Assembly (NCBI RefSeq): GCF_010731675.1
Contig: NZ_AP022584.1
Span: 3,968,001 to 4,032,000, forward strand
DNA from: Mycobacterium marseillense
GTDB taxonomy: Bacteria > Actinomycetota > Actinomycetes > Mycobacteriales > Mycobacteriaceae
Direction of reading: 5' to 3'
DNA: 64,000 nt
Part shown: piece after piece, positions 1 to 64,000 of the stretch
Numbering within the stretch: position 1 is the stretch's first letter
Layout of the letters: each line of letters starts with the position of its first letter
Program-made: the position numbers and the translations under genes
The notes under the pieces: model-generated
Database searches by the model: none
What the model was told of the DNA's origin: nothing
The model's input: only the letters and a program-made list of their open reading frames with translations

Positions 1-1
1 C

Positions 2-544
2 GATCTCTATGTGATCTTGGCTGGCTCGGTGAAAATCCGCCACCAGACGGCAGACGGCCGGGAAACCGTCTTCGCGGTGCTGGGCCCCGGTGACGTGTTC
101 GGCGAGCTCGCACTCTTCGATCCGGGCCCGCGAACCTCGACGGTGATCACGCTGACCGAGGTGGAAGCCGTCAGGATGGACCGTCCCGCCCTGCGAACGT
201 GGATGGTCGAACGACCCGAAATCGCCGAGCAGCTGCTAAGGGTGCTGGCGCGTCGGCTCCGGCACACCAATAACACGCTGTGCGACTTGATTTTCACCGA
301 TGTGCCCGCCCGAGTGGCCAAGCAAATCCTCGATCTGGCAATGCGATTCGGCACCAACAACGGGGGCCCGGTGCGCGTCGAGCATCACCTCACGCAAAAG
401 GAGCTCGCTCAACTCGTCGGTTCGTCCCGCGAAACGGTCAACAAGGCGCTATCGGACTTCACCCAACGCGGCTGGATTCGGCAGCAGGGTAAGGCCCTGA
501 TCATCGACCAACCCTCGAAGTTGGCTCGCCGCGCCCGAGCCTAG
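2..544 (+). CDS. Crp/Fnr-family transcriptional regulator (5'-truncated by window edge)
   Basis: The reading frame is open from base 2, so the start lies upstream of the window and about 180 residues are visible. The visible part begins inside the cyclic-nucleotide-binding beta roll ([12 protein letters not shown], then a [13 protein letters not shown] stretch where cAMP-type effectors bind) and continues into a long dimerisation helix. It ends in a winged helix-turn-helix with [19 protein letters not shown] as recognition region. The whole segment is close to mycobacterial Crp (Rv3676 type), including the ending LARRAR. It may be the Crp orthologue or a paralogue; the missing N-terminus prevents a decision. 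Its TAG stop shares the sequence CTAG with the stop of the convergent hydrolase. Confidence 0.85.
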
Positions 545-1416
545 GTGATCGACCAGAATTCCAGCAGGGTGCGCAACGTCGCGACCAGCGGGAGCGGTTG
601 GTCGAGCATCGGATGATGACCGGCTTCGGCCAACTCGACAAAGGGGCCCCTCAACTGCAGCAGGGAGCGGATCCTTTCGGCCATGGCGGGCGGCACCAAT
701 CCGGCTTCGCAACGTAAATACCCGACACGGCAACGCATTGCGGCGAGCATGCTTTCCAGCGATTCCTCGTCGGCGGGTGTCGGCTCGAGAAACTCGCCGC
801 CAAAGATCGCCGGATCGAATTTCCACACCCAGCCCGCGTCGGATTTGCGCACCGACTCGGCCGCGATGTGCTGGCGGACGTAGGGGAGGATCAGCTCCTG
901 CGACGGCACGGCCGTGAAGCGGGCCAGGATCTCGTCTTTCGTCCGGTATTCGGTGTGTTTGTGTCGGCGCAGGCGCCCTTCCTCCGGCGCACGCTCCCAC
1001 AACGGCGAGTCGATCACCAGCATGCTGTTGATCTGCTGGCTGTAGTGCATCGCTGCCGTGGATGCGACCCAACCGCCCATGCTGTGCCCGACGATGGTCG
1101 GCCGCCCGGCGGGCCCGGCGGCGGAAGCGGCCGCCATCACCTCGCTTGCCCAGATCCGCAGGTCGTAGGCCGCGCGTGACCCACTGTCGCCATGCCCGGA
1201 CAGATCCAGCGCGATCACCCGGTGAGTACGAGAAAAGAACGGCGCGACGTGATCCCACCAACCGGAGTGCGCTCCGCCGCCGTGGATCAATACGACTGGA
1301 GGTTGGTCCTCGGCACCCCAAATGCGGAGGTGGATGCGGCAGCCGTCGACGTCGACCTCACCGTGCTCGGGGTGTTGATCGAGCGCGGCAGTGAACCACG
1401 CCGGCGTAACCGGCAT
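541..1416 (-). CDS. alpha/beta hydrolase
   Basis: This 291-residue protein has the alpha/beta-hydrolase layout. An oxyanion-loop motif [15 protein letters not shown] lies near residue 40, a strand-turn [12 protein letters not shown] near residue 70, and the nucleophile elbow GHSMGG near residue 110. The catalytic His is probably in the [10 protein letters not shown] segment near the C-terminus. Such enzymes hydrolyse esters, epoxides, C-C bonds or lactones; nothing here fixes the substrate. It is convergent with the Crp-type gene and is followed on its 5' side by a 383-bp non-coding stretch. The fold assignment is firm and the function is open. Confidence 0.85.
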
Positions 1417-1799
1417 CTGGCGCGAACGGGAAAACAGTTTGACCCTCCCTATTCGCGATGCAGGTCAGCCACGCCGACGCCCCACTTTAACTGCAGCGGA
1501 ACAATTCCGGAAGGACGCGCGACCGTCGCCGGCAGTCCCGGGGGCGGCATCGAATCATCGGCATGGCCGGCAGAAATGCTGGCGCCGACCCAAATGCTGT
1601 GCATAAATCCAACTTTCATCGAGGTGATGCGATCGGCTGGTCGGGCGCCTGGACCCGTTCAGTAGCGACTCCTCTCGGGACAACGACCCCTATTACTGTA
1701 GCCTTAAGATTCTTACCATAACCTTAGATTTGCGGTATGCTGCTGCGGCATGGGTCACGACACCAACTGGGTGGGCTCGACTGACCAACGGCATGTGCC
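1417..1799. other. 383-bp intergenic region between divergent hydrolase and FAD oxidoreductase genes
   Basis: No convincing gene lies here; the open frames across it are extensions of shadows of the hydrolase. The last 100 bases are AT-rich compared with the surroundings and contain a short inverted repeat TAAGA-T-TCTTA (1705-1715) that overlaps a promoter-like pair described separately. The rest shows no pattern that I can interpret. Confidence 0.5.
1713..1741 (+). promoter_or_regulatory. candidate SigA-type promoter for the FAD oxidoreductase operon
   Basis: A -35-like TTACCA (1713-1718) and a -10-like TATGCT (1736-1741) are separated by 17 bases, in an AT-rich island. Transcription would start near 1748, about 50 bases before the GTG at 1800. 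The inverted repeat TAAGATTCTTA (1705-1715) overlaps the -35 and could be a repressor site. This rests on hexamer matching only. Confidence 0.35.
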
Positions 1800-3191
1800 G
1801 TGAACGCCTCGCGTGAGCACGCCGTTGTGCTGGGCGCCGGGATCGCGGGTCTGCTTGCCGCGCGCGTCCTTTCGGAGTTCTACGCCTCGGTGTGCGTCAT
1901 CGAGCGGGACAAGGCTCCCGGCCTTCCCATTCCCCGGAAGGGTGTGCCACAAGGCCGCCACGTCCACAATTTCCTGAGCCGGGGGACGCAGGTTCTCGCC
2001 GAACTGTTTCCGGGACTGATCGACGAGATGGGCGCCGCCGGCGCGGTTGTCATCGATGACGGGGACTTGTCGCGGTTTTACGTGCGCACGGGTCGCTATG
2101 AACTCAGGCGTTCGGGCACATTGAGGGATCCCGCGGCCGTGACGTTGTGTCTGGCGACCCGACCGTTCGTCGAGTCCCACGTGCATCGGCGCGTCGCGGC
2201 GCTGTCCAACGTGAAATTTCTCGACGGCCACGAGGTGATCGAGCCGCTAGCCGACGCAGGTGCCGTGACCGGTGCGCGAATCACGCACCGCGACAACGGC
2301 GCACCGAGAGACCTGCCCGCCGATCTGGTCGTCGATGCCACGGGCCGGTCCGCCCGCACACCGGCATTCTTGGAGGCCATGGCCTACGGTCGCCCGCCCG
2401 AGACGCGGTCCACCGCCATGCTGGGTTATTCCAGCCAGCTGCTGAGCATCCCGGACGGGTGCATCGACCAGCAGATGGTCGTGTTCAACCTCGGGGGCGG
2501 CGGTAAGCCTGGCGGGCTGCTGCTGGCTTGCGAGAACGACACCTGGATGTTCGCGGTCGGCCGCACCATCGACACCGGGGGAGCGCCAACCGATTTCGCC
2601 ACCATGCTCGGGTTGGTCGACGACGCATTGCCCCCAAAAATTCTGCACGGGTTGCGCCAGGCGCACGCGCTCGCGGACATCGCCACGTTCCGCAACCCGG
2701 CGGCGGTATGGCGGCGCTACGACCAGATGACGAGATTCCCGCGCGGGCTACTCGTGATCGGTGATGCGCTGTGCAGCCCCAACCCCGTGTACGGGCAGGG
2801 CATGACAATGGCGGCACAGCAAGCACTCGCGCTGCAGGTCTGTCTGCGCGGCGGCGACGCCGACTTGGCTCGGCGTTTCTTTGGCAGGACAGCACGCGAC
2901 ATCGGGCCGACGTGGGCGGTCAACGAGGCCAACGACCGAGTCCCGTCCACCTCCCGCAAACCTTCGCTGCAACGCCGGCTGCGCGGCCAGTTGGTCAGGG
3001 CCATACTCGAGGCCGCCGGTGACGACACCGCGGTAACCGAACGCCTGCTTCGGATCACCCACCTCGTCAACCCACCGACGGGGCTCCAGGACCCCGCGCT
3101 GCTGCTTCGTGTCCTTCGAGTCAACCTGCGGCGACGGTTCCAACGCGCGCAGAAGCAGCGTCGACACCAACGATTGCGGGAGGCATTGTGA
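1800..3191 (+). CDS. FAD-dependent oxidoreductase (PHBH/geranylgeranyl-reductase-like fold)
   Basis: This 463-residue flavoprotein opens with a dinucleotide-binding fold (VVLGAGIAGLLAARVL, residues about 8-23) ending in the ribose-binding acid of VIERD. The second FAD motif GDALCSPNPVYGQGM is near residue 320, as in the group containing p-hydroxybenzoate-type hydroxylases and geranylgeranyl reductases. The C-terminal 100 residues are basic and helical. It overlaps the following SnoaL-like gene by GTGA, so the two are probably translated together. SnoaL-like partners are common next to such flavoenzymes in polyketide or sterol-type oxidation, but the substrate cannot be read here. The GTG start places the FAD motif at the expected distance; no good ribosome-binding site is seen. 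Confidence 0.8.
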   Translation: MNASREHAVVLGAGIAGLLAARVLSEFYASVCVIERDKAPGLPIPRKGVPQGRHVHNFLSRGTQVLAELFPGLIDEMGAAGAVVIDDGDLSRFYVRTGRYELRRSGTLRDPAAVTLCLATRPFVESHVHRRVAALSNVKFLDGHEVIEPLADAGAVTGARITHRDNGAPRDLPADLVVDATGRSARTPAFLEAMAYGRPPETRSTAMLGYSSQLLSIPDGCIDQQMVVFNLGGGGKPGGLLLACENDTWMFAVGRTIDTGGAPTDFATMLGLVDDALPPKILHGLRQAHALADIATFRNPAAVWRRYDQMTRFPRGLLVIGDALCSPNPVYGQGMTMAAQQALALQVCLRGGDADLARRFFGRTARDIGPTWAVNEANDRVPSTSRKPSLQRRLRGQLVRAILEAAGDDTAVTERLLRITHLVNPPTGLQDPALLLRVLRVNLRRRFQRAQKQRRHQRLREAL

Positions 3192-3619
3192 CGAGCGGCG
3201 ACCAGCGAGCCGACGAAGACGCCATCCGCGGCCTGATCGACCAGCAGGTAAGGGGTTGGGCCGCGGGCGATCCCGACGCTTACGCCAGCGTCTTCACCCC
3301 GGACGCGGACTACGTCACTTTTCTGGGCCGCCACCACACGGGCCGAGAAGCGATTGCGGCATCGTACGTCCCGCTGTTCCGCAAGCTGCTCAAGGGAACA
3401 CGCCTACAGATAGACGTCAGCCAGGTCCGGTTCCTCACACCCGACGTGGCCCTGATCCACGCGAAGGCGACGGTGGTGCGACGACGACGCAATCGGCGCA
3501 ATGCTCGGGTGAACACCAGCGTCGCCGTGCGGACCGCGGGCGGCTGGCGGATCGCGGTTTCGCAGAACACTACGCATCGCCGGCTCACCGAAGCCCTTAT
3601 GGCCAGGTTGTTTTCCTGA
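3188..3619 (+). CDS. SnoaL-like / SgcJ-EcaC family protein (NTF2 fold)
   Basis: This is a 143-residue single-domain protein. The N-terminal helix ADEDAIRGLIDQQVRGWAAGD followed by YASVFTPDADYVTFLGRHHTGREAI is typical of the SnoaL/SgcJ branch of the NTF2 fold, a cone-shaped pocket used by small enzymes and binding proteins. The C-terminal NTTHRRLTE segment is also family-like. It overlaps the upstream flavoenzyme by four bases and probably acts in the same pathway. Individual catalytic residues cannot be assigned from sequence alone. Confidence 0.8.
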   Translation: MTSGDQRADEDAIRGLIDQQVRGWAAGDPDAYASVFTPDADYVTFLGRHHTGREAIAASYVPLFRKLLKGTRLQIDVSQVRFLTPDVALIHAKATVVRRRRNRRNARVNTSVAVRTAGGWRIAVSQNTTHRRLTEALMARLFS

Positions 3620-3656
3620 AGGCCGCGACCATCCGTTGCTGTAGGACTAGCGTTCT

Positions 3657-4229
3657 GTGGTCGTGAGGCTAAGAATGGCCACGCCCGAGGACGCGGGGGC
3701 GGTCGCGGGCATCTATCTCCCCTATGTGCGGGACACGGCGGTGTCTTTCGAGACGTCCGCCCCCACCGTCCAGGAGATGCGGTCGCGAATGACCAGCACG
3801 CTCGCCACGTTGCCCTGGCTGGTCGTCACGGATGGCCAAGTCGTCAAGGGGTACGCGTATGCCAGCCCGCACCGGGCGCGGGATGCCTATCGTTGGTGCG
3901 TCGACGTGTCGCTATACCTCGACGCATCCATTCAGGGCCGGGGGCATGGCCGCCGAATCTACACGGCGCTGCTGAATCTGCTTGCCGCGCAGGGCTACGT
4001 CAATGCCTATGCGGGCATTACGCTTCCCAATGCCGCCAGCGTCAGCCTGCACGAAGCTCTGGGCTTCGCCCCCGTCGGCGTCTTTCGCAACGTGGGCTTC
4101 AAGCAGGAAAGATGGTGGGATGTCGGCTGGTGGCATCGTCGGCTGGCCGACCCGCCCGGCTACCCGCGCGCACCGAAGTCCTGGGCCGAGCTCGCCGACC
4201 AGACCGTCGGCTCCGCGCTCGAGGGGTGA
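3657..4229 (+). CDS. GNAT N-acetyltransferase, phosphinothricin-acetyltransferase-like
   Basis: About 190 residues form a single GNAT domain. The N-terminus (RMATPEDAGAVAGIYLPYVRDTAVSFET split over the first strand and helix) and the C-terminus (FKQERWWDVGWW followed by PPGYPRAP) match the Pat/Bar/YncA branch, which acetylates small amines such as phosphinothricin or methionine sulfone. The acetyl-CoA pyrophosphate loop is GRGHGRRIY near residue 100. GTG codons at 3657 and 3663 are both possible starts. It sits 37 bases after the SnoaL-like gene and 32 before the dipeptidase gene, so it is probably in the same operon. Confidence 0.8.
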   Translation: MVVRLRMATPEDAGAVAGIYLPYVRDTAVSFETSAPTVQEMRSRMTSTLATLPWLVVTDGQVVKGYAYASPHRARDAYRWCVDVSLYLDASIQGRGHGRRIYTALLNLLAAQGYVNAYAGITLPNAASVSLHEALGFAPVGVFRNVGFKQERWWDVGWWHRRLADPPGYPRAPKSWAELADQTVGSALEG

Positions 4230-4261
4230 ACCGCATCGAGGTCTAAGGAGGGGCGCCGCCC

Positions 4262-5218
4262 ATGACCACACTGCTCTGGGACCAGCACACGTGTCTGCCG
4301 CTCACCACCGCCACAGACATCGGCCCGTTGACTCGTTACCAATACGCCGGTGGCACACTGCTTTCGGTCAACGCGGGATATTCACCACACAGCTTCAACG
4401 ACGCCGTGGCGCTGCTGCACCACTATCGTGCCGCGATCGACGCCCACCCCGACCTGGAATTGTCGGCCACCCTCGACGAGGTAGACGCGGCGACCCGGGC
4501 CGGGCGCATCGCGGTGGTCTTCGACCTGGAAGACTCACGCCCGCTTGACGACGACCTGGAGAATGTGCGCAAGCTGGCCAACCTGGGCGTGCGCACCCTG
4601 CTGCCGACCTACAACCACGCCAACCGTGCCGGCAGCGGCTGCCTCGACCGCACCGACGGCGGCCTCACCGCCTGGGGCCGCGCGGTCGTCGCCGAGCTGA
4701 ACACGGTCGGCGTCGTCCCCGACGGATCCCACTGCAGCGCGCGCACCGGACTGGACATGTGCGAGGTATCCACTGGCCCTGTCATTTACAGCCATTCGTG
4801 CATGCGTGCGCTGTGGGAACATCCCCGCAACATCACCGACGATCAGGCGCGAGCCTGCGCGCAGACGGGCGGCGTCGTCGGCATCACCGGCGTCGGCATC
4901 TTCCTCGGCCCCAACACTCCCACCCTGGAAGCGATGACCCGCCATCTGGAATACGCCGTCGACCTCATCGGTGTCCAGCACGTCGGCATCAGCACCGACT
5001 TCTGTTTCGACGCCGCCGATTTCAACACGGAACTGCAGCGCAATCCCCACCTGTTCGACGACAGCTACACCCGCTGGGGTCCGATCCAATGGATGGCGCC
5101 GGAGACCTTTGTGACGCTCGGTGAGCACCTGCGGGGAAGGGGATGGAACAGCCGCGACATCCACGCCGTGCTCGGGGGCAACTTCTACCGGGTGGCCCGA
5201 CGAGCCTGGCGTACCTGA
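4262..5218 (+). CDS. peptidase M19 (membrane-dipeptidase) family protein with altered metal site
   Basis: This 318-residue protein follows a strong ribosome-binding site (AAGGAGGGG just upstream of the ATG). M19 renal-dipeptidase features are present: a metal-bridging acid in VVFDLEDSR near residue 90, the YSHSCMRALWEHPRN histidine region near residue 178, and GISTDF near the C-terminus for the last aspartate. The usual N-terminal H-x-D metal pair is changed: the protein reads DQHTCLP, with Cys where the second ligand Asp is normally found. It may therefore be a divergent amidohydrolase, not a classical dipeptidase. It is the last gene of the four-gene run from 1800 and is convergent with the Mce-associated gene. 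Confidence 0.8.
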   Translation: MTTLLWDQHTCLPLTTATDIGPLTRYQYAGGTLLSVNAGYSPHSFNDAVALLHHYRAAIDAHPDLELSATLDEVDAATRAGRIAVVFDLEDSRPLDDDLENVRKLANLGVRTLLPTYNHANRAGSGCLDRTDGGLTAWGRAVVAELNTVGVVPDGSHCSARTGLDMCEVSTGPVIYSHSCMRALWEHPRNITDDQARACAQTGGVVGITGVGIFLGPNTPTLEAMTRHLEYAVDLIGVQHVGISTDFCFDAADFNTELQRNPHLFDDSYTRWGPIQWMAPETFVTLGEHLRGRGWNSRDIHAVLGGNFYRVARRAWRT

Positions 5219-5239
5219 ATACGCCGCCGGCGCATCGGT

Positions 5240-5947
5240 TTACGGGAGCTCGACCTTGCTGGCCAGCCATCGGCCGTCCACTTTTTCCATGGTCATCTTC
5301 ACCCTGCTGCGGTCCAGCTGAGGTGTCGGCGCCGTCCCGTTGCTCACCGACTGATCGACGAACAGCACGACGTCCACCTTGTCCTCGGTCGCCGACTGGA
5401 CGGCCGCGTCGACGACGCTGCCGTGCGCCGCGGCCTTGTTGTCGATGAGCGTTTGACGCAGCTGGGCGCTGGATTTGGTGTACATGTCTTTGAACTCGCC
5501 GGTCGAGCCGTCGAGGACCTCGGCGAAGTTCTTATCGATCGCGTTGGTGTCCACGCTGGTCAGCGCGAGGATGTATTTCTTCGCGGCAGTCAGTGCCTGG
5601 GCCGCCGCCACGTCTTTCTGGTGCTGCTGGAACAGGAGCCAGCCCTCGTATCCGGCGCCGGCCACTACGATGGCCAGAACAGCGGCGGCTGCGCGTCGGA
5701 CGACCTTGCCCCGCCTGCCATTTCGTGACCGTGGCTGTTCATCGTCGGTCGCGTCGGGGATGGCGTCGGCGTCGATGTCCCCGACCTCGTCGGGTACGAT
5801 GACGCACTCAGCGTCCTGCGCCGCTTCGGTCGATGGCCGGCTCACGTCGTCCCCCGCGGCCTCTGTGCCTTCGGCGGCGCTGCGGAAGCGATTCACCAAC
5901 CACGTCCGGGGGTTGCCGACAGTTCGTAGCGATGCGCGGTAGTTCAT
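5240..5947 (-). CDS. Mce-associated membrane protein
   Basis: The protein has 235 residues: an acidic cytoplasmic N-terminal 100 residues, one membrane helix (AAAAVLAIVVAGAGYEGWLLF), and an extracytoplasmic NTF2-like domain ending RWLASKVELP. It is a clear paralogue of the gene at 15933-16529 in this window. The two share, among other blocks, VLDG-TGEFKD, DNKA-AHG and DRSR-K-TM---GRWLASKVELP. Such proteins are encoded at the ends of mce operons and are thought to help assemble or stabilise the Mce lipid transporter (Mas/Mam proteins). Its ATG overlaps the stop of the upstream secreted-protein gene by ATGA, so the two form a leftward operon facing the mce operon. Confidence 0.85.
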   Translation of the reverse strand: MNYRASLRTVGNPRTWLVNRFRSAAEGTEAAGDDVSRPSTEAAQDAECVIVPDEVGDIDADAIPDATDDEQPRSRNGRRGKVVRRAAAAVLAIVVAGAGYEGWLLFQQHQKDVAAAQALTAAKKYILALTSVDTNAIDKNFAEVLDGSTGEFKDMYTKSSAQLRQTLIDNKAAAHGSVVDAAVQSATEDKVDVVLFVDQSVSNGTAPTPQLDRSRVKMTMEKVDGRWLASKVELP

Positions 5948-6558
5948 CAGTCACATGCGCCGGAGTCACGCAGCGCGTTCGCCCAGCCGGTGGCCGAGAC
6001 GATGTTCGCGTGCGTGACGCCCGACGGATCCTTCCTCTTGATGCTGTCGCTGATCCGTGATAACTGAAATGCCAAGTGAGTCATGGATTCCCCGCCGTAT
6101 ATCGGCGAATAGGGGCCGAAGTTATCGGGTTCGTTGGTGATGATCAAGGGCTTCACCCGCGGGGCCAGAAAGACGGTCGACCGATCGATGTTGGCGACGA
6201 CGGCATTGGCGTTCCGTTGCGCCCCTCCGGCCGTGTAGTCGTCATGTTGGTCGCCGAGGTAGCGGTTGAAGTCGTTGATCTGGCCCAGCAATGGGTCGAA
6301 TTGGGACTTGAACCATTGGCAGGAGTCGGCCATTCCGCCGATCATCTCGGGGGTCACCCGAGAGGTGAACGTGTTGTACGGCCAGATGTCGAAGTTCGGT
6401 GACCAATCGCTGGGCGCCGGGGTGAACGCCGGCAGCGGAGGGGGAGGCTGAGAAGGATCGGCGTGGGCGGTGCCGGAGAGCATGAGCGCGGTAGCGAGCA
6501 GCGCCGGCCCGGCACACACCGCGCCGCCGCCCACCCGTCGCAACCTCGCCAGCATCAT
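5947..6558 (-). CDS. hypothetical secreted protein, mce-linked
   Basis: This is about 203 residues. I chose the ATG at 6558 because GGGAAGG lies six bases upstream and a normal signal peptide follows (basic MMLARLRR, a hydrophobic stretch, then GTAHA before DPSQ). An open frame extends to 6639 without support. The mature protein has a proline-rich start, then a Trp/Tyr-rich part (SPNFDIWPYNTF) and one probable disulphide (DSCQW and the C-terminal GACD). I do not recognise a catalytic domain. Its position, co-translated with an Mce-associated protein and divergent from yrbE, suggests a periplasmic role linked to the Mce system. Confidence 0.65.
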   Translation of the reverse strand: MMLARLRRVGGGAVCAGPALLATALMLSGTAHADPSQPPPPLPAFTPAPSDWSPNFDIWPYNTFTSRVTPEMIGGMADSCQWFKSQFDPLLGQINDFNRYLGDQHDDYTAGGAQRNANAVVANIDRSTVFLAPRVKPLIITNEPDNFGPYSPIYGGESMTHLAFQLSRISDSIKRKDPSGVTHANIVSATGWANALRDSGACD

Positions 6559-6712
6559 CCGCGCCTTCCCAGGAACACGATAACTCGCGACCACCCGAAG
6601 CTCTAACCAACTATTTAGTCGACAAATGTCCATTAACATCTGGCGGCCGAAACGCGATCTTCTCGCGAAGTCGATGGCGCGTCAAGTGGTCGCCATCAGG
6701 CATATAGGCGAA

Positions 6713-6727
6713 ATGACCACGGGTCAT
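6713..6727. promoter_or_regulatory. inverted repeat ATGACC-ACG-GGTCAT, candidate operator
   Basis: This is a perfect 6+3+6 inverted repeat in the mce divergent promoter region. It is the kind of site used by TetR-family dimers, and a double-TetR regulator gene lies at the end of the operon. The link is inference. Confidence 0.35.
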
Positions 6728-6761
6728 ACGCGGGGCGGGCGAGGGAACACGGCGCCGAATC

Positions 6762-6774
6762 TGCACAAAGTGCA
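6762..6774. promoter_or_regulatory. inverted repeat TGCAC-AAA-GTGCA, candidate operator
   Basis: This perfect 5+3+5 inverted repeat lies 35 bases from the preceding one and about 120 bases before yrbEA. It may be a second regulator-binding site, or part of the mce promoter. Confidence 0.3.
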
Positions 6775-6892
6775 AAGTGAGATCTTCCGCATATCTTGAG
6801 CAGCGGTTAACATAGCCGCCCGTGGGGGCACAGCAAAGGTTCACCGATGAACGCACATACCTGCGAGTGGTCGCGCTGAGGCGCATCCGGCG

Positions 6893-7762
6893 ATGACCGC
6901 CCAGGACGACCGCGCGCTCACCGAGGACCGGGCGCACGACAATGTGGCCACCATCCAGGACTGGTCCGCGGGCTACGTCGTGCGGCACCCCCTTGCCTCG
7001 CTCAACACCCTCGGCGAGCAGTACATCCTCGCTGTCCGCACGATCGAGTACTGCATGGTCGACCTGTTCACCGGCCGCTTCCAATGGGCGGAGTTCGTGC
7101 GACAGGGCGCGTTCATGGCGGCGACCGCCGTGCTGCCCACGGTCCTGGTGGCGCTGCCGATCGGGGTGACGCTGTCCATCCAGTTCGCGCTGTTGGCCAA
7201 CCAGGTCGGTGCGACCTCCCTCGCGGGCGCCGCCAGTGGGCTTGCCGTGATCCGTCAGGCCGCCTCGCTGGTGGCCGCGGTGCTGATGGCTTCGGCGGTC
7301 GGGTCCGCCATCACCGCGGATCTCGGGTCTCGGACCATGCGCGAGGAAACCGACGCGATGGAGGTCATGGGGGTTTCGGTGATCCGCCGTCTGGTCGTCC
7401 CTCGCTTCGCCGCGGCCATCATGGTCGGCGTCGCGCTGACCGGAATCACCTGTTTCGTCGGCTTTTTGGCCAGCTATCTGTTCAATGTCTACTTCCAGCG
7501 CGGCGCACCGGGCAGTTTCGTGGCGACGTTTTCGTCGTTCGCCACCACGGAGGACATGATCGTCGCGCTGCTCAAGGCCGTGATCTACGGGGCCATCGTC
7601 GCGGTCATCGCCTGCCAGAAAGGGCTTTTCACCAAGGGCGGCCCGGCGGGCGTGGCCAACTCGGTGAATGCGGCGGTGGTGGAATCGATCTTGGTGTTGA
7701 TGATCGTCAACGTCGGAATCAGCCAGTTGTACAACACGCTGTTCCCCCGGACGGGGCTGTGA
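6893..7762 (+). CDS. yrbEA: YrbE-type (MlaE-family) ABC permease A of an mce operon
   Basis: The protein has 289 residues and at least five hydrophobic helices. The MlaE-family coupling motif is visible as REETDAMEVMGV near residue 150, where the permease contacts an MceG-type ATPase. YrbEA and YrbEB are thought to form the inner-membrane permease pair through which lipids taken up by the Mce hexamer pass. It is the first gene of the rightward mce operon; yrbEB starts one base after its stop. No ATPase gene is in the window, as is usual because MceG is encoded elsewhere. Confidence 0.93.
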   Translation: MTAQDDRALTEDRAHDNVATIQDWSAGYVVRHPLASLNTLGEQYILAVRTIEYCMVDLFTGRFQWAEFVRQGAFMAATAVLPTVLVALPIGVTLSIQFALLANQVGATSLAGAASGLAVIRQAASLVAAVLMASAVGSAITADLGSRTMREETDAMEVMGVSVIRRLVVPRFAAAIMVGVALTGITCFVGFLASYLFNVYFQRGAPGSFVATFSSFATTEDMIVALLKAVIYGAIVAVIACQKGLFTKGGPAGVANSVNAAVVESILVLMIVNVGISQLYNTLFPRTGL

Positions 7763-7763
7763 A

Positions 7764-8621
7764 ATGACGGCCTCCGCCTACGTTCCCGCGCTCGCACGAC
7801 CGTTCATCGGTGCATACCGGGTCGCGGCCACGCCCACCATGCGGCTGGGGCACATGCTGGTCTTCTTCGTACGTGCCGTCCTCTCGGTGCCGACCGTGCT
7901 GCGGCAATACCGCACGGAGTTCCTGCGGTTGCTGTCCAACATCGCCTGGGGCAACGGCTCGATCGTGGTCGGCGGCGGCACCGCCGGCGTCGCGGTGGTC
8001 CTCGGGTTTACCGCGGGCGCGCTGGTGGCCGTAGAGGGATACAACTTCCTGAACCTGCTCGGTTTGGGCCCCGCGACCGGCATCATCTCGTCACTGGTCA
8101 ACACCCGCGAACTGGCACCCATCATGGCCTCCCTGGCGTTTGCGATGCAGGCCGGCTGCCGATTCACCGCGCAACTGGGCGCCATGCGCATCGCCGAAGA
8201 GATCGATGCCCTGGAATCCCTGGCGATACGCCCGATCCCGTTCCTGGTCACGACGCGGCTGATGGCCTCCGTCATCGCCGTCATCCCGCTCTACATCGCC
8301 TGCCTGGCGGTCACTTACCTCACCTGCCAGGTGGTCGCCAACATCATCAGCGGCGGATCCATCGGCCCCTACCTGCACTACTTCACCATGATGCTCAGCG
8401 CCAAGGACATCGCTTACTCAGTCCTCAAATGCGTTGTCTTCGTGTGGCTTTCCTCCACCGTGCAGTGCTACTACGGGTTCTACGCAGCGGGCGGCCCCGA
8501 GGGGGTGGGCGTCGCGGCAGGGCATGCCATGCGGGCCAGCATCACCGTCGTGATCATGGTCAACATGCTGCTCACGATGGCGTTGTGGAGCATCGACGCC
8601 GGCGCGAGATTCGGTGGCTGA
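7764..8621 (+). CDS. yrbEB: YrbE-type (MlaE-family) ABC permease B of an mce operon
   Basis: The protein has 285 residues with the same architecture as YrbEA. The coupling motif appears as RIAEEIDALESLAI near residue 140, preceded by the hydrophobic helices around GFTAGALVAVEGYNF and followed by PLYIACLAVTYLTCQ. Its N-terminal 40 residues form the interface helix seen in MlaE proteins. It directly abuts mceA: the TGA at 8619-8621 is followed at once by ATG. It is expected to pair with YrbEA as a heterodimeric lipid permease. Confidence 0.93.
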   Translation: MTASAYVPALARPFIGAYRVAATPTMRLGHMLVFFVRAVLSVPTVLRQYRTEFLRLLSNIAWGNGSIVVGGGTAGVAVVLGFTAGALVAVEGYNFLNLLGLGPATGIISSLVNTRELAPIMASLAFAMQAGCRFTAQLGAMRIAEEIDALESLAIRPIPFLVTTRLMASVIAVIPLYIACLAVTYLTCQVVANIISGGSIGPYLHYFTMMLSAKDIAYSVLKCVVFVWLSSTVQCYYGFYAAGGPEGVGVAAGHAMRASITVVIMVNMLLTMALWSIDAGARFGG

Positions 8622-10190
8622 ATGGCCAATTCGCTAGATTTCGACGGGCGCGGCCCGACCGACCAGCAGCTGGTGGCCCTGGGGGCGGCGGTGCTGCTGA
8701 TCGCGGGGCTGATCACGGGAAGCCTGTTGCTGAAGTCCACCGGGCGGCTCAACGATTACATCCGCGTGGTCGCCGAGCTGACCAACGTCGGCGACGGGCT
8801 GCCGGCACGCTCCGATGTGAAATATCACGGGCTGCTCGTCGGGGCCGTCGACAATGTCGTCCCGGCGGCCTACGGCAAGCCGAACTACGTGCACATCAAC
8901 CTCAAACCCGAATACGCCAAGGACATCCCGAACGCGGTGACCGCGCGCGTGGTACCCAGCAACGTGTTCGCGGTTTCGTCGGTGCAACTCGTCGACGCCG
9001 GACCGAGCCCGAGCATCCGCAACGGGACGCGCATCCCCGAAGACCTCCAGCTTTCCACGGTGATCTTCCAGACCACCATCAGCAAGCTGCGCGACATCCT
9101 GGCCGCGACCGGCCGCGGCCGCGAAGACCATAGCGTCGGCATCCTGGCCGCCGTTGCGGCCGCCACCAATAACCGACGCGGCACCTTGCTCACGGCCGGC
9201 GCGCAGATGACCCGGGTGCTCGACGAGCTCAACGCCATCGTGACCACCGACCCCGGCCCGTCCACGGTCTCCGCGCTGCTGGATGCCACTCGCGGTCTGC
9301 AGGCCACCGCGCCCGACCTCGTCGACGTCTTGCACGACGCGGTCAAACCGATGCAGACGCTGGTCGAAAAGCGCGAGCAATTCCGGTCGCTGGTCACCGG
9401 CTCGCACCACACCTTCGGTGTGAACCGCCAAGCGTTCGACAACCACACCGATCAGCTGATCGAGATGAGCCAGAACCTCACGCCCGCCCTCGGCGTATTC
9501 GCCCTGAACAGCGACAAATTCGTCCCCATCTTCACCAGGCTGAACCGGTTGTCCGACAAGTTCTTTGAAGAAGTGTGGGATCCGGAGATGGACACCGGAA
9601 ACATGCGGGTCAATCTGGCGCTGACCCCGACCTACACCTACACCCGCGCCGATTGCCCGCGCTACGGCCAGTTGCTGGGACCGAGTTGCTTCACCGCCCC
9701 GACCATCGCCGTGCGCCCGGACCTGCCCGAGGTGTTGCTGCCGCAGAACTACCACGCGCCCGCGGATTTGGCGCCGCCCCCGGGCACGCAGTTCGGCCCC
9801 GACGGCAACCTCACCGCGGTGGGCCCGCCGCTGTTCAACCCCAACCCCAGCCTGGAAGACCCCAACCCGCCGTTGCCGTGGTGGCCGTGGCAGATCGGTC
9901 CGACACCCCGCGTCCCGGGGACCGCCGATCCCGACGACGCGCCGCCGCCACCGGCGCCGGGGCCCCCGCCCGCGAGTCCGGCCCCGCCCGGTGCGGCCGC
10001 GCCGGCGGCCTACGGCGGCAACGTCGGACCCGTGGGTAGCCAACACGAACGCGATCAGCTCGGCGTGATCACCGGGCAAGGCCGTCCGGCGTCGGTGGCC
10101 ACGCAACTGCTCCTGGGCCCGGTCGCGCGCGGCGCCGCGGTCTCCCTGAAACCACAGCAACCGCAGCCCGGGGCGGGTGAGCCGAAATGA
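8622..10190 (+). CDS. mceA: MCE-family protein MceA
   Basis: The protein has 522 residues. One N-terminal membrane helix (VALGAAVLLIAGLITGSLLL, about residues 14-33) is followed by the MCE beta-barrel domain (STGRLNDYIRVVAEL to VSSVQLVDAG, about residues 35-125). A long helical part follows that builds the transporter tube, and the C-terminal 110 residues are rich in proline and alanine. It is longer than most MceA proteins, mainly because of that tail. It should form a heterohexamer with MceB-F and carry hydrophobic substrates across the periplasm. It overlaps mceB by ATGA. Confidence 0.93.
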   Translation: MANSLDFDGRGPTDQQLVALGAAVLLIAGLITGSLLLKSTGRLNDYIRVVAELTNVGDGLPARSDVKYHGLLVGAVDNVVPAAYGKPNYVHINLKPEYAKDIPNAVTARVVPSNVFAVSSVQLVDAGPSPSIRNGTRIPEDLQLSTVIFQTTISKLRDILAATGRGREDHSVGILAAVAAATNNRRGTLLTAGAQMTRVLDELNAIVTTDPGPSTVSALLDATRGLQATAPDLVDVLHDAVKPMQTLVEKREQFRSLVTGSHHTFGVNRQAFDNHTDQLIEMSQNLTPALGVFALNSDKFVPIFTRLNRLSDKFFEEVWDPEMDTGNMRVNLALTPTYTYTRADCPRYGQLLGPSCFTAPTIAVRPDLPEVLLPQNYHAPADLAPPPGTQFGPDGNLTAVGPPLFNPNPSLEDPNPPLPWWPWQIGPTPRVPGTADPDDAPPPPAPGPPPASPAPPGAAAPAAYGGNVGPVGSQHERDQLGVITGQGRPASVATQLLLGPVARGAAVSLKPQQPQPGAGEPK

Positions 10191-11266
10191 AGGTACGCGG
10201 ACCGCTGATCGGGCTGTCGCTGTTCATGGCGATCGCCATCGCGGTGACGTGGATGGTGTACGCCACCCTGCGGCGCGACGTGGCCGGCCCGACGACGCCG
10301 TACTCGGCGATGTTCACCGACGTGTACGGGTTACGCATCGGCGACGACGTCCGCATGGCCGGCGTGCGGGTGGGCCGCGTCGAAAACATCGAACTGGCCG
10401 GGAAACTGGCGAAGGTCTCGTTCATCGTCGAGAACGATCAGCGCCTGTACGGCAACACCGTCGCATCGGTGACCTACCAGAACATCATCGGACAGCGCTA
10501 TCTGGGACTGTCGCTCGGTGAAACCGGCGACAGGGGAATGCTTTCGGCAGGCAGCGTCATCCCGGTGCAGCAGACCGACCCCTCGTTTGACGTCGGCAAG
10601 TTGCTCAACGGTTTCGAGCCACTGTTCACCCTGCTCAACCCCAAAGACGCCGACGACCTGACCAAGGGGGTTCTGCAGTCGTTGCAAGGCGATCAGGCTT
10701 CCATCCCGCTGCTGGTGCAGCAGACGTCGACGATCACCCGCACGCTGTCGGCGCGCGACCAGTCGTTGGGCGACCTCATCAGCAATCTCACCAAAGTCAC
10801 CGACACCGTCGCGCGGCAAAACGACGACCTCGACCACGCGCTCGATCAAACCCGTTCCGCGGTCGCCAATTTCGACGCCCGCCGCCCGGCGTTGCAGGAT
10901 TCGGTCGGTTCGATCGCCCGGGTGACCCGCCGACTCGCGGCGATCGCCGACGACGTCGACCCTGCATTGAACCAATTGATCACCCGGGAGCCGGGATTCA
11001 GCAAGCACCTGGCCGGCATCGAACCCCAGCTGGCGTTCACCGGCGACAACCTGCCCCTGTTGCTCAAGGGTTTCGCGCGGGCGGTCGGTGAGGGCACCTA
11101 CGGCAACGCCTACGCCTGCGATCTGAACGCGACGGGCTTCTTCCCCGGACTCAACGACATCACCACGTTCATCGTGAACGCGGCCACGCCCGGCAACGCG
11201 TATCCGATCACCACGAAGAACATGGGGTGGCACACCCCGCGATGCAGGAACATGGCCAATGGCTGA
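10187..11266 (+). CDS. mceB: MCE-family protein MceB
   Basis: The protein has 359 residues. It has an N-terminal membrane anchor (LIGLSLFMAIAIAVTWMVYA), an MCE domain with the typical YSAMFTDVYGLRIGDDVRMAGVRVG and NIIGQRYLGLSLG strands, then a coiled helical region and a short C-terminal domain ending with the cysteine-bearing HTPRCRNMANG. It overlaps its neighbours at both ends (four bases with mceA, eight with mceC), which indicates translational coupling. It is the second subunit of the Mce heterohexamer. Confidence 0.93.
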   Translation: MKVRGPLIGLSLFMAIAIAVTWMVYATLRRDVAGPTTPYSAMFTDVYGLRIGDDVRMAGVRVGRVENIELAGKLAKVSFIVENDQRLYGNTVASVTYQNIIGQRYLGLSLGETGDRGMLSAGSVIPVQQTDPSFDVGKLLNGFEPLFTLLNPKDADDLTKGVLQSLQGDQASIPLLVQQTSTITRTLSARDQSLGDLISNLTKVTDTVARQNDDLDHALDQTRSAVANFDARRPALQDSVGSIARVTRRLAAIADDVDPALNQLITREPGFSKHLAGIEPQLAFTGDNLPLLLKGFARAVGEGTYGNAYACDLNATGFFPGLNDITTFIVNAATPGNAYPITTKNMGWHTPRCRNMANG

Positions 11267-12305
11267 CGCATTGAGAACCCGATGGCTGCGGCGGCGACCG
11301 CTCGAGTCGTACAACAGGACCTGGCTCGGGCTGGCCGGCCTCGCGGTGGTCGTGGTTCTGGTCGCGGTGTCGCTCGGAATCAAGCTTCTCGGCGTCGGCT
11401 ACACCCATTACACCGCCGAATTCCTGCAGGCGGCCACGCTGCGGCCCGGAAACCCCATCACCATCGCGGGCATCGAGGTCGGGCACGTCACCAGCATGAA
11501 ACTCGACGGCGATCACGTCGAAGCCGGCTTGAGCGTGCGGGACAATGTCCCGCTCGGCAAGGACACCCGAGCGGTCATCAAGGTCATGACCATCCTCGGG
11601 TCGCGCTATCTCGAGCTGGTGCCCGACGGCCCGGGTTCGATTCCGGCCAAGACGATCACCCTGTCCCACACCTCGGTGCCCTACGACCTGCAGTCGCTGC
11701 TCGAAGACGCCACCACCACATTCGAGCAAGTCGATTCCGATCAGTTCGCGCAATCACTCGCCGTGCTGGGCAAGCAACTCGGCGGGGTGCCGCCGCTCGT
11801 TCCGCAGGCCGTCGCGAACCTGCAGACGCTGTCGACGATCACCGCCGACCGCCGAGGACAGCTCGGCACGCTCCTGAAAAGCACCCAGCGCGTGGTCAAT
11901 ACGCTGCGACGCCAGCAGACCAACATCGGACATCTGATGGACCAGGGGCAGGACCTGCTCGGCCACCTGGTGGCCCGCCAGGCCACCTTCCACGCCATGT
12001 TCGCGGCGCTCACCGAGCTCGTCGATCAGCTCGACAAGGTCATCGTCACCAACCGGCCCATGCTGGACGAACTGTTCACCAACCTGCACGACCTGACCAA
12101 CATGATCGGCCAGCACGACGACTTGGTGCGAAACATTCTGCAGGTGGCCCCAGTGACACTGCGGGGCTTGACCAACGCCACCGGCTATGGGCCGGTCGTC
12201 GAATTCAACCTGCCCAACGGGCTCGCCATCGACTCGTGGATGTGCGCCATCAGCGGCCGCGCAAAGGAATTCAAGATGATCCAGTACTTCAAGGACTGCA
12301 AATGA
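11259..12305 (+). CDS. mceC: MCE-family protein MceC
   Basis: The protein has 348 residues with an N-terminal anchor (LAGLAVVVVLVAVSLGIKLLG), an MCE domain containing TLRPGNPITIAGIEVGHVTS and the conserved TILGSRYLELVP strand, then a long helical tube region. A frame of 711 residues covering this gene and mceD exists in another phase, but only its mceD part is real. The stop overlaps the mceD start by ATGA. It is the third subunit of the Mce complex. Confidence 0.93.
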   Translation: MADALRTRWLRRRPLESYNRTWLGLAGLAVVVVLVAVSLGIKLLGVGYTHYTAEFLQAATLRPGNPITIAGIEVGHVTSMKLDGDHVEAGLSVRDNVPLGKDTRAVIKVMTILGSRYLELVPDGPGSIPAKTITLSHTSVPYDLQSLLEDATTTFEQVDSDQFAQSLAVLGKQLGGVPPLVPQAVANLQTLSTITADRRGQLGTLLKSTQRVVNTLRRQQTNIGHLMDQGQDLLGHLVARQATFHAMFAALTELVDQLDKVIVTNRPMLDELFTNLHDLTNMIGQHDDLVRNILQVAPVTLRGLTNATGYGPVVEFNLPNGLAIDSWMCAISGRAKEFKMIQYFKDCK

Positions 12306-13417
12306 TTTCTGGTAGGCGCAAGCTCATCGCCGTGGCGGCAGTGGCCGCTTCGGCGGCCGCCGTGGCCATCGGCGTGGTCGGCCACTATGTCAAGTCGCGC
12401 CTGGACACGATGACCGTGATCGCTCAATTCGACAGCGCCGCCGGTCTTTACGAAGGCAACGTGGTCGCGGTGCTCGGCATGCCCGTGGGGAAGGTCAGCA
12501 AGGTCACGTCCAAAGGCAGCTACGTCGAGGCCGAGCTGACGGTGGACAAGAAGGTCAAGATCCCCGCCGCGGCCCGGGCGGTCACCATCACCACCTCGAT
12601 CCTCACCGACCGGCAGGTCGAACTGACGCCGCCGTACCGGAACGGCCCGGTGCTCAAGAACCACGACACCATCGGACTGACCAGGACGAAGACTCCCGTC
12701 GCGTTCGACCGCGTGCTCGACATGCTCGACAAGGTCTCCAAATCGCTCAAGGGCGACGGGAAAGGCGGCGGCCCGGTCGCCGACCTGAGCGACGCGGCGG
12801 TCGCCATCACCGACGGGAACGGCAAGAAGATCCTGGCCGCTCTCGACGAGCTGTCCAAAGCGCTGCGCCTCAGCTCCGAGCGAGGAGTCACCACCCGCGA
12901 GCAACTGACCACCATCGTCACCGACCTCAGCTCGATCACCGAGGCGGCGGCGCGCAACGACGCCAAGGTGCGCGAATTCGGTTCCACCACACGCCAGCTC
13001 AGCCAGACCTTGGCCGACGAGAGGTTCGGCACCGGCGCCACCGGGCGCACCATCAACCGCATCCTCGAGGAAGTCACCACGCTGATCGAGAACAATCGCG
13101 ACAACCTCAAGCAGGCGGTCCGCAACGGCGACACGGTAGCCAAGACGCTCGTCGAGGATCAGCGCGTCGTGGCCGAGTTGCTCGACGTCCTGCCGCTGAC
13201 GCTGGAAAACCTCTACAACACCGTCGATCAGAACAACGGCGCGATCCGCGTGCACGGCCTGCTCGACAAGGCGCTCACCGACAGTCAGTCCGCGAAGGAA
13301 CTCTGCAACCTGATGCATCTGCGTCAATTGGGTTGCAGCACTGGGACACTGCAGGACTACGGTCCCGACTTCGGTCTGACCTACATTCTCGACGGCCTCT
13401 CGGCGATGGGACAGTAG
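12302..13417 (+). CDS. mceD: MCE-family protein MceD
   Basis: The protein has 371 residues, starting at the ATG that overlaps the mceC stop. The frame is open far upstream, but the segment before 12302 is a shadow of mceC. It has an N-terminal anchor (LIAVAAVAASAAAVAIGVVG), an MCE domain with FDSAAGLYEGNVVAVLGMPVG and SILTDRQVELTP, a charged helical region, and a C-terminal part with two cysteines (ELCNL and QLGCS). It is the fourth subunit of the Mce complex. Confidence 0.93.
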   Translation: MISGRRKLIAVAAVAASAAAVAIGVVGHYVKSRLDTMTVIAQFDSAAGLYEGNVVAVLGMPVGKVSKVTSKGSYVEAELTVDKKVKIPAAARAVTITTSILTDRQVELTPPYRNGPVLKNHDTIGLTRTKTPVAFDRVLDMLDKVSKSLKGDGKGGGPVADLSDAAVAITDGNGKKILAALDELSKALRLSSERGVTTREQLTTIVTDLSSITEAAARNDAKVREFGSTTRQLSQTLADERFGTGATGRTINRILEEVTTLIENNRDNLKQAVRNGDTVAKTLVEDQRVVAELLDVLPLTLENLYNTVDQNNGAIRVHGLLDKALTDSQSAKELCNLMHLRQLGCSTGTLQDYGPDFGLTYILDGLSAMGQ

Positions 13418-13419
13418 CG

Positions 13420-14652
13420 ATGAACTGGGGCAAGCACAAGGCACTGGCGGTGGCGCTGAGCACCGTCATGGTCAGTTCGGGCTGCGCCACCAACGGGCTG
13501 GCCAGCCTGCCGTTGCCGGCGCCGGGCATGGGCGGCGGCGGATATCTACTTACCGCCGTGTTCTCCAACGCCCTGAATCTGCCCGCCCACGCGAAGGTTA
13601 AACTCGCCGGCGCCGACGTCGGCCAACTCGAAAAGATGGTCGCGCGAAACTACACCGCGGTGACCACGCTGCGCATCATGGACGGCGTGCGCATCCCCGT
13701 CGGCAGCACCGCGGAGCTACGGTCCGCGACACCGCTGGGCGACGTGTTCGTCGCGATCAAGCCACCGACCCCGACGGATCCTCATGCCCCGCTGCTCAAG
13801 GGCGGCGAGACCATCGGGTTGCCGGCCACCCGCGCCGCCGCCACCGTCGAGAGCGTGCTCAGCTCGGCCGCGCTGCTCGTCAACGGGGGAGCGGTCCGCA
13901 ACTTCACCAATATCGTCAACGGCGCCGGCAAGGCAACCGGCGACCAGGGACGCGCGTTCGGCGACCTGATCAACCGGACCAATCTGCTGCTGGGCAAGCT
14001 CAATGCCCGCTCCGAGCAGATCGACGCGGCGGTGACCGAGACCGCGGGCCTGGCCGACCGGCTGGATGAAAAGAACCAAGCAATCAGCGAGGTCTTACAG
14101 GCCGTCGGGCCGGCGACGAACGTGTTGTCCAGCAACGCCGACGAAATAGCCGACGTCGTCGACGAACTCGGCGCCACGACCCGCCAGCTTTCCAAGTTCC
14201 CGTCCATCGCCGGTACCGACAAGACGGGCCGCAGCGTCATCAAGGACGCGAACACCATCGCCGGCGCATGGAACGACGTGGTGCTGAGCCCGGACACCAG
14301 CCTCGCCGGCCTGAACCGGCTGATCCCGCCCTTCGTGAAAACCACCTCCAGCGACGCTATTTCGGTACGCGGCAGCTTCGATCGCCTGGTCATGGGATCG
14401 CGACCCGGCACCGGTGCGGAGACCGGGGGATTCAAGGGCGATCCGGCGTTCCACGGACCCATGCGCCGCGACTGGAACTACATGATCGGCTCGATCAAGT
14501 ACGTGCTGTGGCGACTGCAGGAACGCGTCGTGGGCCGCGGCCCGCAAACGCCGATGGGCCAAACCCCTTGGACGCCGAGCGGTCCGCCGCTCCCACCGGC
14601 GCCCGCGGGAGAAGCGCCCCCGGATCCCATGAGTCCGGAGCCGCCGCGGTGA
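13420..14652 (+). CDS. mceE: MCE-family lipoprotein MceE
   Basis: The protein has 410 residues. The ATG at 13420 was chosen because it follows the mceD stop directly and gives a lipoprotein signal (MNWGKHKALAVALSTVMV then SSGC with Cys at residue 21). MceE subunits (LprK type) are lipoproteins. The MCE domain follows (FSNALNLPAHAKVKLAGADVG), then the helical tube. A proline-rich tail overlaps the next gene by GTGA. The lipobox is weaker than usual (VSSGC), so lipidation is likely but not certain. Confidence 0.92.
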   Translation: MNWGKHKALAVALSTVMVSSGCATNGLASLPLPAPGMGGGGYLLTAVFSNALNLPAHAKVKLAGADVGQLEKMVARNYTAVTTLRIMDGVRIPVGSTAELRSATPLGDVFVAIKPPTPTDPHAPLLKGGETIGLPATRAAATVESVLSSAALLVNGGAVRNFTNIVNGAGKATGDQGRAFGDLINRTNLLLGKLNARSEQIDAAVTETAGLADRLDEKNQAISEVLQAVGPATNVLSSNADEIADVVDELGATTRQLSKFPSIAGTDKTGRSVIKDANTIAGAWNDVVLSPDTSLAGLNRLIPPFVKTTSSDAISVRGSFDRLVMGSRPGTGAETGGFKGDPAFHGPMRRDWNYMIGSIKYVLWRLQERVVGRGPQTPMGQTPWTPSGPPLPPAPAGEAPPDPMSPEPPR

Positions 14653-15899
14653 TCGAGACGCTCGCACGCTTCATCGTCACCGCGGTCAAAACCGGTCACC
14701 GGCAGCGCGCCTGGCTGTCCGGCATCGCGCTGGTGCTCACACTCGTGGTCGGCCTGGCCTACCTGGCGATCGGTGCGCTGCGCATCAACCCGTTCGACTC
14801 CACCTACCAGGTCACGATCCGGCTTCCCGAATCCGGTGGCCTGCTGGCCAACCAGGATGTGTCGGTTCGCGGGATCCGGGTCGGGCGCATCCAGTCGCTG
14901 CGACCCACGCCTACCGGCATCGAGGTGATCGCGAACATCAACGCGAATACCAAGATTCCCGCCGCCAGCCCGGTGCGCGTATCCGGGCTCTCGCCCGCGG
15001 GCGAGCAGTACATCGACTTCGAGCCCGCCTCCAACAGCGGTCCTTTTCTGTCGAACGGCAGCGTGATCGGCCCCCAGCGCACCACGACGCCGATCCCGCT
15101 GTCCCAGGTCCTGGCCGACGCCGACGGGATGCTCGCCCAAACCGACCCGAAGAAGCTCGAAATCGTCAAGCGGGAACTGAGTTTGAGCAAGGAGGGCCCG
15201 CAAAAGCTCACCGACATCATCGACGGTTCGACGTTCCTGCTGTCGACGATGGACCCGGTGCTGCCGCAGACGGTCAGCATGCTCAAGACCAGCCGCGTCG
15301 TATTGACCACCCTGTCGGACAAGAATGCCGGGCTCGCGGTGGCTGCGCGCAATGTCGGAGACCTCATGACCGGCGTGAACAAGATGGACCGCGGCTATCG
15401 CAAATTCGTCGATCAGACGCCGAACGCGATGTCCTCGGTGGACAACCTGTTCGACGACAACTCCGACACCATGGTCGGACTGCTGGCCAACCTGGTGACC
15501 ACCGCACGGATCATCTATGTCCGGGTTCCGGCGTTGAACGCGGTCTTCCCGAACTATCGCGGGTCCACGCTCGAGGCCCTGATGACCACCATGCACGAGC
15601 ACGGGCTGTGGGCGACCGCCGACATCTACCCGCGCTACACCTGTGACTACGGCACCCCGCGCCGGCCGTCGTCGTCCGCGGACTATCCCGAACCGTTCCT
15701 GTACACCTACTGCCGCGACGACGACCCGCAGGTGTTGATCCGCGGCGCGAAGAACGCGCCCCGACCGGGCGGCGACGACACGGCCGGGCCGCCCGCCGGC
15801 GCCGATCTGGGCCAAACCGCCGATCCAACACCCAAGGGGAGGTTCACCATTCCGACGCCCTACGGCGGACCGGTACTGCCGATCGAGCCACCTCACTGA
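14649..15899 (+). CDS. mceF: MCE-family protein MceF
   Basis: The protein has 416 residues from the GTG at 14649 that overlaps the mceE stop. It has an N-terminal anchor (GIALVLTLVVGLAYLAIGAL), an MCE domain with RLPESGGLLANQDVSVRGIRVG and SPAGEQYIDFEP, a long helical segment, and a proline-rich C-terminus. It is the last MCE subunit and completes an A-F set. The Mce-associated gene follows after 33 bases that include a good ribosome-binding site (AAGGAG). Confidence 0.93.
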   Translation: MIETLARFIVTAVKTGHRQRAWLSGIALVLTLVVGLAYLAIGALRINPFDSTYQVTIRLPESGGLLANQDVSVRGIRVGRIQSLRPTPTGIEVIANINANTKIPAASPVRVSGLSPAGEQYIDFEPASNSGPFLSNGSVIGPQRTTTPIPLSQVLADADGMLAQTDPKKLEIVKRELSLSKEGPQKLTDIIDGSTFLLSTMDPVLPQTVSMLKTSRVVLTTLSDKNAGLAVAARNVGDLMTGVNKMDRGYRKFVDQTPNAMSSVDNLFDDNSDTMVGLLANLVTTARIIYVRVPALNAVFPNYRGSTLEALMTTMHEHGLWATADIYPRYTCDYGTPRRPSSSADYPEPFLYTYCRDDDPQVLIRGAKNAPRPGGDDTAGPPAGADLGQTADPTPKGRFTIPTPYGGPVLPIEPPH

Positions 15900-15932
15900 C
15901 CCACCGACACCCGCCGACCTCAAGGAGACACC

Positions 15933-16529
15933 GTGACCGTGACCGCCGACCAAGAGCGCGACGCCACCGAGGACGTCGAGAAGCCACCCGACGACGACCG
16001 TGACGACGCGTCGGACGTCGACGAGGAAACCCCGAAGGCTCCGGCGCGGCAGTGGAAACGGTACGCCCGCATCGGCTTGGTGGCCGCCGTCTACCTGGGT
16101 GCCTTCGGCCTCGCGGGCGGGCTCGGCTGGAAGCTATGGGATGAGCACGCGGTGACCCGCGCCGGGCAGGCGGCCCAACGGACCGCGATCGACTACGCCC
16201 AGGTGCTCACGAGCATCGATTCCAACCAGGTCGACCAGAATTTCTCCGCCGTACTCGACGGTGCCACAGGGGAATTCAAGGACACGTACACCAAGGCCAG
16301 CGTGCAGCTTCGGCAATTGCTGGTCGACAACAAGGCCACCGCGCACGGGACCGTGATCGACTCTGCGGTCGAATCCCAGAGCAAAACCAGGGTGGTCGTG
16401 CTGTTGATGGTCGACCAGGCGGTCAGCAACGCGGTGCGTCCCGATGGTCGCGTCGACCGGAGTCGCATGAAGATCACCATGGATAATGTCGGTGGCCGTT
16501 GGCTGGCCAGCAAAGTCGAACTCCCCTAG
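15933..16529 (+). CDS. Mce-associated membrane protein
   Basis: The protein has 198 residues. An acidic cytoplasmic head of about 45 residues is followed by one membrane helix (IGLVAAVYLGAFGLAGGLGWKLW) and a C-terminal NTF2-like extracytoplasmic domain ending RWLASKVELP. It is a paralogue of the protein encoded leftward at 5240-5947, with which it shares most of the C-terminal domain. The GTG start follows AAGGAG at a seven-base distance. Proteins of this kind accompany MceF in most mycobacterial mce operons and are thought to stabilise the transporter. Confidence 0.9.
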   Translation: MTVTADQERDATEDVEKPPDDDRDDASDVDEETPKAPARQWKRYARIGLVAAVYLGAFGLAGGLGWKLWDEHAVTRAGQAAQRTAIDYAQVLTSIDSNQVDQNFSAVLDGATGEFKDTYTKASVQLRQLLVDNKATAHGTVIDSAVESQSKTRVVVLLMVDQAVSNAVRPDGRVDRSRMKITMDNVGGRWLASKVELP

Positions 16530-16538
16530 GACGTTTCG

Positions 16539-17327
16539 ATGATGCGGATGATCTGGCTTTCGGCCAGTGTCGCGGCGGTGGCCGTGGCGGTGTTGACGGC
16601 GCCGTCGGCGTCGGCGTCGGCGCAGTCGTTTTGCGGCGACCTTGGCGGCGATTGGGACGGACAGTACTGCCACACCTCGGTAACATCCGACCGAAAAGCC
16701 GTGCGCGACATCAAGATGGCACTGCCCGGCGATCTGGTTGAAAACCCGACCAGCGGCCCCGCGATCCGCGAATACCTGCATAACCTGATGAACAACTGGC
16801 GCACGAAGGGCGCCTCGATGGTCCAGGACAGCTGGGGCGAGGAGAACTTCCAGGTTTTCCCCCACGGGCGGGCGCTGAGCGTGGCCTTCCACGAGGACTA
16901 CCACGCCGACGGGCCGTCGTTCAACAACGCCTATCGCACCTTCACCTTCGACATGGCCGGTGGCCGACGGTTGCAGCTGGCCGACATCACCAAACCCGGT
17001 GTCGACCCGCTGACCGCCATCCCGCCGTTGGCCGAACCCTTCATTCAGGAGGCGCTCGATCGCGCCGCGTGGCAGCACGCCCCGGGGACGTATCCGTTCA
17101 CCGTCGACCGCTGGACACCGGACAAGGTGTTCTCCGGGGGCTACAAGGCGTGGGCTCTCACGCCCGACGAACTGATCCTTTACATGCCGGATTACCCGGT
17201 CGGGCACGACTCGCCTATCCAGTACGGGCAGTCCCAGCAATGGTTTATGGACGGAGGCACGGCCCAGCCACACATCCCGCTCAGCGCGCTCGGCTCGGTG
17301 CTGCGGCCGGAATTCGGCGGGGCGTAA
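16539..17327 (+). CDS. secreted MPT64/DUF3298 (RsiV-like) family protein
   Basis: The protein has 262 residues with a signal peptide (hydrophobic to APSASASA near residue 27) and a mature start FCGDLGGDWDGQYC resembling the CEEL-x-GxxxGQxC start of MPT64. The order MALPGDLVE, AFHEDYHADG, FDMAGGRRLQLADIT and WALTPDELILYMPDY is that of the DUF3298/RsiV-C fold found in MPT64 and in the anti-sigma factor RsiV. Here no anti-sigma N-terminus is present, so a secreted ligand-binding or antigen-type protein is likely. It is the last structural gene of the mce operon, 10 bases after the Mce-associated gene. Confidence 0.72.
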   Translation: MMRMIWLSASVAAVAVAVLTAPSASASAQSFCGDLGGDWDGQYCHTSVTSDRKAVRDIKMALPGDLVENPTSGPAIREYLHNLMNNWRTKGASMVQDSWGEENFQVFPHGRALSVAFHEDYHADGPSFNNAYRTFTFDMAGGRRLQLADITKPGVDPLTAIPPLAEPFIQEALDRAAWQHAPGTYPFTVDRWTPDKVFSGGYKAWALTPDELILYMPDYPVGHDSPIQYGQSQQWFMDGGTAQPHIPLSALGSVLRPEFGGA

Positions 17328-17455
17328 CGGGGTTGGACGTCGAATGATCGTGGGTATAAGCCTGCGCCTCGCGGCGCCTCCTCAGCTGGCCGCGCCGCAA
17401 AACCGGTCGTCCACCGATGGCCCGGTCAGCCCTCCCTGCGGCTACGGTGATCTGT

Positions 17456-18715
17456 ATGCCATCGGCTAGCCGCTCGTCTGCGGATCATGTCAAGCGGCGC
17501 CCGAAGGACCGCAAGATCCAGATCGCCCGCGCCGCCACCGATGCCTTCAGCGAGCTGGGCTACCACGCGGTCAGCATGGAGAACATCGCGGCGCGGGTCG
17601 GCATCTCCGCGGCCGCCCTGTATCGGCATTCGCAGGGCAAATACGACTTGTTCCGTGATGTCGTCCTGGCGCTGGGCCAGCAACTGGTGGACGCCACGGC
17701 GTTCGCCGATGATTTGCCCGCCGACGCCGATCCCGACAAAGTCCTCAGCGCGCTCACCCGTGCGCTGATCGACACCACGATCGTCAACCGCACCACCGGC
17801 GGACTGTATCGGTGGGAAGGCCGCTATCTGCGCGGGGACGACCAACGCGCGTCCGCGGACCAAATCAAACTGATCAACCGGCGTCTGCAGCGGCCGTTGG
17901 TCCGGCTGCGGCCGAAACTCACCTCGCGGCAGCGCTGGTTGCTGTCGGCGGCCACGCTGAGCGTCATCGGCAGCATCACCGATCATCGGTCCCGCCTCGG
18001 TAACGCGGAGATCCGGGCGGCACTCACCGATGTCGCGACCGCGGTCCTGCAGGCCGAGTTGCCCGCGCCGCGCGAACGTGACTCCGAACCGTTGCGCACG
18101 TCGACGCTGACGAGCGCCGCCGGCAGCTACGAGCTGCTGCTCCACGAGTCGATGCGCCTGTTCAACGAACGTGGTTACCGCGAGACCGGTATGGAAGACA
18201 TCGCCGCGGCGGTCGGCATACCGGTTGCCAGCATCTACCAATACTTCCCGGGGAAAGCCGCCATCTTGGCGGTCTATTACCGGCGAGCCGCCGACCAACT
18301 CTCGGGCGACCTGTCCAGCATTCTGGCCACCAGCGACGATCCCGAGCAGGCGCTCGCGCGGCTCATCGACGCCTATGTGACCCGGTCGTTCGCCAACCCC
18401 GAGCTCGCGTGTGTGTATTACACCGAGCGACACAACCTGCCCGAGACAGATGCGGTGCTGCTGTACAACATTCAGCGCTCCACCGTCGAGTCCTGGGCCC
18501 GATTGGCCGTAGCGGCAAGTCCGCAACTCACCCTTGGTCGCGCGCGTTACGCCGTGCATGCTGCGTTCGCGCTCGCGGTCGACATCGGGCGCTTGGTGCA
18601 CCCCGACACCAGTCAGTCCGCCACTCTCACGGTGCGTCGCCTGATGGAAGTGACGGTGCTGGGACGGCCGGCCGCATCCCCCGACGCGGTTGGCGAGCGC
18701 CGGCAACGGCGCTGA
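17456..18715 (+). CDS. double TetR-domain transcriptional regulator, Mce3R-like
   Basis: The protein has 419 residues and two complete TetR units. The first helix-turn-helix is near residues 35-65 (ENIAARVGISAAALYRHSQGK). The second is near 245-275 (EDIAAAVGIPVASIYQYFPGK), each followed by a helical ligand domain. This doubled architecture is that of Mce3R, which represses the mce3 operon and lipid-metabolism genes in M. tuberculosis. There Mce3R is divergent from its operon; here the gene lies at the 3' end in the same direction, 128 bases after the secreted protein. The ATG at 17456 gives a normal N-terminus; an in-frame GTG at 17447 is also possible. Confidence 0.8.
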   Translation: MPSASRSSADHVKRRPKDRKIQIARAATDAFSELGYHAVSMENIAARVGISAAALYRHSQGKYDLFRDVVLALGQQLVDATAFADDLPADADPDKVLSALTRALIDTTIVNRTTGGLYRWEGRYLRGDDQRASADQIKLINRRLQRPLVRLRPKLTSRQRWLLSAATLSVIGSITDHRSRLGNAEIRAALTDVATAVLQAELPAPRERDSEPLRTSTLTSAAGSYELLLHESMRLFNERGYRETGMEDIAAAVGIPVASIYQYFPGKAAILAVYYRRAADQLSGDLSSILATSDDPEQALARLIDAYVTRSFANPELACVYYTERHNLPETDAVLLYNIQRSTVESWARLAVAASPQLTLGRARYAVHAAFALAVDIGRLVHPDTSQSATLTVRRLMEVTVLGRPAASPDAVGERRQRR

Positions 18716-18794
18716 AAGACAATTCAATCCGGATAACAGCGCTGCACTTGCTGCGATGCGTCCACCGCGATCGGAGAATCAGCGGAGACTGAAC

Positions 18795-18809
18795 GTGCCT
18801 TTCCGGCAC
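18795..18809 (+). terminator. small hairpin downstream of the Mce3R-like gene
   Basis: GTGCC-TTTCC-GGCAC forms a five-base-pair stem about 80 bases after the regulator stop, within a 267-bp stretch without a gene. It is short and has no T-tract, so termination is only a possibility. An AT-richer run (about 18865-18900, TATTAACATATT) further on may hold the promoter for the small membrane genes. Confidence 0.25.
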
Positions 18810-18982
18810 CGTATCTGCACGTAAAGGGTTGGGCGCCAATCGCTGCCGATCGGTCCCGTGCACTACCAAATCATCCGAATCGGTATTAACATATTCAGCG
18901 TCTAGTCCGCGCGCCGGAATGTGGTGGTCCTCATCGCTTGGTGTGGGTCGGCGGTAACTCCGGCAGCGCCCGCGCGAAAGGG

Positions 18983-19213
18983 ATGTTCATGCTCACCAGG
19001 CTTCGCAAGTTCCTCGAGTATCAGTTGAGCATCGCCGAACTGCTGGGACTGGGCATCCTGCTGGGCACGCCGTACCTGATTGTCGGCGTGATCTGGTCGA
19101 GCACGCACACCGCGCATCTGCACGACATGCACGGCGTCGATTTGGTGGTGTCGTTCCTCGGCTCGATCGTGTCCTGGCCGGTGCTGCTTTTCTCCAATGT
19201 TTGTATGACCTAG
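18983..19213 (+). CDS. small membrane protein of unknown function
   Basis: The protein has 76 residues from the ATG at 18983; the frame is open to 18938. After a basic start (MLTRLRKFLEYQLS) it has two predicted membrane helices (LLGLGILLGTPYLIVGVIW and LVVSFLGSIVSWPVLLF) separated by a His-rich loop (THTAHLHDMHG). The loop could bind a metal. It is 13 bases ahead of the next membrane-protein gene and probably co-transcribed with it. I do not recognise the family. Confidence 0.6.
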   Translation: MFMLTRLRKFLEYQLSIAELLGLGILLGTPYLIVGVIWSSTHTAHLHDMHGVDLVVSFLGSIVSWPVLLFSNVCMT

Positions 19214-19226
19214 GGGGCTCAGGCGC

Positions 19227-19574
19227 ATGGTCACGCGCGGACCGCTCATTGTCTTCGCGGCGGTGGTGTTCTTGGCCGGGGGGCTGTTCGCGTTGCGGTT
19301 CCCGGTTTTCATCGAGGCCTATGACCAGTTCGGTTGGCAGGTCAAATGCGGCAGCGGCTTTACCACCGATCTGACCCAGGCGTCCAACGCCCACGCTCCG
19401 CATACGGCGGGCGACAACTACGTGGGTCAATGCAATGACGCGCTGCTTGCCCGACGCGTGTGGGCCATCCCCGCGGCGGCCCTCGGGGGCCTGACCCTGA
19501 CCTGGGTCGCGACCGCGGCGCTTGCCCACGACCGCCGAGCCCGCATCGAGCACAGCGAAGCTGATCGGCGGTAG
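19227..19574 (+). CDS. two-helix membrane protein of unknown function
   Basis: The protein has 115 residues. A first membrane helix (LIVFAAVVFLAGGLFALRFPVF) is followed by an extracytoplasmic loop of about 50 residues with two cysteines (VKCGSG and GQCNDA), then a second helix (AIPAAALGGLTLTWVATAALA) and a basic tail. The paired cysteines suggest a disulphide in the loop. It appears to form a two-gene unit with the preceding small membrane gene. The family is not recognised. Confidence 0.65.
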   Translation: MVTRGPLIVFAAVVFLAGGLFALRFPVFIEAYDQFGWQVKCGSGFTTDLTQASNAHAPHTAGDNYVGQCNDALLARRVWAIPAAALGGLTLTWVATAALAHDRRARIEHSEADRR

Positions 19575-19617
19575 CGGGTCGACGAAAAACCTTGGGAATC
19601 AACAGCCATCGCTGAGG

Positions 19618-19785
19618 CTATCGCGTGCTCTCGTCGGGGGTGTCGTGCCGTGACTGGTGCAAACCCGGCGCGTCCAAGTCTTCGTTCTGGTGCTCGAGCT
19701 GGTCCTGCAGCTTGCGTTGTTCCTCGGTTGTCTTCCGGGCGTCCTCGGGCGCAGCGGGCGAGTCGGTGTTGACTTCCTGATCCAC
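19618..19785 (-). CDS. small acidic hydrophilic protein (55 aa)
   Basis: A GTG at 19785 lies seven bases after AGGAG on the minus strand, which marks this start over the longer open frames. The 55-residue product is highly charged, with no hydrophobic segment. It has a helical, possibly coiled-coil centre (ARKTTEEQRKLQDQLEHQN) and a His/Asp-rich end. It is the last gene of a leftward group after the IDDTDN protein, 67 bases downstream of it. No function can be inferred. Confidence 0.55.
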   Translation of the reverse strand: MDQEVNTDSPAAPEDARKTTEEQRKLQDQLEHQNEDLDAPGLHQSRHDTPDESTR

Positions 19786-19852
19786 CAGGATCTCCTCTGA
19801 ACGTCTGCAATGGCTCCTGTCAGGGTCTCCCGAATCGCGTGCGCCGAAACAC

Positions 19853-20638
19853 TCAATACTGTTTGACCACGGCACGCGGGGCCGTTCGCCAGGTTCTGCC
19901 GCCGCCGTCCTGCGGGCGCGGCTGCTCGAGAAGCAGGACGGCCAGTCCGTCGAGCAGCACTGGGCGCACCCAGTCGCCCAGTTCGATCACCTCACCGGAC
20001 GCCGGCTGGCGATGCAGGTCGTCGCGGGCGAGATCGATCGGCGTCAGGGTGCGGACGGTGTCGAGGGTGGCGTGCTGAGGCAGCTTGCGGATGCCGGGCA
20101 GGGTGATGAACAGCCCGTCGTTACCGGACAGGTGCAGGCCGAGGGCCGCCAGCGCGCCGGTCATGCCCTCTCGGGTGCCCCCGTGCCCCGACAAATGCAC
20201 ACCGAGAGCCGGGGCGAGTTCGCGAGCTTCGCTGGGATGCAACACTTCTCGTTTGGCGCGGCGACCGAACTCAATGAGCCGCGCGGCGTCTTCGAGGTCT
20301 CCCGGAACGACGACGGCCAGCCCGGGGTCGGCATCGGGTGGGCAGACCCGTTCCAAGAACTGCCCGGCGAGTTCGATGACTGCGCCTCGCACCGCGTGTG
20401 GGTCGCCGCCGGCGCTGCGCCAGGCCAGGCACGCGCTCGAATTGTGGGACGTATAGGGGATCCGGTCGTCGACAAGCAACTGGTGGCGGGTGGCGCCGGC
20501 GGGCGAGCCGAGGCCGGCCGCCGCCAGCTCGTGAAGCAGCGCGCGGGCGCGTCGGCCGGTGCCGGGCGTATAGGCGTTGTCGGTGTCGTCGATGCCGATC
20601 AGCAGGTCCACCCCGGCGAGCGCGGAGGCTGGGGTCAC
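19853..20638 (-). CDS. IDDTDN-motif protein, distantly TiaS-like
   Basis: The protein has 261 residues from the GTG at 20638, which overlaps the stop of the upstream lipoprotein gene (GTGA). The N-terminal LLIGIDDTDN motif is the signature of tRNA(Ile2) agmatinylcytidine synthetase (TiaS) and related proteins, where the aspartates bind metal/ATP. The rest has GHGGTREGMTGALAALGL and ends with a strand-rich part. The zinc ribbon and OB domain of full TiaS are not visible. Bacteria normally use TilS for that tRNA, so a different substrate is likely. The coupled lipoprotein gene has a molybdopterin-oxidoreductase-like domain, which is an unusual partner. Confidence 0.65.
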   Translation of the reverse strand: MTPASALAGVDLLIGIDDTDNAYTPGTGRRARALLHELAAAGLGSPAGATRHQLLVDDRIPYTSHNSSACLAWRSAGGDPHAVRGAVIELAGQFLERVCPPDADPGLAVVVPGDLEDAARLIEFGRRAKREVLHPSEARELAPALGVHLSGHGGTREGMTGALAALGLHLSGNDGLFITLPGIRKLPQHATLDTVRTLTPIDLARDDLHRQPASGEVIELGDWVRPVLLDGLAVLLLEQPRPQDGGGRTWRTAPRAVVKQY

Positions 20639-21060
20639 GGGTTGACCACCAGCGCGGTGACATCGCGGACCCATTGATCGCGGCGAAGTTTGGCGCCCGT
20701 CAGCTTCAGCGTGTTGCGCTTGGTGAAGCTGAGGATCGTCTGATCGTCGAGCGCGGCAGCGACCAGCGTCTGGGCCGGGTCACGGCCTTCCACCCGCACC
20801 CGGGTGGCGTCGGCCGCGCCGGCGGCATTGAGAATCGAGCGCACGCTGGGACCCTTCTGGACCGGTGCGCCGTGCGATTGCGGCGTGGCGACCTCCATCT
20901 GCGGTAGCTGCTGTAGCTGCGCGAGGGTGAACCGATCGAGCACGTGGTGATCGTCCTGGACGACAAGCTGATTGTCGGTCCCGGAGGGGCTGCACGCAAC
21001 GACCCCAGCGCTGATGGCCAGGACCGCGACTGCTCGGAGCGGCCGCGTATAGCTGCGCAT
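20635..21060 (-). CDS. lipoprotein with sulfite-oxidase/molybdopterin-oxidoreductase-like domain
   Basis: The protein has 141 residues with a lipoprotein signal (basic start, hydrophobic core, lipobox GVVAC with Cys at residue 23). The mature part reads FTLAQLQQLPQMEV, then KGPSVRSILNAAGA and later TILSFTKRNTLKL. This is the pattern of the small molybdopterin-binding domain found in sulfite-oxidase-like proteins, where a leading TL-x-LxxLP segment precedes G-x-x-L-x-x-hhxxAG. It is too short to hold the cofactor in the usual way, so it may be a binding domain only. It is the first gene of the leftward group and overlaps the IDDTDN gene. Confidence 0.65.
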   Translation of the reverse strand: MRSYTRPLRAVAVLAISAGVVACSPSGTDNQLVVQDDHHVLDRFTLAQLQQLPQMEVATPQSHGAPVQKGPSVRSILNAAGAADATRVRVEGRDPAQTLVAAALDDQTILSFTKRNTLKLTGAKLRRDQWVRDVTALVVNP

Positions 21061-21131
21061 TTTCGGATCCTATCCTGTGAATGCGCCGCAAATAAGGGCC
21101 AGGGCGGGCGCTGGCAACTTATGCTTTCGGG

Positions 21132-21713
21132 GTGACCGTGATGCAACGCCCGGTGGCGAGTTACCGCGCCGCTCGCGAGGCGGTGTTCCCCCTGCTCGCG
21201 GTTGCCGCGATCGTCGCCTCCACCGACGTCCGGATCCCGCTGGGCCTCCCCGGCCACCGCGGACTCATCTGGCTGACCCTGTTGGTGGCGGTGGCGCTGG
21301 TGACCGTCCGACGCGAGACGGTGCTCGCGGTCGGGGCGGCCTCCACGGTGGCGGCGTTGCCGATGCACGGGTGGAGCGATCCGTTGTGGAGCAGTCGCTA
21401 TGTGGCCGCCGCGGCATTGCTCTACGCCGTCGCCTCCCTGCCGACGGTGCGGGCGCGGCGGTGGTTGTTGGCGATAGCTGCCGCGCCGATTCATCTTGTC
21501 GCACTGGCCAGTTCGGTGTTCAGCCTGCACACCGGCGGCCATATGTCCACCTGGGTGTCCAGTGGTCTGCTCGAAAAGGCCGGCTGGCATGTGGTTTTCG
21601 GGTTTGCCGCCGGCATGCTCGCCTGGGTGGTGGCGCTTTGTGTGGGATACCTGCCCCCGCCGCACGCAACCGGGACGTGGTGCAAGAAACGAGTTGAGGA
21701 GTGGCCGCGATGA
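21132..21713 (+). CDS. polytopic membrane protein of unknown function
   Basis: The protein is about 193 residues with five or six hydrophobic helices, including [49 protein letters not shown] and [21 protein letters not shown]. No catalytic motif is seen. The stop overlaps the PE gene start by ATGA, so it is co-translated with a PE-PPE pair. Starts at GTG 21132, GTG 21138 or ATG 21141 are all possible. The family is not recognised; a membrane partner for the PE-PPE pair is one possibility. Confidence 0.65.
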
Positions 21714-22018
21714 CGCTACGAGTTCTTCCCGAGGGCCTGGCCGCGACGAGCGCGGCGGTGGAGGCGATCACCGCCCAGCTCGCGGCCGCACACGCGGCCG
21801 CCGGCCCGGTGGTCTCGGCGGTGGTTCCACCGGCGGCCGATCCGGTATCCCTTGAAGCGGCAGCCATTTTCAGCGGCAGGGGCAGCCAGCATACGGCCGC
21901 GGCGGCCAAAGGCGTCGAGGTGTTGGGCCGGGCCGGGATGGGGGTCAGCCTGGCCGGCGTCGGTTACGCCGCCGAGGACGCGGCGGACGCGGCGACTTAT
22001 CTGGTATCAGGCGGCTGA
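21710..22018 (+). CDS. PE family protein (PE5/PE15 type)
   Basis: The protein has 102 residues, essentially only a PE domain. It starts [19 protein letters not shown], and the four-residue overlap with the upstream gene supports the ATG at 21710 over the GTG at 21701. The C-terminal type VII signal YxxxD is present (YAAED). The sequence is of the PE5/PE15 subgroup, which arose from the ESX-3 PE gene. PE domains pair with the PPE product encoded next for export through an ESX system. The PPE gene begins two bases after its stop. Confidence 0.85.
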
Positions 22019-22020
22019 CG

Positions 22021-23781
<1,761 letters not shown>

Positions 23782-23790
23782 GTCGCGCCG

Positions 23791-25459
<1,669 letters not shown>

Positions 25460-25564
25460 GCCACTCTCCTCTCGGCGACAATGCGCGCGGTTAGTTAGCT
25501 TATTTAAGTTACGAGTCAACTGTACCCGTCCCCGCTGCGGCCGCCAGTGGTGTTCACTGTCGTT

Positions 25565-25987
25565 ATGGGCGACCACATCGAGTTGAGTCCCAGGGGCTGG
25601 GTCCGCGACCAGACCGAACAAATCTTGAGTCGCGGCACCACCGACGGAGTCGAGGTCTTCGACCGGCCCATCGTGTTGGTGACCATCACCGGGGCGAAGT
25701 CCGGCAAACAGCGCTACGTACCGCTGATGCGAGTCGAGAAGGACGGCCGCTACGCCATCGTCGCGTCCCACGGCGGCGCCCCCGAGCACCCCGCCTGGTA
25801 CGCCAATGTCAAGGCGAACCCGACGGTGACGCTGCAAGACGGCGACAAGGTCGCCACGCTCACCGCTCGCGAACTCGAGGGATCCGAGCGCGACGAGTGG
25901 TGGCAGCGGTCCGTCGAAGCCTTTCCTCCCTACGCGGAATACCAAACCAAGACGGCACGACAGATCCCGGTTTTCGTTCTGGAATAA
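25565..25987 (+). CDS. DUF385/nitroreductase family deazaflavin (F420)-dependent protein
   Basis: The protein has 140 residues from the ATG at 25565 ([16 protein letters not shown]). The F420-binding family pattern is present: [48 protein letters not shown] and the aromatic [17 protein letters not shown] ending. Members such as Ddn use F420H2 to reduce quinones or other compounds. It is divergent from the TIGR00027 methyltransferase gene across about 105 bases that contain an AT-rich patch (TTAGTTAGCTTATTTAAG), probably both promoters. Confidence 0.88.
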
Positions 25988-26233
25988 CGGCCCTGCGCCA
26001 CCGTTGCGGGACCGCGGAAACATTTGCATTCGATATGCGCCCCGCCCGTCCGGTTGACCGCTCTAGCCTGCCCACCTACTTTCGTACGCAGAGGCCAGGC
26101 ACGCCCCAGCTGAACAACGATGTTCATCGCATTTGTAATCGCCTGGGCCGCGCGAATTTACGCATTCTCGCGTTGCCGTTGTCGGGTGGATATCCAAAAG
26201 CCCACCGCCATTGACGAATTCAGGAGAAAGCTC

Positions 26234-27814
26234 TTGCAACACGCTGAATCGCCAGTTCGAGAAGGTGTGGAGCAGGGCGCATCGTCCCGCATAGAACGTC
26301 TCCGCGACGCGGCCCAATACGACCTGCCCGCGTCATTGGTGGTTTTCTTGGTAGCGCTCCCGTTGTCGCTCGGGATCGCAATCGCTTCAGATGCACCGGT
26401 TCTCGCCGGATTGATAGCGGCGATCGTCGGGGGGATCGTCGGGGGATGGATCGGCGGCTCGCCGCTGCAGGTCAGCGGGCCCGCCGCCGGACTCACCGTC
26501 ATCGTCGCCGACGTCGTCCACCAGTTCGGCTGGGGCGTCACATGTTTCATCACAGTCATCGCCGGGATCCTGCAAGTTGTGTTGGGATTCAGTCGCATTG
26601 CGCGCGCCGCCCTGGCGATCTCGCCCGTCGTGGTGCACGCCATGCTGGCCGGTATCGGGATCACCATTGCCCTGCAGCAAGTACACGTATTGCTGGGTGG
26701 GGCCTCGGAGAGCTCGGCATGGAGCAACGTCACGGGGTTGCCCGCACAGATCCTCGGCGCGCACCGGCCAGGTCTGGTGTTGGGACTGTTGGTGATCGCC
26801 ATTCTCGTGGCCTGGCGCTGGGCTCCGGCGCGGGTGGCCAGCATTCCCGGCCCGCTGGTCGCCATTGTGGTGGTCACGGCCATTTCGGTGGCGTTTCCAT
26901 TCCACGTATCCCGGATCGTCCTGAACGGCTCCGTGCTCGACGCGCTGCAATTACCTTCGCTGCCGCACGGGAATTGGGGCGCCGTCGTGATCGCCATCAT
27001 CACGGTCACCCTGATCACCAGCGTCCAGAGCCTGCTGACCGCGGTATCGATCGATCGCATGCACAACGGACCGCGAACCGACTTCAACCGCGAACTGATC
27101 GGGCAGGGCGCCGCGAACATCGCCTCGGGCGCGATCGGTGGGCTGCCCATCGCCGGTGTCATCGTGCGGAGCGCGGCCAACGTGAACGCCGGCGCGAGAA
27201 CCCGTGCCTCGACGATCATGCACGGGTTCTGGATCCTGCTTTTCGCCGTGCCCTTCGCCGGGCTGGTCGAAAAGATCCCGACCGCTGCGCTTGCCGGCTT
27301 GCTCATCGTCATCGGGATCGAGCTGTTGAAACCGGCGCACATCGAAACCGCTTTGCGCAACGGCGATCTCGCCGTCTACCTGGTGACCATTGTCAGCGTC
27401 GTCTTCCTCAATCTGCTGCACGGCGTCATGATCGGACTCGCGTTGGCCGTTGTCGTGACCGGATGGCGGGTGGTGCGCGCGAGGATCGAGGCCAAGCCCG
27501 TGGACGATGGATGGCACGTCATCGTCGAGGGGGCGTGCACGTTCCTGTCGTTGCCGAGGCTGACCGGTGTCCTGGCGTCCATCCCGGAACGCACGTCGGT
27601 GACCCTGCATCTGCTCACGAACTACCTCGACCATGCGGCCCATCAGGCGATCAGCGACTGGCAACGACGGCATACCGCCACGGGCGGGGAGGTTCATCTC
27701 CGCGAAACGCTCGAGCCGGAATCCGTTGGGCACGAGGCCAAGCCGTCGAAACCCCACCGCCGCAATGCGCACCTGAGCCTGGTCGCTCAGCTCTCCGCGG
27801 ACGGACGCGCCTGA
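26234..27814 (+). CDS. SulP-family inorganic anion transporter
   Basis: The protein has 526 residues from the TTG at 26234, which follows AGGAG by seven bases; the frame is open to an unsupported ATG at 26120. It has about 10-12 membrane helices, and the SulP signature region GGSPLQVSGPAAGLTVIVADVV is split across the second helices. The C-terminal cytoplasmic part (about 90 residues after VVVTGWRVVRARIE) resembles a reduced STAS domain. Bacterial SulP proteins carry sulfate, bicarbonate or dicarboxylates; the substrate cannot be read here and no carbonic anhydrase is fused or adjacent. It ends nine bases before the convergent LLM gene. Confidence 0.88.
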   Translation: MQHAESPVREGVEQGASSRIERLRDAAQYDLPASLVVFLVALPLSLGIAIASDAPVLAGLIAAIVGGIVGGWIGGSPLQVSGPAAGLTVIVADVVHQFGWGVTCFITVIAGILQVVLGFSRIARAALAISPVVVHAMLAGIGITIALQQVHVLLGGASESSAWSNVTGLPAQILGAHRPGLVLGLLVIAILVAWRWAPARVASIPGPLVAIVVVTAISVAFPFHVSRIVLNGSVLDALQLPSLPHGNWGAVVIAIITVTLITSVQSLLTAVSIDRMHNGPRTDFNRELIGQGAANIASGAIGGLPIAGVIVRSAANVNAGARTRASTIMHGFWILLFAVPFAGLVEKIPTAALAGLLIVIGIELLKPAHIETALRNGDLAVYLVTIVSVVFLNLLHGVMIGLALAVVVTGWRVVRARIEAKPVDDGWHVIVEGACTFLSLPRLTGVLASIPERTSVTLHLLTNYLDHAAHQAISDWQRRHTATGGEVHLRETLEPESVGHEAKPSKPHRRNAHLSLVAQLSADGRA

Positions 27815-27822
27815 CGGGGCCG

Positions 27823-28680
27823 CTACGTCAGGTCGGCGGCCACTCGCTCCAATACGGCGAGGTGGTCGTCGACACGCGCCAAGCCTGCCTTCATGGTGTT
27901 CACGGATAGATGGCTGGCCCCGGCGGCTTTCCATGCGGCGATGGCGGCGGCGAGCTTGTCGGGGTCGCCGGTCCAGCTGATCCGACCCTCCATGCCGATG
28001 CTTCGCGGGTCCCGGCCCGCCGCCTCGGCCGCGCGGTTCACCTGCGCGAGCGCGTGGTCCAGGCCGGCGCCGGGCGCTGTCATCGGAAACCACCCGTCGC
28101 CGAGGCGACCGGCGCGTTCGTAGGCGCGATCGGAGGCCGCCCCGAACCACACCGGGATGGGGCGCTGGGCGGGCAGCGGGGCCAGGCCCGCGCCGGTCAC
28201 GGTGTGGTACGTGCCGTTGAAGGTGACCGATCGTTCGGTCCACAGCCTGCGCATGAGCTCGACCTGCTCCTCGGAGCGTTTTCCGCGGTTGGTGAACGTC
28301 TCCCCGAGCGCTTCGTACTCCACGGCGTTCCAGCCCAATCCGACACCGAGCCGCAAGCGCCCGCCGGAGAGCAGGTCGACCTCGGCGGCCTGTTTGGCCA
28401 CCAGGACCGTCTGCCGCTGCGGCAAGATGATGACGCCGGTGACGAGTTCCAGGGTGGTGACCGCGGCCAGGTAGCCCAACATGACGAATGGCTCGTGAAA
28501 CGTCGAGTCGATGTCGTAGGGGCCCTCAAAGCCCTGGTGCACCGCCGTGTCGGCGCCGACGACGTGGTCATAGGCGAGGATGTGGGCGAACCCGAGCTCC
28601 TCGACGCGCTGGGCGTAGGCGCGCAGGACGGCGGGGTCTGATCCGAGCTCGGTCTGGGGGAAGACGACTCCGATGCGCAT
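27823..28680 (-). CDS. LLM-class F420-dependent oxidoreductase
   Basis: The protein has 285 residues from the ATG at 28680; the frame further upstream is a shadow of the divergent dehydrogenase. It shows the luciferase-like TIM-barrel pattern of the Rv-type F420 group. It starts MRIGVVFPQTELG and has ELGFAHILAYDHVVG, LVTGVIILPQRQTVLVAKQAAEVD, the phosphate-site RLRLGVGLGWN and PVWFGAASDRAYERAG. Such enzymes use F420 to oxidise or reduce alcohols, imines and similar compounds. The start is 84 bases from that of the divergent 2-hydroxyacid dehydrogenase, so the two may share a regulatory region. Confidence 0.9.
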   Translation of the reverse strand: MRIGVVFPQTELGSDPAVLRAYAQRVEELGFAHILAYDHVVGADTAVHQGFEGPYDIDSTFHEPFVMLGYLAAVTTLELVTGVIILPQRQTVLVAKQAAEVDLLSGGRLRLGVGLGWNAVEYEALGETFTNRGKRSEEQVELMRRLWTERSVTFNGTYHTVTGAGLAPLPAQRPIPVWFGAASDRAYERAGRLGDGWFPMTAPGAGLDHALAQVNRAAEAAGRDPRSIGMEGRISWTGDPDKLAAAIAAWKAAGASHLSVNTMKAGLARVDDHLAVLERVAADLT

Positions 28681-28764
28681 TCGCGGTGCAACCGCGCGGC
28701 GTCGCGTTTGCTTCCCGCGTCGCCGGTCGACCGATGCGGTGGTGGCGTCACGCATGATGGGGGC

Positions 28765-29739
28765 GTGACGGCCAAGGATCTGAGCGGGGTGCTGCGGGTC
28801 GGCGAACTGGAGCCGGCGCTCGAACAGGAGCTCGCCGCCCGCTATGACATTGCGAAGCTTCCCGACGGCCCGGGCCGGGCCCCGTTTTTGGCCGAGCACG
28901 CCCTCGACGTGCGCGTACTGCTGACATGGGGTCCGCCGGGCGTCGACGCCGACACCATCGCGGCGCTGCCCAACCTGGAGGCCATCGTCAACAACGGGGC
29001 CGGGGTGGACCTGATCGACCTGGAGGCGGCGAAGCGCCGCGGCATCGGCGTGAGCAACACCCCTGACGTGCTGTCGGAAACGGTCGCCGATACGGCGCTG
29101 GGCCTGATCCTGATGACGCTGCGCCGTTTCGGCGCCGCCGATCGCTACGTGCGGGCGGGGCGGTGGGCCCGCGAGGGTCGGTTTCCGTACGCCAGGGACC
29201 TCAGCGGCCTGCGGGTGGGCATTCTGGGCCTGGGCCGCATCGGTTCGGCGATCGCCACCAGGCTGCTCGGATTCGATTGCGCCGTCGCATATCACAACCG
29301 GCGCCGCATCGACGGGTCGCCGTATCGCTACGCCCCGTCACCGGGGGAGCTCGCCGAGTCCGTCGATGTGCTGGTCGTCGCCACCACGGGTGACCAGAAG
29401 ACCCACAAGCTGGTCGACCGCGCCGTGCTGCAGGCACTGGGGCCCGAGGGGTATCTGATCAACATCGCCCGGGGCAGCGTCGTCGATCAGGACGCGCTGG
29501 TGGAACTGCTGGTCGCCGGCGAGCTGGCGGGCGCCGGCCTGGACGTCTTCGCCGACGAACCGCAGGTGCCGGCCGAATTGTGTGACCTGGACAACGTGGT
29601 CCTGCTTCCGCACATCGGCAGCGCCACGGCCCGGACGCGGCGGGCGATGGCGCTGCTGGCGATCCGCAATCTCGAGAGCTACCTGGACACCGGCGAACTC
29701 GTGACGCCCGTACTGAGACCGCGCTGTCGTCGGGCCTGA
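28765..29739 (+). CDS. D-isomer-specific 2-hydroxyacid dehydrogenase
   Basis: The protein has 324 residues from the GTG at 28765. It has the NAD(P)-binding motif VGILGLGRIGSAIATRL near residue 150, the catalytic Arg in NIARGSVVDQ near residue 235, Glu in DVFADEPQVP and the catalytic His in LLPHIGSATARTR. The substrate part begins LRVGELEPALEQEL. Family members reduce glyoxylate, hydroxypyruvate or similar 2-oxoacids. The HNRRRI loop after the Rossmann turn carries Arg residues, which favours NADP. It is divergent from the LLM oxidoreductase. Confidence 0.9.
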   Translation: MTAKDLSGVLRVGELEPALEQELAARYDIAKLPDGPGRAPFLAEHALDVRVLLTWGPPGVDADTIAALPNLEAIVNNGAGVDLIDLEAAKRRGIGVSNTPDVLSETVADTALGLILMTLRRFGAADRYVRAGRWAREGRFPYARDLSGLRVGILGLGRIGSAIATRLLGFDCAVAYHNRRRIDGSPYRYAPSPGELAESVDVLVVATTGDQKTHKLVDRAVLQALGPEGYLINIARGSVVDQDALVELLVAGELAGAGLDVFADEPQVPAELCDLDNVVLLPHIGSATARTRRAMALLAIRNLESYLDTGELVTPVLRPRCRRA

Positions 29740-29847
29740 CTGCGTCGCATCGCTGAGACCAGGCGATCCTGGATGGAAACCCGTTTGTGGCCGAAGCGAT
29801 ACGGCGAGAAGGTTATCGGCCCAACCGCATCTGGGTATGCGGGTCTC

Positions 29848-30300
29848 ATGAGCCCACTACTGCCGGAGACAGCCGCGCCGGTGCGCTTGACGCTCGCCGG
29901 CACAGCCCGCCCCGATACGGCGGCGGAGTGGCGCCGTGCCCTGCACCAGTGGCTGCGGCACGAGGTGCGCGCATCGGAGAACATCCATGAGGACGTCGTT
30001 CTGGGGGTGAACGAAGCGCTGGCCAACTGTGTGGAGCACGCCTACCGCTCCTGCCGCGAGGCCGGGGGAATGAAACTGCAGGCCAGCTACGATCCCCGCG
30101 CCGAGTCAATCCGGGTGTGCGTCAGCGATCGCGGCAGTTGGCGCAAGCCCTCGGCGCGGCAGACCAACGATCCTCGTGCCTCGCGCGGCATCACGCTGAT
30201 GCACGGCCTCGCCGATCACTGCACCATCCACGCCCGCCCCAACGGCACCAGCGTCTACTTGGACTACACCACCGACGCGGATAGCACCGGCCAGCAATAA
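29848..30300 (+). CDS. RsbW/SpoIIAB-like ATP-binding protein (HATPase_c_2)
   Basis: The protein has 150 residues from the ATG at 29848. The GHKL ATPase boxes are visible: N-box NEALANCVEHAY near residue 55, G1-like VSDRGSW near residue 92, and RGITLMHGLAD near residue 115. Proteins of this kind are anti-sigma-factor serine kinases that act in partner-switching with an anti-anti-sigma protein. No sigma factor or STAS antagonist is encoded next to it. It is convergent with the P450 gene 18 bases away. Confidence 0.82.
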   Translation: MSPLLPETAAPVRLTLAGTARPDTAAEWRRALHQWLRHEVRASENIHEDVVLGVNEALANCVEHAYRSCREAGGMKLQASYDPRAESIRVCVSDRGSWRKPSARQTNDPRASRGITLMHGLADHCTIHARPNGTSVYLDYTTDADSTGQQ

Positions 30301-30317
30301 CTTTCACGCGGCATATC

Positions 30318-31535
30318 TCAGGCGCCCGAGGGCGCCGAGGGCGTGAATCTGACCGGCATGCGCTCCAGGCCGCTGACGAAGTTGGCGGGCCGCAGCGGCA
30401 GCGGGTCGCCGGAGGCCAGCTCCATGTCGGGCAGGCGTTTCAACAGACGCTCGAGCATCATCGAGAGCTCTAGACGCGCCAGCTGATTGCCCAGGCAGAA
30501 ATGGGTTCCGAAGCCGAATGCCAGGTGGTTGTTGGGGTAGCGGTCGATCCGGAAGCTCTCGGGGTCCCCGAACACGGCTTCGTCGAAGTTCGCCGATTCG
30601 AAGAGCAAGATCATCTTCTCGCCCCGCGCGAGCTGGGTGCCGTGGAACTCGAGATCGGCGGTCAGGGTGCGGGCCATGTTCTTGACCGGCGCGGTCCACC
30701 TCAGCATCTCTTCGATCGCATTGGGAAGCAGCGCCACGTCGTCGACCAGTTGCCGGTGCTGGTGCGGGTGGCGCAGGATCTGCGCGGTGCCGCCGGACAG
30801 CGTGTGCCGGGTGGTCTCGTCGCCGCCGATGAGCAACAACAACACCTCGGTCACGATCTCGTGGTCGGCCAGCTTCTCGCCGTCGACCTCCGCGTGCACC
30901 AGCACGCTGACCAAGTCATCGGTCGGCTCGGCCTTGCGCGCCGCGATCATGCTCGTCATGTATTCGGTGTAGGCGGCGAAGGCGTCGATGGAGACCTGGA
31001 AGTCCTCTTGCGCGGTCGTGCTGCTCAGCAGCGTGACCATGTCGTCGGACCAGCGCAAAAACATCTGCCGCTCTTCGGGGAGCACCCCGAGCATGTCGCC
31101 GATGACCGCCATGGGCAGGGGCGCGGCAAGGTCCCAGACGAAGTCGCACTCGCCACGCTCGCAGACGTTGTCGATCAAGGCATCGCACAGGGCGCCGATC
31201 GAGGGCTCCCGGTCCTTGACGCGTTTCCGGGTGAAGCCCGCGTTGACGAGTTTGCGCCGCAACAGGTGAGCGGGGTCATCCATCGCGATCATCATGGGCG
31301 GCGCGTCCTGGTCCGGCCGGATGCCACCCGCGTTGGAGAACAGCTCGGGCGCCCGCTCGGCGTCGATCACCGCCTGATACGTCGCGGCGGCGGCCAACCC
31401 GTTGCGGTCCCGAAAGACCGGCTCGTTCTCGCGCATCCACCGATAGACCGGCCGCGAGTCGCCCGCGTAGAAGGCGCCGTCGGTCAGATCGACATCGGGC
31501 CGTAGCTGGCGTGGCGTATCAACAGTGCTTGGCAT
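30318..31535 (-). CDS. cyp142: cytochrome P450, CYP142 family
   Basis: The protein has 405 residues. P450 features are the I-helix LLIGGDETTRH, the ExxR of IEEMLRW and the haem loop FGFGTHFCLGNQ with Cys at about residue 347. Blocks such as YRWMRENEPVFRDRNG, ELFSNAGGIRPDQ, HLLRRKLVNAGFTRKRVKD and VKNMARTL are almost those I remember for M. tuberculosis CYP142A1. That enzyme hydroxylates the side-chain terminal carbon of cholesterol/cholest-4-en-3-one. It is the last gene of a leftward operon with AveC-like, MoxR-type and VWA proteins, after a 79-base gap, not in the usual cholesterol locus order. It may be a second CYP142 copy or a relocated orthologue. Confidence 0.82.
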   Translation of the reverse strand: MPSTVDTPRQLRPDVDLTDGAFYAGDSRPVYRWMRENEPVFRDRNGLAAAATYQAVIDAERAPELFSNAGGIRPDQDAPPMMIAMDDPAHLLRRKLVNAGFTRKRVKDREPSIGALCDALIDNVCERGECDFVWDLAAPLPMAVIGDMLGVLPEERQMFLRWSDDMVTLLSSTTAQEDFQVSIDAFAAYTEYMTSMIAARKAEPTDDLVSVLVHAEVDGEKLADHEIVTEVLLLLIGGDETTRHTLSGGTAQILRHPHQHRQLVDDVALLPNAIEEMLRWTAPVKNMARTLTADLEFHGTQLARGEKMILLFESANFDEAVFGDPESFRIDRYPNNHLAFGFGTHFCLGNQLARLELSMMLERLLKRLPDMELASGDPLPLRPANFVSGLERMPVRFTPSAPSGA

Positions 31536-31614
31536 GGCTCACCCTTCCCCGAAGCGGGCATGCGCGGTCTTACCGTGGACCTTACAGTAGGCGCTGTGGT
31601 ACGCACCCCACCCC

Positions 31615-33297
31615 TCAGGCCGGTCCCGGCGCGGCGCGCTCGCGTAGCGCCGTCAGGAACAGCTCGTCCATCCGCGGGCTCACCTCGGCCAGCGTCGCGG
31701 CGCTGACGTAGCGCGCGGAGCCGAAGACACGCTCGAGTTCGTCGGCGGCGGTGGTACTCCCGATGGACAGGCACAGGCATGCCACGCCATCGCCGCGGAG
31801 TTCCTCGAGCGCCTTGTTCGCGTCGGCCTCCGCGTAATGACCCTCGTAACCGTCGTCATAGGGGCACCCGTCGGACAGGACGAGGAGCAGCCGGTTGGGC
31901 GTGCCGGCTTCGGCGTTGAGAATCTCTCCCGCACCGCGGATCGCCGCACCGAGGCGCGTATAGCCCGACGGCTCAAGCCGATTGAGCCGCGCTCGTTGCG
32001 GGGCGCCGAAGCGCTGCCCGAACGTCTTGATCGCCGGCAAGTGCACGGCATGCCGTCCGTGGGATCGAAACGCGTAGATGGCCACGCGGTCGCCGAGTTC
32101 CTCCAGGGTCATCGCCACGGTGGCCGCCGCGCGCCGCTGGTGGTCGTGGACCGTGTTTCCCTGTTGGTCGGCGTCGGTGGCCGATCCGGAAGCGTCGAGC
32201 AGAATGAGGACGCCGAGGTTTCGAACGACGTTGCGGCGCTGGGTGTAGACGGCCTCCGTGGCCGAACAGCCGGAGCGCAGGTCGATGAGGAGGTCGACGA
32301 GTGCCTCGATGTCGATTTCGTCACCGTCGGTGCGCGCGCGTAAGAGCCTGGGGCCGAGGCCGACGCGTGCCAACCGCCGTCGTAGCTCGTCGTCGTGCGA
32401 CACGTGCGCGGCCGAGATCTGCGTGGGCCCGGTGAGCGGAAAATCGATCACGCGGCACCAATCCGCCCGATAGCGGTTGTTGAAGACGTCCCACTCCGGA
32501 TGGAGTGCACCGCCGACTCCCCACGCCGCGCCGGGCCGTTCGCCGACGAAATTGATGCGCGTCGGAAGCGGGCGGGCCGACGCGCCGAGCGTCCGTGCCG
32601 GCCGGATCGAGCGGGCCTGAAACTCCCCGCCCGACGAGTCGTCGCCACGCGATGAGCCCTCGCCCAACAGTTTTCGCAGAAAATCCGCCAGGGCCCGTGA
32701 ACTGAACAGCGGGTTCTCGAACAGCTTGAGGATCTTGCTGTCCTCCGAAGCGGCGTCGTCCTCGTCGTCGGGCTCCCGCGCGGCGACGAGCTCGATCGCC
32801 GCCCGCAGATCCGCATCCGTGGCCGGCGCGGCACCTCTGACCGACGACGCCAACAGTTGCGCCGGCCGGATGACACCGAACCACATCGGGGGGTCCGCGA
32901 TTGGGATTGTGCCCCTGGCCATTTCGAGCGAGTCATCCGCGGACGCGGTGCGGGGCGCACCGTCGGGGCGAAGCGCCGCCGCTAGCGCAACGGTGGGGGC
33001 GAGGTCCGCGAGCACCCGGTGGCCTTCCAGCGCCAGGTAGCGGCGCGCGACCTTCGGGCGCGCGCGCAGTCGCTTCACCAGCCGCCGATCCAGGCTGCCC
33101 GCGCCGAGCAGCGCGCCCTGGACCAGTACCTGCCGGCGCTGCCGCTCGGCGGAGCCGCCCGCCGGGACGAAGATGGCGTCGCCGTCCGTGTAGGCGTCCT
33201 GGCCGGCAGCGGCTTCGGCGACGTCGACGGCCCGACCGGCCAGGTAGGTGGCAAGGAGCCGATACCGTTGCGGACCAACGGGTTCCGCAACCATCAC
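31615..33297 (-). CDS. VWA-domain protein, NorD/CbbO-like
   Basis: The protein has 560 residues. The C-terminal 200 residues form a von Willebrand factor A domain with the MIDAS motif DASGS (368-372), the Thr of SGYTRLGAAIRG and the Asp of VLSDG. The N-terminal 350 residues are helical and include a glutamate/aspartate-rich patch (AAREPDDEDDAASEDS). NorD and CbbO proteins act with an AAA+ partner to insert metal into, or remodel, a target enzyme. The AAA+ gene directly upstream overlaps its start (ATGTGATG, with GTG at 33297 or ATG at 33294), so the two are translated together. The target enzyme is not known. Confidence 0.85.
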   Translation of the reverse strand: MMVAEPVGPQRYRLLATYLAGRAVDVAEAAAGQDAYTDGDAIFVPAGGSAERQRRQVLVQGALLGAGSLDRRLVKRLRARPKVARRYLALEGHRVLADLAPTVALAAALRPDGAPRTASADDSLEMARGTIPIADPPMWFGVIRPAQLLASSVRGAAPATDADLRAAIELVAAREPDDEDDAASEDSKILKLFENPLFSSRALADFLRKLLGEGSSRGDDSSGGEFQARSIRPARTLGASARPLPTRINFVGERPGAAWGVGGALHPEWDVFNNRYRADWCRVIDFPLTGPTQISAAHVSHDDELRRRLARVGLGPRLLRARTDGDEIDIEALVDLLIDLRSGCSATEAVYTQRRNVVRNLGVLILLDASGSATDADQQGNTVHDHQRRAAATVAMTLEELGDRVAIYAFRSHGRHAVHLPAIKTFGQRFGAPQRARLNRLEPSGYTRLGAAIRGAGEILNAEAGTPNRLLLVLSDGCPYDDGYEGHYAEADANKALEELRGDGVACLCLSIGSTTAADELERVFGSARYVSAATLAEVSPRMDELFLTALRERAAPGPA

Positions 33298-34112
33298 ATC
33301 GCGGGCAGCAGGGAATCGACGAGCTCGCCGAGCGCAGCGACGACCTCGCGATCATCGGACAGGATCCGGACCACCGCCGCCTGGACGGCGCTGCGCAGGT
33401 TGAGCCCCTCGGCGACCAGGCTGCCGGCCAGGATCAACATCCGGGTGGACGACACCTCGCGCACCGGCGAACCATCGAGCTTTCGGATCGCGCTGCCGAC
33501 CGTGACCAGAGCGCGCGCCGTCGCGGCGTCGACTCCCGCCTCGTGGGCAACGATTTCCGTCTCGGCCTCGACCGAGGGGAAATCGAGTTCGATGGCCACG
33601 AACCGCTGCCGGGTCGACTCCTTGATGTTCTTCAGCACGCTTTGGTAGCCGGGGTTGTAGGAAATGACGAGCTGAAAACCCGGCGCCGCAGGCACTGTCG
33701 TGCCCAGACGGTCGACCAGAAGCTCGCGGCGATGATCGGCGAGCGGATGGATGACCACCGTGGTGTCCTGGCGCGCCTCGACTATTTCGTCCAGGTAGCA
33801 GATCGCGCCCTCGCGGACGGCCCGGGTCAACGGGCCGTCCACCCAGACGGTTTCGCCCCCTTTGAGAAGGAAACGCCCGACCAGGTCCGCCGACGTCATG
33901 TCTTCGTGCGCCGCGACGGTGATCAGATCGCGGCCGAGCGCGTGCGCCATCGCCTCCACGAACCGCGTCTTGCCGCATCCCGTCGGCCCTTTCAGCAACA
34001 CCGGCAAGCCGCGGCCGGCCGCCGCGCGAAAGACGGCCACCTCGTCGCCGGCCGGCCGGTAGAACGGCGCCTCCGACGCCGGGCGAACGGCGGGCTGGGA
34101 ATTCGTCAGCAC
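33294..34112 (-). CDS. MoxR-type AAA+ ATPase, CbbQ/NirQ/NorQ family
   Basis: The protein has 272 residues. It has Walker A GPTGCGKT (42-49), Walker B AICYLDE (103-109), sensor 1 in LVISYNPGYQ and an arginine finger region ESTRQRF. The size and the C-terminal ILSDDREVVAALGELVDSLL are those of CbbQ/NorQ proteins, which form hexamers that power activation of Rubisco, nitric-oxide reductase or other metalloenzymes together with a VWA partner. Its ATG follows the stop of the AveC-like gene without a gap, and it overlaps the VWA gene. No nor or cbb structural gene is nearby. Confidence 0.9.
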   Translation of the reverse strand: MLTNSQPAVRPASEAPFYRPAGDEVAVFRAAAGRGLPVLLKGPTGCGKTRFVEAMAHALGRDLITVAAHEDMTSADLVGRFLLKGGETVWVDGPLTRAVREGAICYLDEIVEARQDTTVVIHPLADHRRELLVDRLGTTVPAAPGFQLVISYNPGYQSVLKNIKESTRQRFVAIELDFPSVEAETEIVAHEAGVDAATARALVTVGSAIRKLDGSPVREVSSTRMLILAGSLVAEGLNLRSAVQAAVVRILSDDREVVAALGELVDSLLPAM

Positions 34113-35285
34113 CTAGCGTCCCCGTTGGAAGGGGACGACATCCGGCAGGTGGCCGCCGGGCGGCAGGACCAGATGACCGTGCACGTCGATGTACCCGGAG
34201 CGCTTGGTGGGTATCGGCAGAGCGGGATTCGGGCATGGCGTGTCCGTCCCGTCACCACAGATGCCGCCGTTGAAGTACGAACGCTTCTGGTGGTCCTGGG
34301 GCCACGGGTCAGAGTGCATTCCGATCCATTGCGCGGGCAAGTTGTAGAAGACGAAGAAGCAGGCGCTGACCCCGGCGAAGATCGCCAGGAACCGGGTGAA
34401 CTGCTGTCGCGCGAATCCGCCTCGCACGTGGTCCAATCCGCGCTCGACGACGGTGCGCCCACGATCGTCGGTGAAGAAACGCAGACAGCACAGCGCCGCC
34501 TGCACACCACCCCACATCAGGCCTTCGTAGAGCGGCCATTGGTAGTAGGTGTCGGCATTGATCGACACGGACCTGATGGCACCGGGGTACGTGTAGAAGC
34601 CGATCGGTAGCAGGACCAGACCCTCCATGACGAAGTCGAAGACAAACGCCAGGGCGTACGTGATGAGGACCAGGCGAAGATTGCTGATGTTCGGCCAGCG
34701 CGTCTTGACTTTGCGCATGATCCAGCACCCGACGACCGTGATCAGCAGGACGCCGTATGCGTAGCCCGGTGTGTTGGTCAAGAGGGGCTCGGCCACCTGA
34801 CGGCCCGGTTCCTCCGGGGAGACCCAACCCGGAATGTTCGACGACCAGGAGCCCCGGTTGAACAGCCAGGTGTTGTAGGTGCACCACGTGTTGAAGTAGT
34901 TCAGCAACGGATCCTGGAAGAACATCAGGCCCATCGACGCCACGAGCATGCCGTCCAACGTGATTCGGCGCTCGCGCCGCCACGGCCTGATGAAGAACCA
35001 CCACACGACGACCGGCAGCGCGACCCACAGCACGACCGCGTTCGCGATGAGCGGCACCTTCATGTACATCGGTGGTTCGCTCGGTCCCGCGGGCACCCGC
35101 TCGAAATAGGGGCCGGTGATCCACCGGACCCACACGTAGAGCTGGAGGGCCAGCAGCGCGCCGCCGGCGGCGGCCCAGATCTTGATCGGCCTGACCGGCG
35201 ACGGGGCCTGCGCGCCCAGTTCGCCCTGGCCGGGCAGTGTCTCGGTGACAGACGAGGCTTGGTTCCGGTTAGCGAGATCGCTCAT
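34113..35285 (-). CDS. AveC-family (spirocyclase-like) membrane protein
   Basis: The protein has 390 residues and about six to seven membrane helices, starting after a soluble N-terminus of 30 residues. It has family-typical aromatic and acidic loops: DPLLNYFNTWCTYNTW near residue 125, FVFDFVMEGLVLLPIGFYTY near residue 215, and YYQWPLYEGLMWGG. This matches the AveC group; in avermectin biosynthesis AveC is a spirocyclase/dehydratase. Mycobacterial members are uncharacterised. It is the first gene of the operon leading to the MoxR ATPase, the VWA protein and the P450, and is divergent from a TetR gene. Confidence 0.75.
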   Translation of the reverse strand: MSDLANRNQASSVTETLPGQGELGAQAPSPVRPIKIWAAAGGALLALQLYVWVRWITGPYFERVPAGPSEPPMYMKVPLIANAVVLWVALPVVVWWFFIRPWRRERRITLDGMLVASMGLMFFQDPLLNYFNTWCTYNTWLFNRGSWSSNIPGWVSPEEPGRQVAEPLLTNTPGYAYGVLLITVVGCWIMRKVKTRWPNISNLRLVLITYALAFVFDFVMEGLVLLPIGFYTYPGAIRSVSINADTYYQWPLYEGLMWGGVQAALCCLRFFTDDRGRTVVERGLDHVRGGFARQQFTRFLAIFAGVSACFFVFYNLPAQWIGMHSDPWPQDHQKRSYFNGGICGDGTDTPCPNPALPIPTKRSGYIDVHGHLVLPPGGHLPDVVPFQRGR

Positions 35286-35326
35286 GACGCTGGTGTCCTC
35301 CCGGTCGGCATTCCGCTCCGAGCAAT

Positions 35327-35340
35327 ATACTCACCAGTAT
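35327..35340. promoter_or_regulatory. inverted repeat ATACT-CACC-AGTAT, candidate TetR operator
   Basis: A perfect 5+4+5 inverted repeat lies in the 101-bp region between the divergent AveC-like and TetR genes, 42 bases from the former and 47 from the latter. It overlaps a TATACT (35326-35331) that could serve as a -10. This is the expected place for autorepression by the TetR protein and control of the four-gene operon. Confidence 0.55.
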
Positions 35341-35386
35341 CTGAGAAACGGAATAGCTTCTCGCAAGCTCTGGCAGAATCTGGCGC

Positions 35387-35989
35387 ATGGTTGAGCGTTG
35401 GACGCGAGAGCGCCGCCTCGAGCACACCCGCTCGCTCCTGATCGATGCCGCCGAGGAGGTTTTCGGCGAGAAGGGGTTCGTCGCCGCGACGCTCGACGAC
35501 ATTGCCCACGCCGCCGGCTACACGAAAGGCGCCATCTACAAACACTTTTCAACGAAGGAAGACCTGTTCCTGGCGGTCAGTGATCGCTATTGGCGCCGGT
35601 ACTTCGTCAACTTCACCGAAGTGATGGCGCCGGCGACGCAGGTCGGCGCACGCGAACTCGACGAGATCGCCAAACGCTGGAGCCAGCTCAGCCGGGATCG
35701 CGGGGCCGAGCACGCCGCGCTAGGTCACGAGTTCATGCTGTACCTGCTGCGCAACCCCGAGGCGCGGGAACGCGTGGCCGCCAAGAGATCCGAGGCCGTC
35801 GAGGCGCTGGCAAAGTTCATCGTGGCGGGCATCGACCGGCTCGGCGGGACGTTGCTGATTCCCGCGTCGACCTTCGCCCAGGTGCTCGTCGCCACCAGCG
35901 ACTCGGTCGTGTTGGGCAGCCAACTCGACGACGTGGACCTGTTCCGACCGATCGTCGAGATGTACGTGTCGGTGATCAAGCTGCCCTGA
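35387..35989 (+). CDS. TetR-family transcriptional regulator
   Basis: The protein has 200 residues. The N-terminal DNA-binding domain has TRSLLIDAAEEVFGEKGF and the helix-turn-helix LDDIAHAAGYTKGAIYKHFSTKEDLFLAV (about residues 31-60). The C-terminal domain is typical of TetR_C with no recognisable ligand signature. It is divergent from the AveC-MoxR-VWA-P450 operon with a palindrome in between, so it probably represses that operon and itself. Confidence 0.9.
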   Translation: MVERWTRERRLEHTRSLLIDAAEEVFGEKGFVAATLDDIAHAAGYTKGAIYKHFSTKEDLFLAVSDRYWRRYFVNFTEVMAPATQVGARELDEIAKRWSQLSRDRGAEHAALGHEFMLYLLRNPEARERVAAKRSEAVEALAKFIVAGIDRLGGTLLIPASTFAQVLVATSDSVVLGSQLDDVDLFRPIVEMYVSVIKLP

Positions 35990-36023
35990 CCGCCGTCCGA
36001 AAAGCACCGTGTCACACCGCGTC

Positions 36024-37379
36024 TCAGACGCCGGCGGCGATCTCCAACTCTTTCAACGACTCCTCCAGATGACCCAGCATCCGCTGCAGGTGCGGGACGC
36101 TGCGCCGGCAGCCGACCAGGCCGAAGTCGAGGTTGTCGGCGTTGTTGGTCACGGTGATGTTGACCGCCTGGCCGTCGAGGGGGATCGACAGCGGATAGTT
36201 TCCGTCCAAGCGGGCCCCGCGCCAGTACAGCTGCTCGGAACCGCCCGTCGACACGTTCGAGATGACGATGTTGAACGGCGGCGAGGCGGCGGAGAGGTAG
36301 CCCGGGATCAGCCCGAAGAACAGCCCCCCGATGTTGAAGGCCGACAGGGCCAGCTGCTGAACCGGGGGCAGCTGCCAAAACACCTCTTTGGTGTCGCGGA
36401 TGGATGCGCTGATGATCTCGAGCCGTCTCGCCGGGTCGTCGAGGTCCGTGGCCAGGTTGCACAGGAAGGTGCCGACCATGTTGCCGCCGCGGTCGTCGTC
36501 GTCCTTGCGCAGATTGACCGGAACCATGGCGGTCAGCGGGGCGTCTGGCAGGGCGTGCTGATCCAGCAGATAGGCGCGCAGGGCCCCGGCGGACATGGCG
36601 AGAATGACGTCGTTGACCGTGACGCCGGCGGCCGCCTTGACCGCGTTGATGCGCTCCAACGCCCAGGACTGCGCGGCCACCCGTCGCGCGCCGCCGATCC
36701 GGACGTTGAACATCGACCGCGGCGCTTGGAACGGCAGGGTGAGTTGTTGTTCGAGTAGCGCGGCCCGCGCGAGCTTCAGCGTGGACGGCGCCAACGCCAG
36801 CGCCGACCCCGCGGTGCGGCCCGCCCGCTCGACCAGGGACGGGCGTTTGCGTCCGGCGCGCTTGCGCCGCGGCAGGCTCCAGGGGACCCGCACCTCGTCG
36901 TCGTCCGGATCGGAGGTGAAGGCCCGCTGCATCAGGCGGAGCGCCGAGACGCCGTCCATGAGCGAGTGGTGGTACTTCGTGTAGACGGCGTACCGCCCGT
37001 CCTGCAGGCCCTCGACCAGGTGCGCCTCCCACATCGGGCGGTGCCGGTCGAGCAGGCTGCCGTGCAGCCGGGAAACCAGCTCCAACAGGTCGCGGACCCG
37101 TCCCGGTTCCGGCAGCGCGGAACGGCGAAGGTGGTAGTCGAGCTCGACGTCCTTGTCGAAGGACCACGCGACGTTGGTGACGCCGCCGAAGAAGGCCGGA
37201 CGCTTGCTGAAGGCCGGTTGCACGTCGGTGCACTCGAGCATCGCCTGGTAGCACTCGCGGACGAAGTGGGGACCCGCATCCTTGGGGGGCTCGAAGAGCT
37301 GTAACGAGCCCACGTGCATCGGATGTTCGCGTGATTCGCCGATGAGGAACAGCGCATCCGTCGGTGATATCGGTTCCAT
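36024..37379 (-). CDS. wax ester synthase/diacylglycerol acyltransferase (WS/DGAT)
   Basis: The protein has 451 residues from the ATG at 37379 (MEPISPTDALFLIGE). The catalytic HHxxxDG motif is HHSLMDG at residues 137-143. Other family blocks are RPMWEAHLVEGL before it, PVNLR in the middle and ISNVSTG near the C-terminus, ending with LDFGLVGCRR. These enzymes join fatty acyl-CoA to diacylglycerol or long-chain alcohols, making storage lipid; mycobacteria have many. It is convergent with the TetR gene, and its own promoter region is shared with nothing obvious. Confidence 0.92.
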   Translation of the reverse strand: MEPISPTDALFLIGESREHPMHVGSLQLFEPPKDAGPHFVRECYQAMLECTDVQPAFSKRPAFFGGVTNVAWSFDKDVELDYHLRRSALPEPGRVRDLLELVSRLHGSLLDRHRPMWEAHLVEGLQDGRYAVYTKYHHSLMDGVSALRLMQRAFTSDPDDDEVRVPWSLPRRKRAGRKRPSLVERAGRTAGSALALAPSTLKLARAALLEQQLTLPFQAPRSMFNVRIGGARRVAAQSWALERINAVKAAAGVTVNDVILAMSAGALRAYLLDQHALPDAPLTAMVPVNLRKDDDDRGGNMVGTFLCNLATDLDDPARRLEIISASIRDTKEVFWQLPPVQQLALSAFNIGGLFFGLIPGYLSAASPPFNIVISNVSTGGSEQLYWRGARLDGNYPLSIPLDGQAVNITVTNNADNLDFGLVGCRRSVPHLQRMLGHLEESLKELEIAAGV

Positions 37380-37494
37380 GCGTGTCGCCCCCAACTGTTG
37401 CCGTCGCGCCGCCCACCGGATGGGCGGCCTATCTCCTAATAGCCACAGCGGGCGTCGGCCACACTCAAAAGAGTCGACTGGCCTGGGGACGTCG

Positions 37495-38886
37495 CTAGCG
37501 GACGTCGTCGGCGAGCGCGCGAGCCTCCCGCTCGGTTTCGACCGCGGGCCCGGAGCCCGGCAGCGGCTTGCCGGCGACTTCGGGGGTGAACAGCAGCGTG
37601 ATCGCTCCGACCACGCCCCCGAAGATCAGCATGTAGGCCGGCACCATCACGTTGCCGGTGCCCGAGACCAGCGCCTGGGCGATCAGCGGGGTGATGCCGC
37701 CGACGAGCGAAATCGAGATGTTGTAGGAGATGGCGAGCGCGCCGTAGCGCACGTTGGTGGGGAACAGCGCCGGCAGCATGGCCGGCCCGGTGCTGTCGAA
37801 GCACAGTTCCATCAGGCCGATCAGCAGCACGCCGATGAAGATGACCGGATAGATGCCGCCGAAGCGGATGAGCAGGAACGCCGGGATGGAGGCGATGATC
37901 AGCAGGCCGCAGCCCGTCCACATGATGGGTTTGACGCCGATTCGATCGGACAGGGCGGCGACGAGCACGACGGTGCCCATCAGGATCGCCAACGTGGACA
38001 CGATCATGACCAGTCCGGCGGTGCGGCCCACGCGCACGAAGAGCCGCAGATACGTCGGCAGATAGCCGGTGAGCATGAAGTCGGCGACCTGGGAGGTCAG
38101 CACCAGCGCCGCGCAGATCAGCATCGGCCGCCACTGCTCGACGATGGTGCGGCGGATCGGCTGTCCGCCCTGATCGCCCGCGTCGCCGTCCTGGTGGGCG
38201 CTCTGGTAAGCCGATGACTCCTCGAGCCGTAGCCGCAGGAACAGCGCGACCAGGCCGAACGGCAGGCCCAACAGCAGCGGAATCCGCCAACCGTAGGTCA
38301 GCATTGCGTCCTCGGGCAGCCAGGTCTGCAGACCGGTCACCAGCATGCCGGCCAGGACGAACCCCACCAGATTGCCCATCGGCAAGAACCCGACCATCAT
38401 GCCGCGTTTGTGGTCGGGCGCCTGCTCGACGAGATAGGTCATGGCGCCGACGTATTCGCCGCCGGTCGACAGGCCCTGGAATACGCGCGCGAGCACGAGC
38501 AGGATCGGCGCCCAGATCCCGATGGTGCTGTAGGTGGGCAGCAGTCCGGTCACGGTCGTGCTCACCGTCATCATCAGGATGGTGACCACCAGGACCCGGT
38601 GGCGCCCGATGCGGTCGCCCAGGGGACCGAAGATGAACCCGCCGAGCGGACGCACGACGAACGCCGCCGCCAGCGTGCCGAAGGTCGCGATCAGATGGAC
38701 TCCGCTGACGTTCTTACCGGGGTAAAACACCTGCGCGATCGTGGTGGCGATGTAGCCGTAGACCCCGAAGTCGTACCACTCCATGAAGTTTCCGATGGCG
38801 GTGCCCATGATGGTTCGGCGCATCGCTGGATCGGCGACCCTGATTTCCTTACGTGCCCATTTCCTCCGGCGGCGACGAATACCCAT
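37495..38886 (-). CDS. MFS transporter, metabolite:H+ symporter (ProP/KgtP-like)
   Basis: The protein has about 463 residues and twelve membrane helices. The MHS-family start GTAIGNFMEWYDFGVYGYIA is near residue 25 and is followed by FVVRPLGGFIFGPLGDRIGRHRVL, which holds the MFS loop-2-3 motif. Such symporters import small charged or zwitterionic solutes (proline, betaine, ketoglutarate, shikimate). The ATG at 38886 was preferred to one at 38922, but no ribosome-binding site decides between them. It stands alone between the WS/DGAT gene and the hemerythrin gene. Confidence 0.88.
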   Translation of the reverse strand: MGIRRRRRKWARKEIRVADPAMRRTIMGTAIGNFMEWYDFGVYGYIATTIAQVFYPGKNVSGVHLIATFGTLAAAFVVRPLGGFIFGPLGDRIGRHRVLVVTILMMTVSTTVTGLLPTYSTIGIWAPILLVLARVFQGLSTGGEYVGAMTYLVEQAPDHKRGMMVGFLPMGNLVGFVLAGMLVTGLQTWLPEDAMLTYGWRIPLLLGLPFGLVALFLRLRLEESSAYQSAHQDGDAGDQGGQPIRRTIVEQWRPMLICAALVLTSQVADFMLTGYLPTYLRLFVRVGRTAGLVMIVSTLAILMGTVVLVAALSDRIGVKPIMWTGCGLLIIASIPAFLLIRFGGIYPVIFIGVLLIGLMELCFDSTGPAMLPALFPTNVRYGALAISYNISISLVGGITPLIAQALVSGTGNVMVPAYMLIFGGVVGAITLLFTPEVAGKPLPGSGPAVETEREARALADDVR

Positions 38887-39121
38887 CGAATCAAGACTTA
38901 CCCACAACTTTCTCGGGAACAACCGGCGGGGTGGGCTTCCCGAGCCTGACGTCGGACGGCCAACGCTGATCGCGGCGACCCGGTCTGACCGTGCGCGCGT
39001 TTGCTCGCGTCCGACTAACGCCAGCTAGGGCGGGGTGCCGGGCGGCGACGACGGCGGCAGCGCGGCGTCGTCGCCGCGGGGATCGGTTATCCCGGTCACG
39101 TTCGCCCCGTCACGGGCGACG

Positions 39122-39691
39122 TCATTGACCCTTCAGGCTGCCGATGCGCAGCGAGAAGTCCGCGGGCTTGGGCTCGGGGGCCTCCGCCTGCTCGACGTAG
39201 CGGCGCGGGTCCCGGTCGGTGATCGTTAGCCCCTCGGTGGTGGGGTGCTCGGCCATGAACTCGCTGTATTGGCGCCCGAGCGCCTCGCGAAGGCCGATCG
39301 GGGCGCTCCGCCGAAAGTCCGACAGCCCCTGGCGCTCCTCTTCGCCCATGTGATCGTCGTTGGCCTCCCGGGTGCGCCCGACCGCCGCCCACCACTGCTC
39401 GCTGCCCAGTTCGGCGGCGTCGGCCTCGCGCACCCCGTCGCGAATGTCGTTGTGGTCGCCGATGGCGTCGAGCGTCTCGCCTTCGGCGTCCTCGCCACCC
39501 CGTTTGAGCAGCTGGGGATAGAAGATCTTCTCCTCGATGTAGGCGTGCACGTCGAGCTTGTCGGCCAGCGGTCGCCACACGCGTTCGAGGCCGGTCCGGT
39601 CGGCGGGCGGCTGTGCCTGCAGGTAGTCCAGCCGGGCGAACTGGTCGCGGAACCAGTCGTGGTCGGCGAGGATCAACATGGTGATGTCGGC
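39122..39691 (-). CDS. hemerythrin HHE-domain protein
   Basis: The protein has 189 residues from the ATG at 39691 (MADITMLILADHDWFRDQF). Hemerythrin ligands appear in order: His in ADHDWFRDQF, HAYIEEKIFYPQ with the H-x3-E pattern, GDHNDIRDGV, and DDHMGEEERQ. These four-helix proteins bind a di-iron centre and sense or buffer oxygen, nitric oxide or iron. The C-terminus is a short charged extension. It is isolated; the 361-bp stretch upstream separates it from the divergent mycolate-type methyltransferase. Confidence 0.88.
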   Translation of the reverse strand, partial: ADITMLILADHDWFRDQFARLDYLQAQPPADRTGLERVWRPLADKLDVHAYIEEKIFYPQLLKRGGEDAEGETLDAIGDHNDIRDGVREADAAELGSEQWWAAVGRTREANDDHMGEEERQGLSDFRRSAPIGLREALGRQYSEFMAEHPTTEGLTITDRDPRRYVEQAEAPEPKPADFSLRIGSLKGQ

Positions 39692-40052
39692 CATCGGTGA
39701 GCCTCCGCCTCTCTGACGCCAATCGGAGCGCGCCAATCGGAGCGCTGGGTTAGCGCGCGTTCGACATCATTAAAGAACGCCAGCCTCGACTTACCCGTTT
39801 ACGGGGTCGATATAACGACTTTGTCGGTGCGGTAATTGCTGTGTGTGGCCGAGTTGCTCTGCGCCGCAGGGAATTACCAAATTTGCGTTGACGTAAGCGA
39901 TCTGGCAGGCTCAGTGCCATTTGGGCGGCCCGATGCTGCTCGGGAACTCGCCGGAAGGGCGCGGTGCGCCGGCCGGATACACTGGGGCGTCCGTGCGGCG
40001 ATCGATTCGATCGCGCCGTTTCACCCGATATGAATAAGTCAGAGGTTGTGCC
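39692..40052. other. 361-bp divergent intergenic region
   Basis: No gene is visible here, and no tRNA-like fold was seen. An AT-richer stretch at about 39768-39895 includes TTGACG (39888-39893) without a matching -10. A TACACT at 39978-39983 could be a -10 for the mycolate-type methyltransferase. The 17-base inverted repeat at 39998-40014 is listed separately. Confidence 0.45.
39998..40014 (+). promoter_or_regulatory. inverted repeat GCGATCGA-T-TCGATCGC in probable 5' leader
   Basis: A perfect 8+1+8 inverted repeat lies 38 bases before the methyltransferase start and about 15 bases after the TACACT candidate -10. It could be an operator, or a structure in the mRNA leader. Confidence 0.4.
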
Positions 40053-40937
40053 TTGTCCGAAAATCCCGGCGATGCCGTCAGCTTGGAACCGCATTTCGAG
40101 GACGTACAAGCGCACTACGACCTGTCCGACGAGTTCTTCGCGCTTTTCCTGGATCCGACGCGGACCTACAGCTGCGCGTATTTCGAGCGCGAGGACATGA
40201 CGCTGGAAGAGGCGCAGATCGCCAAGGTCGACCTCTCCCTGGGCAAGCTGGGATTGCGGCCGGGCATGACGTTGCTCGACGTCGGGTGTGGCTGGGGCAC
40301 CACCATCGTCCGCGCGCTCGAGCGCTATGACGTCAACGTCGTAGGGCTCACGCTGAGCCGCAATCAGCAGGCGCACGTGCAGCGGCGCCTGGACGCCCAT
40401 CCGTCCGCGCGGTCCAAGCGGGTGCTGCTGCAGGGCTGGGAGCAGTTCGACGGCAAGGTCGATCGCATCGTGTCGATCGGCGCCTTCGAGCACTTCGGGC
40501 GTGACCGCTACGACGATTTCTTCAAGACGGCCTACGAGGCGCTCCCGGCCGACGGCGTGATGATGCTGCACACCATCATCAAGCCCAGCGACGAGGAGTT
40601 CGCCGAGCGCGGGCTGCCCATCACCATGACCAAGCTGCGCTTCATGAAATTCATCATGGACGAGATCTTCCCGGGCGGGGACCTTCCCCAGGCCAAGGGC
40701 GTCGTGGAGCATGCCCAGCGCGCCGGCTTCGGGGTGAAGCTGGTGCAACCGCTGCGCCTGCACTACGCCCGCACTCTCGACACGTGGGCTGCCGCGCTCG
40801 AGGCGCGCCGCGCCGAGGCCGTCGACATTCAGTCCGAAGAGGTCTACGACCGGTACATGAAGTACCTGACCGGCTGCGCGGACCTGTTCCGCGAGGGCTA
40901 CACCGACGTCGCACAGTTCACCCTGACCAAGGGCTGA
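40053..40937 (+). CDS. mycolic acid cyclopropane synthase-family methyltransferase (CmaA/MmaA/UmaA)
   Basis: The protein has 294 residues from a TTG start. The family start FEDVQAHYDLSDEFFALFLDPTRTYS is split around the substrate-binding helices. SAM motif I is TLLDVGCGWGTT near residue 72, GLTLSRNQQAHV follows, then LLQGWEQFDGKVDRIVS and the active-site Glu region SIGAFEHFGRDRYDDFF. The C-terminus YTDVAQFTLTK matches CmaA/UmaA members. These enzymes cyclopropanate, methylate or hydroxylate double bonds in meromycolate chains. The exact reaction cannot be chosen from sequence alone. Confidence 0.92.
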   Translation: MSENPGDAVSLEPHFEDVQAHYDLSDEFFALFLDPTRTYSCAYFEREDMTLEEAQIAKVDLSLGKLGLRPGMTLLDVGCGWGTTIVRALERYDVNVVGLTLSRNQQAHVQRRLDAHPSARSKRVLLQGWEQFDGKVDRIVSIGAFEHFGRDRYDDFFKTAYEALPADGVMMLHTIIKPSDEEFAERGLPITMTKLRFMKFIMDEIFPGGDLPQAKGVVEHAQRAGFGVKLVQPLRLHYARTLDTWAAALEARRAEAVDIQSEEVYDRYMKYLTGCADLFREGYTDVAQFTLTKG

Positions 40938-41032
40938 CGGTTTACCGGAATAGCACGGCGGGTAATTCCACGGCAACAACCTGATCCGGTAGGTGTCGAT
41001 GTCCTTCGGCGCAGCCGCAGGAAGGACGAACC

Positions 41033-41542
41033 GTGGCCGCCAAACACCGCATGCCGGAGGCGCTGGAGCAAGCCCCGACGCCGACCGATCGAGGTCGGCG
41101 TCTGTCCGGCGTGGCAAAAGTCTGTGAGATCGCGTGCGCCGCACTGCTGTGCGCGGCATGCCTGACGGCGTTGGTGCTCAACGGGGTTCGCGCCGACAAG
41201 CGAACTGTCGTCGCCGATGTGAGCCCACCGACGGTTTCGCAGGCGGTGAAACAGGAGGGCACCGTGATCGCCGTGACGGTGGACTCGGTGACCATGCGCA
41301 GCGCCGACGGGTACATCCAGACCTATCGCTTCACCCCGGACACCACCGTCATCACCCATCGCGGCAGCCAACCCGCCGTCGCGGCACCGCAATTCACCGT
41401 CAACGACCGCGTCGTTGTGGTGGGCACCATCGAGGGTGGCTCGGCGCTGGCGACCGCGGTCGCGTACCGCGGTGCGGGACACGGGGAGGCACCGCCCATG
41501 GATTTCCCTGAGGGCCAACCGGTTCCGGTCGGCGCGGCGTAA
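41033..41542 (+). CDS. membrane-anchored protein with DUF5666-like beta domain
   Basis: The protein has 169 residues. An N-terminal cytoplasmic part of about 30 residues is followed by one membrane helix (IACAALLCAACLTALVLNG) and an extracytoplasmic domain. The domain pattern GTVIAVTVDSVTMRSADGYIQTYRFTPDT and FTVNDRVVVVGTIEGGSALATAV is the small beta-barrel (DUF5666-like) found in many exported proteins. The function is unknown. It follows the methyltransferase by 95 bases and may be independent. Confidence 0.65.
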   Translation: MAAKHRMPEALEQAPTPTDRGRRLSGVAKVCEIACAALLCAACLTALVLNGVRADKRTVVADVSPPTVSQAVKQEGTVIAVTVDSVTMRSADGYIQTYRFTPDTTVITHRGSQPAVAAPQFTVNDRVVVVGTIEGGSALATAVAYRGAGHGEAPPMDFPEGQPVPVGAA

Positions 41543-41616
41543 GCCGGCCCCCTTACGCTTTCTCCCGGATGCCCGCCTGCCTAGGCTGGCAGCTGATCCA
41601 GCCATAGGGAGGCGCC

Positions 41617-41970
41617 ATGAGCGAGCACGAAGCAAAGATGATCATCCTGTCCACCGACGACCTGGACGAATCGATCCGCTTTTACAGCGAGACCCTGGGC
41701 ATGCCGTTGAAGTTTCGCGATGGGGCGCACTTCGCCGCCCTCGACGCGGGCCCGGTCACGTTGGCGCTGGCGACCGCGGTGGACCACCCCATCCCCGGCC
41801 AGGTCGTCGTCGGCATCAAGACCGCGGACGTCGACGCCGCGGCCAAGGCTGTCGAGGCCAGCGGCGGCGGCATCGTGAAGGGCGCCTACGACGACGCCCA
41901 CGAGCGGCGCGCCGTGGTCTATGACAACAAGGGCAACGGCTTGGTCTTCTACAAACCGCTGGCCCGCTAG
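41617..41970 (+). CDS. VOC (glyoxalase/bleomycin-resistance) family protein
   Basis: The protein has 117 residues, one VOC module of two beta-alpha-beta-beta-beta units. It starts with MIILSTDDLDESIRFYSETLGMP and ends with ERRAVVYDNKGNGLVFYKP. The usual metal-ligand positions (His/Glu) are only partly conserved, so it may be a binding protein or an enzyme. A good ribosome-binding site (GGGAGG) precedes the ATG. It is convergent with the YdeI-like gene seven bases away. Confidence 0.85.
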   Translation: MSEHEAKMIILSTDDLDESIRFYSETLGMPLKFRDGAHFAALDAGPVTLALATAVDHPIPGQVVVGIKTADVDAAAKAVEASGGGIVKGAYDDAHERRAVVYDNKGNGLVFYKPLAR

Positions 41971-41977
41971 CGGTCGC

Positions 41978-42244
41978 CTACTTGCCTGTGCGTTCGCGGT
42001 GTTTGCAGCCGGGCCAGCAGCACGGCCGGCGCTTGCCTTCCTCCAGCTCCTCGTTGGTGCGGCGGATGCGGCGCGCCCGGGTGGCCTCCTGCTTGGCGTC
42101 CTCGACCCAACAGATGAACTCGTTTCGGGCCAACGGCGTGATGTCGTTCCAGGCGGCCAGCGCCGCGGCGTTGGCGATCAACGATTCGCGCAAGTCGGCG
42201 GGCAGCTTGTGCACCACCCCGCCGGGCACTCGCCCGGCGGTCAT
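41978..42244 (-). CDS. YdeI/OmpD-associated family protein with Cys-rich tail
   Basis: The protein has 88 residues. The core (GVVHKLPADLRESLIANAA, then WNDITPLARNEFICWVEDAKQ and EATRARRI) matches the YdeI/OmpD-associated domain. The C-terminus carries three closely spaced cysteines and a histidine (PCCWPGCKHRE), which look like a small metal site. It overlaps the stop of the upstream SCO6745-like gene start region by four bases (42241-42244), so it is the first gene in translation order relative to none downstream; the two are coupled. Confidence 0.72.
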   Translation of the reverse strand: MTAGRVPGGVVHKLPADLRESLIANAAALAAWNDITPLARNEFICWVEDAKQEATRARRIRRTNEELEEGKRRPCCWPGCKHRERTGK

Positions 42245-43134
42245 CGGCCCACCAAATGCGCGCTGTCATCGTGTAATTCGTTGCGGCGCAACGTCATCGG
42301 GGTCGCCGCGGGGATGTCCCCGGCGGCCACCACGGTGCGGGTGATGGGGGACAGCGCCCGGAACAGCGTCTCGACCTCGTCATCGCTGAGCGCGTCGAGC
42401 GCCGACAGGGAAAGCGCGTCGGTGGTCGATTCGATGTGCGCTTTCAGCTCGCGTCCCGCGGTGGTCAGCGACCCGTCATCGTCGAGCAGCCCCCGCGCGG
42501 CGAGGCGCTCTTCGTGATGACGCCATGTCGCCTCGTCGTAATCGCGGGTGCGGGCGATGTAGTCGCGTGCCACGTTTCCCGCCGCGGCATGTAAGACGTT
42601 GGATTCGCGGCCGGAGATGCCCGCTGCGGCCAGCACCGCCACGTGCGCGTCACCGCGCTGTTCGCGCAGCAGCGTCGTGGCGTGCCACAGTGCGGCCAGA
42701 GGATCGTCGGGCCAAGGCAGGGAAAGGTTCGCGGCGAACAGCGGGCGAGCATCGAGCGGCGCGTGGCGCGCCGCCTTCCCGGCGAGTTCGGCTGCCACGC
42801 GGACGTTTTCGTCCGAACCTAGGCCGTAGCGGCGCAGCGCCGCCACCGCGGACTCCTGCCGCGCCTGCAACGCGGCCTGCGGACCGGCGATCGTCCACGC
42901 CGCCGGCAGCGCCTTGGCCACCCGTTCGGGAGCGAAGTTGTAGAAGACCGAGGTCACCACCTCCCGCGGCACCATGCCCAGCGGCGCGGAGCGGGCCGCG
43001 AAATAGCCCATCCAGAAACCCCGATAGCCCAGCGCGTCGAGCGCCGTCCGGGCCTCGGGCGCGAAATACGTCACCGCATGCACCGGCTCGTAGCGATCGA
43101 AGAAGCGTCGGGCCAGCACGGGTTGTCGTCGCAT
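42241..43134 (-). CDS. SCO6745-family winged-helix-like protein
   Basis: The protein has 297 residues from the ATG at 43134 (MRRQPVLARRFFDRYEPVHAV); a longer frame to 43203 would run into the promoter of the divergent Nudix gene. The order FFDRYEPVHAVTYFAPEA, GYRGFWMGYFAARSAPLG and VSSVFYNFAPERVAKALP-like segments (here EVVTSVFYNFAPERVAKALP) is that of the actinobacterial SCO6745 family. A later part, RLAARGLLDDDGSLTTAGRE, resembles a winged helix. The function is not established. It overlaps the downstream YdeI-like gene by ATGA. Confidence 0.8.
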   Translation of the reverse strand: MRRQPVLARRFFDRYEPVHAVTYFAPEARTALDALGYRGFWMGYFAARSAPLGMVPREVVTSVFYNFAPERVAKALPAAWTIAGPQAALQARQESAVAALRRYGLGSDENVRVAAELAGKAARHAPLDARPLFAANLSLPWPDDPLAALWHATTLLREQRGDAHVAVLAAAGISGRESNVLHAAAGNVARDYIARTRDYDEATWRHHEERLAARGLLDDDGSLTTAGRELKAHIESTTDALSLSALDALSDDEVETLFRALSPITRTVVAAGDIPAATPMTLRRNELHDDSAHLVGR

Positions 43135-43206
43135 GCTCGCAGTTAACCACTGGTCTCGGACGGGGACCAAGCGAGCGAGCGCGGCGGCCCGTCCTAGGCT
43201 CAAGAG

Positions 43207-43926
43207 GTGACCATCCCGTATGACCAGGTGCTACACGAGCGGATCCGGTGCAATCTGGCCGGTCATGAGCGTCGAATCGTGGCCGATCCGGCCAAGCGGC
43301 ACGCCGCTGTCGCGGTAGTGCTCGTCGACTCCGATGTCGGGGAGGACAGGGTGGATCCGGCGCCGGTCGACGACTGGAACGCCGATCGGGGGCTGCCGGC
43401 GGCCGGCCTTGACGGTCGCATGGTCGACGTGTCGGGCGGGGCCGCTTTCCTGTTGTGTCGCAGGGCGTCTCGACTCACTTCACACTCCGCACAGTGGGCG
43501 TTTCCCGGTGGCCGCCTCGACCCGGGCGAAACCGCGATCGAGGCCGCGCTGCGGGAATTGGACGAAGAGGTCGGAATCGAATTGCCCGAGGCGACCGTCC
43601 TGGGACTGCTCGACGATTACCCGACCCGGTCCGGATACGTCATTACGCCGGTGGTGATTTGGGGCGGCGGCCGGCTGGATCCGCGCCCGTCGCCCGACGA
43701 GGTCGTCGCGGTGTACCGGGTGGGCCTGCACCAATTGCAGCGTGACGATTCGCCGCGATTCATCGCCATCCCGGAGAGCCCGCGACCGGTCGTGCAGATC
43801 CCGTTGGGGGGCGACCTCATCCACGCACCCACCGGGGCGGTGCTTTTGCAGCTACGGTGGCTGGGGCTGGAGGGCCGCCACGACCCGGTCGACAGTCTGG
43901 AACAACCTGTCTTCGCCTGGAAGTAG
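43207..43926 (+). CDS. Nudix hydrolase (CoA-pyrophosphatase-like)
   Basis: The protein has 239 residues. The Nudix box is complete, from GGRLDPGE through ALRELDEEVGIEL (about residues 100-125). The preceding FLLCRRASRLTSHSAQWAFP matches the NudL/CoA-diphosphatase branch, which cleaves CoA or nucleoside diphosphate derivatives. The N-terminal 80 residues are less conserved. It is divergent from the SCO6745-like gene. Confidence 0.88.
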   Translation: MTIPYDQVLHERIRCNLAGHERRIVADPAKRHAAVAVVLVDSDVGEDRVDPAPVDDWNADRGLPAAGLDGRMVDVSGGAAFLLCRRASRLTSHSAQWAFPGGRLDPGETAIEAALRELDEEVGIELPEATVLGLLDDYPTRSGYVITPVVIWGGGRLDPRPSPDEVVAVYRVGLHQLQRDDSPRFIAIPESPRPVVQIPLGGDLIHAPTGAVLLQLRWLGLEGRHDPVDSLEQPVFAWK

Positions 43927-43960
43927 CCGTCGCGCAACCTCTTCGAAGCGCGTCACACCC

Positions 43961-44716
43961 TCACGGTTGGCTTGGCCCACCGAACAGCGACCGCGCCACT
44001 TCGACCAGCGACGCGCCCGAGACGTCCCAGGCGCCCGGCGGCGCGGGGTCGGATACCCGTCCCGGCCCGTACTCTTTCGGGCGCGCGACGAAGCCCGTCG
44101 CCAGACCGCTGGCGCGGGCCGCCTCGAGGTCGGCGGTGTGCGCCGCCACCAGCATCACCTCGCCGGGTTCCAGACCCAGCAGACCGGCGGGAGCGTGGTA
44201 GGCACGCGGGTCGGGCTTGTAGGCCCTGCTGACGTCGGAACCGAGCACCACATCCCATGGCAGGCCCGCGTACTTCGCCATCTCGACCAGTAGACCGGTG
44301 TTGCCGTTGGACAGCGGCCCGACGATGACGTGCCGCTTCATGGCCGCGATGCCGTCGACGCTGTCCGGCCACGGCGGCAGCCAGCGCCACGACCGGGCGA
44401 GCGCCTCCACCTCGTCGCCGGGCAGCGCGTCGGCCCTGACGCCGAACTTCTCGAGCGATGCGACGAGATTCTCGCGATGCAGGACGTCCAGTGACACAAA
44501 TTCCCGCTGGCTGGACCGGATTTCGGCCATCGAGGGCAGGTATCGACTCCGCCACTCCAGCGCGAACTCGTCCGGGTCGAGGCCGAGGTGGTGGCGCTGC
44601 GCGAAACGCCGGACCGAGGCGGCGATCCCGGAGCGCCAGTCGACGACCGTTCCGAACGTATCGAACAAAACGGCGCGCACGGCCCGCCCGGTCGACGGTG
44701 AGCGGTAATCGGTCAT
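43961..44716 (-). CDS. HAD-superfamily hydrolase, haloacid dehalogenase type II
   Basis: The protein has 251 residues. HAD motif I is VLFDTFGTVVDW with the nucleophile Asp at residue 19. The cap domain follows (FALEWRSRYLPSM). Motif II is in VGPLSNGNTG and motif III/IV in SRAYKPDPRAYHAPAGLLGLEPGE and LVAAHTADLEAARASG. These features are those of L-2-haloacid dehalogenases, though related enzymes are phosphatases. It is convergent with the Nudix gene and divergent from the methyltransferase. Confidence 0.88.
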   Translation of the reverse strand: MTDYRSPSTGRAVRAVLFDTFGTVVDWRSGIAASVRRFAQRHHLGLDPDEFALEWRSRYLPSMAEIRSSQREFVSLDVLHRENLVASLEKFGVRADALPGDEVEALARSWRWLPPWPDSVDGIAAMKRHVIVGPLSNGNTGLLVEMAKYAGLPWDVVLGSDVSRAYKPDPRAYHAPAGLLGLEPGEVMLVAAHTADLEAARASGLATGFVARPKEYGPGRVSDPAPPGAWDVSGASLVEVARSLFGGPSQP

Positions 44717-44836
44717 TCCTCAGGCTAACGCTGTGTGCGGGCGCGGCGATGCGTCCGGCCTTCGCGCGGCGTACAGTATCGTTAGCAGTGCGAACGAAAT
44801 ATCAAGGTCCTGGTTAACGACTGATGGGAGTCCGTT

Positions 44837-45727
44837 GTGGCCCGAAGCGCCGGCGATACCTGGGATATCGTGACGAGTGTCGGCTTCACCGCCTTGGCGG
44901 TGTGTGCTGCGCGGGCCCTCGACGCCGGGCTGCAACCTCCGTTGGCGAACGACGACTTCGCCGCCGGCTTCGTCGCCGCCGCCGGTGAGCCGAATCTGAT
45001 TGCGGCCGTGGATAACGCCGACATGACCAGTGCCGCGGCTTTCAACGCCCAGTGGGTGGGGGTGCGGACGCGGTTCTTCGATGAGTTTTTTGCTCACGCC
45101 AACCGAGCGGGGACGCGCCAGGCCGTGATCCTGGCGGCCGGACTGGACTCCCGGGCGTACCGGTTGGAATGGCCTTCGGGCCATACGCTTTTCGAAGTCG
45201 ATCAGCCGCGGGTGCTTGACTTCAAGCAACAGGTCCTCGACCGGCGGGGCGCCGTACCGTCAACGAGGCGCGTCACCGTCGCCACCGATTTGCGGGATGA
45301 CTGGGCGGGCGGCCTGATCGCGGCCGGCTTCGACCCCGGCCAACCGACCGCGTGGGCGCTCGAGGGCCTGCTGCCGTACTTGCCGGGGGCGGCTCAGGAC
45401 GCGCTGTTCGAAAAGCTGCACGAGTTGTCCGCCACCGGCAGCCACCTGGCCGCCGAACTCGGCCCCGCCCCGGGTGAAATCCGCGAATTCGCCGACAATG
45501 TCCCCACGATCAGCCAGGACACCGGTCAGCCGCCGGTGGCCGAGCTGTGGTACGACGACGCCCGCACCGACACCAAAGAATTTCTGGCCCAGCGGCATTG
45601 GCGGGTTGCCGGAGTGGACTTGGTCCACCAGGCGGCCACCGAGTATGGCCGGCCGTTTCACGAGCTGCCGGTGGTCTTCGATCGGTTGATGCGCACCAAG
45701 TTCTTCACCGCGGTCCGCGAACGCTGA
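44837..45727 (+). CDS. TIGR00027-family SAM-dependent methyltransferase
   Basis: The protein has 296 residues from a GTG start (ARSAGDTWDIVTSVGFTA). SAM motif I is AVILAAGLDSRAYRL, preceded by TRFFDEFFAHA and followed by LFEVDQPRVLDFK. The N-terminal substrate segment PPLANDDFAAGFV departs from the NDPWADPLV of other members, so it is a diverged paralogue of the gene at 24560-25459. The substrate is unknown. An AT-richer segment with TACAGT (about 44772) precedes it and may hold the promoter. Confidence 0.9.
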   Translation: MARSAGDTWDIVTSVGFTALAVCAARALDAGLQPPLANDDFAAGFVAAAGEPNLIAAVDNADMTSAAAFNAQWVGVRTRFFDEFFAHANRAGTRQAVILAAGLDSRAYRLEWPSGHTLFEVDQPRVLDFKQQVLDRRGAVPSTRRVTVATDLRDDWAGGLIAAGFDPGQPTAWALEGLLPYLPGAAQDALFEKLHELSATGSHLAAELGPAPGEIREFADNVPTISQDTGQPPVAELWYDDARTDTKEFLAQRHWRVAGVDLVHQAATEYGRPFHELPVVFDRLMRTKFFTAVRER

Positions 45728-45753
45728 ACCTCGCCCCGAGGCCGTCGGCGAAC

Positions 45754-46335
45754 TCATTTACTGGTGGCTGACAGGCGCCGCTCGAGGATGGCCAGGGCGT
45801 GCTCGGCCCATCGAATGTTCTCCTCCTCGAACGAGATCCCGCGGATCAGCGTCAGGTAAGGGCCCACCCGGTCGGCGTGGACCAGGTACTCCTCTTCGCT
45901 GCGGCCGTCCATCATGCGCGCCCGCAACCGTTCGTAGCGGTCCATTTTGGCGCGCGCCCAGTCCAGTCGTTCGAGGATGGACTCGCGCACTGCCGGCATG
46001 TCCCCGGCATCGGCGGCCTGGACCTTGACCAGCAGCTCGTCGCGGATCACCGAGGGCTTCGGCGCCTGTGCGGTGAATTGTCGGATCGCCTCGCGCCCGG
46101 CCGCGGTCAGCGAGAACATCCGCTTGTTGGGCCGGCGTTCTTGACGTACCACCCGCGCCCGGATGAGGCGCTGCTCAGCGAGTCGATCCAGTTCGCGATA
46201 CAGCTGCTGCGGAGTTGCCGGCCAGAAGTTGGCGACCGAGGCGTCGAAACCCTTGGCCAGGTCGTATCCCGACGACTCGCCCTCGAGGAGGGCCGCCAAC
46301 ACCGCGTCACGCAGCGACACCGGCCGATCATACAA
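45754..46335 (-). CDS. PadR-family transcriptional regulator
   Basis: The protein has 193 residues. The PadR winged helix is SLRDAVLAALLEGESSGYDLAKGFD and FWPATPQQLYRELDRLAEQRLI, with the wing QERRPNKRMFSLTAAGREAI. The C-terminal half is the coiled dimerisation domain (Vir-type PadR_C). It is divergent from the NTF2-like/LLM gene pair; two copies of a related sequence lie between them and are the likely binding sites. PadR proteins usually respond to phenolic or other small lipophilic compounds. Confidence 0.9.
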   Translation of the reverse strand: MYDRPVSLRDAVLAALLEGESSGYDLAKGFDASVANFWPATPQQLYRELDRLAEQRLIRARVVRQERRPNKRMFSLTAAGREAIRQFTAQAPKPSVIRDELLVKVQAADAGDMPAVRESILERLDWARAKMDRYERLRARMMDGRSEEEYLVHADRVGPYLTLIRGISFEEENIRWAEHALAILERRLSATSK

Positions 46336-46342
46336 CGATGCG

Positions 46343-46360
46343 ACTATTCAACAAAGTGAC
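46343..46360. promoter_or_regulatory. candidate PadR site 1 (ACTATTCAACAAAGTGAC)
   Basis: This site lies 8-25 bases upstream of the padR-type start. It is an imperfect form of the sequence at 46408-46425 (15 of 18 bases equal). Binding here would block the regulator's own promoter. Confidence 0.55.
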
Positions 46361-46407
46361 CAATTGCACCCTGGACATCGCGCGGCGGGGGCCTTAGCGT
46401 CGACCCA

Positions 46408-46425
46408 ACTACTCAACAAGTTGAC
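46408..46425. promoter_or_regulatory. candidate PadR site 2 (ACTACTCAACAAGTTGAC)
   Basis: The core is a perfect inverted repeat TCAAC-AA-GTTGA. The site ends 15 bases before the NTF2-like gene start and repeats site 1 in the same orientation 65 bases away. It is placed to control the NTF2-LLM gene pair. Confidence 0.6.
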
Positions 46426-46440
46426 TATGCGAGGTCGCTG

Positions 46441-46863
46441 ATGCACCCGTTCCGCAAAGCGGTCGAAGACCGCGATGAGAAGGCCATCGAGGCGATGCTG
46501 GCCGAAACCGTGGTGTTCACCAGCCCGGTGGCGTTCAAGCCCTATGCCGGCAAGCCGATCACGACGGCCATCCTGCGGGGCGTGTTGCGCGTCTTCGAGA
46601 ACTTCCGCTACGTCCGCGAGATCCATGATCCCGGCGGCCGCGATCACGCCCTCGTATTCGAGACCGGGATCGTCGGGGCCCCGGGGGTGACCATCACCGG
46701 CTGCGACTTCCTGCATTTCAACGAGGACGGACTCATCGACGACTTCATGGTGATGGTGCGGCCGCTGTCGGGCGCGACCGCACTGGCAGAGGCGATGGGC
46801 GCCCAGTTCGACCGCATCCAGCGCGAGGCGCTCGAATTGGCCAATCAATCCGGCACCGCGTAG
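46441..46863 (+). CDS. NTF2-like (SnoaL-type) protein
   Basis: The protein has 140 residues with the NTF2 fold pattern: RKAVEDRDEKAIEAMLAETVVFTSPVAF, then AILRGVLRVFENFRYV and FNEDGLIDDFMVMVRPLSGATALAEAMG. Such proteins are small enzymes or binding proteins. It lies downstream of PadR site 2 and 11 bases before the LLM oxidoreductase start, so the two are an operon and probably share a substrate. Confidence 0.82.
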   Translation: MHPFRKAVEDRDEKAIEAMLAETVVFTSPVAFKPYAGKPITTAILRGVLRVFENFRYVREIHDPGGRDHALVFETGIVGAPGVTITGCDFLHFNEDGLIDDFMVMVRPLSGATALAEAMGAQFDRIQREALELANQSGTA

Positions 46864-46874
46864 AAGTAGTGACC

Positions 46875-47912
46875 ATGCGGATTGGATTGAGCGTCAATTA
46901 TGCGGGCGGTTTCAAGGACGTGGCCGCCGAAGTGGCCGACCTGGAACGCGCCGGGCTCGACATTGTTTTTGTCCCCGAAGCGTATTCGTTCGACGCGGTG
47001 AGCGCGCTCGGCTATTTGGCGGCCAGCACGCAACGGGTCGAGCTGGCGTCAGGCATCCTGCAGCTCTACACCCGGACGCCCACCCTGACCGCGATGACCG
47101 CGGCGGGCCTGGACTACGTCTCCGACGGCCGGTTCACCCTTGGCCTTGGCGCCTCCGGCCCGCAGGTCATCGAGGGCTTCCACGGGGTGCCCTACGACGC
47201 CCCGATCGGCCGGACGCGTGAAGTCATCGATATCTGCCGCCAGGTGTGGCGGCGCGAGACCGTGCGGCACCAGGGCAAGCACTACACGATCCCGCTGCCT
47301 GCCGAGCGGGGGACCGGCCTCGGGAAGCCCCTCAAACTCATCAATTCCCCTGTCCGAGAGTGTATCCCGATACTCGTGGCCGCGCTGGGGCCAAAGAACG
47401 TCGAAATGGCCGCCGAGATCGCCGAGGGCTGGCAGCCGATCTTCTACCTGCCCGAAAAGGCGCAGGACGTCTGGGGGGAGTCACTGGCCGCGGGCCGCGC
47501 CAAGCGGGACCCCGCGCTGGGCGCGCTGGACATCTATGCCGGGCCCGTCCTGGCCATCGGTGAAAACGTCGATCCGCTAAGGGAATTCGTCAAACCACAC
47601 CTGGCCCTCTACATCGGCGGGATGGGCGCCAAGGGCAAGAACTTCTACCACACCCTCGCCACCAAGTACGGGTACGGTCCGCAGGCCGACCGGATCCAGG
47701 AGCTCTACCTTTCCGGCGACAAGGACGGCGCCGCCAAGGTCGTGCCCGACGACCTGGTGCGCGACGTCAACCTGATCGGAACCCGGGAGTTCGTCAAGGA
47801 ACGCCTGGCGGCCTACCGCGAAGCGGGGGTGACCACGTTGAACGTGGCGCCCATCGCCTCGACGACGGCCGAGCGGATCAAGCTCATCGAAACGCTGCGC
47901 GAACTGGTGTGA
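46875..47912 (+). CDS. LLM-class F420-dependent oxidoreductase (Rv3520c-like)
   Basis: The protein has 345 residues from the ATG at 46875; a GTG at 46869 is also in frame. The start MRIGLSVNYAGGF, then VFVPEAYSFDAVSALGYLA, VELASGILQLYTRTPTLTAMT and LGLGASGPQVIEGFHGVPYD, match the Rv3520c group of F420 oxidoreductases, which sits in the cholesterol-degradation region of M. tuberculosis. The electron acceptor should be F420; the substrate is unknown. It is the second gene of the PadR-controlled pair and convergent with an MFS gene. Confidence 0.9.
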   Translation: MRIGLSVNYAGGFKDVAAEVADLERAGLDIVFVPEAYSFDAVSALGYLAASTQRVELASGILQLYTRTPTLTAMTAAGLDYVSDGRFTLGLGASGPQVIEGFHGVPYDAPIGRTREVIDICRQVWRRETVRHQGKHYTIPLPAERGTGLGKPLKLINSPVRECIPILVAALGPKNVEMAAEIAEGWQPIFYLPEKAQDVWGESLAAGRAKRDPALGALDIYAGPVLAIGENVDPLREFVKPHLALYIGGMGAKGKNFYHTLATKYGYGPQADRIQELYLSGDKDGAAKVVPDDLVRDVNLIGTREFVKERLAAYREAGVTTLNVAPIASTTAERIKLIETLRELV

Positions 47913-47931
47913 GGGCCGGCTGCCGACTAAA

Positions 47932-49152
47932 TCAGTTCTGGCGGTGACAATCTCGTCGTAGCCGCACCGCCCTGCCGACCGCCGTCGCCAAGGCCAGCGC
48001 CGCCATGGCGGACAGGATCGCCACCGAGACCGCGGACTCGAGGGTCGCCAACAGTAGCGGCAGTGCGAAGCCGATGTAGGTGACGACGTAGAACACCCCG
48101 GTCAGAGCGCCCCGCAGGTGCTGCGGTGCCGCGGCCTCCAGATCGATCAAGCCTTCGCGCAGACAGAGGCCCGAAGCGCATCCCAGGATCAACAACAGCG
48201 GCAGCCCGACCACCGGCGTCAGGGTCGGTGGGGCGATCGCGGCCACCGCGTAGCCGACTGCGGCCAGGGCGGCGCCGGCGGTGCCGGTCTGGGGCCCCCA
48301 CCGTCGGGTGCGGGCCAACACCTGAACGACTCCGCTGACGCCATTGACGATCAGGGTGGCCGTGCCCGCCGCGATCGGCGCCGCGAGCGCGGTGTGTATC
48401 CGGGCGGGGATGGTGACGAATCCCAGTGTCGCCGAGGCATATACCCACGGTGCGAGCGGTATGGCCCAACTCAAGGCCCGCGTCACCCCCTGCGCCGCCG
48501 GTGCCGCCGGACCCGTGTCGGGGGCGGGCGCCGGCCCGGCCACGTCGGCGCCGGGCCCGGCCGCGACGGTGACGGCCACCGACGCCAGCACGACAATCGC
48601 GGCGGCGACGGCGAACGACACCCGGACGCCGGACTGCCCCGCCCAGGCGAAGCCGCCGCCGGCGAACGGCCCGATGGCGAAGCCGGCGGTGAGTACCGCG
48701 CCGGCGGTCGCTGCGCCGGCCGGCCCCCTCAGGTCGGACGCCCACGCCGTACCGGAACTGACGGCGAGGCCCACCCCCAGCCCGACGACCAGGCGGCCCA
48801 CCAGCAATGCGTCGGTGTGCTGCGACAGCAGCATCACCACGGTCCCCGCCACGTCGGCGGCCGCGCCCGCCAACGCCACCGGCCGGCGCCCCAACGCGTC
48901 CGACGTGCGGCCGCCGATCAGCAATCCGGGGAGCAACCCGAGCGCGTAGATGCCGAAGATGCCATCAAGTGTCGCGGTGCTCAGGTGTTCGCGGTCGCTG
49001 ATCACCGGCATCAACGCGACGAAGTGGTTGGCGACCCATCCCGTCGCCAGCAGCAGCGCCAACACGCTGACGAACAGGGCCCGGGTGTTCGCGGCTTGCC
49101 GGCCCGGATCAACGCGGCGACCGCGGCCGCTGCGCACGCTCGACGAGATCAC
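47932..49152 (-). CDS. MFS transporter
   Basis: The protein has 406 residues from the GTG at 49152, preceded by GGGGAG; the frame extends to 49410 without support. It has twelve predicted membrane helices, and the MFS loop motif appears as GGRTSDALGRRPVALAG near residue 80. The pattern is that of small-molecule exporters. The substrate is unknown. It is divergent from the small lipoprotein gene across about 190 bases. Confidence 0.85.
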   Translation of the reverse strand: MISSSVRSGRGRRVDPGRQAANTRALFVSVLALLLATGWVANHFVALMPVISDREHLSTATLDGIFGIYALGLLPGLLIGGRTSDALGRRPVALAGAAADVAGTVVMLLSQHTDALLVGRLVVGLGVGLAVSSGTAWASDLRGPAGAATAGAVLTAGFAIGPFAGGGFAWAGQSGVRVSFAVAAAIVVLASVAVTVAAGPGADVAGPAPAPDTGPAAPAAQGVTRALSWAIPLAPWVYASATLGFVTIPARIHTALAAPIAAGTATLIVNGVSGVVQVLARTRRWGPQTGTAGAALAAVGYAVAAIAPPTLTPVVGLPLLLILGCASGLCLREGLIDLEAAAPQHLRGALTGVFYVVTYIGFALPLLLATLESAVSVAILSAMAALALATAVGRAVRLRRDCHRQN

Positions 49153-49340
49153 TGATCTACTCCCCTTCCGACGCGAGGGCCCCAGCGCGACCGGCCGACG
49201 ATCGTAGAACGCGATGTCACCTGGTCGGTTATTCCCGCCGGGGGCGATCGGGCAGCCGAAGCAGCGCACCCGCCCGTTTGCGGGGTTTGAAACCAGCCGA
49301 TTTGGTGTACTGATACCACTACTCGCACCCAGGAAGGCAC

Positions 49341-49622
49341 ATGATGAAGTACCTTGCGGCAGCCACGATCGCGATCTCCGTCTTGCTGTCCAGCGCGTGT
49401 TCGGCCTCACAGGTCATCAACACCGGCGGCGACACCAAGTGCAAAGACTTCACCACGCAGGACGAGAAGAAGCAGAACGACGAAGTCAGCAAGATGCTCA
49501 AGGACAAAAGCGGCACCGACCCGACCAACGTGGAGATTTCCGCGACGCGGCTCTCGGTGACGACCTATTGCCAGACGCTCGGAAAGCCGGACACGAAAAT
49601 CTCCGAGGCGCCACACGGCTGA
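49341..49622 (+). CDS. small lipoprotein, HdeA-like cysteine pattern
   Basis: The protein has 93 residues. A lipoprotein signal ends in LLSSAC (Cys at about residue 20). The mature part has two further cysteines (TKCKDF and TYCQTL) about 45 residues apart in an alpha-helical, charged sequence (DEKKQNDEVSKMLKD). This C-x-C spacing and the KDFTTQDEKKQ start recall HdeA-type acid chaperones. An AGGAAGG site precedes the ATG. The assignment to HdeA is tentative; the lipoprotein call is firmer. Confidence 0.68.
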   Translation: MMKYLAAATIAISVLLSSACSASQVINTGGDTKCKDFTTQDEKKQNDEVSKMLKDKSGTDPTNVEISATRLSVTTYCQTLGKPDTKISEAPHG

Positions 49623-49685
49623 CGGGCCCGCCGGCCAGCGTGGGTTGCGTTACCGCTCTTCCGGTTTCGTATCGATCGCGTGTCG

Positions 49686-50633
49686 CTAATCCAGCAGTAG
49701 CTCCGCGGGCACTTCGTCGGTCAGCACCGCGCGCGCCAACAGTTCACCGAGCAGTGGACCGAATTTCATGAGGTTGCTGCCGACGAACGCCAGCACGCGG
49801 CCCCGCTGAGCCACCGTCCAGCCGTCGCCGCCCGAATCGAGCCACGGGGCGCGGACACTGACGCAATCCACCTGGCCCACCGGCGAGAGCGACGGGAACA
49901 GCGCGCGCACGGTCGAAGGGTCCGCCACCTCCTGGCCGAATGCCCACCGGCCCGTGCTGCCGAGCGGCAGCCCGTAGCCCTCGGGGGCGGACAGGCACGC
50001 CGCGCCGACCGCGTCGGCGCCCCGATACGTGAACCGTGTATGCGGAACGAAGTCAACCCCGAGTGGGCCGAACAGGTCTGGGGTGCGGGCGCCCGCACAG
50101 ATCAGCACCCGGTCGCCGCGCAGCACGGTGCCGTCGGCGAGCGTCGTCGCGCCGTCGTCGGCCACCGACACCACCTCCGCCGTACGGATGGTGACGCGGC
50201 GCGCCAGCGCGCGCAGGGCGCGACGGATGCGCAGGCTGCCGCCGAGCGGATCGAAAACGCCTGTCTCCCAAGGCACAACCGCGAAGGGGATCATTGCCGC
50301 GATGTCGGCCGGGTCGAGCCGGGAGAACTGCGCGCCGGCCGACGTCATGGCCGCCGCGACGTCGTCGCGGCCGCCGGCGGCGATGAAGCCCTCGGCGCCC
50401 AGCAGTCGCCCCGCGCCGAACTCGGCTTCCCACCGTTGCCAGCCGGCCCGGGCCGCCAGCGCCAACCGGCACAGCGTCGGGCGTCGATGCGCGACCCGGA
50501 ATATCCGTGCCAGCCCGGCGGACTGCTCGCCGAATGGCTGTCCGCGCTCGAGCACGACCACGTCGTGACCGCGTCGCGAGAGCTGGTAGGCCGCCGCGAG
50601 ACCACATATCCCCGCGCCGATGACGACGATCAT
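49686..50633 (-). CDS. FAD-dependent oxidoreductase (DAO family)
   Basis: The protein has 315 residues. The FAD fold is at the N-terminus (MIVVIGAGICGLAAAYQLS, ending VVVLERG). The DAO-type loop GEQSAGLARIFRVAHRRP is followed by a substrate domain and the late VLAFVGSNLMKFGPLLGELLA motif. The family includes amino-acid, sarcosine and glycine oxidases. The start is firm: the Rossmann motif begins at residue 3. It is followed (in the leftward direction) by nothing closer than the lipoprotein gene, and it lies 15 bases downstream of the Eis-like gene, so the two form an operon. Confidence 0.85.
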   Translation of the reverse strand: MIVVIGAGICGLAAAYQLSRRGHDVVVLERGQPFGEQSAGLARIFRVAHRRPTLCRLALAARAGWQRWEAEFGAGRLLGAEGFIAAGGRDDVAAAMTSAGAQFSRLDPADIAAMIPFAVVPWETGVFDPLGGSLRIRRALRALARRVTIRTAEVVSVADDGATTLADGTVLRGDRVLICAGARTPDLFGPLGVDFVPHTRFTYRGADAVGAACLSAPEGYGLPLGSTGRWAFGQEVADPSTVRALFPSLSPVGQVDCVSVRAPWLDSGGDGWTVAQRGRVLAFVGSNLMKFGPLLGELLARAVLTDEVPAELLLD

Positions 50634-50648
50634 GCGCTTCCCTCGCCC

Positions 50649-51866
50649 TCAGAAGTAGAACCCGGCGTGGGGCGCCTCGGGCACGGCGAACAGGCGATCG
50701 GCCACCGCCAGCGCCTCGGGATTGTCGGCACGGGCCAGCCCGGCCACGGCGAGATCGCGCCACGTGCCGCCACCCAGCAGGACGGCGGCCAGGCCCTCGA
50801 CGTCGACGCTGACGTCGGGCTGCCGGTCGGTGGCCGTCACGCCGTCGCTCGCGATGGCGAACCGCGCCGAATTGGCCGGTAGCGCAGGGTCGTTGACCGC
50901 GATGGTGACCGCGCCGTCGCCGCCGTAACCGCGGGCGGACAGCGCCGCCGCGACATCGATGATGCGCAGCCAGGTTTCGTCGTGCACGGCGGTGACCCGC
51001 ACGGCGCGCCGGTCGGCGACCAGCCAGGGCAGCGGGTCGTCGAGCGGCAGCATCCAAAACAGCACGCGGTCAACGAGATCGAGTCCGAGCAGAAAGCGCA
51101 ACAGCCCCAGGTAGGCCTCGGTGGTGGGCGCGAAGAAGTCCTCGACCACGATGGTGCGCTGGTCGCTGACGAACCACCGCTCGGTGTCGATCGGGCGGTA
51201 TCGGACGAAGCCGGATTCGGATCCCGGCTCGCCGTGCACGGCGACATACGCGGCCCCCGGGTTGGATTCGGTGCGCAGCCGCACGCTCTGCCACCACGCT
51301 TGCGGGCGGTCGATGGTGCCCGGACGGGCGGGTCGATTCTCGGTGTAGATGCGCGGCAGCGCGTCCCACGCCTGCGCGGCGTCGAGCAGGCGCACCCGTC
51401 CCCCGGCCCCGACGTCGCGCCGCAGCGCCGCCCGCGCGGTGTGGACCTCGACGGATTGCGACGAACTCGCGACGCCGTAGCCGTAGCGCCCGTAGATCGT
51501 CGCCTCGGACGCCCGCAGCGTCGCCACTACCTCCCCGCGCGCGGCGAAGTCGCGCAGCTGATGACGGATCAACTTGGTCGCGATGCCTTGGCGGGTGAAG
51601 GACGGCAGCACGCCGATGTGGGTGACGGCGGCGTGTCCCACGATCGCGGGACCCGGGAGCGTCAACCGGCTCGTCACGGCGTCGGCGGTGCCGACGAGTT
51701 GCCCGTCGGCAAACGCCCCGACGGTCCGGCCCGGCTCGAGCAGCGTCGTGATCTGGCCGGGCGCCAGACCCGCCAGGGGCGGAAACCCGACCATGGCGGT
51801 GCGAAACACGTTCGCGGCGGCGACGAGGTCGTCTTCACTGTCGAGCACCCGGATCTCGGTAGCCAT
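50649..51866 (-). CDS. Eis-family GNAT acetyltransferase
   Basis: The protein has 405 residues from the ATG at 51866, close to the 402 of M. tuberculosis Eis. The N-terminal GNAT has THIGVLPSFTRQGIATKLIRHQL as the CoA loop. The middle GNAT and the C-terminal sterol-carrier-like domain follow, with ATLRASEATIYGRYGYGVA and the final HAGFYF. In Eis the C-terminal carboxylate is part of the active site, and the protein here also ends in Phe. Eis proteins acetylate many amine positions of aminoglycosides and proteins. It shares only limited identity with Rv2416c as I remember it, so it is a family member and not necessarily the orthologue. Confidence 0.85.
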   Translation of the reverse strand: MATEIRVLDSEDDLVAAANVFRTAMVGFPPLAGLAPGQITTLLEPGRTVGAFADGQLVGTADAVTSRLTLPGPAIVGHAAVTHIGVLPSFTRQGIATKLIRHQLRDFAARGEVVATLRASEATIYGRYGYGVASSSQSVEVHTARAALRRDVGAGGRVRLLDAAQAWDALPRIYTENRPARPGTIDRPQAWWQSVRLRTESNPGAAYVAVHGEPGSESGFVRYRPIDTERWFVSDQRTIVVEDFFAPTTEAYLGLLRFLLGLDLVDRVLFWMLPLDDPLPWLVADRRAVRVTAVHDETWLRIIDVAAALSARGYGGDGAVTIAVNDPALPANSARFAIASDGVTATDRQPDVSVDVEGLAAVLLGGGTWRDLAVAGLARADNPEALAVADRLFAVPEAPHAGFYF

Positions 51867-51920
51867 GCCGCCATCATGTCGCGTTGCCCATCCGGCGCGG
51901 GCCGCGGGCCGCACCGCGGG

Positions 51921-52685
51921 TCACACGGCCGCCCAGCCTCCGTCGACACTCAGGATGGCGCCGTGGATGTTGGCCGCGTCGTCGCCGGCCAAGAACACCA
52001 CCGAAGCGGCCACCTCGTCCGGCGTGCTCATCCGTCGTGACGGAAGCCTGGACAGCACGGGCTCCAGGTGAGCGGCGAACTCCTCCTGTCGCTCGGTGGC
52101 GATCGGGCCGGGCGCCACCGCATTGACCCGGACCCCGGCGGGGCCGTACTCGTCGGCCCACGACGTGGTGAGCGAATGGATGGCGGCCTTGTTGGCGTTG
52201 TACACCGCCGACCCGGCGGCTCCCCGCAGCCCGGTGATGGAGCCGATGTTGACGATGACCCCGCTGCCGTGGCGCGCCATCTGCGGCGCGAGTACCCCGG
52301 TGAGCAGGAATGGGGCAAAGACGTTGACCGCGAACGCCTCTCGAAGCTCGCGCTCGGAGATGTCGGCCGTGGGGGTCGGCATCAGCAAGGTGGCGGCGTT
52401 GTTGACCAGGATGTCGAGGCGCCCGCCCGCGGCATCGGTGGCGGCTGCGGCCAGCCGCCGTATCTCTTCGCCACCATCCGCGAAGTCGGCGCCCACGAAC
52501 GCGGCCTCGCCGCCGCGCGCACGGATCTCGGCGACGACGGCATCACCGCGGGACTTGGTGCGGCCACTGACCACAACGGACGCGCCGGCGGCGGCCAGGG
52601 CACGTGCGATGGCGGCGCCCAGGCCCGTGGTCGAGCCGGTCACCAATGCTGTGCGGCCGGACAGCCGCGTATCGTTTGGACTCAT
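51921..52685 (-). CDS. short-chain dehydrogenase/reductase (SDR)
   Basis: The protein has 254 residues from the ATG at 52685 ([17 protein letters not shown]). Cofactor motif TGSTTGLG is near residue 17, the NNAAT motif near residue 94, and the active site is Ser in NIGSITG with YNANK near residue 160. The SGRTKSRGDA loop after the second strand carries Arg and Lys, which favours NADP(H). The substrate is unknown. It is divergent from a TetR gene; the two ATGs overlap within one palindrome, so it is very likely the regulator's target. Confidence 0.9.
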   Translation of the reverse strand: MSPNDTRLSGRTALVTGSTTGLGAAIARALAAAGASVVVSGRTKSRGDAVVAEIRARGGEAAFVGADFADGGEEIRRLAAAATDAAGGRLDILVNNAATLLMPTPTADISERELREAFAVNVFAPFLLTGVLAPQMARHGSGVIVNIGSITGLRGAAGSAVYNANKAAIHSLTTSWADEYGPAGVRVNAVAPGPIATERQEEFAAHLEPVLSRLPSRRMSTPDEVAASVVFLAGDDAANIHGAILSVDGGWAAV

Positions 52686-52692
52686 GAGTCCA
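52677..52692. promoter_or_regulatory. operator 1: perfect 16-bp palindrome TGGACT-CATG-AGTCCA
   Basis: This perfect inverted repeat contains the start codons of both divergent genes (SDR ATG at 52685 and TetR ATG at 52684). It shares the outer TGGACT-N4-AGTCCA frame with operator 2, which is strong evidence for a dimeric regulator. Confidence 0.75.
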
Positions 52693-53328
52693 CATGCTCC
52701 ACCGACTGAAATGGACTTGCAAGTCCAAAACCTGACGACGAAGGGCCGGGCCACGCGCCAGCGCATCATCGAGGGCGCGGCGACTGAGATCCGCGAGCGC
52801 GGAGTGGCGGCCACCACCCTCGAAGACATCATGGGCCGGACCCACACCTCGAAAAGCCAGCTGTTCCACTACTTCCCGGACGGCAAGGAACAGCTGTTAC
52901 TGGCGGTCGCCGCGCTCGAGTCGCAGACGGTGATCGATGACCAGGAGCCGCACCTGTCGGCGCTCACGTCATGGGCAGCGTGGCAGCGCTGGCGTGACGT
53001 GGTGGTGGACCGATATCGGCGCCAGGGGCAGAACTGCCCGATCGCGGTGCTGATGTCCGAGATCGGCCGGAGCACCGCGGGCGCCCAGTCGATCACCGCC
53101 GAGCTGATGGTCAAGTGGCACAACGCGATCGCCACGGGGATCCGCTCCATGCAGGACCAGGGCAAGATCACCGCGCGCGTCGACGCCGACAGGTCGGCCG
53201 CGGCGCTGTTGGCCGGCATCCAGGGCGGCGTCGGCATCCTGCTCGCGACCGGTGACCTGTCCTATCTCGAGGCGGCCCTCGACGAGGGCATCGCCGCGCT
53301 GCGCGCCCACTCCACCGTCACCGGATAG
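52684..53328 (+). CDS. TetR-family transcriptional regulator
   Basis: The protein has 214 residues if the ATG at 52684 is used; an ATG at 52711 gives 205. Helix-turn-helix: [20 protein letters not shown], then [27 protein letters not shown]. The C-terminus is TetR_C-like. The divergent SDR gene and two matching palindromes mark it as a local autoregulated repressor. Both possible starts lie within or next to the palindromes, so the true start is unsettled. Its 3' end overlaps the convergent acyl-CoA dehydrogenase by 11 bases. Confidence 0.88.
52712..52727. promoter_or_regulatory. operator 2: perfect 16-bp palindrome TGGACT-TGCA-AGTCCA
   Basis: A second perfect copy of TGGACT-N4-AGTCCA starts 35 bases after the first and lies upstream of the SDR gene, where its promoter should be. 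It lies inside the first codons of the TetR frame if the ATG at 52684 or 52711 is used. Confidence 0.75.
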
Positions 53329-54529
53329 GCAAACCGGTCAGCGCCCGGGAGACCACCAGACGCTGGATCTCGCTGGTGCCCTCGAAGATGGTGAAGATCT
53401 TCGCGTCGCGGTGCATCCGCTCGACGGGGTAGTCGCGGGTGTAGCCGTTGCCGCCCAGGATCTGGATCGCCTCGTCGGTGACGTAGACCGCGGTCTCGCT
53501 GGCCACCAGCTTGGCCATCGACCCCTCGGCGGAGTCGAACGACTGGTTGTTGCGGGCCATCCATCCCGCGCGCCACACCAGCAGGCGGGCGGCGTCGATG
53601 CGGCACTTCATGTCCGCCAGCTTGAAGGCGACCGCCTGAAATTCGCCGATCTTGCGGCCGAATTGCTCACGTTGGCAGGCATAGTCGAGCGCGTACTCGT
53701 AGGCCGCCCGGGCGACGCCGACGGCCATCGCGCCGACGGTGGGCCGGGTCCGCTCGAAGGTCTTCATCGCGGCCTGCCCGCGGGCGGAGGCACCGGATTT
53801 GACGCGGGCGATGCGCGCCTCGAACTTCTCCCGGCCCCCGAGGATGTGGTCCTCGGGCAGCCGGACGTTGTCGAGCACCACCTCGGCGGTGTGGGACGCG
53901 CGGATTCCGTGCTTCTTGAACTTCTGGCCCTGCGCCAGGCCCTTGACTCCCGCCGGGATGACGAACGTCGCCTGTCCGCGCGTGCCGAGCTCGGGGTAGA
54001 CCGAGGCCACCACGATGTGCACGTTGGCGATGCCGCCGTTGGTCGCCCACGTCTTGGTGCCGTTGAGGACCCACTCCGAGGTCGCCTCGTCGTAGCGCGC
54101 GCGGGTGCGGATGGCGCCGACGTCGGAACCCGCGTCGGGCTCCGACGAGCAGAACGCGCCCAGCTTGGGTTCGTCGGCGGTGCCGAACATCTCGGGCAGC
54201 CAGCGGCCCAGCTGTTCGGGGGTTCCGTTACCGGCCAGGGCCGCCGCCGCGAGCCCGGTTCCCATGATGGACAAGGCGATACCCGCGTCGCCCCAGAACA
54301 ATTCCTCGAACACCGTCAGCATGCCCAGGCCCGTCGGCTCGGCTGCCTGCTGGGCGAACAGGTCGGGGGAGTAGAGGCCCACCTTCGCGGCCTCCTGGAT
54401 CACCGGCCACGGTGTTTCCTCGCGCTCGTCCCATTCCGCGGCGGCCGGGCGGACGACGTCGGCCGCGAACTGATGCACCCAGTCGCGGACCTCGATCACG
54501 TCGTCGGACAGGTGTAGTGAAAACGTCAC
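53318..54529 (-). CDS. acyl-CoA dehydrogenase
   Basis: The protein has 403 residues. It has the three-domain ACAD layout with N-terminal helices ([20 protein letters not shown]) and a beta domain with [18 protein letters not shown] and [12 protein letters not shown]. The C-terminal bundle has [16 protein letters not shown] and the catalytic Glu in [12 protein letters not shown] near residue 390. It oxidises an acyl-CoA to the enoyl-CoA with FAD; chain or ring specificity cannot be read. It overlaps the upstream TetR gene by ATGA. Confidence 0.92.
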
Positions 54530-55197
54530 AGCTGGTCTCCTGAATCATTGGTGTGCAAAGGGTTTCGGGGATTCGCGTACTGGGCCAGTACGCTGACCGT
54601 CTGGTTGACCCACGCCTCGAAATACCGTTCTTCGTCGGTGTTGCCGGGCAGGCGGCCGGTGAGCGCTTGCAGCGTCGCCGCGTAGGACAGCGAGCCGATC
54701 GCGACGGCCGCGGCCGCCTCGGGGTCGGGAATGCTGGTGCGCCCGGAGCGATTCGACGCGGCCAGTTCATCGGCGAAGCGCTGGTAGGCGTTGTCGGTGA
54801 TCACCTGCCACGTCTTCTCGTCGAGATCGCCGAGCTCGTCGGGCTCGCGCAGCATGACCTTGAGCAGATCCTCGCTGTGTTTGAGGTTGCTCCAGATCAG
54901 CTGTCCGGCGGTGCGCACCGCTTGCTCGACGCTGCCCGGTTGTCCCGCGTCGTACTGCTCGCGCGCCGCCACGATGCTGTCGATCCGATGCGCGACCGCG
55001 GCCTCGAGCAATTCGCGTTTGGAACCGAAGTGCTTGTAAAGCGCGCCCGAGCCCGGCGCCAAGCCCGATTCGCGCTGGATGTCGGCGACCGACGTGGCCG
55101 CGTAGCCCTTGTCGGCGAACAGCCGCAGCGCCGCGGAAAGCAGCCGGTCACGTCCCCGGCCAGGTCCAGTCAGCACGGTGAGAGAGTACTCACTCAC
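54526..55197 (-). CDS. TetR-family transcriptional regulator
   Basis: The protein has 223 residues if the GTG at 55197 is used. The helix-turn-helix is [25 protein letters not shown] with [26 protein letters not shown]. The C-terminal ligand domain has no known signature. It is the first gene of a two-gene operon with the acyl-CoA dehydrogenase. A 30-bp near-perfect palindrome covers the start codon, so it probably represses its own operon. A GTG at 55176 (start of [11 protein letters not shown]) is an alternative start beyond the palindrome core. Confidence 0.88.
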
Positions 55198-55202
55198 CGT
55201 GC
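55173..55202. promoter_or_regulatory. 30-bp near-perfect palindrome over the TetR start codon
   Basis: Fourteen of fifteen base pairs are symmetric; the single mismatch pairs A55183 with A55192. The centre is GAGTACTC and the ends are GCACGGTGAG and CTCACCGTGC. Its position at the start of the TetR-acyl-CoA dehydrogenase operon suggests an autoregulatory operator. Confidence 0.75.
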
Positions 55203-55316
55203 GGCGGGCAAAACGACGCCGGGCCCCAGCCGGGCGACGTGCGTCGGGGCGGTGCGGCGAGCGGTAAATTCCTTGCGAAACGCCCTCGCGCTTGAACGTG
55301 CCGGACCCCTGCTGCT

Positions 55317-56729
55317 GTGAGGGTTGTGCTCAGGCTGGTCGTACCTCATCAACCCACCAAAGGAGCCGACATCCGCGTCTTCCCGCGTGTACAGCTGCCG
55401 ATGCGGGTGCTGTCACTGCGCACCATCGTCATCGTCGCCGCGATATCGGTGATGACCCTGGTCGTGCTGCTGGGCACCTGGGTGTGGGTGGGGGTCACCA
55501 ACGACCAGTACAGCCAACTCGATCGCCGGCTCGATTCGGTCAGCAGCCTGGGCGACATCAGCAGCCTGCTCAACACCGCCCCGCCCGCCAGCCCCGACCG
55601 GCACATGCCCGACGGCAACCTGGTGCGCACCGCGCGCATCGGCGGGGTGACCGTGTCGGCGCCCAGCAGCATCGTGTTGCCGCAGCTTCCCGACGGTTAC
55701 GCCAACACCACCATCAACGGCGTGCAGTACCGCGTGCGCACCTTCACCGCGGGCCCCGCTTCGATAGCGCTGGCCGCACCGTTGGCCGAAGCCCAGCATC
55801 GGATCAACGAGTTGCACCTGCGGGTGTTGTTGATCTGCGCGAGCGTGATCGGCGGCACGGTCGTGGTGGGCTGGGTGATCTCGTTGATCATGGTCAATCC
55901 GTTCCTCCTGTTGGCGCAGCAGGCCCGCGCGATCAACGCCCAGTCCAGCCCCGACGAGGTCCAGGTGCGCGGGGTACGCGAGGCGGTGGAGATCGCCGAG
56001 GCGGTGGAGGGCATGCTGGCCCGCATCGGCAAGGAGCAGCAGCGCACCCGGGCGGCGCTCGAGTCGGCGCGCGACTTCGCGGCGGTCGCCTCGCACGAGC
56101 TGCGCACGCCGCTGACGGCCATGCGCACCAACCTGGAGGTCCTGTCCACCTTGGACCTGCCGCCCGAGCAGCGGCACGAGGTCATCGGTGACGTCATCCG
56201 CACCCAGAGCCGCATCGAAGCGACGCTGACGGCGCTCGAGCGGCTGGCCCAGGGCGAGCTGACCACCGTCGACGACTTCGTGCCGTTCGACATCACCGAG
56301 CTGCTGGACCGCGCCGCGCACGACGCGCTGCGCATCTACCCCGACGTCGAGGTCTCCCTGGTGCCCTCACCGACGGTGCTGATGATCGGGTTGCCCACCG
56401 GGTTGCGGCTGGTGATCGACAACGCCATCGCCAACGCCGTCAAGCACGGCAATGCCAGCAAGATCCAGCTGACCGTCAGCAGTTCCGGCGAGGGCGTGGA
56501 GATCGCGATCGACGACGACGGCGCCGGGGTCCCGGAATCCGAACGCGCCACGGTGTTCGAGCGCTTCGCCCGCGGATCGACGGCCTCGCGGTCGGGGTCG
56601 GGCCTGGGCCTGGCGCTGGTCGCCCAGCAGGCCGAATTGCACGGCGGCACAGCGGCATTGCAGACCAGCCCGCTCGGCGGCACCCGACTTCTGTTGCGAC
56701 TGGCCGGCGATGGGCGTGGTCCGGCCTAG
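55317..56729 (+). CDS. sensor histidine kinase, PrrB-like
   Basis: The frame has up to 470 residues. It contains a first membrane helix (IVIVAAISVMTLVVLLGTWVWVG), an extracytoplasmic domain, a second helix (VLLICASVIGGTVVVGWVISLI), a HAMP-like segment, the H-box SHELRTPLTAMRTNLEVLS (His at 56094-56096) and the ATPase N, G1 and G2 boxes (NAIANAVKHG, DDDGAGVP, GSGLGLAL). The kinase part is nearly that of M. tuberculosis PrrB; the sensor domain is more different. No response regulator gene is next to it, so it is an orphan. No accepted start has a ribosome-binding site; AAAGGAG at 55359-55365 precedes an in-frame ATC at 55371. Confidence 0.85.
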   Translation: MRVVLRLVVPHQPTKGADIRVFPRVQLPMRVLSLRTIVIVAAISVMTLVVLLGTWVWVGVTNDQYSQLDRRLDSVSSLGDISSLLNTAPPASPDRHMPDGNLVRTARIGGVTVSAPSSIVLPQLPDGYANTTINGVQYRVRTFTAGPASIALAAPLAEAQHRINELHLRVLLICASVIGGTVVVGWVISLIMVNPFLLLAQQARAINAQSSPDEVQVRGVREAVEIAEAVEGMLARIGKEQQRTRAALESARDFAAVASHELRTPLTAMRTNLEVLSTLDLPPEQRHEVIGDVIRTQSRIEATLTALERLAQGELTTVDDFVPFDITELLDRAAHDALRIYPDVEVSLVPSPTVLMIGLPTGLRLVIDNAIANAVKHGNASKIQLTVSSSGEGVEIAIDDDGAGVPESERATVFERFARGSTASRSGSGLGLALVAQQAELHGGTAALQTSPLGGTRLLLRLAGDGRGPA

Positions 56730-56745
56730 TCGCCCCGCCGGGCGA
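56730..56745 (+). terminator. stem-loop directly after the histidine-kinase stop
   Basis: TCGCCC-CGCC-GGGCGA forms a 6-bp stem with a 4-base loop immediately after the TAG stop, and is followed after five bases by TTTCTTTA. This resembles an intrinsic terminator and separates the kinase gene from the ESX-2 operon. Confidence 0.6.
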
Positions 56746-57123
56746 AGCCGTTTCTTTACGCGCCGCGAAATGTTTTCTCCGATAACCCCGACCGCCGGTG
56801 CGCGCCCTCACCAGCTCGCCATTTCCCGCAAATATTCTCGACACCATTACGCCACCTTTTTGGGAGGCGCCATTCGGCATCAAACTCGATGTCCGTGGTG
56901 AGGAAACGCGGTGCTTTTGTGACTGCCGAGTCTTGAGTGGTGATTGAGGTTTATTGACGACTCCGTGTGGGAAATCAGCTGTTTCGCGCTTGGGACCAGC
57001 ATTAATTACCGAAATCAAGGGTCGCGCATCCGGCCGATAGGCAGTGAATACAAGATCACAAAAAGCGCACTACACTAAGGCCCCAAGCACGTCGCGTTGG
57101 CGTTGAGCGTTCGGAGGGAAATC
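56746..57123. other. 378-bp intergenic region upstream of the ESX-2 cluster
   Basis: No gene is visible. It is AT-rich for this genome, especially 56935-57080. TACACT (57071-57076) is a possible -10 for PE36 without a clear -35, and GGAGGG (about 57113-57118) is the PE36 ribosome-binding site. In M. tuberculosis the end of eccC2 would be in this position. Confidence 0.5.
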
Positions 57124-57432
57124 ATGGTTGGTATGTCGGTGCAGTCAGAAGCGGTGCTGGCATCGTCAAGCGCCGAGACGGCGATCAGCGCGGAGACCGA
57201 GGCGGCGGCCTCGGCGGCGTCGCCGGTCCTGCTGGGAGTGCTGCCGATGGGCGGCGACCCCGACTCGGCGATGTTCGCGGCGGCGCTGAACGCGTGCGGC
57301 GCGAGCTACCTGGGCGTGGTTTCCGAGCACGCCGCCCAGCGCGGCTTGTTCGCCGGCACGCAGAGCCTCGCCTCGGGGACCTACGTTGTCACCGAGCTCA
57401 TGCGCAGCCTGACCCTGGCCATCGGCGCTTAG
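57124..57432 (+). CDS. PE36: PE family protein PE36 (ESX-2)
   Basis: The protein has 102 residues from the ATG at 57124 (MVGMSVQSEAVLASSSAE), with GGAGGG upstream. The PE helices are followed by the type VII export signal YxxxE in TYVVTELMR. The middle block PMGGDPDSAMFAAALNACGASYLGVV matches Rv3893c. It should form an exported heterodimer with PPE69. It is the first gene here of the ESX-2 gene order. Confidence 0.9.
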   Translation: MVGMSVQSEAVLASSSAETAISAETEAAASAASPVLLGVLPMGGDPDSAMFAAALNACGASYLGVVSEHAAQRGLFAGTQSLASGTYVVTELMRSLTLAIGA

Positions 57433-57464
57433 TCGCCAACGACCTGTAAAAGGGGGAGGCGCGC

Positions 57465-58637
57465 ATGGCCGATCCGGGATGGGCTGCGCGTACGCCTGAG
57501 GAAAACGACCTGCTGCTCAAGGCGGGGGCGGGCGTCGTCACTCATTTGGCGAACCAGGCCGCCTGGACCGCGTTGGCTGCGACCCATCACGGGTCCAGCA
57601 TCGCCTCGACGATCAACACCGTCGCGACGTCGGCGAGCTGGACCGGGGGCGGATCATTGGCCTCGGCGGCCAACGCCACCGCGCTGAACGCGTCGCTGCA
57701 CGGGCTCGCCGGCTGGGTCGACGTCAAGCCGGCGGTGGTTTCGACCGCGGTCTCGGCGTACCAGATGGCATACGGCTCGATGCGTCCCGCACCCGAATGC
57801 ATCGAAAACCGCACCGAGACCGCCACCGACTACGGCATCAACCCGCTGGTGCTCGGCGCCTTGACCCCACGCATCACGTCGCTGGAGCTCGAGTACTTCG
57901 GGTCGATGTGGCCGACCAACTCCGCGGTCGGGGCCAGCTACGGAACCATCCTGACGGCCCTGTCCCAAAGCCTGACCATTCCGCCGCCGATCGCCACCAT
58001 GGGCGCCTCGCCGGCGGCCCCGGCGCAGGCTGCGGCGGCGGTTGGCGAGTCCGCCGCACAAATGGGCGCCGGCGACGGCATGCGCGCCGCCATGCAGGGC
58101 GCCCAGTCCGGGACACAGGGCGCGGGCCAGGCGACCTCGGGAGCCCAGGACTTCATGGGTCAGGCCGGCACTTTCATGCAGCCCGTGCAGCAGATGATGG
58201 GCGCGGCCCCCCAGATGATGCAGGCGCCCATGCAGGCGATGCAGGCTCCGATGCAGATGATGCAGCCGCTGATGGGCATGTTCGCCAATCCCGGCGCCAT
58301 GGGCATGGGCGGGGCGACGCCCGCCGTCTCGGCAGTCTCGGCGACCGGACTCTCCGCGGCGGAAGCCGGCGGGGGCGCGTCCATGGGCGGCGCGGGCGTC
58401 CCCGCAAGCACTTTCACCCGTCCGGTCAGCGCGTTCGAGCCCGCCACCAGTGGCCGGCCGGTGGGCCTGCGCCCGGCCGGGGCATTAGGCGCCGAGGCCA
58501 TGCGACCGCAGACCACGACGACCGGCGGCGCCCCGATGGGCGGCATGCCCGTGGGGCACGCGGCGGGAGGCGACCGCGGATCCCGTGACAAAGCCGATCA
58601 GCCCGCGACCGTGCGGGTTGTCGACGCCAGAGTCTGA
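57465..58637 (+). CDS. PPE69: PPE family protein PPE69 (ESX-2)
   Basis: The protein has 390 residues with a strong GGGGGAGG site before its ATG. The PPE-type helical part (MADPGWAARTPEENDLLLKAG; RPAPECIENR; YFGSMWPTNSAVGASYG) is followed by an Ala/Gln/Met-rich tail with repeated MQAPMQ units. The end (FTRPVSAFEPATSGRPVGLRP and TVRVVDARV) is as in Rv3892c. It lacks the classical PPE tripeptide and is a deviant, early-branching PPE. It pairs with PE36 and is expected to be bound by EspG2. Confidence 0.9.
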   Translation: MADPGWAARTPEENDLLLKAGAGVVTHLANQAAWTALAATHHGSSIASTINTVATSASWTGGGSLASAANATALNASLHGLAGWVDVKPAVVSTAVSAYQMAYGSMRPAPECIENRTETATDYGINPLVLGALTPRITSLELEYFGSMWPTNSAVGASYGTILTALSQSLTIPPPIATMGASPAAPAQAAAAVGESAAQMGAGDGMRAAMQGAQSGTQGAGQATSGAQDFMGQAGTFMQPVQQMMGAAPQMMQAPMQAMQAPMQMMQPLMGMFANPGAMGMGGATPAVSAVSATGLSAAEAGGGASMGGAGVPASTFTRPVSAFEPATSGRPVGLRPAGALGAEAMRPQTTTTGGAPMGGMPVGHAAGGDRGSRDKADQPATVRVVDARV

Positions 58638-58739
58638 AGCACACCCCCTGGTGAAAGGTGAATCGACAGGTCCAAATAGCCGCCATACACTTCGCTTCAT
58701 GCCCTTACGGGGGGCGGCCAACCGCAGAAGGAGAATTCC

Positions 58740-59054
58740 GTGACAATCAAGGTGACCCCGCAAATGCTTCGCGATACTTCAAACGCGATTCAGGCGAACA
58801 TGGAACATGCGATCGGGATCGGTCAGGGATACGTCGCAAATCAGGAAAATGTGATGAACCCGGCCACCTGGTCCGGTGACGCGGTCGCCGCGTCGCACGC
58901 GACGGCTATCGAGGTTCAAAATGACTTGAACAAAGTCTTGACCGGCGGCACGCGTCTGGCTGAGGGCCTCACGAAGGCGGCGGCACTGATGGAAGGCCAC
59001 GAGGCGGATTCCTCGCACGCCTTTACCGCCCTATTCGGCGGCCACGGCTCCTGA
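58740..59054 (+). CDS. esxD: WXG100-family protein EsxD (ESX-2)
   Basis: The protein has 104 residues from a GTG after AGAAGGAG. The two helices are joined by the W-x-G turn in NPATWSGDAV. The start KVTPQMLRDTSNAIQANMEHA and the end EADSSHAFTALFGGHGS match Rv3891c. It should form a heterodimer with EsxC and be secreted through ESX-2. The spacing to esxC is 51 bases, so the two are co-expressed. Confidence 0.93.
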   Translation: MTIKVTPQMLRDTSNAIQANMEHAIGIGQGYVANQENVMNPATWSGDAVAASHATAIEVQNDLNKVLTGGTRLAEGLTKAAALMEGHEADSSHAFTALFGGHGS

Positions 59055-59105
59055 CCCGTCCACTCATTCGTCATTTCATAAAGGTCTTTTGAAAGGAAAT
59101 TCACC

Positions 59106-59393
59106 ATGTCCGACCCGATCACTTACAACCCGGGCGCCGTAGCCGACTTCGCCACCGATGTCGCTTCGCGCGCCGGCCAGTTGCAGTCCATTTTCGACGA
59201 CACCTCCAACCGGACGCACGCCCTGCAGGAATTCTTCGCCGGCCACGGTGCGTCGGGCTTCTTCGAGGCGCAGGCGCAGATGCTGTCGGGGCTGCAGGGT
59301 CTCATCGACACCATCCGCCAGCACGGCCAGACGACCTCGCACGTGCTCGACAGCGCGCTCAGCACCGACCAGCACATCGCCGGCCTGTTCTGA
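59106..59393 (+). CDS. esxC: WXG100-like protein EsxC (ESX-2)
   Basis: The protein has 95 residues after a GAAAGGAAA site. It starts MSDPITYNPGAVADFATDV, and the turn region GHGASGFFEAQ replaces the canonical W-x-G, as it does in Rv3890c. The C-terminus is LSTDQHIAGLF. It is the partner of EsxD. A strong stem-loop lies 24 bases after its stop. Confidence 0.93.
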   Translation: MSDPITYNPGAVADFATDVASRAGQLQSIFDDTSNRTHALQEFFAGHGASGFFEAQAQMLSGLQGLIDTIRQHGQTTSHVLDSALSTDQHIAGLF

Positions 59394-59416
59394 GCCCGCT
59401 CAACCACCGGGACAAG

Positions 59417-59459
59417 CGAAGGTGGGGCAGCTGCGCCGAGCGCATGTGCCCCACCTTCG
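59417..59459 (+). terminator. 13-bp stem-loop between esxC and espG2 (attenuator or processing site)
   Basis: CGAAGGTGGGGCA (59417-59429) is perfectly complementary to TGCCCCACCTTCG (59447-59459) with a 17-base loop. A pyrimidine-rich stretch (TCTCTTCATCTC) follows. The position just after esxC suggests partial termination or an RNA 3'-end stabiliser that raises esxD/esxC expression over the downstream machinery genes. Confidence 0.65.
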
Positions 59460-59507
59460 GTCTCTTCATCTCCGATCGAGGGAGTCGCTGATCAAGGGCG
59501 GGGCGAC

Positions 59508-60338
59508 ATGCTGACCACGACGGTCGATGGCTTGTGGGTGTTGCAGGCGATCACCGGCGTGGAGCAGACCTGCCCTGAGCTGGGGTTGCGACCGATGCTG
59601 CCGCGGCTCGACACCCCCGAGCGCGCGCTGGGCCACCCGGCGGCCGCCGACTTGATCGCCGCCGGTGCCCTCGACGAGGCCGGCAACGTCGACCCGATGA
59701 TCCGCGAATGGCTCACCGTTCTGCTGCGCCGCGACCTGGGGCTGGTCGTGATGCTGGGCGTGCCGGGTCGCGAGCCGACGCGCGCGTCGATCAACCGATT
59801 CGCGACCTGGTGGGTGGTCTTGGAGCGGCACGGCGACCTGGTGCGCCTGTATCCCGCCGGCACGGCCAGCAACGAATCCTCGGCCAGCGAGCTCGTGGTG
59901 GGGCAGATCGAGCGGCTGTGCGGCGTCGCCGAGGCGGCGGCGCTGCGGCCGATCACCTTGGACACCGAGCAACTGCTGAACTCCGTGCGCGACACCGCCA
60001 GCCTGCGCGCCTTCCTGCTCGAACAGCGCCTCGACGCCGACCAGCTGCAGGTGGTTCTCACGGCCGCCGATCCCGCGCGGTCCGCGCACGCCAACATCGT
60101 CGCGCTGCAGGCCGGTGTCGGGCCGGACGAATTGGCCCGCGTCGCCGTCGGTGATTCGACGGTGTCCATCGTCGACACCCCCGGGGGCCGGGTCTGCATC
60201 GAAAGCGTCACCTCCGGCCAGCGGCGCTATCAGATTCTGTCCCCCGGTTCGCGCAGCGACATCGGCGGAGCGGTTCAACGGCTCATCCGCCGGCTGCCCG
60301 CCGGCGAGGAGTGGCACTCGTATCGGCGGGTGGTGTGA
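59508..60338 (+). CDS. espG2: EspG2, PE-PPE chaperone of ESX-2
   Basis: The protein has 276 residues. The start MLTTTVDGLWVLQAITGVEQ, the central VLERHGDLVRLYPAGTASNE and the end SDIGGAVQRLIRRLPAGEEW match Rv3889c. EspG proteins bind the tip of the PPE partner in the cytosol and deliver the PE-PPE pair to the matching ESX channel. It should serve PE36-PPE69. It begins 48 bases after the stem-loop. Confidence 0.93.
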   Translation: MLTTTVDGLWVLQAITGVEQTCPELGLRPMLPRLDTPERALGHPAAADLIAAGALDEAGNVDPMIREWLTVLLRRDLGLVVMLGVPGREPTRASINRFATWWVVLERHGDLVRLYPAGTASNESSASELVVGQIERLCGVAEAAALRPITLDTEQLLNSVRDTASLRAFLLEQRLDADQLQVVLTAADPARSAHANIVALQAGVGPDELARVAVGDSTVSIVDTPGGRVCIESVTSGQRRYQILSPGSRSDIGGAVQRLIRRLPAGEEWHSYRRVV

Positions 60339-60359
60339 CGGTGTTATCGGATGCCGAAG

Positions 60360-60370
60360 TAACTTAGTTA
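60360..60370. promoter_or_regulatory. TAACT-T-AGTTA inverted repeat in an AT-rich gap of the ESX-2 operon
   Basis: An 11-base perfect inverted repeat lies within the 123-bp gap between espG2 and the next gene. The gap is locally AT-rich (60355-60392). It may hold an internal promoter or a regulator site; the evidence is the symmetry and composition only. Confidence 0.3.
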
Positions 60371-60461
60371 ACCAAAGTCTTGGAATAACAACGCCTGTCG
60401 CGCTTGACGGGGGTTTCTGAACGGGTAAACGCGCTATCGCGAACCGTGTTAGCATCTCGTC

Positions 60462-61487
60462 GTGACGAGCCCTTGGAATGACCCGAATATGTCGGACGAA
60501 GGAGCGCTCAGACGGGGGGATCCGTCAGGGGGCAGCAACTTCCCGGATTCGGTATCCGACACGATGCGAATTACCGATCTGGCCGCGCCACGAAAGATTC
60601 CACCGGGGTCGGGCTGGCGTAAATTCATTTACGCCATCTCATTTAAAAAAATAAATCCGGGCGAATCTCCCCGGGAACGGCACTACCGTGATTTGCAGAA
60701 CCGTATCCGCCGGCATATCCGACGGCAGTATGTGATCACCGTGGTCTCCGGCAAGGGCGGCGTCGGGGTCACGACGCTCGCCGCCTGCCTCGGTGGCGTG
60801 TTCCGGGAATGCCGCCCGCAGAACGTGATTGCGATCGACGCCGTCCCCGGCTTCGGCACGCTGGCCGACCGCATCGACGACTCCCCGCCGGGCGACTACA
60901 CCGCGATCATCAACGACACCGACGTCCAGGGCTATGCCGATATCCGAGAACACCTGGGGCAGAACGCAATCGGTCTCGACGTGCTGGCCGGGAACCGGAC
61001 CTCCGACCAGCCCAGGCCACTGGTGCCCGCGATGTTCTCCGGGGTGCTGTCGCGGCTGCGGCGCACCCACACGGTGATGATCGTCGACACCTCCCCCGAT
61101 CTCGAACACGAAGTGATGAAGCCGGTATTGGAGAACACCGACACCCTCGTGTTCGTTTCGGGCATCACCGCGGACCGGTCGCGTCCGGTGCTGCGGGCGG
61201 TGGATTACCTGCGGTCGCAGGGCTACCACGAGCTGGTCTCGCGCAGCACCGTGATCGTCAACCACACCGACCAGATCACCGACAAGGACGCGCTGGCTTA
61301 CCTGACCGAGCGGTTCACCAAGGTCGGGGCGACGGTCGAGGCGCTGCCGTTTGATCCGCACCTCGCCAAAGGCGGCATCATCGATACGGTTCACGAGTTG
61401 AAGAAAAAGACGCGGTTGCGCCTCTTCGAAATCACCGCGGGCCTGGCTGACAAATACATTCCGGACGCCGAGCGGGCGGTACCGTGA
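60462..61487 (+). CDS. ESX-2 ParA/MinD-like protein (Rv3888c-like)
   Basis: The protein has 341 residues from a GTG. An acidic N-terminal part of about 85 residues is followed by a MinD/ParA-like domain: the P-loop region [15 protein letters not shown] near residue 92, [17 protein letters not shown] after it, and VMIVDTSPD near residue 208. The P-loop has Val where the signature Lys after the glycines is usual (KGGVGVTT), so ATP binding may differ from that of MinD. EspI of ESX-1 is the nearest analogue. A run of seven A (60645-60651) lies in the N-terminal coding part. It overlaps eccD2 by four bases. Confidence 0.88.
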
Positions 61488-63013
61488 CCTCGCCGCATAA
61501 GGTCGCTTTTCCGGCGCGTTGTGCGGTCAACATTTCTTACGAGAAGCATCTCTGTTCCCAAGTTTTCCCCGCCGGAATTCCGATGGAGGGATTCTTCGAG
61601 GGAATGGTCGAGCTGTTCGATGCGGACCTGAAGCGCAAAGGTTTTGACGGCATTTCGTTGCCGGCGGGCAGCTACGAACTCCACAAGATCAATGGGGTCC
61701 GCCTCGATATCAATAAGAGCCTCGACGAGCTGGGCGTCCAGGACGGCGACACCCTGGTGCTGGTGCCCCGGGTCGACGGGGAGTCGTTCGAACCGCAGTA
61801 CGAGTCGCTGTCGACGGGGCTGGCCGCCATGGGCAAGTGGCTGGGCCGCGACGGCGGCGACCGGATGTTCGCGCCGGTGACGCCGCTGACGGCCGCGCAC
61901 ACCGCGGTCGCGGTCATCGCGATGGCGGTGTCGGTGGTGGTGGCCCTGACGCTGCGGGCCCGGACGTTTACCGACGGCCCGATCCCGGCGGCGGTGGCGG
62001 GCGGGATCGGCGTGCTCCTGGTCATCGCGACGCTGGTGGTGCGCAACGGATGGCGGGAGCGGCGCGATCTGTTCAGCGGGTTCGCCTGGCTCGCGGTGGT
62101 CTCGCTGGCCACCGCCGGCGCCTGCGCGCCGCCGGGCGTGCTCGGCGCGGCGCACGGGCTGATCGGCGCCGTGGTGGTGATCCTGGGCGCCGTCGCCATC
62201 GGGGTGACGGCGCGCAACCGGTGGCAGACCGCGGTGGTCACCTCCGTGGTGACGGTCTGCGGCGTCCTGGCCGTCGTCGCCGCCGTCCGCATGTTCCGCC
62301 CCGCCTCCGCGCAGGTGCTGGCGGTCTGTGTGTTGGTCGGATTGCTTGTCCTGGTCCGGATGGCCCCGCTGATCGCGTTGTGGGTGGCCCGGGTCAGGCC
62401 GCCGCATTTCGGATCGATCACCGGACGGGACCTGTTCGCCCGGCGCGAGGGGATGCCGGTTGACACCGTGTCTCCGGTCAGCGAGGACGAATCCGAGGAT
62501 GAGGACAACGAACTCACCGACATCACCGCGCGCGGCGCCGCGATCGCCGCCTCGGCGCGATTGGTCAACGCGGTCCAGGTGGGGCTGTGCGTCGGGGTCT
62601 CGATCGTGCTGCCCGCCGCGGTATGGGGCGTGTTGACGCCCGGACGCCCGTGGGCGTGGCTGGCGCTGGTGGTCGCCGGCCTGGTGGTGGGGATCTTCAT
62701 CACCCAGGGCCGCGGATTCGCCGCCAAATACCAGGCGGTCGCGCTGGTGTGCGGGGCGTCGGCCGCGGTGTGCGCGGGGGTGGTCAAATACGCCGTCGCC
62801 GGGGCCCACGACGCGCTGGCGGGTTTGCTGTGGCCGGTGGTGGCGGTGGCGGTATTCGCCGGATTGGGTTTGGCCGCAGCGCTTTTGGTGCCGGCCATGC
62901 GGTTCAGACCGTTCATCCGATTGACCGTGGAATGGGTGGAAGTGCTCGCGTTCATCGTCCTGCTGCCGGCGGCGGCGGCCCTGGGAGGGCTCTTCACGTG
63001 GATTCGCCACTGA
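61484..63013 (+). CDS. eccD2: EccD2, ESX-2 membrane channel component
   Basis: The protein has 509 residues, the size of Rv3887c. An N-terminal ubiquitin-like cytoplasmic domain (about residues 1-95, with [17 protein letters not shown] and [13 protein letters not shown]) is followed by eleven hydrophobic helices; an acidic loop ([14 protein letters not shown]) lies between helices 6 and 7. EccD dimers form the large membrane vestibule of ESX systems. The start overlaps the upstream stop (GTGA), and the end overlaps mycP2 by 16 bases. Confidence 0.93.
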
Positions 63014-64000
63014 GAACCGCTGCGGCGCTGACCGCCGCCGTGACCCTGGTCGCGTTATCCGCCAATATCCCTGCCGCGCAAGCGATCACACCGCCGTCGG
63101 TGGATCCCGCGCTGGTACCACCGGATGGGCCGCCGCATCCCGATCAGCCGATGCGCCGCGCCAACAGCTGCTCGTCGCCGATCACCGTGCGAAACCCCGA
63201 CGTGGCGCAGATGGCGCCGGGCTTCAACCTGCTCAACATCGCCAAGGCCTGGCAGTACAGCACCGGCAACGGCGTGCCCGTCGCGGTCATCGACACCGGG
63301 GTGACGCCGAACCCGCGGCTACCGGTGGTCCCCGGCGGCGACTACATCATGGGTGAGGACGGCCTGACGGACTGCGACGCCCACGGCACCATCGTCAGCT
63401 CGATCATCGGCGCTGCGCCGCAAGGGATATTGCCGATGCCGCGCCCGATGCCGACCGCCCCGGCGTTCCCGCCGCCGGCCGGGCCGCCGCCGGTCGCCGG
63501 GGCGCCCCCGCCGCCGGTCGAGGTGCCGCCCCCGATGGCGCCGCCGCCCCCGCCGCCGCCCGTGACGATCACCCAGGTCCTTCCGCCGCCGCCACCGCCG
63601 CCCCCGCCGCCGGAGGGCGGTGGGGCCACGGCCGCATCGAACGGGCCGGCGGACCCGCAGACCGAGGAAGAGCCCGCGGTGCCGCCGCTTCCCCCGGGAG
63701 CCCCCGATGGGGTGGTGGGAGTGGCCCCGCACGCGACGATCATCTCGATCCGGCAATCCTCGCGGGCCTTCGAACCGGTCAACCCCCCGCCGGGGGATCC
63801 CAACTCCGACGAGAAGGTCAAGGCCGGCACGCTGAATTCGGTTGCGCGCGCGGTGGTTCACGCCGCGAACATGGGCGCGAAGGTGATCAACATCTCGGTC
63901 ACCGCCTGCCTGCCCGCGGCGGCCCCGGCCGATCAGCGGGCCCTGGGTGCGGCGCTGTGGTACGCGGCCACCGCGAAGGACGCCGTGATCGTGGCGGCGG
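62998..64000 (+). CDS. mycP2: MycP2, mycosin protease of ESX-2 (3'-truncated by window edge)
   Basis: From the GTG at 62998 the frame stays open to the window end (334 codons visible of about 550). A signal peptide (ending AAQA, about residue 29) is followed by the N-terminal extension and the subtilisin core: the catalytic Asp is in VAVIDTG (99) and the His in DCDAHGT (129). A proline-rich insertion of about 95 residues follows (about 141-235), as I remember for Rv3886c. The Asn region begins near the end; the catalytic Ser is beyond the window. Mycosins are membrane-anchored and needed for ESX stability and secretion. Confidence 0.92.

What the first reader, a model, noticed from the sequence alone, without database searches (positions are those of the whole stretch)
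30318..35989. TetR-controlled AveC / MoxR-AAA+ / VWA / CYP142-type P450 operon: a possible metalloenzyme-activation system acting on sterol oxidation
Seen: four leftward genes with 0-bp and overlapping junctions for the first three and a 79-bp gap before the P450, plus a divergent TetR with an ATACT-CACC-AGTAT palindrome between. Known: CbbQ/NorQ AAA+ proteins work with CbbO/NorD VWA proteins to activate or load metal into a specific enzyme, and AveC is a membrane spirocyclase/dehydratase. No nor or cbb target is present. Inference: the AAA+/VWA pair services the AveC-like protein or the P450, in a lipid or sterol-like pathway. I know of no described function for this combination.
Basis: partly seen in the sequence, partly recalled or inferred. 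Interest (0 to 1): 0.72.

Follow-up and report, generated by a model that had tools for sequence, protein, structure and literature searches.

The report
AAA+ motor dedicated to AveC-like enzyme
A two-part molecular motor best known for loading iron into a bacterial nitric-oxide enzyme appears, in mycobacteria and their relatives, to serve a different membrane protein of lipid metabolism instead, so the set of jobs known for this motor would grow.

Summary
The genes, coordinates, junctions and palindrome are real, but the four-gene operon with the P450 is not conserved. The conserved unit is TetR <-> AveC-like > NorQ-type AAA+ > NorD-type VWA: 54 other same-genus loci were examined and AveC lies beside the AAA+ (or its pieces) in 53; the unit also occurs in Nocardia and Actinomadura. 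The CYP142 copy follows it only here and in the nearest relatives seen. The pair is NorQ/NorD type by domain, H2i motif, MIDAS and finger stretch. In 394 actinomycete genomes, 42 of 66 strong CbbQ_C AAA+ loci lie by an AveC-like gene (41 within 3.5 kb, either strand), 22 by another multi-pass membrane protein, 2 by neither. In the two proteobacterial nor loci found, NorB holds the place AveC has here. In Nocardia the operon runs on into mce lipid-importer genes. Best reading: an ATP-driven maturation or activation machine for the AveC-like membrane enzyme. Against strict dependence, some genomes keep AveC with no NorQ/NorD found anywhere. Metal loading is unproven: AveC has conserved carboxylates but no conserved histidine.

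The parts
35387..35989 (+). TetR-family regulator, divergent from the operon
   Evidence: Pfam TetR_N; divergent TetR next to AveC in 51 of 54 same-genus loci by script rule; in Actinomadura darangshiensis it lies on the other side of the operon
35327..35340 (.). Palindrome ATACT-CACC-AGTAT, likely TetR operator
   Evidence: <=2 mismatches in 57 of 60 intergenic regions vs 46 of 1200 shuffles; binding by TetR is inferred
34113..35285 (-). AveC-like polytopic membrane protein, proposed client of the AAA+/VWA pair
   Evidence: PF17198 343 bits; low-confidence model with long helices; D125, N129, E166, D217, E221, E254, D273, E281 invariant in 79 aligned relatives, D274 nearly so
33294..34112 (-). 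NorQ/CbbQ-type MoxR AAA+ ATPase
   Evidence: AAA_5 and CbbQ_C; PDB NorQ 9qh4 E=5.3e-99; Walker A and the H2i motif GRXLL/IXXXXT
31615..33297 (-). NorD-type VWA protein with MIDAS and finger stretch
   Evidence: PDB NorD 9qh6 E=6.5e-34, aligned 116-528; MIDAS DASGS, YTRLG, SDG
30318..31535 (-). CYP142-type P450, second such gene in the genome; recent neighbour, not part of the conserved unit
   Evidence: CYP142-type structures at 633-670 bits; beside the VWA in 1 of 54 same-genus loci and in L259-L261

Best explanation
The locus is a TetR-controlled client-plus-chaperone operon. SHOWN by sequence: the AAA+ and VWA proteins are of NorQ and NorD type, and the AveC-like membrane protein holds, in the operon, the place NorB has in nor operons (client, then Q, then D), with tight or overlapping junctions. 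INFERRED: the NorQ-like hexamer, gripping the NorD-like finger in its pore, twists the NorD-like protein, which docks by its MIDAS on a conserved acidic cytoplasmic loop of the AveC-like protein (D273, D274, E281, at the inner end of helix 252-270). This pries the helix bundle open so that the enzyme can receive a cofactor (perhaps a metal held by the carboxylates D125, D217, E221, E254 and by N129) or be freed of a bound lipid. The enzyme then makes an acid-base type change in a lipid or polyketide-like substrate. The CYP142 gene is a recent addition in one species cluster.
For: NorQ type: CbbQ_C domain; best PDB hits are NorQ; H2i motif in 52 of 53 AAA+ proteins of at least 200 aa best matched by the window's (one of them from L130) and in 20 of 20 type-2 ones. 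NorD type: PDB NorD hits whose alignment covers the finger stretch and MIDAS. Linkage in 54 fetched type-1 loci: an AAA+ gene or piece beside VWA in 54 (broken in L091 and L098); AveC beside AAA+ in 51 by script rule, plus L098 and L064 (cut by contig end), i.e. 53. 46 of 54 AAA+/VWA junctions overlap by 4 bp; 50 of 51 AveC/AAA+ gaps are -38 to +5 bp. A diverged type-2 locus keeps VWA, AAA+, a periplasmic-binding-like gene, AveC, P450 and AldDH in 19 of 20 fetched. Class survey: of 66 strong CbbQ_C loci, 41 lie within 3.5 kb of AveC_like, 1 within 9 kb, 22 beside a multi-pass protein, 2 by neither. Co-occurrence in 148 same-genus genomes: both 103, AveC only 5, VWA only 1, neither 39. The two proteobacterial loci returned are norB-norQ-norD loci. 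In 5 of 6 Nocardia loci the operon runs on into mce genes. NorQD mechanism: PMC13036017 (abstract, sections 8 and 11), PMC9976466 (passages).
Against: AveC persists with no NorQ or NorD found in G042 and G243, and type-1 AveC stands without an adjacent same-strand pair in L158-L161, L163, L164, L166, L168, L170, L172. These keep D125, D217, E221 and E254, so the residues do not mark dependence on the pair. No histidine is conserved, unlike the FeB site. Only 44 of 90 AveC_like hits over cut-off in the class survey lie within 3.5 kb of a strong CbbQ_C. One Nocardia MAG locus (L267) has TetR-AAA+-VWA without AveC; L130 has its AveC about 5 kb off; in L142 and L143 the nearest AveC is on the opposite strand. 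Type-2 VWA proteins mostly have S for T in the YTRLG part of MIDAS (0 of 21 with YTR, 18 with Y[ST]R). The AlphaFold model is poor (pLDDT 61.9) and matched no fold. Co-occurrence counts are not corrected for kinship.
Confidence: 0.6

Rival explanations
1. The AAA+/VWA pair activates the AveC-like enzyme without any metal, as CbbQ/CbbO repair inhibited Rubisco: it strips a tightly bound lipid product or inhibitor from an acid-base membrane enzyme.
For: Conserved AveC residues are carboxylates, Asn, Tyr and Arg, with no histidine. AveC of the avermectin pathway is described as a spirocyclase/dehydratase (PMC6490886 and PMC13303154, passages). The other membrane protein found beside such pairs has relatives that sources name emopamil-binding or EXPERA proteins.
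Against: The best PDB matches are NorQ/NorD (metal insertion); CbbQ comes next. Carboxylate-rich metal sites exist (recalled). The EXPERA label was not confirmed by my Pfam scan (E=2.8).
Confidence: 0.3
2. Shared regulation only: the pair acts on another membrane system of the same regulon, such as an Mce lipid importer or the periplasmic-binding-like protein, not on AveC.
For: mce genes follow in 5 of 6 Nocardia loci; the window has an mce operon about 14 kb from the P450 gene; AveC exists without the pair.
Against: Among 155 loci scanned, mce genes directly follow the pair only in Nocardia (flanks differ in length), whereas AveC adjoins it in 53 of 54 type-1 loci and in type 2.
Confidence: 0.15
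3. The pair activates or loads the CYP142-type P450.
For: Same strand, 79 bp downstream; P450 genes also lie in 19 of 20 type-2 loci and in 9 of 16 type-3 loci.
Against: CYP142 follows in 1 of 54 same-genus type-1 loci and in 3 of 14 named actinobacterial ones, the nearest relatives. A second CYP142-like gene lies elsewhere in the genome.
Confidence: 0.04
4. The pair matures a nitric-oxide reductase encoded elsewhere.
For: It is NorQ/NorD type, and the genome has two NO-reductase genes.
Against: Both match long single-chain NORs (500-540 bits; quinol type by length and recall) far better than cNOR NorB (about 100 bits), and PMC9976466 (passage) states that qNOR needs no added genes for FeB insertion. 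Neither lies near a NorQ locus.
Confidence: 0.04

Closest known systems
norCBQD operon, NorQ/NorD of cytochrome c NO reductase
   Same: AAA+ with CbbQ_C and H2i motif, VWA with MIDAS and finger stretch, gene order membrane client-Q-D
   Different: Client is AveC-like, not NorB; the two NOR-like genes of the genome are not of the cNOR NorB type; no conserved His in the client
CbbQ/CbbO Rubisco activase
   Same: CbbQ is among the PDB hits of the AAA+ (6l1q, 5c3c); VWA partner
   Different: Client here is a membrane protein; Rubisco was not searched for in the genome
AveC of avermectin biosynthesis (PF17198)
   Same: Same Pfam family, 343 bits
   Different: No polyketide synthase among the neighbours scanned; AveC itself was not aligned; no activity known to me for any mycobacterial member
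CYP142 steroid C26-monooxygenases
   Same: Near whole-length match (633-670 bits) to CYP142-type structures
   Different: A second, diverged copy (72% to the other) beside an unrelated operon

Membership tests
NorQ/CbbQ-type MoxR AAA+ | AAA_5 plus CbbQ_C domains | tested here: met
   126 and 88 bits
NorQ/CbbQ-type MoxR AAA+ | Walker A and H2i motif GRXLL/IXXXXT (motif from PMC13036017, section 8) | tested here: met
   Window has GPTGCGKT and GRFLLKGGET; Walker A 53 of 53, H2i 52 of 53
NorQ/CbbQ-type MoxR AAA+ | ATPase-driven remodelling of a client | not testable with these tools
   needs protein work
NorD VWA partner | MIDAS DxSxS-T-D | tested here: met
   Aligned; DxSxS in 53 of 54, YTR[LMIV]G in 52 of 54 type-1 proteins; type-2 proteins mostly have S for T
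NorD VWA partner | Finger region that enters the AAA+ pore | tested here: met
   By sequence only: window DGDEIDIE aligns with DGDELDAE and DGDDLDIE of the two NorD chains, in the stretch PMC13036017 (section 8) gives as finger (403-448 of PdNorD; chain numbering may be offset)
cNOR nor operon | norC/norB beside norQD | tested here: not met
   None of the four COX1-family genes of the genome lies near the window locus; the two NOR-like ones match long single-chain NORs best
AveC-like (PF17198) | Match over the Pfam cut-off | tested here: met
   343 bits, cut-off 26.6
AveC-like (PF17198) | Spirocyclase/dehydratase activity | not testable with these tools
   reported for S. avermitilis AveC (PMC6490886, passage)
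CYP142 P450 | Closest solved relatives are CYP142 | tested here: met
   Six hits at E<=1e-150: three named P450 142, two steroid C26-monooxygenase, one recalled as CYP142A2

The most novel reading that the evidence does not exclude
In Actinomycetes the NorQ/NorD machine has been re-deployed as a dedicated ATP-driven activator of lipid-modifying membrane enzymes of at least two families (AveC-like, and a 245-aa family some of whose relatives are named emopamil-binding proteins), working on carboxylate, acid-base active sites rather than on a nitric-oxide reductase.
Probability: 0.35. Interest if true: 0.78.

Novelty: new variant of a known kind. Interest (0 to 1): 0.62.

Why it matters
The well-studied clients of NorQ/CbbQ-class motors that I know of are few (cNOR, Rubisco; recalled). 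A third client class, found beside 42 of 66 such motors sampled in 394 actinomycete genomes, with a fourth candidate beside 22 more, would show what makes a membrane enzyme need such a motor, would give an entry to AveC-like proteins (no solved relative by sequence), and would separate metal insertion from general bundle opening. It also corrects the idea that the P450 is the target.
Full report
OBSERVATION. On the minus strand AveC-like (34113-35285) abuts AAA+ (33294-34112), which overlaps VWA (31615-33297) by 4 bp; 79 bp separate VWA from the P450 (30318-31535); TetR (35387-35989) diverges. Pfam supports each name, and PDB sequence searches support P450, AAA+ and VWA; for AveC-like no PDB chain matched. 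The window lies at 3.97-4.03 Mb of a 5.5-Mb genome in two contigs; the closest named relatives found are Mycobacterium.

CONSERVED UNIT. The VWA protein was searched in 148 same-genus genomes: 104 match at 1e-30. By my reading of that list 56 have a close (type-1, at least 56% identical) copy. I fetched 54 of these loci; not fetched were the window's own and G047, whose copy starts at a contig end. An AAA+ gene or piece adjoins VWA in 54 of 54 (a fragment in L091, two frames in L098). AveC adjoins AAA+ in 51 by script rule; L098 and L064 (contig end) also have it, and L091 has lost it. TetR diverges in 51 by the same rule, and is present in L098 too. AAA+/VWA overlap by 4 bp in 46 of 54, and 50 of 51 AveC/AAA+ gaps lie between -38 and +5 bp. 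CYP142 follows VWA in one of the 54 (L057). In the named genome collection 16 loci came back, two of them proteobacterial. Of the 14 actinobacterial ones, 11 show TetR, AveC, AAA+ and VWA together (Mycobacterium, Mycolicibacter, Mycolicibacterium, Nocardia, Actinomadura); two are cut by contig ends (L261, L266); L267, also near a contig end, has TetR next to AAA+ without AveC.

OPERATOR. 57 of 60 AveC/TetR intergenic regions (window and tandem copies included) hold ATACTNNNNAGTAT with at most two mismatches, against 46 of 1200 shuffles. In Actinomadura the TetR gene has moved to the other end of the operon yet is kept.

SECOND AND THIRD PAIRS. The genome has three strong CbbQ_C AAA+ genes. The second locus (L013) reads VWA, AAA+, a periplasmic-binding-like protein, AveC-like, P450, aldehyde dehydrogenase, thiolase. 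I fetched 20 further loci of the lower-identity VWA matches: 19 keep VWA, AAA+, binding protein, AveC, P450 and AldDH; the other, L130, has its AveC about 5 kb away. The third locus (L014) lies between two related multi-pass membrane proteins of about 245 aa, with a 143-aa one-helix protein and two P450s; such membrane proteins occur in 82 of 148 genomes. Some relatives are named emopamil-binding or EXPERA proteins by sources, which my Pfam and fold searches did not confirm.

CLASS-WIDE SURVEY. In 394 Actinomycetes genomes (a draw that includes many from the window's own genus), PF17198 hits 40 (37 over cut-off) and CbbQ_C hits 37. CbbQ_C gave 71 rows; I dropped five (G029, G504, G373, G412, G333: over the Pfam cut-off, but E only 1.5e-9 to 4.3e-4, G029 with a stop inside), leaving 66 loci in 32 genomes; 31 of those 32 also have AveC_like over cut-off. 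41 loci lie within 3.5 kb of AveC_like on either strand, 1 within 9 kb, 22 beside the 245-aa-type protein, 2 by neither (those of L091 and L239). Conversely 44 of 90 AveC_like hits over cut-off lie within 3.5 kb of such an AAA+. Many of the others belong to a separate subfamily (AveC3), several of them beside the periplasmic-binding-like gene. In the same genus both genes occur in 103 of 148, AveC alone in 5, VWA alone in 1, neither in 39 (thresholds 1e-30 for VWA, 1e-20 for AveC). None of these counts corrects for kinship.

PARALLEL WITH NOR. The two proteobacterial loci returned (L273, L274) are nor loci with a COX1-family NorB just before NorQ and NorD (L273 starts inside NorB). So the AveC-like gene stands where the membrane client stands in the known system. 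NorQ hallmarks (CbbQ_C, Walker A, H2i) and NorD hallmarks (MIDAS, finger stretch) are met by sequence. In the known system (PMC13036017: abstract, sections 8 and 11; PMC9976466: passages) NorD's finger sits in the NorQ pore and its MIDAS is thought to bind two acidic residues at the cytoplasmic end of a NorB helix that carries iron ligands. By positive-inside reasoning on the helices (my inference, on a weak model), AveC has D273, D274 and E281 in a cytoplasmic loop at the inner end of helix 252-270, whose outer end carries E254; D125, N129, D217 and E221 lie towards the outer face.

EVIDENCE AGAINST A SIMPLE STORY. G042 and G243 have AveC but no NorQ or NorD by search. Ten type-1 AveC genes stand without an adjacent same-strand pair: L158-L161, L163, L164, L166, L168, L170, L172, of which L159 is that of G042 and L168 that of G243. 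They keep D125, N129, D217, E221 and E254; E166 is Ala in the three from family f20. G124 has a remnant of the AAA+; in G511 the AAA+ stays but no VWA lies next to it. On the AveC tree the linkage label needs 14 changes, against 34 in shuffles. So the pair goes with AveC in many lineages but is not needed in all. No conserved histidine argues against an FeB-like site. The AveC model is too poor to test whether the carboxylates cluster.

SUBSTRATE WORLD. In 5 of 6 Nocardia loci (two of one species) the operon runs on into YrbE and Mce genes; the window has its own mce operon about 14 kb from the P450 gene. Type-2 loci carry P450 and aldehyde dehydrogenase, some also acyl-CoA dehydrogenases and, in this genome, a thiolase. 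This points to imported lipids; which lipid is unknown.

VERDICT. A NorQ/NorD-type motor pair tied to AveC-like membrane proteins is well supported as a genetic unit, and the mechanism is inferred. It is a new variant of a known kind. The P450 is incidental.

Noticed in passing
L014:7618-12238 (own genome, 755.6-760.2 kb): Third NorQ/NorD pair between two related multi-pass 245-aa membrane proteins plus a 143-aa one-helix protein; same arrangement in many relatives.
   Followed up: partly
window 6893-15899: An mce operon (MlaE/YrbE and Mce ORFs) with a roughly 2-kb stretch (12305-14268) lacking a long forward ORF; an Mce gene may be broken or missing there.
   Followed up: no
L262, L265, L268, L270, L272: In Nocardia the AveC-AAA+-VWA operon runs on into mce lipid-importer genes.
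   Followed up: partly
L013:9126-10244 and L015:7373-8485: A periplasmic-binding-type protein (Peripla_BP_6), by eye without a signal peptide, sits next to AveC-like genes of two different subfamilies; possibly a cytoplasmic lipid carrier.
   Followed up: no
L277 and L278 (own genome 2.476 and 0.20 Mb): Two long single-chain (quinol-type by length and recall) nitric-oxide reductase genes in one genome.
   Followed up: partly
L058-L061, L063, L066, L070, L075, L077: Two AveC copies, mostly each with its own TetR, beside the AAA+/VWA pair; the copies fall in different clades of the tree.
   Followed up: no
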